52,289 nt of DNA from Candidatus Saccharimonadota bacterium (GTDB taxonomy: Bacteria > Patescibacteriota > Saccharimonadia > Saccharimonadales > Saccharimonadaceae), in assembly GCA_017506895.1 (NCBI GenBank), contig JAFWBV010000008.1, positions 1 through 52,289 of the forward strand, in the 5' to 3' direction. The translations under genes were made by a program, and so were the position numbers. Positions 1 through 52,289 of this stretch are shown piece by piece (the stretch's first letter is position 1; each line of letters starts with the position of its first letter). Under the pieces are notes generated by a model. The model saw nothing but the letters and a program-made list of their open reading frames with translations. It made no database searches and was not told the origin of the DNA.

Positions 1-907
1 ATTTTACATTAAAGACCGACTCGCTTGAATCCCTATCGGCATGAAAAATTCTCACAATTGCACCATTTTGCGCATCAATAGAAACACCAGAATAAGCTAA
101 GTCCACTCCATCAACCGAAGAATAAATATCGCCATTCTCGCTTATCTGGAAAACTCCCGTTTTCGCATCATGAACGCCACCCATATCAATTACAAGTTTG
201 TTACCCACAAATACAAATGTATCATCATCCGCTGTAATTTCAAACCTTTCATCACCACTTAATAAAGCCGTAAACGGCACCGCAAAATTCATTGTAAATA
301 AATGATTGTGCCCATCTTTGTTCACAAAATCACCCTGGCTAAATTCAACATCATCCAATGGATAAAACATTTCCTTATAAAAAGAAAACTCAGCACCATC
401 AGAACTATAATCAAATTGCAAATTCCCAGTATAGCTAGCGCTCTTTCCATCCACCGCTGAAAACCAGTGCGAAATATCCTTCATACCACGATTCGGCAGC
501 ATCTGACCACCCACGCCAATTGGAAGGTACTTATCATCTAGCTCGAAAGCCACTAAGCCCGTTTCAATTTGTTTATTGTGGTATTCACAACTTGACCACT
601 CAAACTGTCGCCTTTCCAAAGCGTCTTTTGCAGCATTGTTATATATATTTACACATTCATCTGCTCTTTGATCATAATACAATACCGGCACCGATATCTT
701 ACGACCTTCCATCACGCCAGCGCTAGCAAGAATCGCTGTAGGTGTTTTAGAAATTGCAATTTCAGAAATTTCTTTTACGGTATTTGATAAACTAAAAATG
801 CAAAAAAATACAGCTATTCCAAAAGCTGCTAAAGCTACTGCGCCAAAGATTCGCGCATTTCTCGCACTATATGCTTTTTTTGCGTTCTTGACTTTCTTCT
901 TCTTCAT
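1..907 (-). CDS. Fibro-slime/PA14-like secreted or membrane-anchored protein, 3' end beyond window
   Basis: The minus strand is open from an ATG at 907 to the window edge, so about 302 codons are visible and the C-terminus is missing. A lysine-rich N-terminus is followed by one hydrophobic segment (about residues 20-43), as in a signal anchor. Around residues 205-260 a stretch with 'ADDDTFVFVGNKLVIDMGG' followed by VHDA resembles the core of the fibro-slime/PA14 family, a beta-barrel fold often involved in carbohydrate or surface binding. It is the third gene of a minus-strand operon, 41 bp after the 125-aa membrane protein. A role in surface attachment is inference; the family match comes from motif memory, not a search. 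Confidence 0.7.
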   Translation of the reverse strand, partial: MKKKKVKNAKKAYSARNARIFGAVALAAFGIAVFFCIFSLSNTVKEISEIAISKTPTAILASAGVMEGRKISVPVLYYDQRADECVNIYNNAAKDALERRQFEWSSCEYHNKQIETGLVAFELDDKYLPIGVGGQMLPNRGMKDISHWFSAVDGKSASYTGNLQFDYSSDGAEFSFYKEMFYPLDDVEFSQGDFVNKDGHNHLFTMNFAVPFTALLSGDERFEITADDDTFVFVGNKLVIDMGGVHDAKTGVFQISENGDIYSSVDGVDLAYSGVSIDAQNGAIVRIFHADRDSSESVFNVK

Positions 908-948
908 ATCTTTATTTAAGTATAAGCCCTTTCTTTGTAAAAATCAAG

Positions 949-1326
949 CTATTGCTGCCCTTCTTCACTCACTTCAATCCCTAGTTTCGCATCAGACAAA
1001 GCCTTGCTATCAAAAGGTTCTCGATACGCTTGTACTTTTTCTTCTTCAACAACATAATTGTTTAGATATTCGTCCAATATTTCTGCAGTTATTTCACCAT
1101 TTTTTTCCAATTCGTAATCGAACTTCTGTTTATTCGCATCATCTTCAATTTCATCTTCATCTGGTAAAAACCCAGGCCTTGACCTATCTAAATATATATC
1201 ACCCGAATTATGATATATCGCTAACGACACACCAGTTGTTGATAAAGCAATCAAAATAGCGACTAAACTCATAATAAACAAGTTGCGTGCGCCGTTTGTT
1301 GATTTTTTTTCAGCATCCGAATCCAT
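949..1326 (-). CDS. Small single-pass membrane protein, unknown function
   Basis: This 125-aa protein has a short polar N-terminus, one transmembrane helix (about residues 15-37), then an acidic tail of about 85 residues rich in Glu and Asp. The start is supported by a GGGAG Shine-Dalgarno-like stretch, and the ATG follows directly on the stop codon of the upstream gene, suggesting translational coupling. I recognise no family. Its position between a secreted coiled-coil protein and a fibro-slime-like protein suggests a shared cell-envelope role, which is inference only. Confidence 0.75.
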   Translation of the reverse strand: MDSDAEKKSTNGARNLFIMSLVAILIALSTTGVSLAIYHNSGDIYLDRSRPGFLPDEDEIEDDANKQKFDYELEKNGEITAEILDEYLNNYVVEEEKVQAYREPFDSKALSDAKLGIEVSEEGQQ

Positions 1327-1824
1327 TTATAATGTCTCCCTAAGTTTCATCACTAATTCTTTTTGTTTTGCAATTAGCTCAGAAAGTTTTGCAACATTCT
1401 TTGCCATCTTTTCACGCTTCTTTCTTACATCAATCAGCTCTTGATAAAAGATTTCTGGTTCTTTTTTACAATCCATTAATGTCAACTCTTCCAAGCTTTT
1501 TTGATAATTTACAAAATCATCCACAAAAGCAATACGTGTTTCTGCAAAACTATTTTGATTTTCAATTAACTCCACATTATTAATATTGTTTTCAACCAAA
1601 CGCACATTTAATGGCACCATGTATTTTGTCAACACTCTTTCATATAGTGCTCCAAGATACACACGCACTCTCGAATCATTTTTTTGTAAAGTCTTTAGAT
1701 CTTCTCGAATCACATCGCAACGGCTTTTTATTAAAGCACCTTGCGTTTCCGAAAAAGCCCAAACGTTCGTAAACGACAACAAAGTCAAAGCTAAAACGGC
1801 GATGATTATTAACTTTTTTCGCAT
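1327..1824 (-). CDS. Secreted coiled-coil protein, unknown function
   Basis: This 165-aa protein starts with a clear signal peptide (lysines, hydrophobic core about residues 5-20, then an Ala-rich cleavage region near residue 24). The mature part is charged and helical with heptad-like spacing, especially the last 40 residues, and has two cysteines far apart. It is the first gene of a three-gene operon. The start is supported by TGATATAAT ending exactly 6 nt upstream of ATG, predicting a leaderless mRNA. No family is recognised; an envelope-associated helical protein is the most I can say. Confidence 0.78.
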   Translation of the reverse strand: MRKKLIIIAVLALTLLSFTNVWAFSETQGALIKSRCDVIREDLKTLQKNDSRVRVYLGALYERVLTKYMVPLNVRLVENNINNVELIENQNSFAETRIAFVDDFVNYQKSLEELTLMDCKKEPEIFYQELIDVRKKREKMAKNVAKLSELIAKQKELVMKLRETL

Positions 1825-1830
1825 AAGTAA

Positions 1831-1836
1831 ATTATA
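1831..1836 (-). promoter_or_regulatory. Leaderless-type -10 box (TGA-TATAAT) for the 1327-1824 operon
   Basis: TATAAT preceded by TGA (extended -10) lies 6 nt before the ATG, so transcription should begin at the start codon. Confidence 0.65.
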
Positions 1837-1851
1837 TCATATATAATTTAT

Positions 1852-3072
1852 CTAATCACGCTTCAGCATTACCGTAAATGCTTCACTCGGAATATCAATT
1901 TTACCAAATCTTTTCATTCTGGCTTTGCCACGTTTTTGTTTTTCAAGTAGTTTCGCCTTGCGGTCTCGGTCACCAGTATGAATCTTAACTGTCACATCTT
2001 TTCGGTATGCTCCAATCGTTTCTCTCGCAATTATCCTTGCTCCAATCGCCGCCTGAAGTGCCACCTCATAGTTTTGTCTTGGAATAACTTCCTTTAGCTT
2101 TTTCGTAACTTCTCGCCCTATCGCATCTGCTTCGCTTCGGTGCGACATCACCGAGAGCGCGTCCATCTTATGCCCACCGACTAAAAAATCTACCCTTACC
2201 AAATCTTCTGCACGATATCCTGAAAGTTCATAGTTAAACGACGCGTATCCCGAAGTAGCCGATTTTAGTTGATCATAGAAATCAGTTAAGAGATTTGCCA
2301 TCGGCGCTTCAAAATCTATTACGGCACGATCTTCGATATACGACACACTAGTTTGGTGTCCACGTTTTTCGTTGATAAGATTTAAAACGTTACCAATCAT
2401 TCCCTTCGGCAAAATTATTTCACCTTTCACCCAAGGCTCTCTTACTTCTTTTATTTCGGAAGGATCAGGAAGATCTGATGCAGATTTAATATCAATTTCT
2501 TCACCATTATTCATTACAACTTGATAGTTAGTTGAAGGATTAGTAACAATAAGATCGAGATTAAACTCACGTTCAAGACGCTCTTTGATAATGTCCATGT
2601 GAAGTAGACCGAGAAAACCGATGCGAAGGCCAAAACCAAGCACAGGAGAGTTCTCAGGTTCAAATTTAAGAGCCGAGTCCGAAAGCGCAAGTTTCTCAAC
2701 AGCTTCTTTTAGATCTTTATATTGATCGTTACTGACTGGAAAAAAACCAGCATAAACAAAAGGTAGGACATTTTTATAACCAGGGAGTGGCATCTCAGCT
2801 GGAACTTTGGTAAGAGTAACAGTATCGCCGACTTTAGCTTCACGAGTAGTTTTAAGATTCGTAACAATGTAGCCGATTTCGCCTTCTTTTAATTGATCTT
2901 TCGGGGTCATTTTTGGTGTTAATATCCCAACTTCAAGAGCAAGGCCTTTAGTTTTAGTCGCCATCATGTAAATTTCAGAATTCTTGTCAATTTCACCATC
3001 AAAAATCCGCACATAAAGAACGACACCACGATAATCATCAAAGAAAGAATCAAAAATCAATGCTCTAGTCAT
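1852..3072 (-). CDS. lepA: LepA (EF-4), separate C-terminal part: domains II to CTD
   Basis: The 406 residues match elongation factor 4 from the start of domain II to the LepA-specific C-terminal domain. The beginning ('ALIFDSFFDDYRGVV') corresponds to the canonical 'ALIFDSWYDPYRG' that directly follows the GTPase domain. Also visible are 'GLLHMDIIKERLEREF' (domain III region) and the basic 'KQKRGKARMKRFGKI' near the end of the CTD. LepA is a translational GTPase that acts on stalled or back-translocated ribosomes, but this ORF has no G domain; that is encoded by the next ORF upstream. The two are in the same frame, separated by 69 nt with in-frame stops. A promoter-like element (TTGCTA, 17 bp, TATAAT, 6 nt, ATG) precedes this ORF. 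It could be a genuine gene fission or a broken gene; intact coding on both sides favours fission. Confidence 0.85.
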   Translation of the reverse strand: MTRALIFDSFFDDYRGVVLYVRIFDGEIDKNSEIYMMATKTKGLALEVGILTPKMTPKDQLKEGEIGYIVTNLKTTREAKVGDTVTLTKVPAEMPLPGYKNVLPFVYAGFFPVSNDQYKDLKEAVEKLALSDSALKFEPENSPVLGFGLRIGFLGLLHMDIIKERLEREFNLDLIVTNPSTNYQVVMNNGEEIDIKSASDLPDPSEIKEVREPWVKGEIILPKGMIGNVLNLINEKRGHQTSVSYIEDRAVIDFEAPMANLLTDFYDQLKSATSGYASFNYELSGYRAEDLVRVDFLVGGHKMDALSVMSHRSEADAIGREVTKKLKEVIPRQNYEVALQAAIGARIIARETIGAYRKDVTVKIHTGDRDRKAKLLEKQKRGKARMKRFGKIDIPSEAFTVMLKRD

Positions 3073-3078
3073 ATATAT

Positions 3079-3107
3079 ATTATATAATCTATTGTTAAAT
3101 CTAGCAA
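3079..3107 (-). promoter_or_regulatory. Internal promoter between the two lepA ORFs
   Basis: TTGCTA and a perfect TATAAT are separated by exactly 17 bp, and the -10 ends 6 nt before the ATG of the C-terminal lepA ORF. This predicts a leaderless transcript for the second half. No Shine-Dalgarno site is visible. Confidence 0.6.
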
Positions 3108-3141
3108 TATAAAAGACAGCTACTTAAAACAAATACTAAAG

Positions 3142-3687
3142 TTAGATTTTTCTCGGCGCTGGAGCAAAAGTGATAAGGCGATCTAAAATCTGGTCAACAT
3201 TCTGCCCCGTTTTACCAGAAACTTTGATGATATCATCATCTTTACAACCCAAAAGGTTAATAATTTCGGCAGAAACCTTATCAATATCAGCAGCTGGAAG
3301 ATCAATTTTATTAATAACCGGAATAATATAAAGGTCCTGCTCAAGCGCCAAATATACATTAGCAAGTGTTTGTGCCTGTATCCCCTGTGTCGCATCCACT
3401 ACCAAAACCGCCGTCTCTACTGCCTGTAAAGACCTACTTACCTCATACGAAAAATCCACATGCCCTGGCGTATCAATTAAGTTCAATACATACCCCTTCC
3501 AGTTCATCGTTACTGGAGTGAGTTTAATCGTGATGCCTTTCTCACGCTCAAGTTCCATTGAATCGAGTAGCTGTTCCTTCATCTCTCGCTTTGCCACCGT
3601 ACCCGTGAGTTCCATCATTCTATCCGCAATTGTCGACTTCCCGTGGTCAATATGCGCAATAATACAAAAATTCCGTATCTTTTCCAT
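3142..3687 (-). CDS. lepA: LepA (EF-4), separate N-terminal GTPase domain
   Basis: The 181-aa ORF is a complete translational GTPase G domain. It has G1 'AHIDHGKST' (about residues 10-18), the G2 region 'EKGITIK', G3 'DTPGH', G4 'NKID' and a G5-like 'SGKTG'. It ends 'APAPRKI' at the point where normal LepA enters the linker to domain II. It then meets a TAA, followed by two more in-frame stops before the second ORF. All GTP-binding motifs are intact, so the domain is probably folded. The start is preceded by TATAAT 7 nt upstream. It lies downstream of pnp, behind that gene's terminator. Confidence 0.87.
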
Positions 3688-3694
3688 ATTTATT

Positions 3695-3700
3695 ATTATA
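3695..3700 (-). promoter_or_regulatory. -10 box TATAAT, 7 nt before lepA N-terminal ORF
   Basis: A TATAAT hexamer ends 7 nt before ATG with no Shine-Dalgarno site, so a leaderless or near-leaderless start is expected. Confidence 0.55.
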
Positions 3701-3721
3701 TAATATTTTCTTTAATTTTAC

Positions 3722-3743
3722 AAAAACAGCCCCGAAGGGCTGC
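3722..3743 (-). terminator. Intrinsic terminator after pnp
   Basis: On the minus strand CAGCCC-TTCG-GGGCTG (a UUCG tetraloop hairpin) is followed directly by five Ts, just after the pnp stop codon. Confidence 0.85.
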
Positions 3744-3752
3744 TTTCATAGT

Positions 3753-5927
3753 TTACTTTACTCCAATCATCGATAGTGATAATTTTCCGTTATCAATCGC
3801 TACCAGTCTTACACGCACCTTATCTCCCACATGCAATACTTCGTCAACCTTCTTTAGCCTACGACCTTCCACAATTTGCGAAATATGAAGCATTCCATCA
3901 ATTCCCGGCATAATATTTACAAACGCTCCAAAATCCTTAATAGATACTACTGTTCCATCATATATTTTCCCTACTTCCGGCTCTTCAACTAGCGATTTTA
4001 TCCAATCTAGAGCCTTTTGAATCTTTTCTGGATCATTTCCCGAAACTGTAACTAGACCAGAATCTTCAATATCTACTTCCGCCCCAGTTTCAGTTGTAAT
4101 CTTATTAATCATTTCACCGCCTTTACCGATAATCGCGCCAATCTTTTCTGGCTTCACCATCAGCTTTTCAATTCTCGGTGCATAAGGCGAAATCTCGGCG
4201 CGTGGGCCATCAATTACTTCCTTTATATGTTTCAAAATAAACATTCTACCTTCATGCGATTGTTTCAACGCTTTTTCCATAATTTCTACAGGAAGCCCAT
4301 GTACTTTCATATCCATCTGTAGCGCTGTCACACCCTGGTCAGTACCAGTTACCTTAAAGTCCATATCTCCAGCAAAATCTTCCGCATCCATAAGATCTGT
4401 CAAAACATACGCCTTATCAACGTCTTTTGCTGTAATCTCCGAACCCTTCGGCACATCAACCATTAACCCCATCGCTACCCCAGATACCGGTCGCTTAATC
4501 GGCACACCAGCATCCATGAGAGCCATACAGGACGAACAAGTCGCCGCCATTGATGTCGAACCATTTTGTGACATAATCTCAGTCACTGAACGAATCGCAT
4601 AAGGAAATTCTTCTTCTGATGGCAACACTGGAATTAAAGCTCTTTCCGCTAAATACCCGTGCCCAATTTCACGCCTGCCTGGCGAACCAATTCGGCCCGG
4701 CTCTCCTACCGTATAGGACGGTGCATTATAATGATGCATATAGCGACGCTTACCATCCGTGACTTCCATCGTATCCACATCTTGTGAATATGACAAAGGT
4801 GCCAAAGTTACGATATTCATCGCCTGTGTCACACCACGCGTAAATAACGAAGAACCATGCGTCCTTGGCAAAATCCCCACCTGACTTGATAATGGTCTAA
4901 CTTCATCGAGCTTACGCCCATCTGGTCTTACACCTTCTTCTACAATTCCCCTACGTACTTCCTTATGGACCGCTAGTTCAAATGCCTGATCATAAACATC
5001 GCGTAAATTCTCATCATACCATTCCACTTTTTCATTGTCCGTCTCGCCCTGACCTTTAGCTAATGCAAATTCATCATGCATCGCATATTTAATATCATCC
5101 AAAATATGCGCTCTCTCCATCACATTCCCACGTACTTTCGAACCAAATTTCCCCTTCGTCCACTCTTCGACCTCTTTCAGAATCTCTTCATCTGGAAGTA
5201 CTAATTCATACTCTTGCGGCGTTGCGTCAACTTGTTTAGCTAACTCTCTCTGCAAATCTAATACTGGCTTAACATTATCAACTGCCCAACGCATCGCTTC
5301 AATGATTGTTTCTTCTGGGATTTCTTTCATTCCAGCTTCCACCATCATTACTTTCCCATCTTTGCAAGCAACCACTAAATCCATCGGTGAAGCATCTCTC
5401 TCTTCAGCCGACAAAAATCCCTTAAACTCACCGTCAACCTGTCCAATACGGATTCCCGCCACTGGTCCATCAAATGGCACTCCCGCGTTCATCAAAGCTG
5501 ACGAAGCCGCTATCATTGCTACGCAGTCTGGTCTAAATGCCGGATCCATTGACAACACCGTACAAACTACCTGAATCTCTTGACGATAACCTTTCGGGAA
5601 TAAGGGTCTAATCGGCCTATCAATCAAACGTCCAACGAGCACTGCTTCATCCGCCGGTTTGCCTTCTCTCTTGATAAAACGAGAACCGCTAATTTTCCCC
5701 GCCGCATACCATTTTTCTTCATAGTCAATAGAAAGTGGGAAGAAATCTTGCACTACCGGCTTCGTTCCTACTACTACTGAACCTAAAACCACCGTATCAC
5801 CGTAGGTTACCAGCACCGAAGAAGTCGAACGAAAACCGACTCTATTTACTTCTAATGTAAGCTTACGGCCCAACCATTCTGTTGACACAGAAATCGTCTT
5901 CTTGCCATTAGGATTAATAATATCCAT
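3753..5927 (-). CDS. pnp: Polyribonucleotide nucleotidyltransferase (PNPase)
   Basis: The 724-aa protein is full length for PNPase, the phosphorolytic 3'-5' exoribonuclease of RNA turnover. Two RNase PH-like halves are present; the second contains 'PLSSQVGILPRTHGSSLFTRG' and 'REIGHGYLAERAL'. They are followed by a KH domain (GxxG loop 'IIGKGGEMI' near residue 600) and a C-terminal S1 domain (from about residue 654). The start follows an AAAGGA Shine-Dalgarno sequence. The gene has its own promoter about 190 bp upstream and a GC-rich hairpin element in the leader, plus a terminator just downstream. PNPase autoregulates through its leader in E. coli; a similar arrangement here is plausible inference. 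Confidence 0.97.
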   Translation of the reverse strand: MDIINPNGKKTISVSTEWLGRKLTLEVNRVGFRSTSSVLVTYGDTVVLGSVVVGTKPVVQDFFPLSIDYEEKWYAAGKISGSRFIKREGKPADEAVLVGRLIDRPIRPLFPKGYRQEIQVVCTVLSMDPAFRPDCVAMIAASSALMNAGVPFDGPVAGIRIGQVDGEFKGFLSAEERDASPMDLVVACKDGKVMMVEAGMKEIPEETIIEAMRWAVDNVKPVLDLQRELAKQVDATPQEYELVLPDEEILKEVEEWTKGKFGSKVRGNVMERAHILDDIKYAMHDEFALAKGQGETDNEKVEWYDENLRDVYDQAFELAVHKEVRRGIVEEGVRPDGRKLDEVRPLSSQVGILPRTHGSSLFTRGVTQAMNIVTLAPLSYSQDVDTMEVTDGKRRYMHHYNAPSYTVGEPGRIGSPGRREIGHGYLAERALIPVLPSEEEFPYAIRSVTEIMSQNGSTSMAATCSSCMALMDAGVPIKRPVSGVAMGLMVDVPKGSEITAKDVDKAYVLTDLMDAEDFAGDMDFKVTGTDQGVTALQMDMKVHGLPVEIMEKALKQSHEGRMFILKHIKEVIDGPRAEISPYAPRIEKLMVKPEKIGAIIGKGGEMINKITTETGAEVDIEDSGLVTVSGNDPEKIQKALDWIKSLVEEPEVGKIYDGTVVSIKDFGAFVNIMPGIDGMLHISQIVEGRRLKKVDEVLHVGDKVRVRLVAIDNGKLSLSMIGVK

Positions 5928-5966
5928 AAAAATGTTCCTTTCTCGGGAAAACTTCAGGTATATAAA

Positions 5967-6078
5967 TCAAGTACTAATCAGTTTTTGAGAGCATTGCGAC
6001 CAACGGGGAGCTTGCGCAGCGAGCCCTGTAACGACAGGCGCGAGCGTCGCGCGCTCGAAAAAACTGATTAGTACTTGA
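5967..6078 (-). promoter_or_regulatory. Large GC-rich hairpin element in the pnp 5' leader
   Basis: Perfect 20-bp inverted arms (5967-5986 and 6059-6078) flank about 72 nt of unusually GC-rich sequence. Inside the arms, GA opposite GA (a tandem G-A mismatch) is followed by a further GAGC/GCTC helix, giving an effective stem of about 26 bp. Smaller hairpins lie in the interior: CTGT-AACG-ACAG and GAGCG-TCGCG-CGCTC. The element sits between the predicted pnp promoter and start codon, so it should be transcribed as leader RNA. Alternatives are a MITE-like repeat or a small RNA. An ORF reading across it looks spurious. Confidence 0.65.
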
Positions 6079-6120
6079 CTGCATATATCTGCCGTCTTCC
6101 CTATTGTTAATGCTATACCC

Positions 6121-6149
6121 ATTATACCAAATCTTGACAATATTAGCAA
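6121..6149 (-). promoter_or_regulatory. pnp promoter (TTGCTA-17-TATAAT)
   Basis: Minus-strand TTGCTA at 6144-6149 and TATAAT at 6121-6126 are spaced by 17 bp. Transcription would start near 6114, giving a leader of about 187 nt that contains the hairpin element. It physically overlaps the divergent plus-strand promoter. Confidence 0.65.
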
Positions 6150-6162
6150 AGTGTGCTATAAT
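6134..6162 (+). promoter_or_regulatory. Perfect consensus sigma-70-type promoter for the 104-aa gene
   Basis: TTGACA (6134-6139), 17 bp and TATAAT (6157-6162) match the consensus exactly. The hexamers interleave with those of the divergent pnp promoter, so the two probably compete for polymerase. Confidence 0.75.
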
Positions 6163-6203
6163 AGTATAGATAATTTATTTATAGCTCTTTAAGGAGGGAT
6201 TGA

Positions 6204-6518
6204 ATGATTAATATTGTACACTTAGACATCAACTACGATGATAATCGTAAGTTGACCAGCATGCAGATTAAGCTTAAATCAATGCCACAAGAAGCCGTAA
6301 ACGAAAACTCGCAACATTCAATCGCGAGAATCAATGCGGCATTTTATTCACTAAAGCTGTTCTCTGAAACAGGGAAAACAGCAAAAATGGAAACCAATCC
6401 TAGAAGACGCAATATCGTAAATCTCAACGTTACGTTCTGGGAAAACAATTTAAAATTAAGCGATATTGCAACTTTTATCGACGGATTCCAGGAAGCCCTG
6501 GATAATTCTCCGTTCTAA
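6204..6518 (+). CDS. Small protein of unknown function, probably highly expressed
   Basis: This is a 104-aa soluble protein without signal peptide or membrane segment. Predicted alternating strands and helices (for example 'IVNLNVTFWENN' near residue 70) suggest a compact fold. I recognise no family. A strong AAGGAGGG Shine-Dalgarno site stands close to the ATG, a perfect consensus promoter lies upstream and a terminator lies directly after the stop. It is therefore an independent, probably strongly expressed transcription unit, unusual among its mostly leaderless neighbours. Its position divergent from pnp, sharing promoter DNA, may link the two, which is inference. Confidence 0.8.
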   Translation: MINIVHLDINYDDNRKLTSMQIKLKSMPQEAVNENSQHSIARINAAFYSLKLFSETGKTAKMETNPRRRNIVNLNVTFWENNLKLSDIATFIDGFQEALDNSPF

Positions 6519-6526
6519 TTACAACC

Positions 6527-6561
6527 AAAAACCCGCCAAGTTTCATCGGCGGGTTTTCTCA
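6527..6561 (+). terminator. Intrinsic terminator after the 104-aa gene
   Basis: AAAACCCGCC and GGCGGGTTTT form a 10-bp stem around a 10-nt loop, ending in a T-run. The A-run on the other side could also serve rpsO on the minus strand. Confidence 0.85.
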
Positions 6562-6570
6562 TTTTTTAAA

Positions 6571-6837
6571 CTATTTGCGTAGGCCTAATTTCGAGATGGT
6601 TTTCTTGTATAGCTCAAAATCGGTCTCTTCGAGATATTTAAGTAAGCGTTTACGCTTCCCTACCATCTGCATTAAACCTCTTTTGGCCATAAAGTCATGT
6701 TTGTTATTTTTAACGTGCTCAGTAACTTCCTTAATACGCTCCGTTAAAATCGAAACTTGAACTTCAGGAGAACCAACATCTGCCTTGTTGCGGGCAACCT
6801 TGGCAATAGCCTTGTCCTTATTCTCTTTTGTTATCAT
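6571..6837 (-). CDS. rpsO: 30S ribosomal protein S15
   Basis: The 88-aa length equals the family norm (88-89). The four-helix S15 pattern and signature regions are visible, including 'GSPEVQVSILTERI' and 'HKHDFMAKRGL'-type sequence (here 'NNKHDFMAKRGL') followed by 'GKRKRLLKYL'. S15 binds 16S rRNA early in assembly of the small-subunit platform. In many bacteria rpsO and pnp are adjacent; here they are separated by the small 104-aa gene. The promoter -10 lies 9 nt before the ATG. Confidence 0.97.
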   Translation of the reverse strand: MITKENKDKAIAKVARNKADVGSPEVQVSILTERIKEVTEHVKNNKHDFMAKRGLMQMVGKRKRLLKYLEETDFELYKKTISKLGLRK

Positions 6838-6846
6838 AGTGCAACC

Positions 6847-6852
6847 ATTATA
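6847..6852 (-). promoter_or_regulatory. Extended -10 box (TGG-TATAAT) for rpsO
   Basis: TATAAT preceded by TGG ends 9 nt before the rpsO ATG; the 5' leader would be only a few nt. Confidence 0.5.
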
Positions 6853-6892
6853 CCATACTCTCCCCTTATGGTCAACGATTATTTATTTAATC

Positions 6893-9800
6893 TTAAACCG
6901 TTTTCTTATACTGACGATTCGCTATATAGATAATACCAACCAACACTGGCAGTAGCGATATTGCAATCACCGCGTCAACGCCATTATTCGTATTTACACC
7001 AGTATCAGGAGCAGAAGTGTCAGGCACCGGAGTTTCCGAATCGTCAGGCTCTTCATCTCGAGTATTTTTCCAAACAGCGTATAATGTTTTATCGGCATTT
7101 ATAGTTATTTCATCTTCAGAGACATAAGCTGCTTCTGTTGCACTTGCGCTATCAGCCCAGCCTAAGAACTCGTGGTCTTCCTTTGTTGGAATTACATCAG
7201 AAATAGCAATTTCACATGTTGGATTGGTTACATTTACCACGCAAGTCTCAGCCGCTATTTCGCCTTCACCACCATTTAAATCATAATTAAGCGTGATAGT
7301 AGTATTTACCATATCCCACACTGCAAAGATTGTCTTATCGTTATTGATTGTGAGACTGTCTCCCTCATGATATGTTGGCTCTGTAGCAGCATCGCTCTCT
7401 GCCCAACCCATAAAGTTGTAACCATTTCTGGTTGGTACAGTAGCAGGAATAGTCACATCGCAAGTAACGTGATCAATATCAAGCGTACAAGTTTGAGTGG
7501 CTACTTCGCCTTCACCACCATTTAAGTCAAAGATGAGTTCAATCGGAGTAACAATCAATTCCCAAACTGCATAAACCGTCTTATCCTGAGAAAGCGAGAT
7601 AGAGCCACCCGGTTGATAAACAGCTACTGTTGCAGTATCCGAATTTGCCCAACCTAGGAAATTATATCCAGCTCTAGTAGGAATAACATTAGGAATAGTT
7701 ACCGTACAATTCGGATGGACAATATCAATCGTGCAAGTTTGATTAGCAACATCGCCTTCCCCACCGTTCAAATCAAAATTCAAATTAATCGTAGTAGAAA
7801 TAATCTGCCATACAGCGTAAAGAGTTTTGTTATTGTTCAATGTCACATTATCACCAGAATTATAAGCAGCCGACGTAACAGTATCGCTCTCCGCCCATCC
7901 AATAAAGTTATAGCCATTTCTAGTTGGCTCAACACCAGGAATAATCACATCGCAAGTAGCATGGTTAATATCAATTGTACAAGTCTGAGTAGCTATATCG
8001 CCTTCACCACCATTCAAATCAAAGTCAAGTTTAGTCGTAGTAACAATCATTTCCCAAACCGCATAAACTGCCTTATCCTGAGAGAGCGACATAGAACTAC
8101 CCTGTTGATAATCAGCTACTGTCGCAGTATCCGAATTTGCCCAGCCTAGGAAATTATATCCAACTCTGGTTGGAGTAGTATTTGGAATAGTTACCATACA
8201 ATTTGGATGAACAATATCAAGCGTGCAAGTCTGATTGGCCACATCACCTTCTCCGCCATTCAAATCAAAACTCAGACTAATCGTAGTAGTAATTATTTGC
8301 CATACAGCATAAAGAGTTTTGTTGCTATTTATAGTCACATTATCACCAGAATTATAAGCAGCCGACGTAGCAGTATCACTCTCCGCCCATCCAATAAAGT
8401 TATAACCGTTTCTAGTTGGGTCAACGCTAGGAATAGTTGCATCGCAAGTAGGATTATTTATATCAACTGTACAAGTCTGAGTAGCCACATCGCCCTCACC
8501 ACCATTCAAATTAAAGCTCAAACTAACCGTATTAGTAATCAATTCCCAAACCGCATAAACTGTCTTATCCTGAGAGAGCGACATAGAACCACCCTGTTGA
8601 TAATCAGCTACTGTGGCAGTATCCGAATTTGCCCAACCTAGAAAATTATATCCAGCTCTAGTTGGAGTAACATTGGGAATAGTTACCGTACAATTCGGAT
8701 TAGCACTTGTAAATGAACAAGATTGAGCGCTAATTTCACCTTCCCCACCATTCAAATCAAAATCCAGATTAACAGTCGTGATATCTGATTTCCATACCGC
8801 ATAAATAGTTTGATTATTAGACAAACTGATTGTATCGCCAGCACCATATTCACCAGCAGTCGCATCATCCGTATCTGCCCAACCTATAAAATTATAATCA
8901 GTCAACACCGGAGAACCGTCAGCTATATCAATAGTACAAGTCTGAGTACTAATACTTGGATAGCATACTGCTGGCCCGAAGTTCCCACTTCCACCATTCA
9001 AATCATATCTTAACACATAAGGCAACCCGAGTTTATATGTAAAACTACCTTCATTTCTATCATCAACACCGCTTACTTGTATATAACGGCCAGCACCTTC
9101 TGGATTATTAACGGTCAAAATCATATTTGCTTCATCATAACTATAATTCTCAGTATTAGCTATTGAAAAATCAACGATAAATCCTTCGTGGTCACCATCC
9201 TTTAAAAAGTTCAGCCCACTCATATCATAAATGAAATTACCATTTGATATAGTTGGATTAATTCCGGTATAAAAAACAATGATATCGTCCGCCATAAAAT
9301 CATTCAAATTGGTATTATTGGAAATATCTATTAAAGGAATATTATTGTCGTTAATATTTAATAATCTGAGAGCGGTATTATTAGAAACATCAATAGAAGA
9401 TAATTGGTTCGCATGCAATTTAGCATAAACCAATTTAACATTATTTGAAAGATTAATCGAATCTAATTCATTATTGCTTATATCAATTTCTTTTAGTTCT
9501 GGATTATGGGTAAGGTCAATTGCCGAAATATTGTTATTGTTAAGATAAAGATTTGTTAAACCACTATTATTGGAGACATTTATAGCATTAAGCTGATTAG
9601 AATGAAGATTAAGATAACTCAACAAATTAAATCCAGAAACATCAATCGATGAAATATTATTAGAACTAAGATCGAGATAAGCCATTCTCGGCATCTTTTC
9701 TAACCCAGTAGTATCGACAATTTTTTCCCCATCAACCCGACTATTACAAACAAGCTGGTCTATAGTTGATAATTGTTCATCAGTAATACCAGTCTCCGGA

Positions 9801-10021
9801 ATTATCGCAGCAGGATAAGTACTTTTATATGTTGCTACTACACAATCATAAAAATTCGGATCCACCATCGCAGTATACCCATCCGGCATCACATATGTAA
9901 TCGCGTGTGTATCGTCCGCAACCGTTAGTTTATTGGCAGCAAAAACAATCGCCGGCAAAATAATTGCTATCGTAGCCAACGCAGACAATATCACTCTTTT
10001 CTTTTTGTGTAAGCTGAACAT
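6893..10021 (-). CDS. Giant surface protein: leucine-rich repeats plus eight InlB B-type repeats
   Basis: The 1042-aa protein begins with a signal peptide (about residues 1-28). A leucine-rich repeat block follows at about residues 105-245, with repeating 'LxxLxLxxNxISxIDVS' and an internalin-like Asn ladder. Then come eight tandem repeats of about 80 residues (about 335-1000). Each has 'DLNGGEG', two cysteines about 10 apart, 'GYNFxGWA' and 'xYAVW', typical of Listeria-Bacteroides/InlB B repeats. The end is a Pro/Thr/Asp-rich linker, 'APDTGV', a hydrophobic helix and a basic tail, like a sortase-type or simple membrane anchor. The family mediates adhesion in other bacteria; host attachment here is inference. 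The GAAAGG Shine-Dalgarno site overlaps the region just after a small leader ORF. Confidence 0.88.
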   Translation of the reverse strand: MFSLHKKKRVILSALATIAIILPAIVFAANKLTVADDTHAITYVMPDGYTAMVDPNFYDCVVATYKSTYPAAIIPETGITDEQLSTIDQLVCNSRVDGEKIVDTTGLEKMPRMAYLDLSSNNISSIDVSGFNLLSYLNLHSNQLNAINVSNNSGLTNLYLNNNNISAIDLTHNPELKEIDISNNELDSINLSNNVKLVYAKLHANQLSSIDVSNNTALRLLNINDNNIPLIDISNNTNLNDFMADDIIVFYTGINPTISNGNFIYDMSGLNFLKDGDHEGFIVDFSIANTENYSYDEANMILTVNNPEGAGRYIQVSGVDDRNEGSFTYKLGLPYVLRYDLNGGSGNFGPAVCYPSISTQTCTIDIADGSPVLTDYNFIGWADTDDATAGEYGAGDTISLSNNQTIYAVWKSDITTVNLDFDLNGGEGEISAQSCSFTSANPNCTVTIPNVTPTRAGYNFLGWANSDTATVADYQQGGSMSLSQDKTVYAVWELITNTVSLSFNLNGGEGDVATQTCTVDINNPTCDATIPSVDPTRNGYNFIGWAESDTATSAAYNSGDNVTINSNKTLYAVWQIITTTISLSFDLNGGEGDVANQTCTLDIVHPNCMVTIPNTTPTRVGYNFLGWANSDTATVADYQQGSSMSLSQDKAVYAVWEMIVTTTKLDFDLNGGEGDIATQTCTIDINHATCDVIIPGVEPTRNGYNFIGWAESDTVTSAAYNSGDNVTLNNNKTLYAVWQIISTTINLNFDLNGGEGDVANQTCTIDIVHPNCTVTIPNVIPTRAGYNFLGWANSDTATVAVYQPGGSISLSQDKTVYAVWELIVTPIELIFDLNGGEGEVATQTCTLDIDHVTCDVTIPATVPTRNGYNFMGWAESDAATEPTYHEGDSLTINNDKTIFAVWDMVNTTITLNYDLNGGEGEIAAETCVVNVTNPTCEIAISDVIPTKEDHEFLGWADSASATEAAYVSEDEITINADKTLYAVWKNTRDEEPDDSETPVPDTSAPDTGVNTNNGVDAVIAISLLPVLVGIIYIANRQYKKTV
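7070..9010 (-). repeat. Eight tandem B-type repeats (about 240-250 bp each)
   Basis: The repeats alternate between type A ('GYNFLGWANSDTATVADY') and type B ('GYNFIGWAESDTATSAAY'). Copies 2-7 therefore read A-B-A-B-A-B, implying duplication of a two-repeat unit of about 490 bp. The outermost copies are more diverged. Confidence 0.85.
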
Positions 10022-10036
10022 GTATGACCTTTCTTT

Positions 10037-10099
10037 TTATTTTATCGACACAAAAACTTTATTATCGTCTTGTTCATGATAATAAACATTGATATTCAT
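10037..10099 (-). CDS. 20-codon leader ORF upstream of the repeat surface protein
   Basis: ATG at 10099 opens a 20-residue peptide (begins MNINVYYHEQ) ending in TAA 15 nt before the surface-protein start. An AAAAGGAAT Shine-Dalgarno sequence is well placed 7-8 nt upstream. The predicted promoter lies just before it, so this is the first ORF of the mRNA. It may be a regulatory leader peptide or a coupling device; coding status is not proven. Confidence 0.5.
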   Translation of the reverse strand: MNINVYYHEQDDNKVFVSIK

Positions 10100-10131
10100 T
10101 TTGGTATTCCTTTTTGTTAGTATAACCTTTA

Positions 10132-10160
10132 TGCGCCCATAATACAGCATTATGGGCGCA
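10132..10160. promoter_or_regulatory. Perfect 12-bp palindrome covering the surface-protein promoter: candidate operator
   Basis: TGCGCCCATAAT and its exact reverse complement flank a 5-nt centre. On the minus strand it occupies the space from the -35 to the expected transcription start. No T-run follows on either side, so it is not a convincing terminator for the aquaporin gene. Confidence 0.65.
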
Positions 10161-10167
10161 TTGTCAA
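10139..10167 (-). promoter_or_regulatory. Promoter of leader ORF and surface protein (TTGACA-17-TATTAT)
   Basis: Perfect TTGACA at 10162-10167 and TATTAT at 10139-10144 with 17-bp spacing. The spacer and -10 lie within the palindrome. Confidence 0.65.
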
Positions 10168-10182
10168 GTCTATTTTTTATAA

Positions 10183-10875
10183 TTATTTATTTTTTTCTAA
10201 AAGTCGATATGTATAGGCTGCCAAAATTCCACCGAGTAATGGTCCGACGATAAATACCCACACCGCCGCAATCGGTCCACCATTTCCGCCAATAGCCGCT
10301 ACAATTGCCGGACCTAACGACCGAGCCGGATTTACACTTGTCCCAGTCAAGCCGATACCCAGAATATGCACTGCTACTAATGAAAACGCAATCACGATAC
10401 CTGCTACGTGTCCATGTTTTGCCTTGTCTGACGTTACACCAAGAATCGATATTACGAATATAAACGTCAGCAAAATTTCAACTAATAATCCTACCCAAGG
10501 ATTTCCATTTACTCCGGTAAGTCCATTCGCGCCAAACCCACCAGTTGAGTCAACAAGACCCGCACCATTAAATATCAATGCCAAGATTCCGGCACCAGCT
10601 AGTGCACCCAAAATCTGAAAAACAATATATCCCCAAAAATCTTTCCATGAAATTTTTTTACTAATCAACATTGCAATCGATACTGCCGGGTTGATATGGC
10701 ACCCAGAAATATTACCAATCGAATAGGCCATCGTAAGAAGACCTAATCCAAACGCGAACGCCGTTAATATATATCCGCTCCCTGCCGCCGGATCACATCC
10801 TACCGTCATAGCTGTGCCGCATCCAATCAGCACCAAAACCAATGTGCCGATAAATTCAGCAATATATTTTTTCAT
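10183..10875 (-). CDS. aqpZ: Aquaporin (MIP family, AqpZ-like)
   Basis: The 230-aa length and six transmembrane helices fit aquaporins. Both NPA half-helices are present: 'CHINPAVS' near residue 60 and 'SVNPARS' near residue 182, the latter followed by 'LGPA'. The Cys before HINPA and an Arg after the second NPA resemble the water-selective AqpZ filter rather than a glycerol facilitator. It acts in the cytoplasmic membrane in passive water flow. A clear GGAGG Shine-Dalgarno site precedes the ATG and a TATAAT lies about 20 nt upstream. It stands alone, with no metabolic partner nearby. Confidence 0.93.
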   Translation of the reverse strand: MKKYIAEFIGTLVLVLIGCGTAMTVGCDPAAGSGYILTAFAFGLGLLTMAYSIGNISGCHINPAVSIAMLISKKISWKDFWGYIVFQILGALAGAGILALIFNGAGLVDSTGGFGANGLTGVNGNPWVGLLVEILLTFIFVISILGVTSDKAKHGHVAGIVIAFSLVAVHILGIGLTGTSVNPARSLGPAIVAAIGGNGGPIAAVWVFIVGPLLGGILAAYTYRLLEKNK

Positions 10876-11006
10876 ATATTTCCTCCATTAACTAACTTAA
10901 TTATATCATTTCTAGGTAAATTATCATCATATTAAATCATTTATCTCACCTTTAATAACCCCAAAATAACCAATGTATAGTATAATGCTATAAAACCTAA
11001 TTAAAT

Positions 11007-11645
11007 ATGGAAGATCAAATTGTTTTAATCGATAAACCCGCCGGCATTTCTAGTTTTGGTGTCGTCGCTAAAATCCGTGGCAAACTAAAAGCTGAGCTCG
11101 GGCACAAAGTCAAAGTTGGCCATACTGGAACTCTAGATCCTTTTGCGACTGGTCTACTTATTATTCTGACTGGTAAAATGACCAAAAAATCCAATGAGTT
11201 TCTAAAACTCGACAAAGTCTATGAAGCCACTCTAAAGCTTGGCTACACTTCCACCACTGGTGACCCAGAAGGTCAGATTCAGGAATATGCTACAATGACA
11301 CCGAAATTAGACATTTTAGAATCCATTCTCAATTCATTTATCGGTAAAATTGAGCAAACTCCACCAAAATTTTCCGCAATTAAAATTAACGGTGAACGCG
11401 CCTACAGACTTGCACGTAAAGGTCAAGATTTTGAGATTCCCCCTCGCGAAATCGAAATATATGATATTAAAATACTTAAATATAATTATCCCGAACTCAT
11501 AATTCGTGTCCACTGTAGTTCCGGCACTTATATTCGTACTCTTGCTGAAGATATTGGCAAAGCTCTAGAGACTGGTGCATATCTCACTGCACTTCGCCGT
11601 ACTAAAATCGGTGAATATAGTATCGAAAATGCAATTATGCTATAA
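11007..11645 (+). CDS. truB: tRNA pseudouridine-55 synthase TruB (short form)
   Basis: TruB makes pseudouridine 55 in the T-loop of tRNAs. The catalytic motif 'GHTGTLDPFATGLL' (about residues 38-51, Asp nucleophile) is intact. Further conserved motifs include 'PPKFSAIKINGERAYRLAR' and 'SSGTYIRTLAEDIG'. At 212 aa it lacks the C-terminal PUA-like extension found in many homologues. No Shine-Dalgarno site is evident; TATAAT at 10981-10986 suggests a short leader. The PRC-barrel gene follows after 7 bp and appears to have its own promoter within the truB stop region. Confidence 0.95.
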   Translation: MEDQIVLIDKPAGISSFGVVAKIRGKLKAELGHKVKVGHTGTLDPFATGLLIILTGKMTKKSNEFLKLDKVYEATLKLGYTSTTGDPEGQIQEYATMTPKLDILESILNSFIGKIEQTPPKFSAIKINGERAYRLARKGQDFEIPPREIEIYDIKILKYNYPELIIRVHCSSGTYIRTLAEDIGKALETGAYLTALRRTKIGEYSIENAIML

Positions 11646-11646
11646 T
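11641..11646 (+). promoter_or_regulatory. Leaderless-type -10 box for the PRC gene, built on the truB stop codon
   Basis: TGC-TATAAT contains the truB TAA stop and ends 6 nt before the next ATG. Confidence 0.6.
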
Positions 11647-11652
11647 TAATAT

Positions 11653-12240
11653 ATGCTAGTGACAAATTCTCAACTCATTGGTGCTCCAGTTTTAAGTATT
11701 CAGACTGGTTCAACCATTGGCACAGTTTCCGAACCCATCATTGATCCCGACACCCTAAAGATAATTGCCCTTAAACTTTCTGGCCCACTTATCAGAGACA
11801 CCAATATTTTAGATATTAAATCCATCCGTGAGTATTCTAATCTCGGCATGGTAATTGATGATATTGATGAATTAGTTACTCCAGAAGATATCATCAAAAT
11901 TAGCAAAATTATCGCCTTAAACTTTAATCTCATCGGACTCAAAGTGGAAACCAAAAAACAATCCAAATTGGGCAAGATTATTGATTACACTCTCACGCCA
12001 AACGATTTTGTCATCCAACAAATTATCGTCCGTCGTCCCATCATGAAAGCGCTTATTGATCCGGAACTTACTATTTCCAGAAAAGAAATCGTTGAAGTTA
12101 CAGATTATAAAGTTATCATTAAAGACGAAGAAAAGACTCTCAAATCTCGTGCCGAACATGAAGACTTTATCCCAAATTTTGTTAATCCATTTCGCAAACA
12201 AGAAGCAGATTATAATCCATCCGAAGCCGAAGAAGAATAA
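11653..12240 (+). CDS. PRC-barrel domain protein
   Basis: The 195-aa soluble protein has an N-terminal PRC-barrel-like domain ('LIGAPVLSIQTGSTIGTV', about residues 8-25) and probably a second one ('LNFNLIGLKVETKKQSKLG', about residues 93-111). PRC barrels occur in RimM and the photosynthetic reaction centre H subunit and usually mediate protein or RNA contacts. The acidic C-terminus overlaps the convergent recX gene by about 31 bp. The leaderless -10 directly upstream supports the start. Adjacency to truB hints at an RNA-related role, which is weak inference. Confidence 0.78.
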   Translation: MLVTNSQLIGAPVLSIQTGSTIGTVSEPIIDPDTLKIIALKLSGPLIRDTNILDIKSIREYSNLGMVIDDIDELVTPEDIIKISKIIALNFNLIGLKVETKKQSKLGKIIDYTLTPNDFVIQQIIVRRPIMKALIDPELTISRKEIVEVTDYKVIIKDEEKTLKSRAEHEDFIPNFVNPFRKQEADYNPSEAEEE

Positions 12241-12905
12241 TCTCTCAATTCTTCTTCCACAACTTCTTTTACCAACTCATAAGAGAATCCTTGACGACAC
12301 AAATATGCAATTAACTTTTCTTTGTCGTATTTTTTTTGCTTTCGTTGCACTATCTTCTTAATCTCATCTACATCACTTCTCTCGCCCAACACCATTTCCG
12401 CCAAAGTCTCATTTACGCCCTTCTTTTTCAATTCCATTTTTAGTCTTTTACGTGATATCCCCTTCTTTACAAATCTGTTTTCGATATAGTATTGGGCAAA
12501 TTTTTCGTCGTCAATATATCCTTTCTCTTTCAACCTATCAATAATTCTCTCAATCAAATCTTTATCAAGCTTTTTATCATAAATTTTCTTTTTTAAATAA
12601 TCATAAATTTCTCTTTCGCTATGTGGTCTTAAGAGCGTCCATTCTAGAGTCCGTTGATATAATTTTCCAAATTCTGATGCTTTCTTAAATTCTCCTAATT
12701 GTTCCCGATCAATCTCTCGCCCTTTTTTCACACCCATTTCCACAACTTGCGAAACATCCAACGAAAATGAAAACCTACCATTCACGAAAACATTTACTCG
12801 GTTTGGATTTTTAATCCCTTGTCTCAAATCTGTAACAATCAGTTTTTCATCATACTTTCCAGAAACCCTATCCGACACAGAATCAGTTAATTTATATATT
12901 TCCAT
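12210..12905 (-). CDS. recX: RecX-like regulator of RecA
   Basis: RecX proteins bind RecA filaments and limit recombinase activity. The 231-aa protein contains the RecX three-helix repeats: 'LEWTLLRPHSEREIYDYL', 'RLKEKGYIDDEKFAQYYI' and 'RLKMELKKKGVNETLAEMV'. I chose the ATG at 12905 because it overlaps the stop of the Nudix gene as TGATG, typical of translational coupling; a longer upstream ORF start is therefore unlikely. It is the last gene of a recA-nudix-recX operon. Its 3' end overlaps the convergent PRC-barrel gene. Confidence 0.9.
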   Translation of the reverse strand: MEIYKLTDSVSDRVSGKYDEKLIVTDLRQGIKNPNRVNVFVNGRFSFSLDVSQVVEMGVKKGREIDREQLGEFKKASEFGKLYQRTLEWTLLRPHSEREIYDYLKKKIYDKKLDKDLIERIIDRLKEKGYIDDEKFAQYYIENRFVKKGISRKRLKMELKKKGVNETLAEMVLGERSDVDEIKKIVQRKQKKYDKEKLIAYLCRQGFSYELVKEVVEEELRDYSSSASDGL

Positions 12906-13459
12906 CAAACCAGCCCGTGCATCCTTAGCCAATCATCTAAATTCACAAATGTAATTTCGTCTTTTGCGAGCGGTGGCTTTGCGCTTTTCTTGCGAAACTC
13001 TTCATTTTCGCTATATGGAACCCATTTTACTTCTGAAACTTCGTTATCGTTAAAACTAAATTCATCCGGCTTATTCGTCCAATCGACCATAAAAATCCAA
13101 GCAAACCTGTTTTTGTTAAACGACTTCGTAAAAGCAAACTGCAAATCATCGGGTGAAATCTTTGCGCCAATTTCTTCTTGTGCTTCACGTATCGCCCCTT
13201 CCACTACTGTTTCACCTAAATTAATATGTCCCCCTGCCGAAATGTCATAATATCCAGGAAACCTATCTACACCGTCTGCTCTTCGTTGCCATAATAATTC
13301 CAATTTTCCATCTTTTATACGATACAAAAACACAATTGCAACTCCAACCACCACATCGCTTCCAGTTATTTCAGGATTATCTAAGCCCGAATCCCAACCT
13401 TGTTCAGAAATCGGCTCACCATTTAGATAATAGGTTTGCCATAGCTCATCATGATGCAT
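12905..13459 (-). CDS. Nudix hydrolase
   Basis: The 184-aa protein has a complete Nudix box, beginning GGHINLGE and ending REAQEEIGA, at about residues 77-98. The N-terminal region ('[19 protein letters not shown]') resembles isopentenyl-diphosphate isomerase-like or ADP-ribose-type Nudix enzymes. It probably hydrolyses a nucleoside diphosphate derivative, but the substrate cannot be read from sequence. It lies between recA and recX: its start overlaps the recA end by 11 bp and its stop overlaps the recX start. That tight coupling raises a link to DNA repair or nucleotide sanitation, which is inference. Confidence 0.88.
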
Positions 13460-14489
13460 CAGCTTCCGCCTTTTCTCTCACTTTTGCTTCAATCTCCGCC
13501 ATTAGTTCTGGCTTTTCGCGGAACAATTTTTTCACTGCTTCACGACCCTGGCCCAAAGTCTCACCATTATATTTAATAAAGGCTCCCGCCTTATCGAGCA
13601 CGCCATATTGTACACCAAGATCAAGCACATCACCAGATTTCGAAATTCCTTCATTATACATAATGTCAAATTCTGCTGTCCTAAATGGTGCTGCGATTTT
13701 GTTCTTCACTACTTTGATTTTTGTTCTATTTCCAGAAATATTGTCACCTTCTTTTATTTGTCCAATCCTACGAATATCCACACGCACTGATGCATAAAAT
13801 TTTAGAGCATTACCGCCCGTCGTCGTTTCTGGATTCCCAAACATTACACCAATCTTCATACGAATTTGGTTAATGAAAATTACAGTCGCGCGCGATTTCG
13901 AGATAATACCAGTTAGTTTTCGCATTGCTTGCGACATTAACCTTGCCTGTAAGCCCATCTGAGCTTCGCCCATATCGCCATCAATCTCTGCCTGAGGCAC
14001 TAAAGCCGCCACAGAATCTACTACAATTAAATCTACTGCATTTGAGCGCACTAATGTCTCACATATTTCTAATGCCTGTTCGCCATTATCTGGTTGCGAA
14101 ATCAACAAATTCGCCGTATCAACTCCAATCTTTTTTGCGTAAGCCGGGTCCAAAGCATGTTCCGCATCAATAAATGCCGCTTGCCCACCTTGTTTTTGGA
14201 TTTCCGCAATCGCATGAAGTGCCAAAGTCGTCTTACCAGAAGATTCTGGACCATAAATCTCAATTATTCTGCCTTTTGGCCAACCACCACCCAATGCCAA
14301 ATCTAACGATAACGATCCCGAAGGCAATAATTCTACGTCCATCTTAGGAGTTTCACCTAGCTTCATAATCGAGCCATCGCCAAATTGCTTAGTAATTTGC
14401 GCAATTGCTAAATTTAATGCTTCGCTCTTGCCATCATTAGCAGCATTAGTCTTAGTAGTATTTTTTTCCACCGCATCCTTTTTTGCCAT
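13449..14489 (-). CDS. recA: Recombinase RecA
   Basis: The 346-aa protein is full length. It has Walker A 'GPESSGKTT' (near residue 75), '[19 protein letters not shown]', Walker B '[11 protein letters not shown]', the L2 region '[20 protein letters not shown]' and an acidic C-terminus. It forms filaments on single-stranded DNA for strand exchange. The start follows an AAAGG Shine-Dalgarno site; a TATAAT lies roughly 25-30 nt upstream. I saw no recognisable LexA box. It leads the recA-nudix-recX operon; with ComEC and pilus genes elsewhere it could process imported DNA. Confidence 0.98.
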
Positions 14490-14628
14490 AATATTACCTT
14501 TCTTTAAATTGATTATACCACCTTATAACACAGGGTTTTAATATTTACAACCTTTTTATCACACTCATGCTTTTCTGTTTATTACCAAAATGCATATTCC
14601 CTGATAAAACTATTTAATGTTAACATGA

Positions 14629-14634
14629 TATAAT
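14629..14634 (+). promoter_or_regulatory. Leaderless-type -10 box (TGA-TATAAT) for murB
   Basis: TATAAT preceded by TGA ends exactly 6 nt before the murB ATG; no Shine-Dalgarno sequence is present. Confidence 0.65.
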
Positions 14635-14640
14635 AATAAT

Positions 14641-15684
14641 ATGAGAGTTAGTGAAAATATTTTAATATCCAGTTTAACCACCATGCGCCTTGGCGGCCCT
14701 GCCCGCTACGTCATCGAAATCGAAAAACCTGAAGAAATACCTGACGCTTACGGTTTTGCTAAAACTTATCATTTACCCACTTATGTTCTAGGCGGCGGCG
14801 CCAATACTATCGGTCGCGACGAAGGTTTCAATGGTGTTATTATTATTAATCGCATTAAAGGTATCATCGATATTGATAAGTTTACCATTAAAATCATGGG
14901 CGGCGAAATTTGGGACGATGTTGTTGAATATTCCGTCAATAAAAACTTAACTGGCATCGAAGCTCTAAGTAAAATTCCCGGTTTAGCATCTGCTGCTCCC
15001 GTCCAAAACATTGGTGCCTATGGCCAAGAAGTCGCAGACGTGCTTACCGAAATTGAAGCTTACGACACCAAAACTAATACATTTTGCACTCTTAAGCGTT
15101 CTGATTTAAAGTTTTCTTACCGTAAAAGCATTCTGAATACCACCGAAAGAAATCGCTATTTTGTCATATCAATCACTTTAAAGATGAGAGAAGGTCAAAT
15201 GGCACGACCATTTTACAATTCTATCGAAAAATACATTTCCGACCATTCCCTTACCGATTTTAGTCCAAAAGGTATTCGCGAAATTGTTTCCAGGATTCGT
15301 GCCGACAAACTTCCAGACCCAGCAGAAAAAGCCAGTTCTGGCTCATTTTTCAAGAATATTTATTTAAATCAATCCGAAGCCGAGTCTGCCATTGCTAAAG
15401 GTTATCCGGTTCATCATGGTAAAGATGGTTACAAAATAAATTCCGGTTGGCTTATCGAACAAGCTGGTTTTGCTGGTCAACTTCTCCACGGTATGCGCGT
15501 AAGTAGCACCGCTGCACTAGTTCTCATTAATGAGTCCGCTACAAGCTACCAAGATTTAGAAAAAGCCCGCAACGAAATCATTAATAAGGTTTATGACAAA
15601 TTTGGTTACTGGCTAGAACAGGAACCAAACGAAATTTTAAACGAATCAACCTTAAAAACAATCAAAAATAATGTAGGAGCATAA
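14641..15684 (+). CDS. murB: UDP-N-acetylenolpyruvoylglucosamine reductase MurB
   Basis: MurB reduces UDP-GlcNAc-enolpyruvate to UDP-MurNAc with NADPH and FAD in peptidoglycan precursor synthesis. The 347-aa protein shows the FAD-binding region ('TTMRLGGPARY' and 'VLGGGANT', about residues 13-62), 'GLASAAPVQNIGAYGQEV', and the catalytic serine motif 'ASSGSFFKN' near residue 236. The C-terminal 'SGWLIEQAGFAGQ' motif is present. It thus looks like a functional type I MurB. folD follows after 3 bp and has its own Shine-Dalgarno site, so the two form an operon. Confidence 0.95.
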   Translation: MRVSENILISSLTTMRLGGPARYVIEIEKPEEIPDAYGFAKTYHLPTYVLGGGANTIGRDEGFNGVIIINRIKGIIDIDKFTIKIMGGEIWDDVVEYSVNKNLTGIEALSKIPGLASAAPVQNIGAYGQEVADVLTEIEAYDTKTNTFCTLKRSDLKFSYRKSILNTTERNRYFVISITLKMREGQMARPFYNSIEKYISDHSLTDFSPKGIREIVSRIRADKLPDPAEKASSGSFFKNIYLNQSEAESAIAKGYPVHHGKDGYKINSGWLIEQAGFAGQLLHGMRVSSTAALVLINESATSYQDLEKARNEIINKVYDKFGYWLEQEPNEILNESTLKTIKNNVGA

Positions 15685-15687
15685 TTC

Positions 15688-16473
15688 ATGAAAATATTAT
15701 CCGGCAAAGAACTCGCAGGATTCGTCAAAGCTCGTCAAGAAATCCAAGTCCAAAACATGACCAAAAAACCTACCCTATTAATCATCCGTGACAGTGACAA
15801 TGCTGTTATCGAAAAATATGTTAATCTCAAAATTCGCTATGGCGAAGATATCGGCATAAAAGTTATCGACTATCGTGCTGCCAATGCTACAGATATTGCA
15901 ACTAAGATCAAATCAGCCAACCAAGACAAATCTATCGATGCAATCATTTTACAATTACCAATCATGGATAAAACCAAAACTGACGAACTCTCCGACCTTA
16001 TCAAGCCCGAAAAAGATGTTGACGGTCTCGGCAAAAACAGTCACTACGATTCTGCCACCGCCACCGCTATTCTCTGGCTTTTAACCGGTTACGACATCAA
16101 GCTAGACAACCAAAAAATTGCCTTAGTCGGCCGTGGCAAACTCGTTGGCGCCCCGCTCTATAAAATGCTTACTAATTCAAATCACGATGTTACCATCTTT
16201 CACCGTGGAAGTAATCTAAATGAACTTAACCAATACGATATTATTATTACTGCCACAGGAGTCCCTGGCCTTATTACTAATGAAATGGTTAGACCAGGTG
16301 CAACTATTATTGACGCCGGCACTGCTAGTGAAAATGGCATCTTAAAAGGCGATGTGGATGATTCTGTTAGAAATCGCACCGATCTTACCGCTATCACGCC
16401 AATTCTTGGCGGCGTTGGACCACTTACGGTTACCTGTCTATTTGATCATGTTATTCAATCCGCCAGTTCATAG
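15688..16473 (+). CDS. folD: FolD: methylenetetrahydrofolate dehydrogenase/cyclohydrolase, divergent
   Basis: FolD interconverts methylene-, methenyl- and formyl-tetrahydrofolate. The 261-aa protein retains the Tyr/Lys pair ('EKYVNLKIRYGEDIGI', about residues 33-48), the Gln in 'ILQLPIMD' and the Asp in 'EKDVDGLG'. The Rossmann stretch 'ALVGRGKLVGAPL', 'DIIITATG' and 'GGVGPLT' are also present. The usual PCTPxG segment is replaced by a TATA-type stretch near residue 124, and the protein is shorter than the usual 280-290 aa. It has a TAGGAG Shine-Dalgarno site. A one-carbon role or a changed cofactor preference are both possible. Confidence 0.88.
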   Translation: MKILSGKELAGFVKARQEIQVQNMTKKPTLLIIRDSDNAVIEKYVNLKIRYGEDIGIKVIDYRAANATDIATKIKSANQDKSIDAIILQLPIMDKTKTDELSDLIKPEKDVDGLGKNSHYDSATATAILWLLTGYDIKLDNQKIALVGRGKLVGAPLYKMLTNSNHDVTIFHRGSNLNELNQYDIIITATGVPGLITNEMVRPGATIIDAGTASENGILKGDVDDSVRNRTDLTAITPILGGVGPLTVTCLFDHVIQSASS

Positions 16474-16482
16474 TTATCACAC

Positions 16483-16517
16483 AAAAAGCGAACCCGAGAA
16501 TTCGAGTTCGCTTTTTT
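16483..16517 (+). terminator. Intrinsic terminator after folD
   Basis: AAAAGCGAAC...GTTCGCTTTTTT forms a long stem ending in six Ts. Confidence 0.85.
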
Positions 16518-16543
16518 GTTGTACCACCCGTGAAGCGGTCAAC

Positions 16544-17779
16544 TTATTTCATTAATTCTTTACGACTAGCAACGTAGTAGCCAAGCGTAGTGACAACTGC
16601 ACCAGCGCCAATCGCACCAGTTACAATTGTACCAGCACCAGTACTGACGATTTCAGTAGGAGTTGGCGTAGGATCAACTGGCTTCTCTTTACAAGTTTCA
16701 TCATCATAAGAAACCATTACAGAAGCATCATCCTTATAAACCGACTTATTAACTGTAGCACTTGCCCAGTTTACAAGTTGGTTAGAACCACAAGCAAGCG
16801 AATTATTTACAACTTTACCAGTGAAACGTACATAGGCATTGCCCTTAGCAGAATAACTACCAATATTAATACCAGAAGTAGTTACTGTATTGTCAGCAAG
16901 TTTTACACCTTCTTGATAGTTGGCATTGTAAAGATATGTTGAATCTGCGACATATTCCACATTAGTAGGAAGAATATCACGAATCATCACGTCATTTACA
17001 GTTTCGGCAAGTAAGTTTACGTATTCAATTTGATACTCAACTTCGTCACCAATCTTAGCTTCTACAGATTCGCTCCAAGTTTTAGTACCCTTGATGCGAA
17101 CTTGCTTTGAAACCTTAGCTGCAACCGAGCTGTGAACCTTCACATCGATAGTCACAACACCAGAGTATTCATAACAACCAGGGATTTCACCATTCATAGA
17201 AGTATAACCGACTAAAGCGCCAGAAGTTATAACCTCATTTGGTAAGTTAAAAACACCGTTGTTGTTATTGTACTTAGCGGAACCATCAACATATTCAAGG
17301 TAAACATCTTCGTTAGCATTGAGAGTTACTTCATCCCAGTAACGAGTAGGAGCTGCGTTTGAAGAATCAATGTAGCCAATAATCGTCTGAGACTTAGCAA
17401 CAGTTGTTGGAATTGAGAAAGTAGCTTTTACGCCCTTTGCAATCGCTTCCTCGCCCTTTGGGCTGTTGTTGTGAACAAACAAGCGAATCGTATAAGTTTC
17501 ACCATCTTTCACATTAATCGTGTTAGCATTCCAGGTTTCGACACTAGCGCCAGCTACCTTCGCACCCACGAAATTCTTTTCATCCCCGATTTTACCGTTT
17601 GAAATCGAGTTAAACGTAATAGTGTCTCCAAGATCACCATTGTTAATCTGATCAAGTGTATAGCTAGGACGACCATCATTGGAATCACCCCAAGCCTTCA
17701 CCATCACAGGAGCAAGCGTACCAGCCATTACAATTGCAGCAGCTGAAACGCCAAGCATAGATTTATAAATATTTTTCAT
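16544..17779 (-). CDS. Secreted surface protein with DUF11-like domains and C-terminal anchor
   Basis: The 411-aa protein has a signal peptide (about residues 1-29) and beta-rich domains. Residues about 235-350 ('GDEVEYQIEYVNLLAETVNDVMIRD' split as typical 'YxIxYxN...VxIRDxLP') match the DUF11/conserved repeat type seen in bacterial surface proteins. A Pro/Thr linker, 'STGAGT', a hydrophobic helix and a 'SRKELMK' basic tail end the protein. Four cysteines are widely spaced. The start follows a GAAAGGA Shine-Dalgarno sequence. It is probably cell-surface displayed; the ligand is unknown. Confidence 0.82.
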   Translation of the reverse strand: MKNIYKSMLGVSAAAIVMAGTLAPVMVKAWGDSNDGRPSYTLDQINNGDLGDTITFNSISNGKIGDEKNFVGAKVAGASVETWNANTINVKDGETYTIRLFVHNNSPKGEEAIAKGVKATFSIPTTVAKSQTIIGYIDSSNAAPTRYWDEVTLNANEDVYLEYVDGSAKYNNNNGVFNLPNEVITSGALVGYTSMNGEIPGCYEYSGVVTIDVKVHSSVAAKVSKQVRIKGTKTWSESVEAKIGDEVEYQIEYVNLLAETVNDVMIRDILPTNVEYVADSTYLYNANYQEGVKLADNTVTTSGINIGSYSAKGNAYVRFTGKVVNNSLACGSNQLVNWASATVNKSVYKDDASVMVSYDDETCKEKPVDPTPTPTEIVSTGAGTIVTGAIGAGAVVTTLGYYVASRKELMK

Positions 17780-17884
17780 AAAATTCCTTTCATAGAAAAA
17801 TTATTAATACTATTATTTGTTGCTTTGTCGTAAATTGTTAATTTTCGTCTCTCGCAACCGGATCGTCTCAAATCTCAAACATGG

Positions 17885-17957
17885 GGTGAAGCCCGACGGA
17901 TAAACCGTCGGACTTTTAGAATAATGTACTTGGGCCGTCCCGCCCATGGGCTTCACC
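17885..17957. repeat. Nested inverted repeats between two surface-protein genes
   Basis: GGTGAAGCCC (17885-17894) and its exact reverse complement (17948-17957) enclose a second stem, CCGACGG-ATAAA-CCGTCGG (17893-17911). The stretch GGGCCGTCCC inside is repeated at 17986-17995 within the downstream gene end. It lies just after the stop of the 623-aa membrane protein and may be its 3' processing or termination structure. T-runs are weak. Confidence 0.55.
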
Positions 17958-17975
17958 TTTTGCTATCTCTCTATA

Positions 17976-19847
17976 TTAGTCGGGCGGGCCGTCCCACTGA
18001 CCGGCCGGACTAGTATTTATCGGATTTCCCGTTTCGGCTTCATGGGCCGGCTCGGTAATCTCCGTTGGCTCGTCAATCCCACCATTTCCGGTTCCTTCAT
18101 CGGCATTGTTGTCGACATTAGTCTCCGAAGTGGGTTTAGGAGTAGATGGAGTATTAGGATCTCCACCTACTTGCTGGGAATTGTTAACTTTTTCGAGTTC
18201 ACTCAAGTCCTCCTGATAGTCAGAATAAGACTCCTCGTGGTTCGAATTAGTCGGCAAATCCATAGGCGACTCCGTCGCCCCTACACCGTTGTTTGTATCC
18301 GGCCCTGGGCCAGGATCATCGTTCGGCTCCGTGTTTTCCTTTGGAGCCTTCTCCGGGTCCTTATTATAAGGCGGCGGAGTCGGTGTGGGCTCGGGCGTCG
18401 GTTCCGGCGTAATGTCCGGAGTCGGTGTGGGCTCGGACGTCGGTTCCGGCGTCGGCGGTATCGGCGTAGGTGTCGGAGTTTTATCATAAAACTCCGGACG
18501 TTTATCATGGATATTAAATCCAATGGTAAACAAGCTTACGCTCACCATCTCGCCGTTTCCTGCCTGTGCTTTCGTAATATACGAAAGAATTAAGGCATCT
18601 TTTGTGTACTGGTATTCTGCCAGTATACCGGCACGGTCATTATTTTTGACCGTATCGTTAAGACGCCAGTTTTCACAGGTCGGATATGCGTGCACGCCCT
18701 GATTAACCAGGCGTTCTAAGAACACGCATATTGTCGCGGCATACTGACGATATTCGTCGGTAACGTAAATTGTCTCTTTATCGTCACCGCGATATTCCAG
18801 CCAGTATGAAACGCCGGAATCATTCTTTTGAATGAATTCTGTCATCCACGGGTTCAGCTCGGCAATAGTCTTATCACCGAGCTTTTTGGTGCTCAGAGCC
18901 TTTGCTACAGTCACCCCATAAACGGGATTACGCAAAAGTTCTTCTTGAACTTCGAGAAATTTGCCAGCGTCATCTTCCGATGTAAACCCGAAGGTTAAAG
19001 CATCGGAGAAGCCAGTCGACTCGGTTCTCGCTTTGTCCTGTGGAGTCAGCGAAGAATCGAGAAAGACTTGGGAAATATTTGCATATTTCCCAAGCGTTAA
19101 CTGTTCCAACTCTTCAACGGTCAGTTTATTAACCGTTAAATCGTTCTGAGCGGTTTCAAGATCTTCGGCCGAAACCTTCAGGTCATCCGCTGCTTCAACA
19201 GTCTTCAAACTGGCCCATGGCAGGCTAACCAGCATCGCAATGATAGCGATAGCGCCGATGAGACCCGCCACAGACGCCGCTCCCTTCGCGACCTTTTCTT
19301 TTTTGTTGATCGATCCTAAGAAAAGAATCAGAACAATAATAAAGAAGAAGATCGCAAAGATCAGCATAATCTTCGGTAACACGGTGACTAACCCAGTCAG
19401 AAAACGGTTGTCCCATAGTGTAGACATCATCCACACTACCGACATCATCGTCAGATAAAAGATAATCATTACCGCAAGTAACGGTATAATATCTTTTATT
19501 GCGCCGATGCCATCCTTTTCGTCAGCTGACAGCCTGAGAATATAAATAAACAGGCCAATCATGACGATAAAGAACACTACCGAAATCCAAGCTGCATGCC
19601 AAGCATACAACATGGGGTTTAGATAATTGATTGCACCAATAGTGCAACCAATTGCAAGAGCCCTAATTCGGCCACCCTGAGTAGAGTTACCGAACGTTCT
19701 CTTGAAGAAGAGAACAACCCATCCAAACAGTGTGGTGGGCTTGTCCTTGTCAGCGAGTTTCTCGTTGCGACCTATAGAATCATAAGATACTAAGGCCAGA
19801 AATACGATTACTGCGGGCACTATCGCCCTAATTATGAAATTCATCAT
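17976..19847 (-). CDS. Polytopic membrane protein with large external domain and Pro/Thr-rich tail
   Basis: I chose the ATG at 19847 (623 aa) because GGAGGTG lies 10 nt upstream; the longer ORF reads through a leader hairpin. Residues about 1-215 hold five or six transmembrane helices. A soluble, mainly helical domain follows (about 220-450), then a 'TPTPxPTPEP' repeat segment (about 452-497) and a long acidic, disordered tail. No family is recognised. Base composition is visibly richer in G+C than neighbouring genes, and it shares this and a strong promoter and Shine-Dalgarno site with the 182-aa gene upstream. It may belong to an acquired envelope or secretion-related cassette; this is inference. 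Confidence 0.8.
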   Translation of the reverse strand: MMNFIIRAIVPAVIVFLALVSYDSIGRNEKLADKDKPTTLFGWVVLFFKRTFGNSTQGGRIRALAIGCTIGAINYLNPMLYAWHAAWISVVFFIVMIGLFIYILRLSADEKDGIGAIKDIIPLLAVMIIFYLTMMSVVWMMSTLWDNRFLTGLVTVLPKIMLIFAIFFFIIVLILFLGSINKKEKVAKGAASVAGLIGAIAIIAMLVSLPWASLKTVEAADDLKVSAEDLETAQNDLTVNKLTVEELEQLTLGKYANISQVFLDSSLTPQDKARTESTGFSDALTFGFTSEDDAGKFLEVQEELLRNPVYGVTVAKALSTKKLGDKTIAELNPWMTEFIQKNDSGVSYWLEYRGDDKETIYVTDEYRQYAATICVFLERLVNQGVHAYPTCENWRLNDTVKNNDRAGILAEYQYTKDALILSYITKAQAGNGEMVSVSLFTIGFNIHDKRPEFYDKTPTPTPIPPTPEPTSEPTPTPDITPEPTPEPTPTPPPYNKDPEKAPKENTEPNDDPGPGPDTNNGVGATESPMDLPTNSNHEESYSDYQEDLSELEKVNNSQQVGGDPNTPSTPKPTSETNVDNNADEGTGNGGIDEPTEITEPAHEAETGNPINTSPAGQWDGPPD

Positions 19848-19855
19848 AATTTTAA

Positions 19856-19903
19856 CACCTCCAATTGTGTTTTTCTGGAGGCATCCGCCCCCAGAGTGCG
19901 GGG
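19856..19903 (-). promoter_or_regulatory. Candidate Shine-Dalgarno switch in the leader of the 623-aa membrane protein
   Basis: On the minus strand the ribosome site TGGAGG (19863-19858) can pair with CCTCCA (19881-19876). That same stretch, as GCCTCC, can instead pair with GGGGGC (19892-19887), which can itself pair with CCCC (19903-19900). These mutually exclusive helices are the layout of a translational riboswitch, thermometer or protein-binding leader. No ligand class is recognised. Confidence 0.5.
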
Positions 19904-20006
19904 ACGTAAGGTTAGATAGCAAAATCAGACTTCATTTGAAATCTGAAAAGATCCGATTGTTAATGGTCTTCGTCGTTTTTCAACTCCTAAAACTCAGACT
20001 ACTTTC

Positions 20007-20035
20007 ATTTTATCACACTTTAGCTTTTTTGTCAA
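20007..20035 (-). promoter_or_regulatory. Promoter of the 623-aa membrane protein (TTGACA-17-TAAAAT)
   Basis: Perfect TTGACA (20030-20035) and TAAAAT (20007-20012) spaced by 17 bp, leaving a leader of about 150 nt before the start codon. Confidence 0.7.
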
Positions 20036-20069
20036 TATATATAACATCTTTCACGCTTATGTCTATATG

Positions 20070-20100
20070 AAAAAAGACCCGATATTGCTATCAGGTCTTT
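20070..20100 (-). terminator. Intrinsic terminator after the 182-aa gene
   Basis: Minus-strand AAAGACC-x-GATA-gcaa-TATC-x-GGTCTTT followed by a run of six Ts. Confidence 0.85.
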
Positions 20101-20118
20101 AGTGTACCAAAAGTTACC

Positions 20119-20667
20119 TTAGCACCCTGCCTCGGACGCCTCCTTGACCGTCAACGGTCTTTTCCCGATGCCATTTTCGAGCTTGAACGGCACAATCATA
20201 TCAGCACCGTAATACTCAGCGATAACTCGGTTCTTGATAGGCCAACGTGTTCCATCATGATCCTCAGGGTAGTACACTAAGCAGTCCCCAGTGTAATCTT
20301 TAGTAGGACAATCTCCCAGCAACGAAACCGAAGGAGTTATTCCGCTCCGAGCAACCGGCGAACCGGCTCTGCCCTCAAGATCTTCCACCTTCTTTTCGAG
20401 CCTGGAAATCTTCTTTGCCAGGATCTGAGTATCACCACCAACTTCATTGATCTTGACGTTCAACCTCTTGTACGATTCGATGGTCTCATCCCTCGTATCC
20501 GTGAGTGCCTTGTAGATGTCATCAAGCGTGACCTTCTTTTTGTCGTCCTTGATCCCCGCTTCTTCCTTCAGTTTCTTCGCTTCTTCCGGATCCGTCACGG
20601 TCTCCATTTTGACCGGTTCATACGGCTCCTTTTTCTTATCATCTCTCATAAACATTCTTGACGCCAT
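20119..20667 (-). CDS. Soluble coiled-coil protein, unknown function
   Basis: The ATG at 20667 gives 182 aa and lies 6 nt after a strong GGAGG. A charged, Lys/Glu-rich N-terminus is followed by a helical region with heptads (about residues 45-100, for example 'ILAKKISRLEKKVEDLEG'). A compact C-terminal domain has four cysteines, including one at the very end. There is no signal peptide or membrane span. Together with a perfect consensus promoter, its own terminator and higher G+C than the surroundings, it looks like an independent, well-expressed gene paired with the 623-aa membrane protein downstream. No family is recognised. Confidence 0.78.
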   Translation of the reverse strand: MASRMFMRDDKKKEPYEPVKMETVTDPEEAKKLKEEAGIKDDKKKVTLDDIYKALTDTRDETIESYKRLNVKINEVGGDTQILAKKISRLEKKVEDLEGRAGSPVARSGITPSVSLLGDCPTKDYTGDCLVYYPEDHDGTRWPIKNRVIAEYYGADMIVPFKLENGIGKRPLTVKEASEAGC

Positions 20668-20712
20668 ACAGCACCTCCTTATTTGGTACAAAATTTTTAA
20701 AGAACTTCCGCC

Positions 20713-20741
20713 ATTATATCACACATACTTAATTTTGTCAA
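20713..20741 (-). promoter_or_regulatory. Perfect consensus promoter (TTGACA-17-TATAAT) of the 182-aa gene
   Basis: Both hexamers and spacing match consensus. It shares a GTGTGATA-type spacer end with the promoter at 20007-20035, suggesting related origin or co-regulation. Confidence 0.75.
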
Positions 20742-20827
20742 TACTTACAAAATATAATCAAAATTAATAAACCAAACGCCCCTTAAACCACCAAAAAATA
20801 AGCACAAGTGCTTATTTTCCCTTTCTT

Positions 20828-20902
20828 TGGTGCGGGTAGAGAGAATCGAACTCTCATCTCAAGTTTGGAAAACTTGCATACTAACCACTGTACTATACCC
20901 GC
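20828..20902 (-). tRNA. tRNA-Gly (UCC)
   Basis: A full cloverleaf can be drawn: acceptor GCGGGTA/TACCCGC, anticodon loop TTTCCAA (anticodon UCC) and T-arm GTTCGAT. Discriminator A and an encoded CCA follow. It lies 3 nt downstream of tRNA-His, so the two are probably co-transcribed. Confidence 0.95.
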
Positions 20903-20905
20903 GTA

Positions 20906-20983
20906 TGGGGTGGGATATCGGGATCGAACCGACGACCTTCTGGACCACAATCAGACGCTCTAACCATCTGAGCTAATCCCACC
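20906..20983 (-). tRNA. tRNA-His (GUG)
   Basis: Anticodon loop TTGTGGT gives GUG. The extra 5' G (position -1, at 20983) opposite discriminator C is the histidine identity pair. CCA is encoded. The 20984-21099 stretch upstream holds only AT-rich promoter-like sequence. Confidence 0.95.
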
Positions 20984-21099
20984 ATGAATTCGTAACAGTT
21001 CTACGTCACCGCATATTATTAAGCCACGAAACAATTACTATAATACACTATTATGCTTCAAAAATCAACTCTTCTCTCTCGCCCCTCCCCACTATCAAA

Positions 21100-21735
21100 T
21101 TATTTCGGCAAAAGTAAAAATGCTACCGTACCAGCCGCCGCCCCCAAGATAATAGTAATAATTATAGTCGCAATTAAGCCAGCCTTCTTGTCTTTATCCG
21201 GCTTTTCGATTATCGTTACGGGACCCTTTGTCTCCTCTTTTGGTGGCACAATCTCTTTCTGATAAGCGTTTCTCGATAATGGCCTTTTTACTACTTTCTC
21301 TTGGTTAATAAACGGGCTGTTTGGCATTTTAAAAGTATCTCTTTTTGACTGTTCAGCGCCACGATTTAATGGCTCTATCCGACCAAAATCATCTTCTAAT
21401 CTTGGTTTTTTTCTTAAAATCTTTTTGGCCTTTACGTTTTTTACAGTTTCTTTTTCGTCTTTCTTGTCGTTTAATGGCCTTTTTTCTACCGTACTACCAA
21501 TAAACCTATCATTAAGATCTTGAATTACACCAAAATCTGATTCATTATCGAATTTAAACCTATCATCTGTAACCTTGCCAAATTGTTCACTCGAATCAAC
21601 CCTATTAATCTTTGTAGTCACGCGCGGCACCTGAACTCTAGGCACAGCCTTATAAACATCCTTTTTTGGTACAGGTGGTTTCTCTTTAACAGCAGTTTTT
21701 CGTGCCGGCACAAAATCTATGTATCTTTTATTCAT
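21100..21735 (-). CDS. Basic protein with C-terminal membrane anchor
   Basis: The 211-aa protein is almost entirely charged and Pro/Lys-rich (probably disordered) until a single C-terminal transmembrane helix (about residues 185-208). Such tail-anchored topology leaves the bulk in the cytoplasm. Its start overlaps the tpiA stop by 4 nt (ATGA), indicating translational coupling. The N-terminus contains PxxP-like segments. I recognise no family. Coupling with tpiA may be organisational rather than functional. Confidence 0.75.
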   Translation of the reverse strand: MNKRYIDFVPARKTAVKEKPPVPKKDVYKAVPRVQVPRVTTKINRVDSSEQFGKVTDDRFKFDNESDFGVIQDLNDRFIGSTVEKRPLNDKKDEKETVKNVKAKKILRKKPRLEDDFGRIEPLNRGAEQSKRDTFKMPNSPFINQEKVVKRPLSRNAYQKEIVPPKEETKGPVTIIEKPDKDKKAGLIATIIITIILGAAAGTVAFLLLPK

Positions 21736-22502
21736 GACCTCACTCTCTTTGCCGTACCAATTATATCAATAAATTCTCCCAAAATCAAACTCGACCCACC
21801 AATCAAAAGCCCATTAATGCCAGGCACCATCAAATACGAACCGCAGTTAGACGTATTGACGCTACCACCGAACAAAATCGGCACTTTTTCAGCCAACTTC
21901 GCCCCATAAATATCAGCCAAATTCTTCTTAATCAGTTTTACTACTTCAGCTATCTCGTCAGGCGTAGCCAGTTTTGATGCCTTGGTAGACGAAATCGCCC
22001 AAACCGGTTCATACGCTATAATCACTTTGTCCAAATCGTCATCTGACACATCCCTAAGACCGCCCATCAACTGATCACGAATCACGTCCGAAGTTTCACC
22101 AAATGCTCTCTCTGATTCAGTTTCTCCGATACAAAGAATCGGGGTGATTTTATTACGAATAGCCGCCTCAACTTTTTTTGCAATCATCTTATCATCTTCC
22201 CTAAAAACATAGCGTCTCTCTGAGTGACCGATAATAGCATAGTCCACTATTCCGCGCAATTGCGAAAATGACACTTCCCCTGTAAATGCTCCATAATCAC
22301 GATAAAAACCATTTTGTGCAGCTAATTTAATCTTATGACGATCTACCTGTAAAGATAGCGATTGCAAAGCCAAAAGAGATGGGGCTATCACCACTTCAAT
22401 ATCACGATAATTTGGTAGGTTTTTTAAAATTTTATGAAGATAAATCGAAGCCTCGCCTACGGTAAAGTTCAGCTTAAAGTTGCCCACAATGTAAGTTTTC
22501 AT
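21732..22502 (-). CDS. tpiA: Triosephosphate isomerase
   Basis: TpiA interconverts dihydroxyacetone phosphate and glyceraldehyde 3-phosphate. The 256-aa TIM barrel shows 'GNFKLN' (catalytic Lys region), 'IGHSERR' (catalytic His, near residue 95), 'AYEPVWAI' (catalytic Glu, near residue 168) and 'GGSVNTSN'. 'NFK' replaces the usual 'NWK'. A TATAAT ends 6 nt before the ATG, so the mRNA is predicted leaderless. The promoter overlaps that of the divergent HAD gene. The aldolase gene lies on the other side of the HAD gene, making a lower-glycolysis neighbourhood. Confidence 0.95.
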   Translation of the reverse strand: MKTYIVGNFKLNFTVGEASIYLHKILKNLPNYRDIEVVIAPSLLALQSLSLQVDRHKIKLAAQNGFYRDYGAFTGEVSFSQLRGIVDYAIIGHSERRYVFREDDKMIAKKVEAAIRNKITPILCIGETESERAFGETSDVIRDQLMGGLRDVSDDDLDKVIIAYEPVWAISSTKASKLATPDEIAEVVKLIKKNLADIYGAKLAEKVPILFGGSVNTSNCGSYLMVPGINGLLIGGSSLILGEFIDIIGTAKRVRS

Positions 22503-22508
22503 GTCCCC

Positions 22509-22514
22509 ATTATA
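22509..22514 (-). promoter_or_regulatory. Leaderless-type -10 box (TGT-TATAAT) for tpiA
   Basis: Ends 6 nt before the tpiA start; only 6 bp separate it from the divergent -10 at 22521-22526. Confidence 0.6.
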
Positions 22515-22520
22515 ACATGA

Positions 22521-22526
22521 TATAAT
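22521..22526 (+). promoter_or_regulatory. Extended -10 box (TGA-TATAAT) for the HAD gene
   Basis: Ends 9 nt before ATG. It faces the tpiA -10 so closely that both promoters cannot be occupied at once. Confidence 0.55.
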
Positions 22527-22535
22527 AAAAGTATT

Positions 22536-23294
22536 ATGAAAAAAGTATTAGCATTCGATATAGATCAAACCTTAAATGTCGCCAAAACTCCAATCACAGA
22601 CGACATCGCAGAATTATTAGTCAAATGTTTAGACCATTTTGAAATATGCCCCATCTCTGGTCAAAAATTTGATCAATTTCTCATCCAAATTGTAAATCGC
22701 TTGCCAAACCCTACCGAAGAGCAACTCAGTCATCTACATCTTTTCGTAGCTCAAGGCACTCAATACTACCGTCGTGAAAACGGCGAGTGGAAACAAGTTT
22801 ACAACTACCCATTGACAGAAGAACAAGTCGCCAAAATCACCTCTACTATTGAGCAAGCTGCCAAAGAACTTGGATTTTGGGAAGAAGACAAATTACAGGC
22901 CGGAGATGAAATCATCGAAAATCGTCTCTCTCAAGTTACTTTTTCAGCACTCGGCCAAAAAGCTAGTACCGAAGATAAATACGCCTGGGACCCAGACCAC
23001 AAAAAACGTGAAAAAATCGTTGCGCGCTGCAAAGAACTCAGCCCTGAATTTGATTATGAAATTGGTGGCACCACATCAATCAATGCCATCACCCCAGGAA
23101 TGAATAAAGTTTTTGGCATGACTCACTTGCTAGAAGAATTAAATGTTCAAAAAGAAGATATTCTCTACTTTGGCGATATGACTCAACCTGGTGGCAACGA
23201 TTACCCAGTCGTCCAAATGGGCATCGACACTATCACCGTCCGCAATCATGAAGATACTGCTTTTGCCCTTAGAGGTATTCTGGGTATTCTATAA
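22536..23294 (+). CDS. HAD-superfamily (IIB type) phosphatase, phosphomannomutase-like
   Basis: The 252-aa protein has HAD motif I 'FDIDQTL' (about residues 7-13), motif II in 'PISGQ', a Lys in the cap/motif III region and motif IV 'YFGDMTQPGGNDYPV' (about residues 209-223). The insertion between motifs II and III and the 'GDMTQPGGNDYP' ending resemble eukaryotic-type phosphomannomutase and sucrose-phosphate phosphatase relatives. It is probably a sugar-phosphate phosphatase or mutase; the substrate is not readable. It is transcribed with the downstream aldolase, which also has its own promoter. Confidence 0.82.
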   Translation: MKKVLAFDIDQTLNVAKTPITDDIAELLVKCLDHFEICPISGQKFDQFLIQIVNRLPNPTEEQLSHLHLFVAQGTQYYRRENGEWKQVYNYPLTEEQVAKITSTIEQAAKELGFWEEDKLQAGDEIIENRLSQVTFSALGQKASTEDKYAWDPDHKKREKIVARCKELSPEFDYEIGGTTSINAITPGMNKVFGMTHLLEELNVQKEDILYFGDMTQPGGNDYPVVQMGIDTITVRNHEDTAFALRGILGIL

Positions 23295-23303
23295 CTTATA
23301 TGC

Positions 23304-23309
23304 TATAAT
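23304..23309 (+). promoter_or_regulatory. Leaderless-type -10 box (TGC-TATAAT) for the aldolase fusion
   Basis: Ends 6 nt before the ATG and so supports the start of the long fused protein. Confidence 0.6.
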
Positions 23310-23315
23310 GATTCC

Positions 23316-25208
23316 ATGAACATCTTAATAGTGGGCAATATTTTAAACGATGTCTATCTTAATCTCGACCCCAGAACAGAACGTTTAGAGACCGACAAAC
23401 ATGGCGTCAAATGGCTCAATCTAAGTTTTGATGCCAGTGAACACCATTTCTTTAGTAAAAACAACAGCTTAGGTGGCGCTGCGGTTACTCTCGAAGTTTT
23501 AACTAAACTCGGGTTAAACGCCGCCGTCAACAACTTTGACCTTCATTTTACTGAAGACGGTCCAACTTTCACAACTCCAATCGAAACCAGTCGTTATATT
23601 CTTATTTCTAATGAAAATATCTGTTACTTAGCCCCTTCAACTTTTAAAAATACTTCTTTTACTATCCCCACTACAGAATATGATTATCTTTATATTGATC
23701 GTTCCGCATCGCTAAATCAAAGCACCGTTAATAGTATTAATTCCTATTTAGACACGTCCCCTAATACAAAGCTCGTTCTCTATATTCGCAACCCACACGA
23801 GCCTCGTCTTTCCCCTTTATTAGCGCGAGCCGATCTTATTTTTTGCGAAAACCTTTCGGAACTTTCATCCGCGCTTTCATTTAAGAATAGCCCCCTAGCT
23901 AAACTCGCCCCATCTAAAATTGTCGATATTTCCGAAAACCATTTAACATATAATCAAATCACTGAAAAAATATCCATTAATCGCATCGATATGCTTACCC
24001 ACTTATCCGCTTACTCTATTTCCTCGGCAACCATACTCGGAGCTTTTATTTTAGGTTTTTCAGTAGAAGAAAGTCTAAAATTTGCCCGCATCAATGTTGA
24101 ACAATCAAAACTTGATTCCGTCCTATCTCTCGATCACATCCAAAACATTGCTAAAGCCCCCAATCAAAAAGACGATCTCGAATTAATAGCATCAAATCTA
24201 GTTTTAAATCCAAAAGGCATTTTAGCAGCTGATGAATCAGGCGGTTCCATTCATAAAAAATTCGAAGAACTAAACATCGAAGACACCTATAACAACCGCC
24301 GCGATTATCGTAACATCTTCTTCACAACTCCCGAAATCGAAAATTACGTTAATGGAATCATTCTTTTTGACGAAACCGCTCGACAATTTGCTGATAACGG
24401 ACAAAATTTTGTCGATTATCTTACCGCCAAACGTATCATACCTGGCATCAAAGTCGATCAAGGTCTCGAAAAATTTGGCGACTCGATTCCGACAAATTAC
24501 ATTCCTAACCATGATTACATCCCGACCGAAACCTGGACCAAAGGCTTAAACGGTTTAGATAAGCGTTTAGCCGATTATTACCAAATGGGTCTCCGCTTCG
24601 CAAAATGGCGAGCTGCATTCGAAATCCATTTGGACGACCAAAACAATTATCTAACTCCAACCGATACCGCTATAGAAACCAATTGTCGCATACTCAGTCA
24701 ATATGCTTCCAAATGCCAAAAAGCTGGTCTCGTCCCCATCGTTGAGCCAGAAGTAGTGTATGACGGCAACTATTCTATCGAACAAAACGCCGAAACCACT
24801 GCCAAAATACTCGACTGTCTCTTTACAAATCTTGAACAAGCCCAAATCGATTTACGGGCTTGTATCCTAAAAGTCAACATGGTTCTTGCCGGCAAACAGT
24901 TCATCACTCAATCATCGCCCGAAGAAGTTGGTCATAAAACCGCAGAAGTATTAAAAAACCACATACCAAATAATCTTGCCGGTGTAGTGTTCCTTTCTGG
25001 CGGTCAAACGCCCGAACAGACTACGGACAACTTTAAAGAGATTGTTAAAAATGGTCCATACGCCTGGCCAGTCACCTTTTCTTTTGCTCGTGCTTTGCAA
25101 GCTCCGGCGCTCAATGCTTGGGCTGGCGATAATCAAAATGCCGAAAAAGTCCGCCAAGCTTTTCTTGACAGGCTTATCGCAAATACATCTGTTTTTTCTA
25201 CAGAATAA
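23316..25208 (+). CDS. Degenerate PfkB-like domain fused to class I fructose-bisphosphate aldolase
   Basis: The 630-aa protein has two parts. Residues about 290-630 are a class I aldolase that cleaves fructose 1,6-bisphosphate. They carry 'GILAADESGGSIHKKF', 'GIKVDQGL', 'FAKWR' (near 428), 'IVEPEVVYDG' (near 475), the Schiff-base Lys in 'ILKVNMV' (near 518) and 'FLSGGQTPEQ', so the active site looks intact. Residues 1-280 resemble a ribokinase/PfkB fold ('GNILNDVYLNLD', 'LGGAAVTLEVLTKLGLNA'). However, the GAGD anion-hole/catalytic-base motif is replaced by 'HLSAYSISSATILG' near residue 230, so kinase activity is doubtful. The leaderless promoter confirms the start. Confidence 0.85.
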   Translation: MNILIVGNILNDVYLNLDPRTERLETDKHGVKWLNLSFDASEHHFFSKNNSLGGAAVTLEVLTKLGLNAAVNNFDLHFTEDGPTFTTPIETSRYILISNENICYLAPSTFKNTSFTIPTTEYDYLYIDRSASLNQSTVNSINSYLDTSPNTKLVLYIRNPHEPRLSPLLARADLIFCENLSELSSALSFKNSPLAKLAPSKIVDISENHLTYNQITEKISINRIDMLTHLSAYSISSATILGAFILGFSVEESLKFARINVEQSKLDSVLSLDHIQNIAKAPNQKDDLELIASNLVLNPKGILAADESGGSIHKKFEELNIEDTYNNRRDYRNIFFTTPEIENYVNGIILFDETARQFADNGQNFVDYLTAKRIIPGIKVDQGLEKFGDSIPTNYIPNHDYIPTETWTKGLNGLDKRLADYYQMGLRFAKWRAAFEIHLDDQNNYLTPTDTAIETNCRILSQYASKCQKAGLVPIVEPEVVYDGNYSIEQNAETTAKILDCLFTNLEQAQIDLRACILKVNMVLAGKQFITQSSPEEVGHKTAEVLKNHIPNNLAGVVFLSGGQTPEQTTDNFKEIVKNGPYAWPVTFSFARALQAPALNAWAGDNQNAEKVRQAFLDRLIANTSVFSTE

Positions 25209-25211
25209 TTG

Positions 25212-25892
25212 TTATTCAGCTTTCTCTTCAGCTGCTGCTTCCTCTGGCTTGCTACCATTATCTGCCGGTACATCAGCTGCTTCAACTTCTGGCTCTTCTG
25301 ACTGCGCTTCGCGCTTTTCTGCTTCGGCTGCTGGATCATAGAGAGATGCAACCACCTGCTCAGGGTCAAGTTCCTTATCCGCCAATACTACACCTTCAGG
25401 CAATTTAATATCTGAAATTGTCAATTTATCGTCAATTTCTTTAAGCTTAGAAGCATCCAACGTTAACTCATCTGGCAAATCTGCCGGTTTTGCCTTAACA
25501 TCTAATTCTTCAATTGATTGTGTCAAAGCAAAATGATAAATCTTTGATGCTTCTGATTCTTCAAATCCTACAATTACTACTGGAGTAGTCGCTTCTACTA
25601 CTTCCTTAGCAGAAATTGCCTGAAATTCTACGTTGATAATCTTTCTAGAAACAGGGTCGATATGCACATCTTTTACGATAGCCATCTTCTTTTTTCCATC
25701 AATATCCAAATCAACAGGTGAGTGGTACCCAGCTTTTACGAGCACCTTCTCAGTTTCTACATATTCTGACGATGTCAAAACAGGTTCTTTGCCACCATAA
25801 ACAACCGAAGGGATCAAACCAGTAGCTCTTAATTCTTTTAGTTTTTTTCCTGTAATTTCACGCTCTTTTAAGCTCAGCTTATATTCAGCCAT
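25212..25892 (-). CDS. rplY: 50S ribosomal protein L25 (Ctc/long form)
   Basis: The 226-aa protein is the long L25/Ctc type that binds 5S rRNA. It has an N-terminal L25 domain ('SLKEREITGKKLKELRATGLIPSVVYGG' region, residues 5-32), a C-terminal TL5-like beta domain (to about residue 185) and an acidic Ala/Glu tail. It has an AAAGGAAA Shine-Dalgarno site and follows grpE by 30 bp. Its 3' end faces the aldolase gene with only 3 bp between stops. Confidence 0.93.
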   Translation of the reverse strand: MAEYKLSLKEREITGKKLKELRATGLIPSVVYGGKEPVLTSSEYVETEKVLVKAGYHSPVDLDIDGKKKMAIVKDVHIDPVSRKIINVEFQAISAKEVVEATTPVVIVGFEESEASKIYHFALTQSIEELDVKAKPADLPDELTLDASKLKEIDDKLTISDIKLPEGVVLADKELDPEQVVASLYDPAAEAEKREAQSEEPEVEAADVPADNGSKPEEAAAEEKAE

Positions 25893-25922
25893 ATATTTTC
25901 CTTTCTAATTCTTATTATTATA

Positions 25923-26360
25923 TCACATTTTATTAACTTTGACCATAGCCGGTCTCAATACTTCCGATTCATAATAATATCCCGGTCTTAATGTTTCACT
26001 AATAGTTTCTTTTTCTCCATCACCTTCTACTAGAACTGCATCATGCAAATCAGGATTAAATTCCGCTCCTTCGCCAGATTCTATTCTAGCCAGGCCGAGC
26101 TCCTTCAGAGTTTTCGATAACGTCCCTTCAAGCGGTTTTAATTCATCATATGTCTTCACCGCTCTCTCGATATCATCAAGTAACGGCAAAACTTTCATTA
26201 CCGTCGCATACTTAGTTGCTCGAGCGAGACTCTCTTTCTGAATTTCAATTTGTTTTCTATAGTTTTCGAAATCAGCTCGCGTTCTCTGCAAATCTTGAGT
26301 AAGTTCGGCAATTTTATCTGCGCTTTCATTTTTTTCTATTTCTTTGTTATCTTTCTTCAT
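25923..26360 (-). CDS. grpE: Nucleotide exchange factor GrpE (short)
   Basis: GrpE releases ADP from DnaK. The 145-aa protein has the long N-terminal coiled coil ('LTQDLQRTRADFENYRKQ', about residues 21-38) and the beta domain ending 'VLRPAMVKV'. It is shorter than the common 180-200 aa. The start overlaps the hrcA stop by 4 nt (ATGA), so the two are translationally coupled. dnaK and dnaJ are not in this window. Regulation by HrcA through the upstream CIRCE is expected. Confidence 0.94.
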   Translation of the reverse strand: MKKDNKEIEKNESADKIAELTQDLQRTRADFENYRKQIEIQKESLARATKYATVMKVLPLLDDIERAVKTYDELKPLEGTLSKTLKELGLARIESGEGAEFNPDLHDAVLVEGDGEKETISETLRPGYYYESEVLRPAMVKVNKM

Positions 26361-27085
26361 AATATTTCCTCCAACATTTTACCAGTGTATCTAACGAGCG
26401 ACATCACCTTTAAATAGTTTTGCCGCGTTGGCCCTAACACTCCGATATAACTTCTATCCGAAAAGGGCGAACGAAACTTTGAAATAATCAGCGATACTTC
26501 AGAATTTTTTCCAATTGGGTTTTCTTGACCAATAAAAATATTCAACGGTTCACCCGGTGCCGTTTCGCGCAACCAAGGTTCTAAATTGTCCAATAATTTA
26601 GCCACGGCCTGTACCCTTCTCGCATCCAAGAACTCTGGCTGAGTAAACAGTCGTGAAATTCCAGATAAATATAGTTGCTCACCAATCGTAGCTAAACCTA
26701 GATTTCCCGTCAACTCTACTAACGAATCCACTGCACGCCTTATTGCAGCATCTGCCTGTGACTGAGAAGATACCCTTACTTCAATCACATGTGCACCTCT
26801 TTCGTATGTTTTTTTCTCTAGCTCTAAATCATTTATTGGCTTTTTTTCACTTTCTAGTCTATTTACATAAAAACGATATCCTGCATCCGTCGGCACCCTT
26901 CCCGCCGAAGTATGTGGTTGAGCAATTAAGCCCAAGGACTCAAGCTTTGCCATTTCTGCCCTAATCGTTGCCGGAGAAACGCCAAAAAGTTTCGCCATAG
27001 TCACACTTCCGACCGGCGAAGCAGTCTCCGCATATTCTTCGACAATCTGACAGAGAATATCCTTTTGTCTAGCCGTTATTTCCAT
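26357..27085 (-). CDS. hrcA: Heat-inducible transcription repressor HrcA (short)
   Basis: HrcA represses heat-shock operons by binding CIRCE. The 242-aa protein has the N-terminal winged helix ('RQKDILCQIVEEYAETASPVG' split, then 'VSPATIRAEMAKLE' and 'PHTSAGRVPTDAGYRFYV', residues 5-73). A GAF-like sensor region with 'GLGLATIG'-like sequence and a C-terminal 'YIGVLGPTRQNYLKVMSLV' follow. It lacks about 90-100 residues of the central region of typical HrcA. A perfect-spaced promoter overlapping CIRCE indicates autoregulation. Confidence 0.95.
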   Translation of the reverse strand: MEITARQKDILCQIVEEYAETASPVGSVTMAKLFGVSPATIRAEMAKLESLGLIAQPHTSAGRVPTDAGYRFYVNRLESEKKPINDLELEKKTYERGAHVIEVRVSSQSQADAAIRRAVDSLVELTGNLGLATIGEQLYLSGISRLFTQPEFLDARRVQAVAKLLDNLEPWLRETAPGEPLNIFIGQENPIGKNSEVSLIISKFRSPFSDRSYIGVLGPTRQNYLKVMSLVRYTGKMLEEIL

Positions 27086-27092
27086 ATCTATA

Positions 27093-27121
27093 ATTATATA
27101 AAATTAGCACTAAAATGTAAA
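27093..27121 (-). promoter_or_regulatory. hrcA-grpE promoter (TTTACA-17-TATAAT)
   Basis: -35 TTTACA (27116-27121) falls inside CIRCE; -10 TATAAT (27093-27098) ends 7 nt before the hrcA start. Confidence 0.65.
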
Positions 27122-27130
27122 GAGTGCTAA
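27104..27130. promoter_or_regulatory. CIRCE operator
   Basis: TTAGCACTA-N9-GAGTGCTAA matches the CIRCE consensus (TTAGCACTC-N9-GAGTGCTAA) with a single mismatch. It sits over the hrcA promoter. Confidence 0.93.
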
Positions 27131-27155
27131 TTTATCATTTAGACAGTATAAAATA

Positions 27156-27176
27156 TGCTAAACCGAGAGTTTAGCA
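27156..27176. promoter_or_regulatory. Everted CIRCE-like half-sites upstream of the nucleotide kinase
   Basis: TGCTAA-N9-TTAGCA has the same half-site cores and 9-nt spacing as CIRCE but in the opposite order; with flanks it forms the 8-bp palindrome TGCTAAAC-CGAGA-GTTTAGCA. It ends near the -35 region of the plus-strand kinase promoter. Confidence 0.45.
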
Positions 27177-27195
27177 TTGCTAGCAGTAGGCGTGT

Positions 27196-27201
27196 TATAA
27201 T
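27196..27201 (+). promoter_or_regulatory. Leaderless-type -10 box (TGT-TATAAT) for the nucleotide kinase
   Basis: Ends 6 nt before ATG at 27208. Confidence 0.6.
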
Positions 27202-27207
27202 AAAACC

Positions 27208-27831
27208 ATGGAAAATAAGTTATCAATCATCAAAGAATGGCTAGGAACTGGTTCTATCAACATCTTCGGCCTACCAATGTCCGGTAAAGATACACAAGGT
27301 ATCAAACTTGCAGAAATTTTGAACGCTAAATTCTTATCATCTGGTATGATTATTCGTGCCATGGAAAAAGAGACTAACAATCAGTATTCCAACAATGGAG
27401 CGCTAATACCTACTAATATCTTCTACGAGTGGGTTCTTCCCTATTTTGAACGTCGTGATTTGTTCGATTATCCACTAATCCTTTCCTCCATAGGCAGATG
27501 GCAAGGTGAAGAAGACCAGGTAATGTCAATTGCAAAAGGTGCCGGTCATGAAATTAAAGCTGTCATCCTTCTAAATATCTCCGAATCTGATGTAGAAAAA
27601 CGCTTTGAGGCGTCCAAAGAGCTCAACGATCGCGGCGATCGACAAGATGATAACGATCTTGACACCTTTAGGGTCCGCCTGCAAGAATTTCGCGAAAAAA
27701 CCTTACCAGTTATTCAGCACTATCAGACACTCGGATTACTTCTAGATGTTGATGGGAACCAATCCCGCGAAGACGTTTTTAACGAGATCGTCGAAAAACT
27801 TTACCAAAAAGCTTCCCAATCTCAGTCCTAA
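27208..27831 (+). CDS. Nucleoside monophosphate kinase (adenylate kinase-like)
   Basis: The 207-aa protein has a P-loop 'GLPMSGKDTQG' (about residues 21-31), the NMP-binding 'LSSGMIIRAM', 'DRGDRQDDN' and 'FRVRLQEFREKTLPVI', which corresponds to the Arg-rich LID/closing region. No four-cysteine LID zinc site is seen. It should phosphorylate a nucleoside monophosphate; AMP is likely but not certain. It is divergent from hrcA and possibly influenced by CIRCE-like half-sites. The 3' end overlaps the convergent lamin-tail gene by 53 bp. Confidence 0.85.
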   Translation: MENKLSIIKEWLGTGSINIFGLPMSGKDTQGIKLAEILNAKFLSSGMIIRAMEKETNNQYSNNGALIPTNIFYEWVLPYFERRDLFDYPLILSSIGRWQGEEDQVMSIAKGAGHEIKAVILLNISESDVEKRFEASKELNDRGDRQDDNDLDTFRVRLQEFREKTLPVIQHYQTLGLLLDVDGNQSREDVFNEIVEKLYQKASQSQS

Positions 27832-29158
27832 ATTCATAAACTACAATTATTAAACCGACTACCAAAACTCCAATCACCGCATATAAAGCAATAAAAGAAG
27901 ATTTTTCTTCATAGCTTTCTGGCTTTATGCTGTAATTAGTCCCTTCATTTTTCACTATTTTTCTGCACCTGCCTGTTTCTGGATTTAAATAGTAACCGTC
28001 TTTGCAAGTTTTTTCTTTATTTTCTTGAATTTTATTACATCTCCCCGTCAAAATATTCAAATACTGGCCAGCCGGACAGACCTTTTCAGTCGCAACGGTC
28101 ACTTTTACGCAATTGCCAGTTGCCTCATTAATCACTTTTCCATCTTCGCAAGTCTTATATTCTTGGTAGTTATTTGGCCCGCCAGGTGTAGGTGCATAAG
28201 TTGTGCGCCAAATCTCATCTCCATTCGTATCATATCCGATTTGCGCATACGATGTCCCTTTTCTTTGACCATTCGGATAAAACAAACTATCCAACTTAGT
28301 CCCATCAATATCATATAATTCAATTTGATTGCCGTTCGTGGGGTTCTTTGTTAGAGCAAACTCCAAAGGATAATACGCTAAATACTCGTCTGCTTTTAGT
28401 ATTCCTTTTAACAAATAATCCTTATTTTTATAACGAATCTTGCAACCATCTAACAATAGCTGTTCGGCCGATGTATTATGTAATTCAATGAATTGTTCGT
28501 CCTTAGAATTGTCATAATAACTTAAAATTTCCGAGAATTCCAAGCCACTACAATGAGCCAGAGCGTTCCCATATCCTTCATCGTCTAATCCCTGTTCTAC
28601 AAAATAATTTTCAATTTTATATTCTGGAACATAAGACTCCACGTGTTCAAATTTACCAATATCGATATTTCTTACTAGTGTTGTCGGATGAGAAGATTTA
28701 AACTCACTATAACACCCATCCTTACCCGTCCAGCACACTTCATCGACCACATCATCCCCCTTTTTAAAACCAATTGCCGCCTTAAACGCCAATGTTTTAG
28801 TGTAAGTCACAGCAGCTAGCTCACTATTAGGTGAGCTAGCCAAGCGAAGGAGGATTGACTCGCCAGTTATCCAACTGTTCTCGGGAAATTCATATAATAC
28901 AGAATAATTCCCGCTTGAATTAGTATAGCCTACAGTGGCCCCAGCGAGCGAAATCATTTTGTCGGAGCTATTTTTGGCAATTTCTATCATTTCTCCGACA
29001 TTCCCCTGTCCATCAATTGTATATCCAGGATTAATCGCCTTAATATACAATTCCGGTAAATCATTGTTGATTTCATCATTTTCAATCGCCAAAACAGAAT
29101 ATACAAATGAGATTGATAATAATGAAAATGTGATAAGTGCTAATAATATCTTTTTCAT
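27779..29158 (-). CDS. Lamin-tail-domain surface protein with Cys-rich repeats and C-terminal anchor
   Basis: The 459-aa protein has a signal peptide (about residues 1-24) and two lamin-tail-like (LTD) domains. The second is the clearer ('FSEILSYYDNSKDEQFIELHN', then 'GTSYAQIG...TPGGPN', about residues 207-335). Three short repeats of the type CxxGxxxNxxTGxCxK follow (about residues 340-400), then one transmembrane helix (about 425-445) and a basic tail. Extracellular LTDs are often attached to envelope or nuclease proteins. No catalytic domain is visible, so an adhesive or structural role is more likely. No clear Shine-Dalgarno site. Confidence 0.83.
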   Translation of the reverse strand: MKKILLALITFSLLSISFVYSVLAIENDEINNDLPELYIKAINPGYTIDGQGNVGEMIEIAKNSSDKMISLAGATVGYTNSSGNYSVLYEFPENSWITGESILLRLASSPNSELAAVTYTKTLAFKAAIGFKKGDDVVDEVCWTGKDGCYSEFKSSHPTTLVRNIDIGKFEHVESYVPEYKIENYFVEQGLDDEGYGNALAHCSGLEFSEILSYYDNSKDEQFIELHNTSAEQLLLDGCKIRYKNKDYLLKGILKADEYLAYYPLEFALTKNPTNGNQIELYDIDGTKLDSLFYPNGQRKGTSYAQIGYDTNGDEIWRTTYAPTPGGPNNYQEYKTCEDGKVINEATGNCVKVTVATEKVCPAGQYLNILTGRCNKIQENKEKTCKDGYYLNPETGRCRKIVKNEGTNYSIKPESYEEKSSFIALYAVIGVLVVGLIIVVYEFRTEIGKLFGKVFRRSR

Positions 29159-29205
29159 GACGCCAAGCTAACATGGCTAATTTATAAATGCAACCCCATC
29201 TATGC

Positions 29206-29211
29206 TATAAT
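29206..29211 (+). promoter_or_regulatory. Leaderless-type -10 box (TGC-TATAAT) for the 233-aa membrane protein
   Basis: Ends exactly 6 nt before ATG at 29218. Confidence 0.6.
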
Positions 29212-29217
29212 TAAAGC

Positions 29218-29919
29218 ATGAGCGTTTTTATCCCTTTGGCGGTTTTAGCTTTAGCTATTTTGATTATGACTTTTTTGAATCTTACTCCAGGCGTTTATGC
29301 TTTATTTTCACATTATTGCCACGGTAAATATCATAAAAAAAAGGCTCAAGATTTTTCCTTTTTCTTTATCCTTGGTGCTGAAATCACTGCGTCCTGTCTA
29401 TTTTTATCAACATATTTACTAGTTGCAATCTTTATAGCTGATCTGCCCCGCATCGCCATTAATTGCATAATTTGGATACTTATTGGACTATTATTCGCGC
29501 TAGCGTTAGCGAGCCTATTCTTTTATTATCGTCCTAACAAAGGCACTCAATTATTCATTCCGCGCAGAATAGCTAATTGCTACAATTTCCACGCCCGTAA
29601 TGCCAAAACTAGATCCGACGCCTTTTGTCTTGGAGCACTCTCTGGCATACCAGAATTACTTTTTACTCTACCGCTTTACATTATTACGTCCGGTGAAATT
29701 CTTAAAATGAGCAGTACCCATCCGGCAAGCTCGCTACTCACTGTATTATATATAGTAATACCTATCATTCCATTATTTGTTACTAGATTTCATTTTCGTC
29801 ACGGATATAACCTTGCCGACATCGAACGCTCACGCGTTCATAACAAAAACTTTACTCGAATAATTCTATGTGTTTCTTACCTCCTAATCGCAACACTAAT
29901 CACCTGTTTCAGGACCTAA
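29218..29919 (+). CDS. Polytopic membrane protein, unknown function
   Basis: The 233-aa protein has about six hydrophobic helices and conserved-looking cytoplasmic loops with His and Cys ('LFSHYCHGKYHKKKAQD', residues 30-46). The N-terminal 'LNLTPGVYALF' segment may form a re-entrant motif. I recognise no family. It begins a three-gene unit with an ATP-cone-like protein and a flavoprotein (gaps of 1 and 2 bp), so a redox- or nucleotide-linked membrane function is possible but inferred only from position. Confidence 0.78.
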   Translation: MSVFIPLAVLALAILIMTFLNLTPGVYALFSHYCHGKYHKKKAQDFSFFFILGAEITASCLFLSTYLLVAIFIADLPRIAINCIIWILIGLLFALALASLFFYYRPNKGTQLFIPRRIANCYNFHARNAKTRSDAFCLGALSGIPELLFTLPLYIITSGEILKMSSTHPASSLLTVLYIVIPIIPLFVTRFHFRHGYNLADIERSRVHNKNFTRIILCVSYLLIATLITCFRT

Positions 29920-29920
29920 T

Positions 29921-30163
29921 ATGAACCAAATATTTGACGAAAAAACCATCAGAAAAGAACTAAGAATCGATGCCAAAGGCCTTGGCATACCAAGTGGCGC
30001 TGCCGATGTTTTTATTGACAAAACCATCATGGTAGCCAAGCAAAAAATTAAATCAAAAAAAATCATCACACAAAATGATTTAGAAAGGATAATCACGACA
30101 GAACTCAAAAAATACAACGCTGATTTTGCTTATGTTTATGAAAATCGTGATAAAATAATATAA
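29921..30163 (+). CDS. Small stand-alone ATP-cone-like protein
   Basis: The 80-aa protein resembles the ATP-cone fold of NrdR and ribonucleotide reductases: 'FDEKTIRKELRI', a helix with 'AADVFIDKTI', 'ITQNDLERIITTELKK', and an 'FAYVYENRDK' end like the typical FASVYRxF. It lacks the N-terminal 'KRdG' strand and any zinc ribbon. If correct it may bind ATP/dATP as a regulatory subunit. It is tightly coupled to the flavoprotein downstream. Family assignment is tentative. Confidence 0.6.
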   Translation: MNQIFDEKTIRKELRIDAKGLGIPSGAADVFIDKTIMVAKQKIKSKKIITQNDLERIITTELKKYNADFAYVYENRDKII

Positions 30164-30165
30164 GA

Positions 30166-31533
30166 ATGGGAAAAAGATACGATTTTGAATATATTATAAT
30201 TGGCAGTGGTCCAGCTGGCATCACTGCGGCTTTTACATTGTCTAAATCAAAAAAACGCATAGCAATTGTAGAGAACCGTTTCCTAGGTGGCTCAAATATC
30301 AATACAAGAGATGTTCCATATTCCGTCGCACTGGATTATTCTCATCTGTATCAAAAAATTACAACTACCCCAGAATTTCGCAATCAGGATTTAACTGTCA
30401 GTTTTCCTAATGCAGTTGCACATCAAGTTCAAACTGTTATTAAAGCAAGCGACTTTAATAAAGCCGCGCTTAAGAAAGCCGGCATCGTCAGCCTTGAAGG
30501 TTCTGCAAATTTTCTCGACAATCATACTATTGCAATTGGTGACAAAAAATTCACGGCTTCTGAATTCATTTTAGCTACCGGCTCCACTCTAAAAAATGGC
30601 GAAATCGCTGGTACTGAATCCGTCAATTATTTAACCCCAGAAACCGCCATCAAGGTCAAGAGAACACCAAAAGCCGTTTTGGTTGTTGGTGGTGGGCCAA
30701 CCGGATGTGAAATCGCTGGTTATTTCGCTGAACTTGGAGCTAAAGTCTTAATCATGGAAACCGCGGAACGTCTACTCCCTCGAGAAGACAAAGAAGTTGG
30801 CGAAGCAATTAGCCACTATCTTAACAAAGAATTAGGCGTGATGGTTCTCCCAAATTGCAAAGTCGTAGCTTTAGAACAAGATGCTAATAGTAAACACGTA
30901 ATCTTCCATAATGCCCGCAACGAGAAAATGGTACGCGTCGATTGCGTTGTTCTCGCTACTGGCAGTCAACCAATTTTAGATTATGGCCTAGAAAACGCTG
31001 GCGTTAAATACAAGAATACCGGCATACTTGTTGATAAAAACTATCACACTTCGGCTAAAAATATTTATGCTATCGGTGATGCAATTGGTGGTGATTCATC
31101 CACAGAGCGCGCCGAGTACGAAGGTGCGCTACTCGCTTCGAATCTTCTAAACAGATCTAAAAATTTACCAAATTACAACGGGTTTGCCAGAATCGTTAAT
31201 ACCTATCCACAGGTCGCAGTTGTTGGTTTAAATGAAGATGATTTACTAAAACGAGATCGCAAATACAAAAAAGCCGTCGCTTTGGTCAAAGACAACATTA
31301 TATCTCTAATTGACAACAATTCTTACGGTTTCGTCAAACTTATTGCAGATAAATCTGGGCATCTTATCGGTGCCACCATCGTAGCTCCGAATGCTCAACT
31401 CATGATTAGTGAATTATCATTAGCAATTCGACATAATATTACGGCGCTTGAAATTGCTAGCACCCCACACATAGCAAATACTTATAACTCACTTATCAAA
31501 TTAGCCGCAAAACAATTAGTCGGCAAAAAATAA
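30166..31533 (+). CDS. FAD/NAD(P)-binding oxidoreductase of the disulfide-reductase fold without redox cysteines
   Basis: The 455-aa protein has the FAD Rossmann motif 'IIGSGPAGITAA' (residues 11-22), the NAD motif 'VLVVGGGPTGCEIAGYFAELG' split around residue 172, 'VLATGSQP', 'IYAIGDAIGG' (near residue 303) and a C-terminal dimerisation domain. This is the dihydrolipoamide dehydrogenase/mercuric reductase family. At the place of the GGTCLNVGCIP redox disulfide it reads 'GGSNINTRDVP', so both cysteines are missing, and the C-terminal HPT-E motif is altered to 'TPHIANTYN'. It may act as a transhydrogenase or oxidase-like flavoenzyme rather than a disulfide reductase. No Shine-Dalgarno site; starts 2 bp after the previous stop. 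Confidence 0.85.
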   Translation: MGKRYDFEYIIIGSGPAGITAAFTLSKSKKRIAIVENRFLGGSNINTRDVPYSVALDYSHLYQKITTTPEFRNQDLTVSFPNAVAHQVQTVIKASDFNKAALKKAGIVSLEGSANFLDNHTIAIGDKKFTASEFILATGSTLKNGEIAGTESVNYLTPETAIKVKRTPKAVLVVGGGPTGCEIAGYFAELGAKVLIMETAERLLPREDKEVGEAISHYLNKELGVMVLPNCKVVALEQDANSKHVIFHNARNEKMVRVDCVVLATGSQPILDYGLENAGVKYKNTGILVDKNYHTSAKNIYAIGDAIGGDSSTERAEYEGALLASNLLNRSKNLPNYNGFARIVNTYPQVAVVGLNEDDLLKRDRKYKKAVALVKDNIISLIDNNSYGFVKLIADKSGHLIGATIVAPNAQLMISELSLAIRHNITALEIASTPHIANTYNSLIKLAAKQLVGKK

Positions 31534-31540
31534 TAATAAC

Positions 31541-31561
31541 AAAAAACGCCGAAACTTCGGC
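31541..31561 (-). terminator. Intrinsic terminator after tRNA-Met
   Basis: On the minus strand GCCGAA-GT-TTCGGC is followed by six Ts, 12 nt beyond the tRNA CCA end. It also lies just after the convergent oxidoreductase gene. Confidence 0.8.
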
Positions 31562-31572
31562 TGTTATTTACA

Positions 31573-31649
31573 TGGTGGCGGGGGTTGGATTTGAACCAAC
31601 GACCTTTTGGTTATGAGCCAAACGAGCTACCAGGCTGCTCTACCCCGCG
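31573..31649 (-). tRNA. Initiator tRNA-Met (CAU)
   Basis: Anticodon loop CTCATAA gives CAU. Initiator hallmarks are an unpaired position 1-72 (here C1 opposite C72) and A11-U24 in the D stem. The usual three G-C pairs at 29-31/39-41 are reduced to two (T29-A41). CCA is encoded. Elongator Met or Ile2 would have a paired 1-72. Confidence 0.88.
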
Positions 31650-31705
31650 ACAAAAACTACCATTATTATATCTAATCAATTCGTTTTTGTCAAGCTTAAC
31701 TATCT

Positions 31706-33052
31706 TTACCTAAAATTCCATTCAGATGTGACAGTCAAATCCTTCTTTAATAACGAACCATCGCCATCACCTAATAATTGAATTGCATAGATTGGATATG
31801 GAAATGCCGAATCACCCGATTCCAATCTAGTCTCAACGCGTCTATACAAGTCATTCGCTCTACCAGTAGAATCAACATTTATTTGAACATCTTCAAGTGC
31901 AGCTTGATTAGTCTCAATCACTTCCTCCGTGCCGTCCTCTGCTATGACAATTTTTTCGTTACAGGCATTTTCGCATAAGAACTCCAACGTGAAGTCAGTA
32001 CTTGGTCTACCATACGGAATCGATACCACAAACAAGAAAGTGTCATTGTTTCTTTTTGCACCTTCACCAACAGGTTTTGGCAACTCGATTTCTGCGCTAC
32101 ATGCATATGAACCAGCCACTTCATTATTACAAAGCACTACATTTGGCAAATTCTTCGAAGTTTTATCATTTGATTTTACCAAATATTTTGCTGCCACGAC
32201 ATTTTTTGTACCGTTATAAGCACCATTGTAGTTTAGAGATGGGTCGCTTTCATACCCCTTCACAGCCTCATCGGCTTCCTTAGTCGGGACAAGATAAACA
32301 GTGCCCCTATTTGTCCTGTCGCCTACACTAACATCAAAATCATTAAAATTAAAATTCTCAGCTGTTTGCACTAACTGTACCGACAAAGTAGGTGGCGTCG
32401 CGGCTTTGCTTGTAGTCAAACTTGGAAAAACAACACTATGAGTACCTTGAGAAAAATTCGTATAGTTAAACTTACCACCGTACACAGCACTATTTACATC
32501 TGAGAACCAATTCACTCTCACAGCTCTAATCTGATCAGCGTCTACATCATCAAGTTTAACCCTTACTAATTTTGATCTGTTACTGCTAGACAGTGTCGAA
32601 CGATAATCATCTAATACAGTGTCCATTTTTACACACGTATAAGCTTGCATCATATTATTTGCCACATTGGTTTCCTGAATCAAAACTTCTCCCATTTCAA
32701 ACTTACCTATCCTACCCAAAATATGAGATACCATATCGCAACCTGGATGATTCATCCAATAAGCAATATCCTGGCAAGTTACTTCTGGTCCAGTCGATAA
32801 TACGTCAGGATACGTTTCTTTGTTTTTTATACAGTTTTGATAATTAAAGAATGCTACCTTGGCATCTTCTACGCCCGCTAAAGCCGAGTCGTAAGCTGAT
32901 TGAGACAAATCATCGTTGATTGTTCTAGTAATTTCCGAAACAATAATTGCTGCAAAACTCGATGCAATAATCACAAGAATCAAAGTTGAAAATGCCACGA
33001 TATAAAACGATGCGGCGCCTTTTTTATTATTTAATTTCTTCTTTCTATTCAT
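31706..33052 (-). CDS. PilX-like minor pilin/pilus assembly protein
   Basis: I chose ATG at 33052 (448 aa) because GGAG lies upstream and it follows the preceding stop by 1 nt. A basic N-terminus with 'KKGAASFYIVAFSTLILVII' (about residues 10-29), a single helix and then 'SAYDSALAGVEDAK' resemble PilX/minor pilin N-termini. The large remainder is beta-rich and contains eight or more cysteines. As the last of three pilin-like genes it probably sits at the pilus tip or in the periplasmic assembly complex. No peptidase cleavage Gly-Phe motif of classic form is present, only 'KKGAAS'. Confidence 0.78.
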   Translation of the reverse strand: MNRKKKLNNKKGAASFYIVAFSTLILVIIASSFAAIIVSEITRTINDDLSQSAYDSALAGVEDAKVAFFNYQNCIKNKETYPDVLSTGPEVTCQDIAYWMNHPGCDMVSHILGRIGKFEMGEVLIQETNVANNMMQAYTCVKMDTVLDDYRSTLSSSNRSKLVRVKLDDVDADQIRAVRVNWFSDVNSAVYGGKFNYTNFSQGTHSVVFPSLTTSKAATPPTLSVQLVQTAENFNFNDFDVSVGDRTNRGTVYLVPTKEADEAVKGYESDPSLNYNGAYNGTKNVVAAKYLVKSNDKTSKNLPNVVLCNNEVAGSYACSAEIELPKPVGEGAKRNNDTFLFVVSIPYGRPSTDFTLEFLCENACNEKIVIAEDGTEEVIETNQAALEDVQINVDSTGRANDLYRRVETRLESGDSAFPYPIYAIQLLGDGDGSLLKKDLTVTSEWNFR

Positions 33053-33053
33053 T

Positions 33054-34034
33054 TTATTCTCCAATAGCCTGTACGGCAACATTAAACTTATTTATCGCAC
33101 AATAGTCAAAGTTTTCAATAGTGTATTCGTCAGGCGTAGCACAAAAGTTCCCTGACGCCTTTACGTTAATTCCGCCCTGCACAGTACCCAACACGAAAGA
33201 CATCGAATAAAAGAGTGCATTGTTTAAACCATTATACGCTGGAGCGGCAGCGGATAAATCATATAAAACCATATTATTATTACCATCAGCAGAAAGTAAC
33301 TCCACAACATCATCATATATCGACTCATTCTTTTCTCCGCTAATATCAAATACACTTCCACCATTATTGATTACTGTACTTACTCCAAGTCTACTTGTAT
33401 TTCTAACTAAATAATTACCATTAGCCGTAAAATTCACCGCTGAAATACAAATAGCTCTTGATTCATCCGGAATCTTTAATAATCTAAAACCACTCTCCGT
33501 CGCCACACTACCAGTCTCACCATTTTTATACTTCAGTATTGCCGGGCCATCTACATCTTCCACATTATAGTCTTCGTTAAAGAAATATCCAGAGTTCCAA
33601 ATATAAGAATAAGCCCCCGTACAAAAAGCTCCAAATACCGGAACATTACTCATTGTCTTTGCGTTATTTGTATTATTTCCGATTGTAACGCTGGAAAGTC
33701 TCATTACGGAAACAAAATTTCTCGCACCGTCTTCCATACATCTATTATACAAATCGCTAGTTAAACCGCTGTCTTGGTATAATTTAGCACACTCAGAAGT
33801 TACCGCTTTAGATGGAGAATTCTGAATCGCCGCTCTAAAATCATCCGCCAAATCCATACCGGTTGTGTTAATCTGGTTTAGCACAATTCCCCGACGATAC
33901 GACACAATCGTATTAGTAATTATTAATGTAATCGTAATTGACAAAATTGCAATAAAAACAATCGAAAGCGAAAGCTCAATTAAAGTAAAACCTTTCTTTC
34001 TTTTTATGCTTTCCTTTAATGCTTTCATTTTCAT
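33054..34034 (-). CDS. Type IV pilin-like protein
   Basis: The start at 34034 (326 aa) overlaps the previous stop as ATGA. The prepilin motif 'KRKKGFTLIELSLSIVFIAI' (about residues 12-31) has the Gly/Phe cleavage site and conserved Glu5 of the mature pilin. The rest is a large beta-rich domain with six or more cysteines. This length exceeds major pilins and fits a minor pilin. It is the middle gene of the pilin operon. Confidence 0.88.
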   Translation of the reverse strand: MKMKALKESIKRKKGFTLIELSLSIVFIAILSITITLIITNTIVSYRRGIVLNQINTTGMDLADDFRAAIQNSPSKAVTSECAKLYQDSGLTSDLYNRCMEDGARNFVSVMRLSSVTIGNNTNNAKTMSNVPVFGAFCTGAYSYIWNSGYFFNEDYNVEDVDGPAILKYKNGETGSVATESGFRLLKIPDESRAICISAVNFTANGNYLVRNTSRLGVSTVINNGGSVFDISGEKNESIYDDVVELLSADGNNNMVLYDLSAAAPAYNGLNNALFYSMSFVLGTVQGGINVKASGNFCATPDEYTIENFDYCAINKFNVAVQAIGE

Positions 34035-34855
34035 CTCACACATGCGCTTTCTTCATCTGATATCAATTCAACTCCGGAAGCATTTCTTGCTCCGCTTATC
34101 AATCTAACATTACGTCTCACTCCACCTTCTTCATTCCCATTTGGATTAATGCAAAAATTTATCGCTTTTTTCTCGAAGTGCGGTTCATGTGAAACATTTA
34201 AAAAACCTGAATTTTTTAAAATATTATAATCACCATCACCGATAATCGACGTATTCGCTGAGTGAATCAATTGGTTAATCTCTAGTGTCTCGCCCTCCAC
34301 GACATAAGTATAAACCATACCGGAAGAAGGATTTCTAACTACCAATATCGCGCCTACAAATGGTTCAAAGTTTTCCGCAAATTGTATAGATGCTGCCCAC
34401 TTCGGCGTATAACTTTGCACTATCCCGGCAGGAACCAACTTGCCAGCACCACCTTCATTAGTTTCAAAAAAGGCAACATCCGCACCTAAATCCGACAGGG
34501 ATTGCAACACGCTTCTTGAGCTCGTCTCGCCAATTTTCCCGACCACGCTATAAGTAAAAACTGTATTGTTGTTACTATCAATTTCCGTCTCACCATCCTG
34601 TTTATATTTTTGTCCGAATGTTACCAATTTGCCGTAAATTGCTTTTTCGGATCTTCCACCACTCAGATTTTGCACATTTGTAACTTCACTATATACCCCT
34701 CTCAAAAACTCCATGAAATTCTGAACCGAATCATTATACCTTTGCTGAAAAATAGAATTTTGCACCCCCACCGTAACACCCAAGAACAACAAACCAGTTA
34801 CCGCCAAAAACAACGCTACTTCAATTAAGGTAAAACCTTTTTTGATTATTCTCAT
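34031..34855 (-). CDS. Type IV pilin-like protein
   Basis: The 274-aa protein starts with a prepilin signal 'KKGFTLIEVALFLAVTGLLF' (residues 5-24), cleavage expected after Gly, with Glu at mature position 5. A hydrophobic helix and coiled region follow, then a beta-rich domain. It is the first gene of a three-gene pilin operon. A leaderless -10 ends 6 nt before the ATG. The pilus motor candidate PilB lies about 11 kb away. Confidence 0.9.
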   Translation of the reverse strand: MRIIKKGFTLIEVALFLAVTGLLFLGVTVGVQNSIFQQRYNDSVQNFMEFLRGVYSEVTNVQNLSGGRSEKAIYGKLVTFGQKYKQDGETEIDSNNNTVFTYSVVGKIGETSSRSVLQSLSDLGADVAFFETNEGGAGKLVPAGIVQSYTPKWAASIQFAENFEPFVGAILVVRNPSSGMVYTYVVEGETLEINQLIHSANTSIIGDGDYNILKNSGFLNVSHEPHFEKKAINFCINPNGNEEGGVRRNVRLISGARNASGVELISDEESACVR

Positions 34856-34861
34856 AATAAC

Positions 34862-34867
34862 ATTATA
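34862..34867 (-). promoter_or_regulatory. Leaderless-type -10 box (TGC-TATAAT) for the pilin operon
   Basis: Ends 6 nt before ATG at 34855, within the 28-bp gap after the FtsB-like gene. Confidence 0.62.
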
Positions 34868-34883
34868 GCATAATCATTTTATT

Positions 34884-35312
34884 TTAGTAATTAGGAAATA
34901 AATACATCATCCATTTTTCAAAATTTGAATAACGTTTTTCCGCGATTTCTTCTTCTTTTGCTACGTGCTTATTCTTAGCCTTCTCCGAATTCTCAGGCAA
35001 AACCACCATTTTCTCTCCTGGCAATTGCTTATCAAGAAATTTTCTTGCTAGTATTTCTTGATATTCTTCAGACCTAAAATATTCATTTTCAAGTTGGCTC
35101 TTTTCGTTCTCAATGCTAAGGAGTTCCAATTGTCTTTTTTCGGCGCCAAGTCTCTCCGACAACTCCCAATTCCGACTCATCGCCATAATAGATTGATAAG
35201 TTAAAGTTAGACATAGAATAATCGCCGCAACCAAAAAAACATTTTCCACCGTCAAATAATCATGACGTAGTTTATAACTAAGTCTCCTAAGTGGCGTCTT
35301 TATCCCGCTCAT
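34884..35312 (-). CDS. FtsB/DivIC-like septum protein
   Basis: The 142-aa protein has one transmembrane helix (about residues 24-46), a coiled coil rich in Glu ('LELLSIENEKSQLENEYF', about 62-79) and then 'ARKFLDKQLPGEKMVVLP', the hallmark pattern 'ARxxLxxxxPGExvvxLP' of FtsB/DivIC. These bitopic proteins bridge the divisome to septal synthesis. The C-terminal extension is charged. The promoter -10 is 6 nt upstream of the ATG. Confidence 0.83.
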   Translation of the reverse strand: MSGIKTPLRRLSYKLRHDYLTVENVFLVAAIILCLTLTYQSIMAMSRNWELSERLGAEKRQLELLSIENEKSQLENEYFRSEEYQEILARKFLDKQLPGEKMVVLPENSEKAKNKHVAKEEEIAEKRYSNFEKWMMYLFPNY

Positions 35313-35318
35313 GACTAT

Positions 35319-35324
35319 ATTATA
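35319..35324 (-). promoter_or_regulatory. Leaderless-type -10 box (TGG-TATAAT) for the FtsB-like gene
   Basis: Ends exactly 6 nt before the ATG at 35312. Confidence 0.62.
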
Positions 35325-35365
35325 CCATTAAACAAACGCTCTAAATATGATATAATATGGTAACT

Positions 35366-35442
35366 GGGGGTATAGCTCAGTTGGTCAGAGCATGCGTCTT
35401 ATACACGCAGTGTCCTTGGTTCGAGTCCAAGTACCCCCACCA
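35366..35442 (+). tRNA. tRNA-Ile (UAU)
   Basis: GGGGGTA/TACCCCC acceptor, anticodon stem TGCGT/ACGCA with loop CTTATAC (anticodon UAU) and T-arm CTTGG/CCAAG. CCA is encoded. It reads AUA directly, instead of the common lysidine-modified CAU tRNA. A TATAAT at 35351-35356 ends 9 nt before the tRNA start. Confidence 0.9.
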
Positions 35443-35450
35443 TAGAAATC

Positions 35451-35473
35451 AAAAAGGCCTTTAGGTCTTTTTT
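35451..35473 (+). terminator. Intrinsic terminator after tRNA-Ile
   Basis: AAAGGCC-TTTA-GGTCTTTTTT stem (one G-T pair) plus T-run, 9 nt past the CCA. Confidence 0.75.
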
Positions 35474-35529
35474 GGTATCTCTGTAGTCTTGAGTTTTGGT
35501 AGCAAAAACCAAAAAGCATTGTATTGCTA

Positions 35530-35558
35530 TTGACAGATAAGCATAAGTATGATAAAAT
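35530..35558 (+). promoter_or_regulatory. Promoter (TTGACA-17-TAAAAT) of the 150-aa gene
   Basis: Perfect -35 and near-consensus -10 with 17-bp spacing. A leader of about 50 nt follows. Confidence 0.7.
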
Positions 35559-35616
35559 AGAAGCATAACCTAAAAAGGTTAAATAGTACATTAAAAGATT
35601 CTAGGGGAGGGATAGA

Positions 35617-36069
35617 ATGAAAAAGAAATTAGTTCCTACTGTTATCGTTGCTATTATTGTTTTTTCTCTAATAGCGCTGAGTAATGTAAAAGCAATAAAA
35701 GATGCCAGGGATGAAGCAATTTTTAGACACGTATACGTGTCTAGAATGTCTAATGATCCAGCGGTGCTAGCAGAATTCTTGCTTGCCACGGGCAATCTCG
35801 ACGAGTTTTCAGAGGTCGATGAAAACGACCATTCTGAAACCATTAAAAACTGCATGGCAGTTTTCTCCGAGAATGAAGAAATTCATCGGGAAGCATTGGA
35901 AAGAGCAAAAGAACTTTTTTCCGAAATACATATAGATTGTAACTGGGAAGAAGTTCGGAAATTAGATGAACCGACTCCGATCTTGCCTCCTGCAACAATT
36001 GCTGAAACAGGAGAAACTATTTCCGAGAAGGCTGCTGGGTTCTGGATTCCGCCAGAAGATTTTAATTAA
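35617..36069 (+). CDS. Signal-anchored extracytoplasmic protein, unknown function
   Basis: The 150-aa protein has an N-terminal hydrophobic helix (residues 6-25), then an acidic helical domain of about 90 residues with two cysteines and a Pro/Thr-rich end. There is a strong GGGGAGGG Shine-Dalgarno sequence, a strong promoter and its own terminator, so it is an independent unit with features like the GC-richer cassette genes. I recognise no family. Confidence 0.78.
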   Translation: MKKKLVPTVIVAIIVFSLIALSNVKAIKDARDEAIFRHVYVSRMSNDPAVLAEFLLATGNLDEFSEVDENDHSETIKNCMAVFSENEEIHREALERAKELFSEIHIDCNWEEVRKLDEPTPILPPATIAETGETISEKAAGFWIPPEDFN

Positions 36070-36088
36070 AGCAAGCCAACTCAATATA

Positions 36089-36123
36089 AAACCGTGACTA
36101 TTTATAAAAAGTCGCGGTTTTTT
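36089..36123 (+). terminator. Intrinsic terminator after the 150-aa gene
   Basis: AAACCGTGACT...AGTCGCGGTTT stem with one G-T pair, followed by Ts; possibly bidirectional with the convergent nuclease-like gene. Confidence 0.75.
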
Positions 36124-36129
36124 CTTATC

Positions 36130-38271
36130 TCAGGATCTTATTTTTTCTATCAGTTTATCGTATTTTTTCTCTACGATTAAGTTTTTTCCAGCATAATTAG
36201 CCGCAAACCAGCATCCATCTGTTTTTGCTATATAAAAGTCATCAAGCGTCTCAAATATTGTAAAAGTATCATACGCAAATATATCAAGGTTTTTCCCCGG
36301 TTCATAATTATAGTTTTTAAGAATTCTTTGTACTTCTTTTTTCCATTTACGGCATTCTTTTCCAAGTTCTGTATCATCATAGGCAGCATATTCAAAAATC
36401 ATGTACTCCGCTTTTTCAAGTAGCTCTTCTTTTTCCAAGTTATACAAACTTTTCATTTCGTCCTCTAGCCGACTCATTTTTATCGGTTTTTGTGTACCAG
36501 TGTCTAGCATATTGATTCCATGATAAAGAAAATATGCATCAGATGGCTGGAGTAATAGTTTAAGTAACTTTTCTGTTGTTTCCTGTTTATTATTCTTCCC
36601 GCCAGGCTTTACACTTAATAAATAATTATAGTTTGATTTTTTAATAATTATTTCTGGGTCCAATCGTATAGAATCAATGTCAATATCTTCCTTCTTGATT
36701 AAATCGTATAGTTTATTTAGCCAAAATAATCTGTTTTGCCATAGACCATATCCAATTTGAAAATCTTCGCCATTCTCTAAAATCTTTATAGTAATATATT
36801 CAATTTTTTCTCGTGCATCATTAATTTTTTCGAAAGATTCAATATTTTCACCAGAATCAGCCGCATCAATGCTTCCATAACCTAGAACACACCGCATTTG
36901 AAGATCCCGATACTTATAAAAATCGTCTGATGTTTTAATTGGATAATCTTTACGGTATTTACTAATGAACTTATATATTGAATTATGAATTTCTTCCTTC
37001 TGCTTGCTTTTATCAAATATCTTTTTCACATCTATCGGCTTCGTAGATTCATGTTTGTTATATTCGTAAAGCTCTGTAGATGCATCAAAATCATTACTAA
37101 CTTCTATTTTATTATCAGTGTATTTAACTATCGTATTTAACAAGTTTCTAATAGAATAACCAGGAATAACATCAATTTGTTTTACCCCATTTTTAGCCGA
37201 GATTTCTCTCTTTTTTTCGTCCAGAGCTTTTCTTCTAGCCAAAGCATCCTCGCCCCCAAATACTTCGATTGGGGTAAAATGCTGATCGCCTTGAAACTCA
37301 AGTGCAATTTTATATTCAGGAATATACACATCATAATGCTGCATTCCCAGAAAGTTCGGTCGACTGTGTTGTTCGACGACTGTTTTTGGAAATGCTGATT
37401 TAATTTGGTGATACAACAAACTCTCAGAAATCCAACCCTCACCAACTGGCGGTAAATCATGTTTAATCCGATATATGTTTTCAGAATACCTAATCAGTGA
37501 CTTAATTGCATCTCTATCTGGCGTTCTACGTTCAGTAGCAAATTTACCTACACCGTAAATTGTTGGCTTGAAAAAACAATAATAAAAGTTTTTATTAGTA
37601 GCTTGACGAATCTCCTCTAGAGCTTCCTCCGTATATCTTATAATGTCGTCAGAATAGTTACTTAGCTGCTTCGAAATAAATGTTTTTAATGTTTTTCTCG
37701 AAACAAAGATAGTAAAATAATGAGGATCTATATATGTATCTTCACTAAGTTTTTCGGCCTTCGCATACAAATCGGGAACAATTCCATATAAAACGTCATC
37801 TCTCATTTCGTCGTCGTCAAATAACGACATATACTTCTTAAAAAAATCGGAATTATATTGTCCACAATCTATCAGAGCTTTCATATAAGAACTGTAAAGC
37901 CATTTGACAACTTGCCCATAATCGCTATAAACGTCCAAGAATTTTTTCATTTTTACAAGATATTTTTCAGGATTTTTACCGCTATATTGGTTTTTATATA
38001 AAAACACAATTAAATACTTCGTCTCATTGGTTAGTTTATCCCATCGTTCGCTACTACACCTTGATTCGGAAAAATGTAAGCCAGGAAAGCCTCCGTACCA
38101 TTTATCTTTTTTATAATCGCCAATTCTTATTTGGCCTTCTAGAAGCAACTTTGAAAAACGTCTGTAACAGGCTAATACATCTTTAGGTATGAAATCATCT
38201 GAATCAAAAAAACACTCCTTTTTCGAACTTCTTTTAATTTTTGGCCAATCAGTATATTTGAAAGTATCCAT
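36130..38271 (-). CDS. Large protein with a PD-(D/E)XK/Vsr-like nuclease domain
   Basis: The 713-aa protein is soluble and Lys/Tyr/Asp-rich. A central segment (about residues 280-370) reads 'SESLLYHQIKSAFP', 'YDVYIPEYKIALEFQGDQHF', 'DEKKREISAKNGVKQIDVIP'. This is the pattern of Vsr/MutH-like restriction-fold nucleases: Asp before an IPE strand, then ExQG, then Lys. The N-terminal 270 residues and C-terminal 330 residues are helical and unrecognised. It has a -10 box 7 nt before ATG and no operon partner except perhaps the Nudix gene upstream. Roles in DNA repair, restriction or anti-mobile-element defence are all possible; none is shown. Confidence 0.72.
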   Translation of the reverse strand: MDTFKYTDWPKIKRSSKKECFFDSDDFIPKDVLACYRRFSKLLLEGQIRIGDYKKDKWYGGFPGLHFSESRCSSERWDKLTNETKYLIVFLYKNQYSGKNPEKYLVKMKKFLDVYSDYGQVVKWLYSSYMKALIDCGQYNSDFFKKYMSLFDDDEMRDDVLYGIVPDLYAKAEKLSEDTYIDPHYFTIFVSRKTLKTFISKQLSNYSDDIIRYTEEALEEIRQATNKNFYYCFFKPTIYGVGKFATERRTPDRDAIKSLIRYSENIYRIKHDLPPVGEGWISESLLYHQIKSAFPKTVVEQHSRPNFLGMQHYDVYIPEYKIALEFQGDQHFTPIEVFGGEDALARRKALDEKKREISAKNGVKQIDVIPGYSIRNLLNTIVKYTDNKIEVSNDFDASTELYEYNKHESTKPIDVKKIFDKSKQKEEIHNSIYKFISKYRKDYPIKTSDDFYKYRDLQMRCVLGYGSIDAADSGENIESFEKINDAREKIEYITIKILENGEDFQIGYGLWQNRLFWLNKLYDLIKKEDIDIDSIRLDPEIIIKKSNYNYLLSVKPGGKNNKQETTEKLLKLLLQPSDAYFLYHGINMLDTGTQKPIKMSRLEDEMKSLYNLEKEELLEKAEYMIFEYAAYDDTELGKECRKWKKEVQRILKNYNYEPGKNLDIFAYDTFTIFETLDDFYIAKTDGCWFAANYAGKNLIVEKKYDKLIEKIRS

Positions 38272-38278
38272 AGTTTAT

Positions 38279-38284
38279 ATTATA
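38279..38284 (-). promoter_or_regulatory. -10 box TATAAT, 7 nt before the nuclease-like gene
   Basis: TATAAT directly upstream of the ATG with no Shine-Dalgarno site. The remaining 38285-38383 stretch shows only AT-rich sequence. Confidence 0.5.
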
Positions 38285-38383
38285 ATATTTATTCTCTGTA
38301 TTAGCAAATATGGTTATGCTTCTTCTCCAGAAAAAATAGACCATCTTAGCGTAATTTGCAGAGATGATTCTTTCAGCAATAAA

Positions 38384-38971
38384 TCATTGCAACATTAATG
38401 ATTTAAAAAATTTTGCAATTTCCAAATCACGTTTATTTGAAAAACATCCACTATAACTCTCTTTTTTGCCTTCATTTTTCTCTTGCTCAACAATAAAATC
38501 TTCCAGCTTAATCCACATCGGTTTGAAACCTTCAGCAATCTCATCTTCCGTATAATTTATACCAACCTCCTTTCCAGATAAAGCACTAAAAACAAACGAA
38601 ATAGCTTGATTCCAATCATGACTATTCCGAATATCTTCACGTTTCTCTACAATATACCCAACTGGTCTAATGTCGTTTATTAGAAATCCTGTTTCTTCTC
38701 GTGCTTCTCTCCGTAAAGCATCCATAATGCTTTCGCAATTTTCAATTCCACCACCAGGAAGTTGCATATAGCCATATTTTTCAGATTTTACGACGCAAAT
38801 AAGATTATCGCCCCTTTGTATCAATAAACGCACATTATATTTAACTTTGTCATTCTTTGCCCTGGGCGTATTAAAACCAAAATCACTATCTACTATTTCA
38901 GCAATTTCTTGCCATTTTACTTGCCGCTCTTCGTTCGTAGCATTTTCCGGAAAAACTAACTCATTTTTCAT
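38384..38971 (-). CDS. Nudix hydrolase
   Basis: The 195-aa protein contains a Nudix box, beginning GGIENCES and ending REAREETGF (about residues 74-96), followed by 'LINDIRPVGYIVEKRED'. The N-terminal 55 residues are a short extension. It should hydrolyse a nucleoside diphosphate-linked substrate; no specificity is readable. A stop-to-start gap of about 110 bp separates it from the nuclease-like gene. No clear Shine-Dalgarno or -10 box supports the start. Confidence 0.85.
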   Translation of the reverse strand: MKNELVFPENATNEERQVKWQEIAEIVDSDFGFNTPRAKNDKVKYNVRLLIQRGDNLICVVKSEKYGYMQLPGGGIENCESIMDALRREAREETGFLINDIRPVGYIVEKREDIRNSHDWNQAISFVFSALSGKEVGINYTEDEIAEGFKPMWIKLEDFIVEQEKNEGKKESYSGCFSNKRDLEIAKFFKSLMLQ

Positions 38972-39032
38972 ACTTTACCGATTATTCCTTTATTGTTAAA
39001 CAGCAGTTTAGCAATATTCTCGTTACGTAGCT

Positions 39033-39971
39033 CTAACCTCTTTTCTGAACACTCGTTAAAACATAATGCCCATTACTTTTTTCAAAAACCATACCATACA
39101 CTGGAATACGATCCGAAAAATCTTTTATCAAATTAGTGATATTTTCGCTATCAGCAAGTGAATACGACTTGACGCAGTATGCTCCAGGCTGCGCATTTTC
39201 TAAGGTCTCACACCAAGGAACATTATCATGATACACATCAATTATTAATTTTTCATTGTCATATTGTGCTCCTTTTACTCTAGAAAACATCGTCCCACCT
39301 GATCCACCAATTCCACCTAACCCAAATTTAAAATACTCCCTAGAACCAGCACTCTGATTAAATGATAACTCTTCAAAGTATGGAGTGTCATAGTTTCGCT
39401 TTTCTATTTCCTGGTTATTTCCAAACAAATAAGTATATTCATCATTAAAAGTATAATAATCCACATCGAAAAACAGTATACCATTATCTCCATCTGACGA
39501 ACGAGCATTCCCAGGTTTCAAGTTTTCAAAAGCAACTTTCATTTTAGCATTAACGTCAAACTGTTTATCCAATAAATTATCAAAAGCTCCAAAATGTACT
39601 AAATATGGATTAACAATGGTTTGTGCTGCATTATTATCTAAAACACTCGTAGTCTCAATGGAAGATCCATCAGGACAAACAACCGTAGTGTTCTTATTAG
39701 AATTGGCACAATTAGCAACCTGCTGTTTCAAAGCAACAATCTCATTATCTTTTTCAGATACCTGCATTAATTCAAAAATGCCAAAAGCCACACCACAAAT
39801 CATTAAAATCGCAAGAACTATCAAACCGATAGTAGCTCCCTTTGAATGCTTTTGCGCCCCATCGCCCTTTTCTGCTTTTGGCTCTGGCACAGTTACCGGC
39901 TCAGAAGGCGCCGCCTGTACCACAGGTGCCCCCGATACAACAGAAGCATCACCATTAACTTGTCCGTCCAT
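39033..39971 (-). CDS. Single-pass membrane protein with Pro-rich cytoplasmic N-terminus
   Basis: The 312-aa protein has a Pro/Ala/Val-rich N-terminal segment (about 45 residues), one transmembrane helix (about 47-68), a short coiled coil and a beta-rich external domain with four cysteines. The N-terminal layout is common to a class of CPR surface proteins, but I cannot name a family. An AAAGGGA Shine-Dalgarno site precedes ATG. It appears monocistronic. Confidence 0.78.
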   Translation of the reverse strand: MDGQVNGDASVVSGAPVVQAAPSEPVTVPEPKAEKGDGAQKHSKGATIGLIVLAILMICGVAFGIFELMQVSEKDNEIVALKQQVANCANSNKNTTVVCPDGSSIETTSVLDNNAAQTIVNPYLVHFGAFDNLLDKQFDVNAKMKVAFENLKPGNARSSDGDNGILFFDVDYYTFNDEYTYLFGNNQEIEKRNYDTPYFEELSFNQSAGSREYFKFGLGGIGGSGGTMFSRVKGAQYDNEKLIIDVYHDNVPWCETLENAQPGAYCVKSYSLADSENITNLIKDFSDRIPVYGMVFEKSNGHYVLTSVQKRG

Positions 39972-40042
39972 TATTTCCCTTTCAATTAATTCTTATGCTT
40001 ACATTATAACACATTAAATAAAGACTACTGAATCTTGCACCA

Positions 40043-40069
40043 TAAAAAAACGCCCTAAACGGGCGTTTC
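40043..40069 (-). terminator. Intrinsic terminator after the 67-aa gene
   Basis: Minus-strand AAACGCCC-GTTTA-GGGCGTTTTTTT: 8-bp stem and T-run. Confidence 0.88.
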
Positions 40070-40083
40070 TTATTTCAAATTGA

Positions 40084-40287
40084 TTATTTCTTCTTTAGAG
40101 TTAAGAACCCATTGCGTGGATTCTCGACAACCATACGATCTGCAGGCAAATCGCAAGGAGTACCCTTACCGCCTTTTTCTTCCTTTGTAAAGAAATAAAT
40201 TGTCTGAGGCTTGCCACCGCGGAGTGTTACTTCAGATTTATGTAGATAGTACTTTACACCTTTACCGTTAGTATGTTCGTAAGCCAT
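40084..40287 (-). CDS. Small basic conserved-type protein
   Basis: The 67-aa protein begins 'MAYEHTNGKGVKYYLHKSEV' and has three or four predicted beta strands, many Lys and Gly residues, and one cysteine. A strong GGAGG-type Shine-Dalgarno site (AAGGAGGAAAG) and a tight terminator mark it as a real, well-expressed transcript. I believe similar proteins occur widely in CPR genomes, but assign no function. Confidence 0.82.
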   Translation of the reverse strand: MAYEHTNGKGVKYYLHKSEVTLRGGKPQTIYFFTKEEKGGKGTPCDLPADRMVVENPRNGFLTLKKK

Positions 40288-40374
40288 TTCAGCTTTCCTC
40301 CTTAAGTTAATATATTCTTATCTTATGACCCTTATACGAAATTGTCAAGAGATTTTTCACACATTTTAGCATAA

Positions 40375-41049
40375 TCACGCAAATATCAGGGATAACCTTA
40401 AGAATATCCAGACAATCATCCTGATAAAAATTACAACAAGGATAATTAAAGTTAGTAGCACCATAAAACCAGTCCACGTCGGTGCCCAAATTGGTGAAGC
40501 GTAATTCTTTCGGTATAATTCCGTAGATGGTAAACTTGCAATAATCTTATCTTGGATTTCTGCCGCCGCAGGATATTTTTGAATTTCACTCATCATACAA
40601 TTAATATAATTTGGATTATCCCAAGTCCAGCCATTTGCAATCGCTAAACGTTTGCAGGTTTCTGATGCTAAAGCATAAATATTGCCATTCGGGTTATTGT
40701 CAGACGCGATGTTTTTTTCGGCCTCTTCTAAAGCTCTATTTGCTGCTCTAATATATTGATGCTCTAAATAAAAAGGCCCCGTCCCAAAAGTTATTTTTTT
40801 GTCGCCATTATCATCAACTATATTTATTACCATATTTGAAAAAACAAAGTCTTTTAGCGTCTCTAGTCTTTTTGTAATTTCTTCGTCGTTTTCGTCCATG
40901 TCCGCCTGAAGCACAGCATCTCTAAGTTCAGTCATTCTAATATGATCAAATCTTAGCAAAGTCGCATCAACAAAAAACAACGGCACCAAAATAATTAAAA
41001 GTTGCCACGTTTTTAATCGATGAAATTTAAAGCGCCCACGCTTTTTCAT
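40375..41049 (-). CDS. Membrane protein with two transmembrane helices
   Basis: The 224-aa protein has a basic N-terminus, a transmembrane helix at about residues 15-33, an external helical domain with two cysteines ('ETCKRLAIANGWTWDNPNYI' region, about 132-155) and a second helix near the C-terminus (about 196-220). It is probably an envelope protein of unknown function. A TGA-TATAAT box ends 6 nt before the ATG. Confidence 0.78.
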   Translation of the reverse strand: MKKRGRFKFHRLKTWQLLIILVPLFFVDATLLRFDHIRMTELRDAVLQADMDENDEEITKRLETLKDFVFSNMVINIVDDNGDKKITFGTGPFYLEHQYIRAANRALEEAEKNIASDNNPNGNIYALASETCKRLAIANGWTWDNPNYINCMMSEIQKYPAAAEIQDKIIASLPSTELYRKNYASPIWAPTWTGFMVLLTLIILVVIFIRMIVWIFLRLSLIFA

Positions 41050-41055
41050 AAAACG

Positions 41056-41061
41056 ATTATA
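41056..41061 (-). promoter_or_regulatory. Leaderless-type -10 box for the 224-aa membrane protein
   Basis: TGA-TATAAT ends 6 nt before ATG at 41049. Confidence 0.62.
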
Positions 41062-41135
41062 TCATAATAAAGGTTTATTGTCCTTATGGCAAACCGCCTC
41101 TCTCATATTGCATAATCTTTTAATTCTATTCATGC

Positions 41136-41164
41136 TTGCACGATTTTAAAATCTTTGCTAGAAT
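41136..41164 (+). promoter_or_regulatory. Promoter (TTGCAC-17-TAGAAT) of the small basic ORF
   Basis: Both hexamers match four to five consensus positions at 17-bp spacing; transcription would start near 41171. Confidence 0.5.
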
Positions 41165-41199
41165 AATACCCATCGCTCATTATTTTTCCCAATGGCTTT

Positions 41200-41355
41200 A
41201 TGGCTAAAGTCTTTGCGAGGTGGGTCAGCAAGGTCGACGAGCGAAAACTAAAGGAGAAAATTAGATACATGCGTATCAAAGGACTAAAACGTTCTACAGA
41301 ACGCAAAAAGTCGAAAATTGCTCCTGCCGCCTGGCAAGAGTTCATCGAGATTTAA
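41200..41355 (+). CDS. Small basic protein (51 aa, or 28 aa from an internal start)
   Basis: The frame from ATG 41200 to TAA 41355 encodes a 51-residue, Lys/Arg-rich protein ending 'APAAWQEFIEI'. An internal ATG at 41269 has AAAGGAG 12 nt upstream and would give 28 residues. A promoter-like element precedes and a terminator directly follows, so a short dedicated transcript is likely. The segment 41168-41250 can also fold (ACCCA with TGGGT, CGC with GCG), so a structured RNA is a rival explanation. Confidence 0.5.
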   Translation: MAKVFARWVSKVDERKLKEKIRYMRIKGLKRSTERKKSKIAPAAWQEFIEI

Positions 41356-41361
41356 TCTCAC

Positions 41362-41395
41362 AAAAATCCCCCTATTCAAAAAGGGGGATTTTTGA
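41362..41395. terminator. Bidirectional intrinsic terminator
   Basis: AAATCCCCCT...AAGGGGGATTTTT: A-run and T-run on both sides of the stem serve the small ORF (+) and the DsbA-like gene (-). Confidence 0.85.
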
Positions 41396-41403
41396 TATTG
41401 CAA

Positions 41404-42162
41404 TTACTCTGCCAATTTAGCTTCGACTATTTTTTTCATTATCTTTATAAAATCATTGCCATCTTTTGGCTCTTCCCAAGAAACAGCTTCTCCGTTTATA
41501 TTCACTTCACCTTTTTCATTCCAAGTAATCAACTGGCCGTCAATGAAAAACGCTGGGGTCCCTTCCACTCCAACTCGTTTTCCAATTCCCATATCAAAAC
41601 TTATTTTTTTCGACACATTTGCACTTGCTATATCTTCATGAAATTTATCGACATCACCCTTACCTTCAGTAATCTCTACAAAATACTTGTCAAAGAATTC
41701 CGTTCGTTCCGAAACTGAAGCATATTCCCACTCAGATTGTTCAGCAAACAGTTTATCCATATAAGGCTTCCAATATCCCTGAAGCCCCGCTGCCTCTGCT
41801 GCTGAAGCCGCCGCCGTGCCATTTTGATGATATGACAACAGAAAACTCCTATACACAACAGCCAGCTTCCCATCTAGCTCATCCACTAGTTTATTAACTT
41901 TTGTATTAATCGAGGCACAACCAGGACACTGATAATCAGCATATTCAAATATCAAAACCGGAGCGTCTGGATTACCTTTTACGTGATCACCAATATAACC
42001 ATTGCTAGCATCAGGAGCAATAACCGAATAAAAATCATAATTATTATAATCAGTTGCTTTGTTATTTCCGTCAATCACAAAGAATGCACCAACCAGAATT
42101 ATAATAACTACAATTATACCAATAATTGTACCAATTATCGAAAAGCCTCTCGCTGTTTTCAT
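41404..42162 (-). CDS. DsbA-family thiol-disulfide oxidoreductase, membrane-anchored
   Basis: The 252-aa protein has an N-terminal membrane helix (about residues 7-30) and a DsbA-type thioredoxin fold with the active site CPGC (about residues 78-81) in 'YADYQCPGCASIN'. The cis-Pro region 'VEGTPAFFIDGQLI' is also present. It probably forms or isomerises disulfides in secreted proteins. That fits the many Cys-bearing surface proteins in this window, such as the B-repeat and pilin proteins; this link is inference. AAAAGGAG precedes the ATG. Confidence 0.92.
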   Translation of the reverse strand: MKTARGFSIIGTIIGIIVVIIILVGAFFVIDGNNKATDYNNYDFYSVIAPDASNGYIGDHVKGNPDAPVLIFEYADYQCPGCASINTKVNKLVDELDGKLAVVYRSFLLSYHQNGTAAASAAEAAGLQGYWKPYMDKLFAEQSEWEYASVSERTEFFDKYFVEITEGKGDVDKFHEDIASANVSKKISFDMGIGKRVGVEGTPAFFIDGQLITWNEKGEVNINGEAVSWEEPKDGNDFIKIMKKIVEAKLAE

Positions 42163-42187
42163 GAATAACTCCTTTTCTAAAAAATGA

Positions 42188-42193
42188 TATAAT
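42188..42193 (+). promoter_or_regulatory. Extended -10 box (TGA-TATAAT) for the CBS gene
   Basis: Ends 10 nt before ATG; leader of only a few nt. Confidence 0.45.
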
Positions 42194-42203
42194 ATATTAT
42201 ATC

Positions 42204-42773
42204 ATGTTCAATAATTTATTGAAAAAACTAGTCCGTTGGCTCGACCCCAAATTAGAGAAATATCGTCAAGCCAAACCCAAACCACCCAAATTTACTCCTA
42301 ATTCCCTAGAAGAATTTATCGGTGTTTTGCAACGCACGCCAAAATCCATCTTGAGTAGTCGTGATCGCAATCGTATTGCCGCCATTATGAGTTTTGATAA
42401 TCGCAAAATTGAATCAATTATGGTTCCAAAATCCAAAATGGTTTTTGTTAATTACAAAGAAATCCTAGGCCCACTTGTATTAGACAAACTATATAAATCA
42501 GGCTTTACAAATTTTCCTGTTGTTGATAACAACGACAAGGTTAAAGGCATTATTCACACCGAAGCGTTAAATACCCTTGAAATCAAACGCACTGACCGCG
42601 CCGAAAAATACCTGGACAAGAATGTTCAATATCTTCATTTAACAGACTCTCTAGAATTTGCCGTCTCCGAAATCGAACGCACCAACAGCTATTATTTTCT
42701 TGTCTTAGACGACCACGATGCTCTAGCCGGCTTCTTCACTATTCAAATGCTATTAGACTATTTATTAAACTAA
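42204..42773 (+). CDS. CBS-domain protein (CorC/HlyC-like fragment without membrane domain)
   Basis: The 189-aa protein contains a CBS pair (about residues 65-185). It includes 'ESIMVPKSKMVFVNY', like the 'vMvPrxxvv' entry of CNNM/CorC proteins, and 'GFTNFPVVDNNDKVKGIIHT'. The usual DUF21 membrane domain and the CorC-type C-terminus are missing, so it is soluble. CBS pairs bind adenosyl nucleotides. A basic N-terminus (about 35 residues) precedes it. The partner is unknown. Confidence 0.82.
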   Translation: MFNNLLKKLVRWLDPKLEKYRQAKPKPPKFTPNSLEEFIGVLQRTPKSILSSRDRNRIAAIMSFDNRKIESIMVPKSKMVFVNYKEILGPLVLDKLYKSGFTNFPVVDNNDKVKGIIHTEALNTLEIKRTDRAEKYLDKNVQYLHLTDSLEFAVSEIERTNSYYFLVLDDHDALAGFFTIQMLLDYLLN

Positions 42774-42819
42774 TTGAGCTCACTCCAAATAATTCCTTTA
42801 TAGTTCCATTAAAAAGTGA

Positions 42820-42825
42820 TATAAT
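42820..42825 (+). promoter_or_regulatory. Leaderless-type -10 box (TGA-TATAAT) for aspS
   Basis: Ends 7 nt before ATG at 42833; no Shine-Dalgarno site. Confidence 0.58.
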
Positions 42826-42832
42826 AACAGAT

Positions 42833-44632
42833 ATGAGAAATTTAGCAAATGAATTAAAAGATTTTTTGGGCAAAACAGTAACCGTAGAAGGCTGGGTTAA
42901 TTCCCGTCGCGATCATGGTGGTTTGATTTTTATTGATCTCCGTGATCATACTGGTATCATTCAACTTGTCGTCACGCCAGACACTCCCGAATCATTCAAG
43001 CTCGCCGAAACGGTTCGCGATGAATTCGTTTTGAAAGCCACTGGCACTATGCGCGAACGCGCCAAAGATTTAATTAATCCAAATATTGCCACTGGTACCA
43101 TCGAGCTCGTCGTCAAAGAACTTAGTCTACTTAACAAATCCGAGCCACTTCCTGTTAATACTCACGATGATGGCGAAAAATCATCCGAAGAAATGCGCCT
43201 AAAATACCGTTACCTAGATTTACGTCGCCCAAGCATGCAAAACATTCTAAAACGTCGCTCTGAATTTTATCGTTTCATACGCAATTTCATGTATGAACAC
43301 GATTTCACCGAAATTACCACTCCAATTTTGGCAAACTCATCTCCAGAAGGTGCACGCGATTTTCTTGTACCTTCCCGTCTCCACCCTGGTAAATTTTACG
43401 CACTCCCTCAGGCCCCACAACAGTTTAAGCAATTACTCATGGTTGGCGGAGTCAACAAATACTTCCAAATCGCTCCTTGTTTCCGTGACGAAGATCCGCG
43501 CGCCGATCGTTTGTATGGTGATTTTTACCAATTAGACTGCGAAATGGCTTTCGTGGAAGACGGCGAAACTGTCCGCCAAACTATTGAACCACTCTTCCTT
43601 TCGCTAGCCACCGATTTTGGCAAGAAAAAACTAGTATTAAAATCCGAACCAGCCAAAAAATATCTAGTCAAAGATTCATCAATTCCCCGCTTGCCTTACG
43701 ATTTCGCCATGGATACCTATGGTGTAGACAAGCCAGATTTACGTTATGGCATGGAATTGATTGATCTCACCGAAACATTTGAAAAAACCGACTTCAAAGT
43801 CTTTAAAACGCCGTGCGTCAAAGCTATTCGCGTTCAGAATGGAGCTTCTCTCACTCGTCGCGAAATTGATGAGTTTACCGAAAAAGCCCGAAAACTTGGT
43901 GCCGGAGGTCTAGCATATATTCTTTATACTAATGAAGGCGCTAAATCACCAATTTTGAAATTCATGACCGAATCAGAAATAGCAAGTGTCCAAAAGGCAA
44001 CGGACGCCACAACTGGTGATGCCGTTTTCTTTGGCGCCGATGAACGCGAAAAAGTAAACAAAATATTAGGGCAGCTCCGCATCGAATTTGCTGATCATTT
44101 TAATCTCAAAAATCCTGACGAAGTTGCATATACTTGGGTAATTGACTTTCCATTTTATGAATGGGATGATAAGCTTAAGAAACTAGATTTTGGACATAAC
44201 CCATTCAGCATGCCAAAAGGTGGGCTGCAGGCTCTCGAAATGGCTAAAACTGATTCTGATAAACTTGCAATCAAAGCTGATCAATACGATATGGTTATGA
44301 ATGGCTATGAAGTTTGCTCAGGCGCCGTTCGTAATTACAACCCAGAAATTATGTTCAAAGCCTTCAACATTCTCGGATTCAATAATGAATACGTCGAAGC
44401 AAGATTTTCCGGCATGTTAAATGCCTTCAAGTTTGGCGCTCCACCACACGCAGGTTGTGCTCCAGGGCTCGATCGCATCTTTATGGTTTTAGAATCCGTT
44501 GACAACATTCGTGACATCGTCGCTTTCCCAAAGAACGGCTCCGGCGTCGATCTTATGATGGATTCCCCATCAAAAGTCGACCAATCCCAACTCGACGAAT
44601 CCCACCTAGCCATTCTAGAAGATGATGATTAA
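42833..44632 (+). CDS. aspS: Aspartyl-tRNA synthetase
   Basis: AspS charges tRNA-Asp. The 599-aa length fits the bacterial type with a GAD insertion. Visible are the OB-fold anticodon domain ('VEGWVNSRRDHGGLIFIDLRD' region, residues 17-37), class II motif 2 'FRDEDPRADRLYGDFYQLD' (about residues 221-239), the GAD domain (about 290-430) and motif 3 'GLDRIFMVL' (near 547). The downstream Arg-UCU tRNA is convergent. Whether it also charges tRNA-Asn cannot be read from the sequence. Confidence 0.97.
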   Translation: MRNLANELKDFLGKTVTVEGWVNSRRDHGGLIFIDLRDHTGIIQLVVTPDTPESFKLAETVRDEFVLKATGTMRERAKDLINPNIATGTIELVVKELSLLNKSEPLPVNTHDDGEKSSEEMRLKYRYLDLRRPSMQNILKRRSEFYRFIRNFMYEHDFTEITTPILANSSPEGARDFLVPSRLHPGKFYALPQAPQQFKQLLMVGGVNKYFQIAPCFRDEDPRADRLYGDFYQLDCEMAFVEDGETVRQTIEPLFLSLATDFGKKKLVLKSEPAKKYLVKDSSIPRLPYDFAMDTYGVDKPDLRYGMELIDLTETFEKTDFKVFKTPCVKAIRVQNGASLTRREIDEFTEKARKLGAGGLAYILYTNEGAKSPILKFMTESEIASVQKATDATTGDAVFFGADEREKVNKILGQLRIEFADHFNLKNPDEVAYTWVIDFPFYEWDDKLKKLDFGHNPFSMPKGGLQALEMAKTDSDKLAIKADQYDMVMNGYEVCSGAVRNYNPEIMFKAFNILGFNNEYVEARFSGMLNAFKFGAPPHAGCAPGLDRIFMVLESVDNIRDIVAFPKNGSGVDLMMDSPSKVDQSQLDESHLAILEDDD

Positions 44633-44640
44633 TTAAAAAT

Positions 44641-44670
44641 TGAATTGGAATTCACTTCCAATTCATTTTT
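44641..44670 (+). terminator. Intrinsic terminator after aspS
   Basis: TGAATTGGAA and TTCCAATTCA form a perfect 10-bp stem followed by TTTTT. Confidence 0.85.
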
Positions 44671-44689
44671 CAAACTAGTTTCTTTTGCT

Positions 44690-44715
44690 AAACTTTTCTT
44701 TTTAAAGAAAAGTTT
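44690..44715. repeat. Perfect 12-bp palindrome near tRNA-Arg 3' end
   Basis: AAACTTTTCTTT-TT-AAAGAAAAGTTT lies 8 nt beyond the tRNA-Arg(UCU) CCA on the minus strand. No T-run follows on that strand, so terminator function is uncertain; a processing structure is possible. Confidence 0.5.
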
Positions 44716-44722
44716 AAGCTAA

Positions 44723-44797
44723 TGGTGAGCCCGGCTGGAATCGAACCAGCATTATATCCTTAGAGGGGATATGTCCTATCCGTTGAACGACGAGCCC
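44723..44797 (-). tRNA. tRNA-Arg (UCU)
   Basis: GGGCTCG/CGGGCTC acceptor (two G-T pairs), anticodon loop CCTCTAA giving UCU, T-arm GCTGG/CCAGC and an encoded CCA. Confidence 0.92.
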
Positions 44798-44815
44798 ATC
44801 TCTATTAATTATACA

Positions 44816-45565
44816 CTATTTTTCTGGTTTTCTCAACTTATAATAAATTGAAGGAGCAAATCTAATTGGCGCCAAAGCCTTTTGCGCCTTATCTTCCATT
44901 TTTACTAAATTCTTCGTGCCAAACATTTTCTTGAGACCTTTACTTCTAAAATTTGATACAGAAAGAACTTTTTCACAATTAAACCCAGTTTTTTCAAAAA
45001 TCTCTTCCACATATTTTGGATGATAATTATAAAATCCATCCGCCGATATCTCTTTATAATTTGCTACCGTCTTATCAAATGGATTCACTTTACTTCGTCC
45101 AGTCACATAACGAGCCATTTTTGGCAAAGTTCGCTTATTCGCCACTTCTATCACCGCTACACCGCCAGGTTTTAAAACACGATATAACTCTTTCATCGCC
45201 TTATCTAAATGCTTCAAATGATGCGTTACTCTTACCATCATTAACCCATCTAACTCTTCATCTTTAAACGGTAATTCATAAATATCACCCGCTCTTGTCT
45301 CAATCTTATCACCATAGATATCTTTCGCTTGTTCTAGCTCAGTCTTTGAATAATCAAATATTATTACCTTGTGTGCGCGCTTTAAATACTCATTTGCGAG
45401 TCTCCCATATCCACCGCCAATATCTGCAAACTTTCCCATTCTTTTTGGCAGCAATTTACGAATAGCCATCCGATCGGCTTGGTCTTCGTATTCTCTACCA
45501 GTATTTTCCCAAAAATCTTTTTTATAATCGTAGCCGTTATAATCTGAAACAATTTCTTTACTCAT
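44816..45565 (-). CDS. Class I SAM-dependent methyltransferase
   Basis: The 249-aa protein has the SAM motif I 'FADIGGGYGRLANEYL' (about residues 46-61), an acidic motif II near 'VIIFDYSKTEL', 'GDIYELPFKDEELDG' and 'LYRVLKPGGVAVIEVANK' (post-motif III). It is the Methyltransf_11 type. The substrate is unknown. Its -10 box overlaps the pilB stop codon, giving a predicted near-leaderless start. Confidence 0.9.
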   Translation of the reverse strand: MSKEIVSDYNGYDYKKDFWENTGREYEDQADRMAIRKLLPKRMGKFADIGGGYGRLANEYLKRAHKVIIFDYSKTELEQAKDIYGDKIETRAGDIYELPFKDEELDGLMMVRVTHHLKHLDKAMKELYRVLKPGGVAVIEVANKRTLPKMARYVTGRSKVNPFDKTVANYKEISADGFYNYHPKYVEEIFEKTGFNCEKVLSVSNFRSKGLKKMFGTKNLVKMEDKAQKALAPIRFAPSIYYKLRKPEK

Positions 45566-45573
45566 ATTTATAT

Positions 45574-45579
45574 ATTATA
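45574..45579 (-). promoter_or_regulatory. -10 box (TGA-TATAAT) for the methyltransferase, overlapping the pilB stop
   Basis: TATAAT contains the TAA stop of the upstream ATPase gene and ends 8 nt before the methyltransferase ATG. Confidence 0.55.
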
Positions 45580-47197
45580 TCACACGTGATACTTCTTCTA
45601 AAGTGGTTTCACCTTTTAATGCAGCTATCACACCTTTTTGTTCCAAAGTTAACATCCCATTGTTTTTAGCAGTTTTTTCTATAGCATCCGTATTGATATC
45701 TTTTACATCGCCACGTATAAACGCTTGAATATCTTCCGAAACAACTAACTGTTCCATAATTACCATACGCCCATCATAACCGAACGGATGTTCTTCTGTT
45801 TCAACCGCATCATAAAGCACAATATTATCTAAATCAATTTCTCCTAATTTTTCCTTCGGCACATCATTTAAAACTTCTCTAATATATTGCATCTCCGCTT
45901 CAGTAGCTGTTCTTTCTTTCTTCGTATCCGATAGCTTACGCACCAACCTTTGTGCAATAATTAATCTAATTGAACTTGCGAAAATCGGATTTACACCAAT
46001 CAAATCAATCATACGCGAAAAAGCTGCACTCGTCGAATTCGCATGGAAAGAAGACAACACCAAATGACCAGTGATTGAGGCCTGGATAGCAGTCTTCGCG
46101 GTATCAGCATCGCGAATTTCACCCACCATCACCACATCAGGGTCAAGCCTAAGCACCGAACGTAGCCCCTCGGCAAACGAACCACCACCATTCGTATTAA
46201 TCGGTATTTGCGAAATACCCGTAATCCCATATTCAATCGGATCTTCCAAAGTAATAATCTTTTTGTCGGAAGTATTTAAAGCATTGAGCATAGAGTAAAG
46301 AGTTGTTGACTTACCAGAGCCAGTTGGCCCTACCATTAACACCAAACCTCGCGGATGCGAAATTACTTCATTAATCTCTTTTCTCTCTTCTTCCGATAAC
46401 CCCAAAAAATCCAAATTCAGCAACGATTCATCAAAATTAAACAATCTCAGCACTGCATCTTGTCCATACATTGTCGGAATCGTTTCTACGCGAATATTCA
46501 ATAAATGAGACACACCATCGCGATAAACCTCCTTTTGCATGTGGCCAGATTGTGGATTATTCGAAGCCGTAGACACATTAGCACGAGATGACAACTCACC
46601 CATAAAAATCCGATACTTGGTCCTATCAATCGTTGCAACTGGATGGAGCAAACCATCTACCCTCATTCTAATTCGAATCTCATTTCTAAGATTTTCAATA
46701 TGAATATCACTTGCCCCTAACTTATCTGCTTGGTCAATCAAGAAATCAAACATTTTTTCTGTTGAAACCTGTGCCAAAGTTTTTGACACCGAAGCTATCG
46801 TCTCAGAATCTCCTTCACCTGCAATCTTAATATCGTCATAAATCACTTCTTTAGGCGGATCATATCTAAGCATTAATACTTGATAAGCTGACTTTGAAAT
46901 TAAGAAAAAATCTGCTCTCTCACCATTATCTAAATATTTCTGTCTCATTTTTGCAATCAAAGAACTTGGCGTTTGGCTTGTTACCAAAAATTGATAGTGA
47001 GTCTCACCACCACCTTTTTGTAAAGGTATTATATAATCTTGATGCATTTCGGAAATCGTCAACAAATCTGGTACTAGCGGTATTATGTCCTCGACTTTTC
47101 TCGTGTCTAAATAAGGTAATCCAAGAATTCTGGCTCTTTCAGCCGTAGCTTTTTCTTCATTATCACGACGTTTTAATTGTATTTCTTTCTCATCCAT
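45575..47197 (-). CDS. pilB: PilB/GspE-family type IV pilus assembly ATPase
   Basis: The 540-aa cytoplasmic motor ATPase has an N-terminal domain ('ARILGLPYLD', about residues 22-31), Walker A 'GPTGSGKSTTLYSML' (about 290-304), the Asp box 'LEDPIEYGI', Walker B 'DVVMVGEIRD' (near 360) and the His box 'SSFHANS'. The four-cysteine zinc motif typical of many GspE/PilB proteins is not visible. It should power assembly of the pilins encoded at 31.7-34.9 kb; retraction ATPase PilT is not in this window. Confidence 0.95.
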   Translation of the reverse strand: MDEKEIQLKRRDNEEKATAERARILGLPYLDTRKVEDIIPLVPDLLTISEMHQDYIIPLQKGGGETHYQFLVTSQTPSSLIAKMRQKYLDNGERADFFLISKSAYQVLMLRYDPPKEVIYDDIKIAGEGDSETIASVSKTLAQVSTEKMFDFLIDQADKLGASDIHIENLRNEIRIRMRVDGLLHPVATIDRTKYRIFMGELSSRANVSTASNNPQSGHMQKEVYRDGVSHLLNIRVETIPTMYGQDAVLRLFNFDESLLNLDFLGLSEEERKEINEVISHPRGLVLMVGPTGSGKSTTLYSMLNALNTSDKKIITLEDPIEYGITGISQIPINTNGGGSFAEGLRSVLRLDPDVVMVGEIRDADTAKTAIQASITGHLVLSSFHANSTSAAFSRMIDLIGVNPIFASSIRLIIAQRLVRKLSDTKKERTATEAEMQYIREVLNDVPKEKLGEIDLDNIVLYDAVETEEHPFGYDGRMVIMEQLVVSEDIQAFIRGDVKDINTDAIEKTAKNNGMLTLEQKGVIAALKGETTLEEVSRVI

Positions 47198-47205
47198 ACT
47201 ACTTT

Positions 47206-47211
47206 ATTATA
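47206..47211 (-). promoter_or_regulatory. -10 box (TGC-TATAAT) for pilB
   Basis: Ends 8 nt before the ATG; no Shine-Dalgarno site. Confidence 0.55.
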
Positions 47212-47244
47212 GCATAACCATTTTCTGTTTTTTTGACATTGTGT

Positions 47245-47250
47245 TATAAT
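47245..47250 (+). promoter_or_regulatory. Leaderless-type -10 box (TGT-TATAAT) for the 34-aa gene
   Basis: Ends exactly 6 nt before ATG at 47257. Confidence 0.6.
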
Positions 47251-47256
47251 TCTCCT

Positions 47257-47361
47257 ATGGCAAGAAAAGTTAAAATGAAAATTGTTGCAAAGCAAAATCG
47301 CAACAATAACCACAAGCACAGCGACAAGCGCAAACATCCACGCCTTAAAAATGGTCGCTAA
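47257..47361 (+). CDS. Tiny basic protein (34 aa)
   Basis: ATG 47257 to TAA 47361 encodes 34 residues, beginning MARKVKMKIV and rich in Lys, Arg, His and Asn. It is extremely basic, like small ribosomal or nucleic-acid-binding proteins. It has its own leaderless-type promoter and a strong terminator directly after the stop, so it is a complete tiny transcription unit. I recognise no family. Confidence 0.68.
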   Translation: MARKVKMKIVAKQNRNNNHKHSDKRKHPRLKNGR

Positions 47362-47385
47362 TCCCCACCAAAACGGGGATTTTTT
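47360..47385 (+). terminator. Intrinsic terminator after the 34-aa gene
   Basis: AATCCCC-N8-GGGGATT followed by Ts; the stem begins at the stop codon. Confidence 0.85.
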
Positions 47386-47410
47386 CTTTTTTAAAAGGAG
47401 AAGATAAAAT

Positions 47411-48874
47411 ATGAAGAAATGCTTTGATGCGGAAAAATATTTAAAGATTCAAAAGAAAAAAATCAATCAACGTATTAAGATGTTCGATAAACTATATATC
47501 GAATTTGGTGGCAAATTAATAGATGATCAACACGCAGCGCGTACTCTTCCCGGCTTTTTGCCAGATCTCAAAATTCGTTTGCTCCAAGAGTTTAAAGACG
47601 ATGCTGAAGTAATCCTATGCATCAATGCAAATGCTATCGAAAAATCCAAAATCCGTGCCGATCATATGATTTCATATGAAACCGAAGTTTTACGTTTAAT
47701 TGAATTTTTACGTTCAAAGAATATTTATGTCAGTTCTGTTGTTATTACATTGTTTGATGGCCAGAAAAAAGCAAAAGATTTTGCTAATCGTCTTAAGGAC
47801 TACAAAGTAAAAACGTACTTTCATACTTTTACCAAAGGTTATCCTACCGATGTTGATACTATCGTCTCGGATGAAGGTTATGGCGCTAACCCATATATCA
47901 AAACTACAAAACCACTCGTCATCGTATCAGCTCCAGGCCCTTGCTCCGGCAAACTAGCTACTAGTCTTTCACAGCTATATCATGAATACAAGCACGGAGT
48001 TAACGCTGGTTATGCCAAATTTGAAACATTCCCAGTCTGGTCACTTCCCCTCAAACATCCTGTCAATGTTGCCTATGAAGCCGCCACTGCTGACCTAGGC
48101 GACATTAATATGATTGACCATTTCCATCTCGACAAATATGGGACTACGGCCGTAAACTACAACCGTGACCTAGAAACTTTCCCAGTGTTAAAAGAAATCT
48201 TAACTCGCATCACAGGCAAAACTATTTACTATTCACCTACCGATATGGGCGTGAACGTAATCGGCGAGTGTATTACAGACGACAAAGCCATTAGAAGAGC
48301 CGCCAAAAACGAAATCATCCGCCGCTATTATCGTGCACTCACAGACTTAAAAAAGGGTCTCGTTGCTCCTGAAGTTCCTGAACGTATCAAATTACTCATG
48401 AATGAACTTGAAATTTCTGAACTTGATCGCACCGTTGTATTAGAAGCTAACCAAAAACGCGAAAAAACCAACAATCTACCCAGTGCGTGCATCCAAATTG
48501 GTAGAAAATTTATTACAGGTCGCAAGACAGGTTTTCTTTCTCCAATTTCAGCTACATTTTTAAATACACTTAAGACCATTAACTATATTCCAGATGAGAT
48601 TGATTTAATATCTCCAACTGTCCTAGAACCTATTCTAGAAATAAAAAACAAAACCAGCAACTTCAAAGAAAGCTACTTAAAACTTGGTGAAGTATTAATA
48701 GCACTATCAATTTGTTCTACTACAAACCCAATTGTTAAAAAAATCTTAGAGTCACTTGATAAACTAAAAGATGCGGAACTACATTCCACACATATGATTT
48801 CTGATGACGAAATGATTATTCTTTCAAATTTAGGTATCAACGCTACATCCGGCACCGAAATTGACATTAATTAA
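47411..48874 (+). CDS. UPF0371/DUF1846 family protein
   Basis: The 487-aa protein matches the DUF1846 family. Features include 'KLYIEFGGKLIDDQHAARTLPGF' (split; residues 19-41), 'DRLKDYKVKTYFHTFTKGYPTDVDTIVSDEGYGANPYI'-type sequence near 140 and 'VSAPGPCSGKLATSLSQLYHE' near 178. Family members are conserved in Firmicutes and assumed to be cytoplasmic nucleotide- or metabolite-binding enzymes; no activity is known to me. An AAAAGGAG Shine-Dalgarno site precedes the start. The gene lies just after the 34-aa gene terminator. Confidence 0.9.
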   Translation: MKKCFDAEKYLKIQKKKINQRIKMFDKLYIEFGGKLIDDQHAARTLPGFLPDLKIRLLQEFKDDAEVILCINANAIEKSKIRADHMISYETEVLRLIEFLRSKNIYVSSVVITLFDGQKKAKDFANRLKDYKVKTYFHTFTKGYPTDVDTIVSDEGYGANPYIKTTKPLVIVSAPGPCSGKLATSLSQLYHEYKHGVNAGYAKFETFPVWSLPLKHPVNVAYEAATADLGDINMIDHFHLDKYGTTAVNYNRDLETFPVLKEILTRITGKTIYYSPTDMGVNVIGECITDDKAIRRAAKNEIIRRYYRALTDLKKGLVAPEVPERIKLLMNELEISELDRTVVLEANQKREKTNNLPSACIQIGRKFITGRKTGFLSPISATFLNTLKTINYIPDEIDLISPTVLEPILEIKNKTSNFKESYLKLGEVLIALSICSTTNPIVKKILESLDKLKDAELHSTHMISDDEMIILSNLGINATSGTEIDIN

Positions 48875-48880
48875 ACCAAC

Positions 48881-48904
48881 AAAAAATTCGAAGCAATCTT
48901 CGAA
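48881..48904 (-). terminator. Intrinsic terminator downstream of tRNA-Ser
   Basis: TTCGAAG-ATTG-CTTCGAA on the minus strand, followed by six Ts. It is the expected end of the tRNA-Ser transcript. Confidence 0.8.
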
Positions 48905-48913
48905 CTAATTAAA

Positions 48914-48932
48914 TTGGCGGAAAGGACAGGAT
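48914..48932 (-). repeat. Duplicated 3' end of tRNA-Ser
   Basis: A 19-bp sequence identical to 48994-49012, covering the CCA end and acceptor/T-arm part of tRNA-Ser, 80 bp downstream of the gene. Further weak similarity (CCTTCAA) nearby suggests a decayed tRNA copy or an old attachment-site scar. Confidence 0.8.
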
Positions 48933-48963
48933 AATAATCCGAAGTCCATTCCTTCAAACTATC

Positions 48964-48987
48964 TAAAACAGAACAAGTTCTGTTTTA
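48964..48987. repeat. Palindrome between tRNA-Ser and its duplicated end
   Basis: TAAAACAGAAC-AA-GTTCTGTTTTA, 11-bp arms, possibly a tRNA processing or termination structure. Confidence 0.6.
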
Positions 48988-48994
48988 ACTAGTT

Positions 48995-49080
48995 TGGCGG
49001 AAAGGACAGGATTCGAACCTGCGGATGTTTCCATCTCTGGTTTTCAAGACCAGTGCCTTCAACCACTCGGCCACCTTTCC
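48995..49080 (-). tRNA. tRNA-Ser (UGA)
   Basis: A class II tRNA with long variable arm: GGAAAGG/CCTTTCC acceptor, anticodon loop CTTGAAA (UGA), a variable hairpin GATG-GAAA-CATC, T-arm GCAGG/CCTGT and G73-CCA. The 48875-49178 interval holds only this tRNA, its duplicated end and palindromes. Confidence 0.95.
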
Positions 49081-49153
49081 ACTCTTAATTATATCATATA
49101 TTATATGAAATTACCACTTAAACCAACTTCGCAATTCATAACCAACACATAAA

Positions 49154-49175
49154 TAAACCCGCCTTAGCGGGTTTA
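49154..49175 (-). terminator. Terminator-like hairpin after yebC
   Basis: TAAACCCGC-TAAG-GCGGGTTTA on the minus strand followed by T-rich TTTATG; moderate T-run. Confidence 0.7.
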
Positions 49176-49178
49176 TTA

Positions 49179-49880
49179 TTATTCTGCATTGGTGTAAACG
49201 TTTGTTACATCATCTAAATCATCTATCGCCGAAAGTAATTTTTCGAGTTTTTCTGCATTTTCGCCGTCAACCGGAACATACGACGTCGGCACATATTGCA
49301 ATTCTGCCGAAGTCACCGTCATCCCACCATCCGCTAAAACTTGTCGTACTTTCATCAAATCAGAAGCATCCGTATATATTACCGTTCCATCGTCTTCATC
49401 AATTACATCTTCCGCACCCGCGTCAAGTGCCACCATCATCGCATCATCACCTTTTTCTGAAATTTCAATCACACCTTTTCGCTTAAACTGGAACATTACT
49501 GAACCGGATTCAGCCATCCGTCCACCATTTTTATCCAAAGTGTGTCTTACTTCCGGCAAAGTTCTGTTTTTATTATCAGTAGCAACTTCAATCACAATCC
49601 CAACCCCTCCAGGACCATACGCTTCATACACTTCCTCGATCAAGGCCGCGGCTGATTTGTCTGCCACTCTTGCAATCGCACGTTCAATATTTGCCTTTGG
49701 CATATTTGCAAGTCTAGCCTTCTCCAATACCATCGCGAGAGACGGGTTCATAGCCGGGTCAGTTCCAGCTCGAGCTGCAATCGCAATCTGATTCCCGATT
49801 TTTGTAAATAACGCTCCACGTTTAGCATCAACCACAGCTTTTTGTCGCTTAGTTGTCGCCCATTTACTATGTCCAGACAT
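49179..49880 (-). CDS. yebC: YebC/PmpR family transcription/translation regulator
   Basis: The 233-aa protein has the family signature 'MSGHSKWATTKRQKAVVDAKR' split (start), 'MPKANIERAI' and 'YEAYGPGGVGIVIEVATDNKNRT'. YebC proteins bind DNA in some species, and members were linked to relief of ribosome stalling at proline stretches in others. The start has an AGGGAAG Shine-Dalgarno-like site. It precedes comEC in the opposite order on the same strand (comEC upstream, 70 bp). Confidence 0.95.
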   Translation of the reverse strand: MSGHSKWATTKRQKAVVDAKRGALFTKIGNQIAIAARAGTDPAMNPSLAMVLEKARLANMPKANIERAIARVADKSAAALIEEVYEAYGPGGVGIVIEVATDNKNRTLPEVRHTLDKNGGRMAESGSVMFQFKRKGVIEISEKGDDAMMVALDAGAEDVIDEDDGTVIYTDASDLMKVRQVLADGGMTVTSAELQYVPTSYVPVDGENAEKLEKLLSAIDDLDDVTNVYTNAE

Positions 49881-49950
49881 ATTATCTTCCCTTAAAAATT
49901 ATTATTCAACTTTCCATAATTTTACCACTTTTATCTCTTCAAGTCCAGAT

Positions 49951-51453
49951 TCATACCCTAACATCAAAATTATTAATTTTTCTCTTTTTCCGCCACCAAA
50001 CTACCACCAAAGACAATAATATGACCACATATATTGAAAATACCCAAATTTGATAAGGTTCTATCTTTACCTGAAACTGCTTTAACCCACCAAAAAAATC
50101 AACTACCAGAATGTGAAAATCTAATATTCTTTCTGCGCACCACGCCACTATCGTTTCAATAACAGGAATTCCCGCAAAGACACCATTTGCGAATACTAAT
50201 CCCATGGCCCAAGGCAAAGTTGGCAATATCAATAGATTTGCAATTAATGATATTAATGAAAATGTACCATAATAATACAAAACTATAGGTAAAGTCATCA
50301 ATGTTGCCGCCAATGTCGTAATTATTATGCTTCCTACAAAATCCGGTTTTTTATTACCATAAAAGAATTTCGTCAAGCCAGGCCCAACAATCATAATTCC
50401 AGCATAACTCGCAAACGATAATAGCCATCCTAAATCTATTAAAAACATTGGCTCAAACATCAGAGTTATCGCAGCTACTACTAGTATTAATCTCCAAGCT
50501 GCAATTTTTCTTCCAACAAACCAAACCACAAGAGATATTATTGTCATTATTCCAGCTCGCAAGATTGATGGAGTCCACCCCACCATACACATAAATATTA
50601 AAATAAATAAAACCGAGAATATCAATCCAATTAATCTCGATATTTTTCCAAAAATCTTTTTTGCTACACCTACCAAAATTGACAAATGCGCCCCACTCGC
50701 CACTACAATATGTACTAGCCCAACCGTTCGCAAACTTTCGTCTAAATCGTCCGGCAATCCAGCTTTCATACCAAGTAAATACGACAGCCCAAGATTCACT
50801 TGTGGCTCTTGAATCAAACTTTTAATTCTATCCGCAAACCAATTTCGCATTCGCATTATCAAGTCTCCTGGCTTCGGTCTCTTCCATTTTTTAATTATTG
50901 GTTTATATAAGTATCCGCTATATGTCCCAAAACCGCTTGTCATTTTTCCAGCTAAAGTTATTTCGTCACCACGCGACAGTTTATTATTCTTCCCAAGCGA
51001 CACAAATAGAGTTCCACTCACACTTTGCTTAGTTTCTTCACCAAAGCATAAATCCGTCAATTTTAATTTAGTAGTTGATTCTTCAGTTTCTGGATCTCCT
51101 TTTATTACTCCACTCACTATCACGCTCTTATCATAAAACTGTTTTATATACTCTTCCCCCCTGAACTCATTTACCACCCTAAAAAACATTAAAAGCATCC
51201 CAGCTATCAGAGCGATAAATATAAATGCCGTTTTTGGGCACAAATAAGCAATTACGATAATAGCAATTACTAAACCAATCCATATTGGTGAACCAAAATA
51301 ATTAATCCTAAATGTTACAGCCAGAATAGCTCCTACTATAATACCTAAGCATAATCCAATCAAAATAAATGATTGATGTATATCACTAAATAAAATATTC
51401 CAAACTCTCTTCATCCTGTCAGACAACCTATCATACAATGCACCATTCTTCAA
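49951..51453 (-). CDS. comEC: ComEC/Rec2-type DNA uptake channel, lacking the beta-lactamase domain
   Basis: The 500-aa protein has about ten transmembrane helices. An N-terminal OB-like external domain (about 95-185) is followed by the Competence channel domain ('LVHIVVASGAHLSILVGV', 'GWTPSILRAGIMTII', 'FLIDLGWLLSFASYAGIMI', about residues 225-470). The C-terminal metallo-beta-lactamase nuclease domain of full ComEC is absent. It would transport single-stranded DNA across the cytoplasmic membrane. The start shown is TTG at 51453, and another in-frame start is possible. It fits with the pilus genes and RecA as a natural competence set; this is inference. Confidence 0.88.
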   Translation of the reverse strand: MKNGALYDRLSDRMKRVWNILFSDIHQSFILIGLCLGIIVGAILAVTFRINYFGSPIWIGLVIAIIVIAYLCPKTAFIFIALIAGMLLMFFRVVNEFRGEEYIKQFYDKSVIVSGVIKGDPETEESTTKLKLTDLCFGEETKQSVSGTLFVSLGKNNKLSRGDEITLAGKMTSGFGTYSGYLYKPIIKKWKRPKPGDLIMRMRNWFADRIKSLIQEPQVNLGLSYLLGMKAGLPDDLDESLRTVGLVHIVVASGAHLSILVGVAKKIFGKISRLIGLIFSVLFILIFMCMVGWTPSILRAGIMTIISLVVWFVGRKIAAWRLILVVAAITLMFEPMFLIDLGWLLSFASYAGIMIVGPGLTKFFYGNKKPDFVGSIIITTLAATLMTLPIVLYYYGTFSLISLIANLLILPTLPWAMGLVFANGVFAGIPVIETIVAWCAERILDFHILVVDFFGGLKQFQVKIEPYQIWVFSIYVVILLSLVVVWWRKKRKINNFDVRV

Positions 51454-51510
51454 CCATTCTATATCTGTTATGGTTTATTAAATCCCAAAAAGTGTTATAA
51501 TAATCAATAT

Positions 51511-51587
51511 GCACCGGTAGCTCAGTGGATTAGAGCATCTGTCTTCGGAACAGAGGGTCGTGGGTTCGAGTCCCTCCCGGTGTACCA
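51511..51587 (+). tRNA. tRNA-Arg (UCG)
   Basis: GCACCGG/CCGGTGT acceptor, anticodon loop CTTCGGA giving UCG, T-loop TTCGAGT and an encoded CCA. TATAAT at 51496-51501 (TGT-extended) ends 9 nt before the gene, the same spacing as at tRNA-Ile. Confidence 0.94.
51571..51587 (+). repeat. tRNA-Arg 3' end, copy 1 of a 17-bp direct repeat
   Basis: The 17 bp including CCA are repeated exactly at 51755-51771. Confidence 0.85.
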
Positions 51588-51600
51588 GATAATTAAAAAT

Positions 51601-51619
51601 GACCCGAAGGGTCTTTTTT
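51601..51619 (+). terminator. Intrinsic terminator after tRNA-Arg
   Basis: GACCC-GAA-GGGTC followed by TTTTTT. Confidence 0.88.
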
Positions 51620-51646
51620 GATTATCTGACATATTCGAGAAGGGAT

Positions 51647-51665
51647 GCGAACCCGTAGGGTTCGC
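51647..51665. repeat. Hairpin GCGAACCC-GTA-GGGTTCGC
   Basis: Perfect 8-bp stem with a C(GTA)G triloop, extended by AAGG/CCTT outside a small bulge. Confidence 0.7.
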
Positions 51666-51684
51666 CCTTTCAAGGAAATGAGTG

Positions 51685-51710
51685 AAAAAGAAAAATTCAT
51701 TTTTCTTTTT
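51685..51710. repeat. AT-rich palindrome
   Basis: AAAAAGAAAAA and TTTTTCTTTTT face each other around a 4-nt loop. Confidence 0.6.
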
Positions 51711-51731
51711 CCGAATGACGCAGAAAGGAAA

Positions 51732-51750
51732 GCTTTTGCGTAGCAAAAGC
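51732..51750. repeat. Hairpin GCTTTTGC-GTA-GCAAAAGC
   Basis: Perfect 8-bp stem with the same GTA triloop as the hairpin at 51647; an outer ATGAC/GTCAT pair (51715-51719, 51751-51755) encloses it. Confidence 0.7.
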
Positions 51751-51754
51751 GTCA

Positions 51755-51771
51755 TCCCTCCCGGTGTACCA
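51755..51771 (+). repeat. tRNA-Arg 3' end, copy 2 of a 17-bp direct repeat
   Basis: Identical to the 3' end of tRNA-Arg (UCG). This is the pattern left by tyrosine-recombinase integration into a tRNA gene. No integrase is visible in the window. Confidence 0.8.
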
Positions 51772-51807
51772 TTAATAAAATACGGCCAAAAGCCTTATTT
51801 TTATTAA
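51772..51807 (-). terminator. Hairpin terminator for the BspA-like gene
   Basis: TTAATAAAA...GGC-loop-GCC...TTTTTATTAA imperfect inverted repeat, A/T-rich on both sides; likely bidirectional. Confidence 0.65.
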
Positions 51808-51848
51808 ATAATGTACCAAAAAATAAGAACTGCGAAATGATTAGCTAC

Positions 51849-52289
51849 CTAACTAGAAGGGATAAATGTGCCGTTAGCATCCCAAGTGCCAGCACGCATA
51901 GTAAAGTTTGGATGGGCTGAAACCCCATTAAACATATGATAGAATTTATTTCTAGAACTGCTAGAACTACCAGCTGTAGCCGTAACTGCCCCAATATCCC
52001 AATCATCTATGGCCGAAGCGTCAGTGAGAGAGTAGGCGTTTTGGAACATATAACTCATATTTGTCACCTTACCAGTATCCCAGTGAGATAAAGCTGAGAT
52101 ATCAGTAAGAGAGTAGGCGTTATAGAACATATAACTCATATTTGTCACCTTATCAGTATTCCAGCTGGATAGAGCTGAGATATCAGTAAGAGAGTAGGCG
52201 TTATAGAACATATAACTCATATTTGTCACCTTATCAGTATTCCAGCTGGATAGAGCTGAGATATCAGTAAGAGAGTAGGCGTTACTGAA
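51849..52289 (-). CDS. BspA-like (DUF285) repeat protein, 5' end beyond window
   Basis: The minus frame is open from the window edge to TAG at 51849, about 146 codons. It contains three and a half copies of a 27-residue repeat ('MFYNAYSLTDISALSSWNTD' plus 'KVTNMSY'), typical of DUF285/BspA-like leucine-rich surface proteins. The DNA of the outer copies is nearly identical over 81 bp, so duplication is recent. It ends with a non-repetitive cap ('MFNGVSAHPNF'). An apparent start inside (GTG at 52229) is not the real one. It lies just beyond the duplicated tRNA-Arg end. Confidence 0.83.
   Translation of the reverse strand, partial: FSNAYSLTDISALSSWNTDKVTNMSYMFYNAYSLTDISALSSWNTDKVTNMSYMFYNAYSLTDISALSHWDTGKVTNMSYMFQNAYSLTDASAIDDWDIGAVTATAGSSSSSRNKFYHMFNGVSAHPNFTMRAGTWDANGTFIPSS
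52005..52289 (-). repeat. Near-identical 81-bp tandem repeats
   Basis: The 27-codon units from the window edge inward differ by only a few bases; the innermost copy is more diverged. Confidence 0.8.

Follow-up and report, generated by a model that had tools for sequence, protein, structure and literature searches.

What does a kinase-like domain do in front of a glycolytic aldolase once its own catalytic motif is gone? The question is raised by a gene in the window analysed here, a stretch of 52,289 nucleotides from a Candidatus Saccharimonadota bacterium. Phosphofructokinase (PFK) and fructose-bisphosphate aldolase (FBA) catalyse consecutive steps of glycolysis, and the original prediction, made from the DNA letters, described an aldolase fused to a kinase-like domain without its catalytic motif. 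The gene agrees with that description: its reading frame of 630 residues is unbroken, from the ATG at 23316 to the stop at 25208 on the forward strand, and GAGD was not found anywhere in the protein. The genomes concerned belong to a group of gut Saccharibacteria and are about 0.7 Mb in size, where useless sequence should vanish fast. The features of the locus are collected in Table 1; the codes G, g, f and L used below are labels of this analysis for genomes, genera, families and loci.

Table 1. Features of the fusion gene and its neighbours, in positions of the window.
Feature	Position	Strand	Size or basis
Fusion gene: PfkB-derived putative pseudokinase domain + class I fructose-bisphosphate aldolase	23316..25208	+	630 aa
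N-terminal domain, residues 1-285, ribokinase fold	23316..24170	+	AF2 model + fold search
D12, invariant, aligned with the sugar-binding Asp of PfkB kinases (GxxxxD)	23349..23351	+	alignment
G53-G54, di-glycine motif kept	23472..23477	+	alignment
T228-H229-L230-S231-A232-Y233-S234, conserved substitute for DRT-GAGD; Ser234 = catalytic Asp position	23997..24017	+	alignment
Class I fructose-bisphosphate aldolase domain, residues 288-624	24177..25187	+	PF00274, NCBIfam FrucBisAld_I, VIA
K519, Schiff-base lysine (rabbit K229)	24870..24872	+	alignment
HAD-IIB family phosphatase, co-directional, 21 bp upstream of the fusion	22536..23294	+	
Triosephosphate isomerase, divergent neighbour, synteny conserved	21732..22502	-	
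Convergent neighbour, conserved at most loci	25212..25892	-	

The fusion is not a product of chance or of an assembly error, because 85 of the 88 sampled genomes of the genus carry the N-terminal domain (N-domain), about 76 of these on an open frame of fusion size. The phosphatase gene, which is phosphomannomutase/Cof-like, is kept upstream at many loci, being co-directional with the fusion (HAD+ FUS+) in about 45 cases among 80 related loci; many of these loci stop at contig edges. Its product is a possible functional partner of the fusion, for example as a sugar-phosphate phosphatase. At the other end, the fusion frame stops 3 bp short of the end of the convergent gene, whose product we take, judging its translation by eye, to be ribosomal protein bL25. 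At two loci where the fusion is eroded (L242, 2198-2333; L243, 2301-2436), its 3' end runs about 136 bases into the convergent bL25-like gene.

The C-terminal part of the protein is readily recognised. The Pfam model PF00274 matched residues 288-624 with an E-value of 2.3e-97 and 326.4 bits (cut-off 22.2), and the NCBIfam class I FBA equivalog FrucBisAld_I (NF033379) scored 365.5 bits (cut-off 250). The complete set of catalytic residues claimed by the original prediction was found, namely D306, K379, K430, E477, K519, S561 and R592, which correspond to D33, K107, K146, E187, K229, S271 and R303 of the rabbit enzyme according to equivalences assigned by reading the sequences. These residues are invariant among 54 full-length relatives (alignment A3), and in a wider set of 91 aligned rows the 8 scored sites, E479 included, are all intact in 75, while E479 alone deviates in 3 more. 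Structure alignment with rabbit aldolase A and with the FBA of Bartonella henselae (3mmt) found the TIM-barrel aldolase fold (VIA Z 49.9, rmsd 1.4 over 332 residues, 40-46% identity). The protein thus shares with ordinary class I aldolases a complete domain and all catalytic residues, and differs from them by the extra 285-residue N-terminal pseudokinase. To judge from its sequence, the gene product would be a working class I FBA carrying that pseudokinase at its N-terminus.

The N-domain was not recognised by sequence. When residues 1-285 were searched singly, and as a 29-member profile, against Pfam, NCBIfam and PDB sequences, no usable match was obtained, and PF00294 was not matched by any of the 29 members. 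Because the sequence tools gave no match, its PfkB-like identity rests on the fold search. The AlphaFold2 model of the N-domain, built from a 64-sequence alignment, reached a mean pLDDT of 90.5 and a pTM of 0.89, and Foldseek returned 276 PDB chains at E<=0.001, of which the best 50 all belong to the ribokinase superfamily and include ketohexokinase, ribokinase, HldA and PfkB-type PFK. In comparison with a putative E. coli ribokinase, 253 of the 285 residues were aligned with a VIA Z of 20.0 and rmsd of 3.6. The original prediction had called the domain PfkB-like and proposed that a predicted structure be compared with ribokinases; AlphaFold2, Foldseek and VIA all led to the ribokinase fold, and the prospect of its absence fell away. 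The N-domain derives from a PfkB kinase. In the full-length model (pTM 0.61), the relative orientation of the two domains is of low confidence.

Alignment with intact PfkB relatives locates what was lost and what was kept. The GAGD columns read SAYS, the glycines of the anion hole have disappeared, the NxxE and VITDGxxG motifs are lost, and the GAQAG loop has a 9-residue deletion, with about 35 more residues missing further upstream. In sequence terms, PfkB signature 2 with its catalytic Asp is missing from the N-domain, as are the nucleotide-binding loops (NxxE, VTxGxxG, GAxxG). On the sugar side, D12 and the di-glycine G53-G54 are retained. The glycine motifs without GAGD noticed in the original prediction are therefore there, as G53-G54 and as the GN...D formed by G7, N8 and D12. 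The GAGD motif is gone in essentially all of about 80 relatives, and at residue 234, where the catalytic Asp would stand, the 81 aligned relatives have Ser in 79 cases, Leu in 1, Asn in 1 and Asp in 0, with a conserved T-H-L-[ST] preceding the Ser234 region. The catalytic motif has truly been lost, and the loss is old.

A changed catalytic residue alone is no proof of a dead kinase, since ThiD-type kinases of the ribokinase superfamily have Cys instead of Asp. From the sequence as a whole, we infer that the N-domain is a pseudokinase from which phosphate transfer is gone. A domain still acting as a 6-phosphofructokinase, in a bifunctional PFK-aldolase, would suit its PfkB ancestry, the GAGD kept in the fusions of sister genera and the consecutive order of the two reactions; however, the catalytic Asp is absent in 81 of 81 aligned relatives, the nucleotide loops are deleted and the genome has a separate canonical PfkB, and such an activity is very improbable.

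This separate enzyme bears on how glycolysis proceeds in the bacterium. The genome was found to contain no PfkA-type PFK (PF00365) and no class II FBA (PF01116), and its one canonical GAGD-containing PfkB lies in a GAPDH-RpiB-Rpe-PfkB cluster. FBP synthesis would fall to this PfkB, encoded elsewhere in the genome. In the saccharibacterium TM7x, glucose use via glycolysis has been demonstrated, and the phosphofructokinase role has been proposed for a PfkB that adjoins FBA (PMC12815258). Loss of the kinase in the fusion need not break glycolysis, because there is a separate canonical PfkB and the PfkB of TM7x is a proposed PFK. In another family, a standalone class I FBA is situated directly upstream of a canonical-type PfkB. 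Among the tested genera with the pseudokinase, class II FBA was found in none except in G355, and for most species of the genus the PF00274 and PF01116 models detected no FBA other than the fused class I domain. A second class I FBA copy with frameshifts and stops occurs in one genome (G375, C7:99729-100724), which has an intact fusion elsewhere. These observations bear on the question of which protein performs the phosphofructokinase step in Saccharibacteria, and on the control of glycolysis in obligate episymbionts.

The origin of the fusion can be followed in related genera. In the sister genera g46 and g80, the same fusion is found with an intact DRTGAGDAF kinase domain and a length of 669-708 aa (L177, L187, L224-L226). 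These proteins resemble the pseudokinase fusions in domain order and aldolase clade, whereas they keep DRTGAGDAF and occur in genomes that also have a class II FBA. A tree built from the aldolase domain separates all fused aldolases, as a single clade, from 10 standalone class I aldolases of Patescibacteria (100/97), with the pseudokinase fusions in one clade (89/79) and the intact-kinase fusions in another (99/98). In the kinase-domain tree the pseudokinase sits on a very long branch, and the aldolase tree was used for the history instead. The simplest history suggested by these sequences is a single fusion of an active PfkB to a class I FBA, followed by a single loss of the kinase. One loss of the motif is probable; two losses are possible, because genus g44 joins the other pseudokinase fusions with moderate support. 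The ancestor was likely, by the same sequence comparison, a bifunctional PFK-aldolase that later became a pseudokinase-aldolase, and its substrate would have been fructose 6-phosphate. The claim of the original prediction that kinase and aldolase join consecutive glycolytic steps is thus fair for the ancestor, rather than for the present protein, given the GAGD-bearing fusions of the sister genera and the proposed PFK role of a PfkB beside FBA (PMC12815258).

The same PfkB class, with no aldolase attached, occurs in many further genera of the family, where it usually follows a different N-terminal domain of about 170 residues and adjoins a canonical PfkB; a class II FBA is also present in the genome. 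At L172, L173, L176 and similar loci of sister genera, an intact PfkB lies behind this unrelated domain, directly after the canonical PfkB, and at L051 (5398-6654) a separate gene beside FBA-PfkB opens with a stretch similar to the domain of about 170 residues. A descent of the fused domain from a copy of the genome's canonical PfkB ('type A') was considered and rejected: the proteins matched by the profile of the fused domain are of the other PfkB class ('type B', with scores of up to 61 bits), and none of type A reached its threshold. A direct profile comparison of the N-domain with the genome's canonical PfkB gave a probability of 4%, which is not significant. The genome is one of Saccharibacteria, the name borne by related contigs, including those of Candidatus Nanosyncoccus alces. 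The original prediction had suggested that the fusion be sought in other CPR genomes; in a sample of 380 genomes of the phylum it was found in family f1 only, as fusions of 605-669 aa, and class I FBA frames elsewhere do not exceed 405 aa. Judged by this sample, the fusion seems to have arisen at the level of the family.

The most informative relatives are those in which the two halves have parted. The N-domain stands alone in G304, G042, G005, G333, G336 and G340, and the aldolase half is degenerate or partly deleted in G254, G324, G323, G039 and G052. All of these genomes lack class II FBA, and class I FBA is absent genome-wide in the four that were searched for it (G304, G042, G005 and G340). 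An explanation of the short forms as contig-edge artefacts was rejected, the flanks being intact at L048, L049, L190, L240, L241, L242 and L243; L104, G004 and G399, which are or may be cut by contig ends, were left out of the counts. Parsimony on the N-domain tree gives about 8 changes to aldolase loss or erosion, at least 2 of them forced by well-supported branches. In G355 (L184), a standalone pseudokinase gene (2519-3400) shares its last 8 bases with the start of a class II FBA gene (3393-4355), an arrangement in which the class I aldolase domain has apparently been replaced in place by a non-homologous class II aldolase.

The sister species G005 and G336 (L049 and L241) go further. Both genomes are 95-97% complete, and neither has a match to PF00294 (PfkB) or PF01116, or an aldolase half at the fusion locus; the genome-wide search for class I FBA (PF00274) was carried out in G005. 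Upper glycolysis seems, by gene content, to have been lost in this pair while the pseudokinase stays. Between the two species the N-domain shows a pN of 0.077 and a pS of 0.767, which indicates purifying selection without either partner, unless the losses were separate and very recent. A role of the N-domain solely as partner of the canonical PfkB was rejected, since this pair keeps it without any PF00294 match.

Selection was also estimated by simple counting (NG86). In the six closest pairs, the dN/dS of the N-domain is 0.02-0.10, like that of the aldolase, and at larger distances the median is 0.25 for the N-domain vs 0.14 for the aldolase. The altered domain is thus under long-term purifying selection, also in species without the aldolase. 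Its faster evolution at larger distances and its long branch in the kinase tree are what would be expected of a relic, that is, of decaying baggage ahead of the aldolase; yet the low values in close pairs, the residues invariant across the genus and the fact that species which have lost or eroded one half keep the N-domain and give up the aldolase make this reading scarcely credible, and the selection data largely refute it. The N-domain probably has a job of its own that is as yet undescribed.

The pattern of conservation suggests where that job is done. Across 64 sequences, 17 positions are invariant, including N8, D12, E25, D27, R93, D128, S130, N260 and E262; G7 and G54 are also invariant, and T228-H229 and S234 are nearly so. 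According to the DSSP string of the model, read together with the alignment, the invariant polar residues would mostly fall where strands end and helices begin, at the substrate-holding sites of ribokinases. A purely structural role, with the N-domain as a module for assembly, stability or localisation of the aldolase only, would account for a fold kept after loss of the catalytic and ATP-binding elements. It has a precedent in the plant FLN pseudokinases, proposed structural parts of the chloroplast RNA polymerase complex, and the pairing in G355 suggests that the N-domain goes with an aldolase of either class. Nevertheless, several species keep the N-domain without class I or class II FBA, and 17 invariant positions, many of them polar and at active-site locations, exceed the need of a bare scaffold. 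Survival of the N-domain after loss of the aldolase in several species means that a plain scaffold for the aldolase is insufficient, and we consider this role rather unlikely. The original prediction had suggested a sensor or scaffold; these species speak against the second of these, if it is meant for the aldolase alone, and the first may apply.

A ligand-binding regulator is favoured because the invariant polar residues would sit where ribokinases hold substrate. A pseudokinase-aldolase with a metabolite-binding regulatory N-domain is the best explanation of the sequence evidence, and we give it about an even chance of being correct. The N-domain would use the cleft of its former active site to bind a sugar phosphate, or a metabolite related to one; where fused, it would regulate the aldolase in cis, and as a standalone protein it would act on another partner. 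Since species lacking the aldolase still have the domain, aldolase regulation can be only part of its function. If a sugar phosphate does control the aldolase via the fused domain, this would be an unrecorded regulation of a textbook enzyme.

The same (nearly) invariant polar residues at cleft positions could instead serve a new reaction, in which T228-H229-L230-[ST]...S234 and D128-R129-S130 replace GAGD. Strong purifying selection would be compatible with such an enzyme, as would its occurrence as a free-standing gene in several species, two of which lack FBA and PfkB. On the other hand, the ATP-binding loops are shortened or deleted, the searches of Pfam, NCBIfam and PDB found no known enzyme with such a motif, and the gene neighbourhood hints at no reaction beyond the nearby HAD phosphatase; this option is decidedly doubtful. 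Covering both a regulatory and an enzymatic outcome, a fuller history can be offered as a tentative but serious possibility: an active PfkB was fused to FBA in a saccharibacterial ancestor, lost its ATP site and was rebuilt as a new regulatory or enzymatic protein. Today this protein would be attached, in most species of the genus, to the one FBA that was found; in one species it is paired with a substituted class II FBA, and where FBA and PFK are missing it persists by itself.

Each ingredient of this protein has a counterpart among known systems. The N-domain is like the sugar kinases of the PfkB/ribokinase superfamily (E. coli Pfk-2, RbsK, ketohexokinase) in fold (Z 18-20), sugar-side Asp and di-glycine, and unlike them in having neither GAGD nor NxxE, in its deleted nucleotide loops and in the lack of a PF00294 match. 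The plant FLN proteins, also members of the PfkB family, have an altered GAGD and no FRK activity (PMC9698557), and a structural role has been proposed for them (PMC4036507). FLN1 and FLN2 resemble the N-domain, for which inactivity is suggested by sequence, in the altered motif; in contrast to it, they keep the Asp (GSGD or ASGD), lack an aldolase fusion and serve chloroplast transcription.

Fusions of a ribokinase-fold kinase to an aldolase of the same pathway are represented by IolC/IolJ (NF047869) in the inositol pathway and by the KHG/KDPG aldolase-sugar kinase (NF041633) in the KDPG pathway. These involve other aldolase families and pathways and an active kinase, and in the NCBIfam search the 630-residue protein matched neither model. 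The original prediction considered the fusion unfamiliar from characterised bacteria, and in the literature searched, which covered few subscription journals, no description of a PfkB-FBA fusion or of its pseudokinase descendant was found. PfkB pseudokinases and kinase-aldolase fusions are thus already known, whereas the PfkB-FBA combination and its pseudokinase descendant were not found described. Separate PFK and aldolase genes, a fusion whose kinase is intact and finally a pseudokinase-aldolase form an ordered series, which represents a good natural case of an enzyme turning into a regulator.

A further homologue was observed in genus g78, where L186 (G400, 2712-4472) encodes a protein of 587 aa whose two halves both look degenerate, since GAGD is missing and the catalytic residues of the aldolase cannot be recognised; its genome gave neither an FBA match nor a full PfkB match. 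From its sequence, the product is possibly a double pseudoenzyme.
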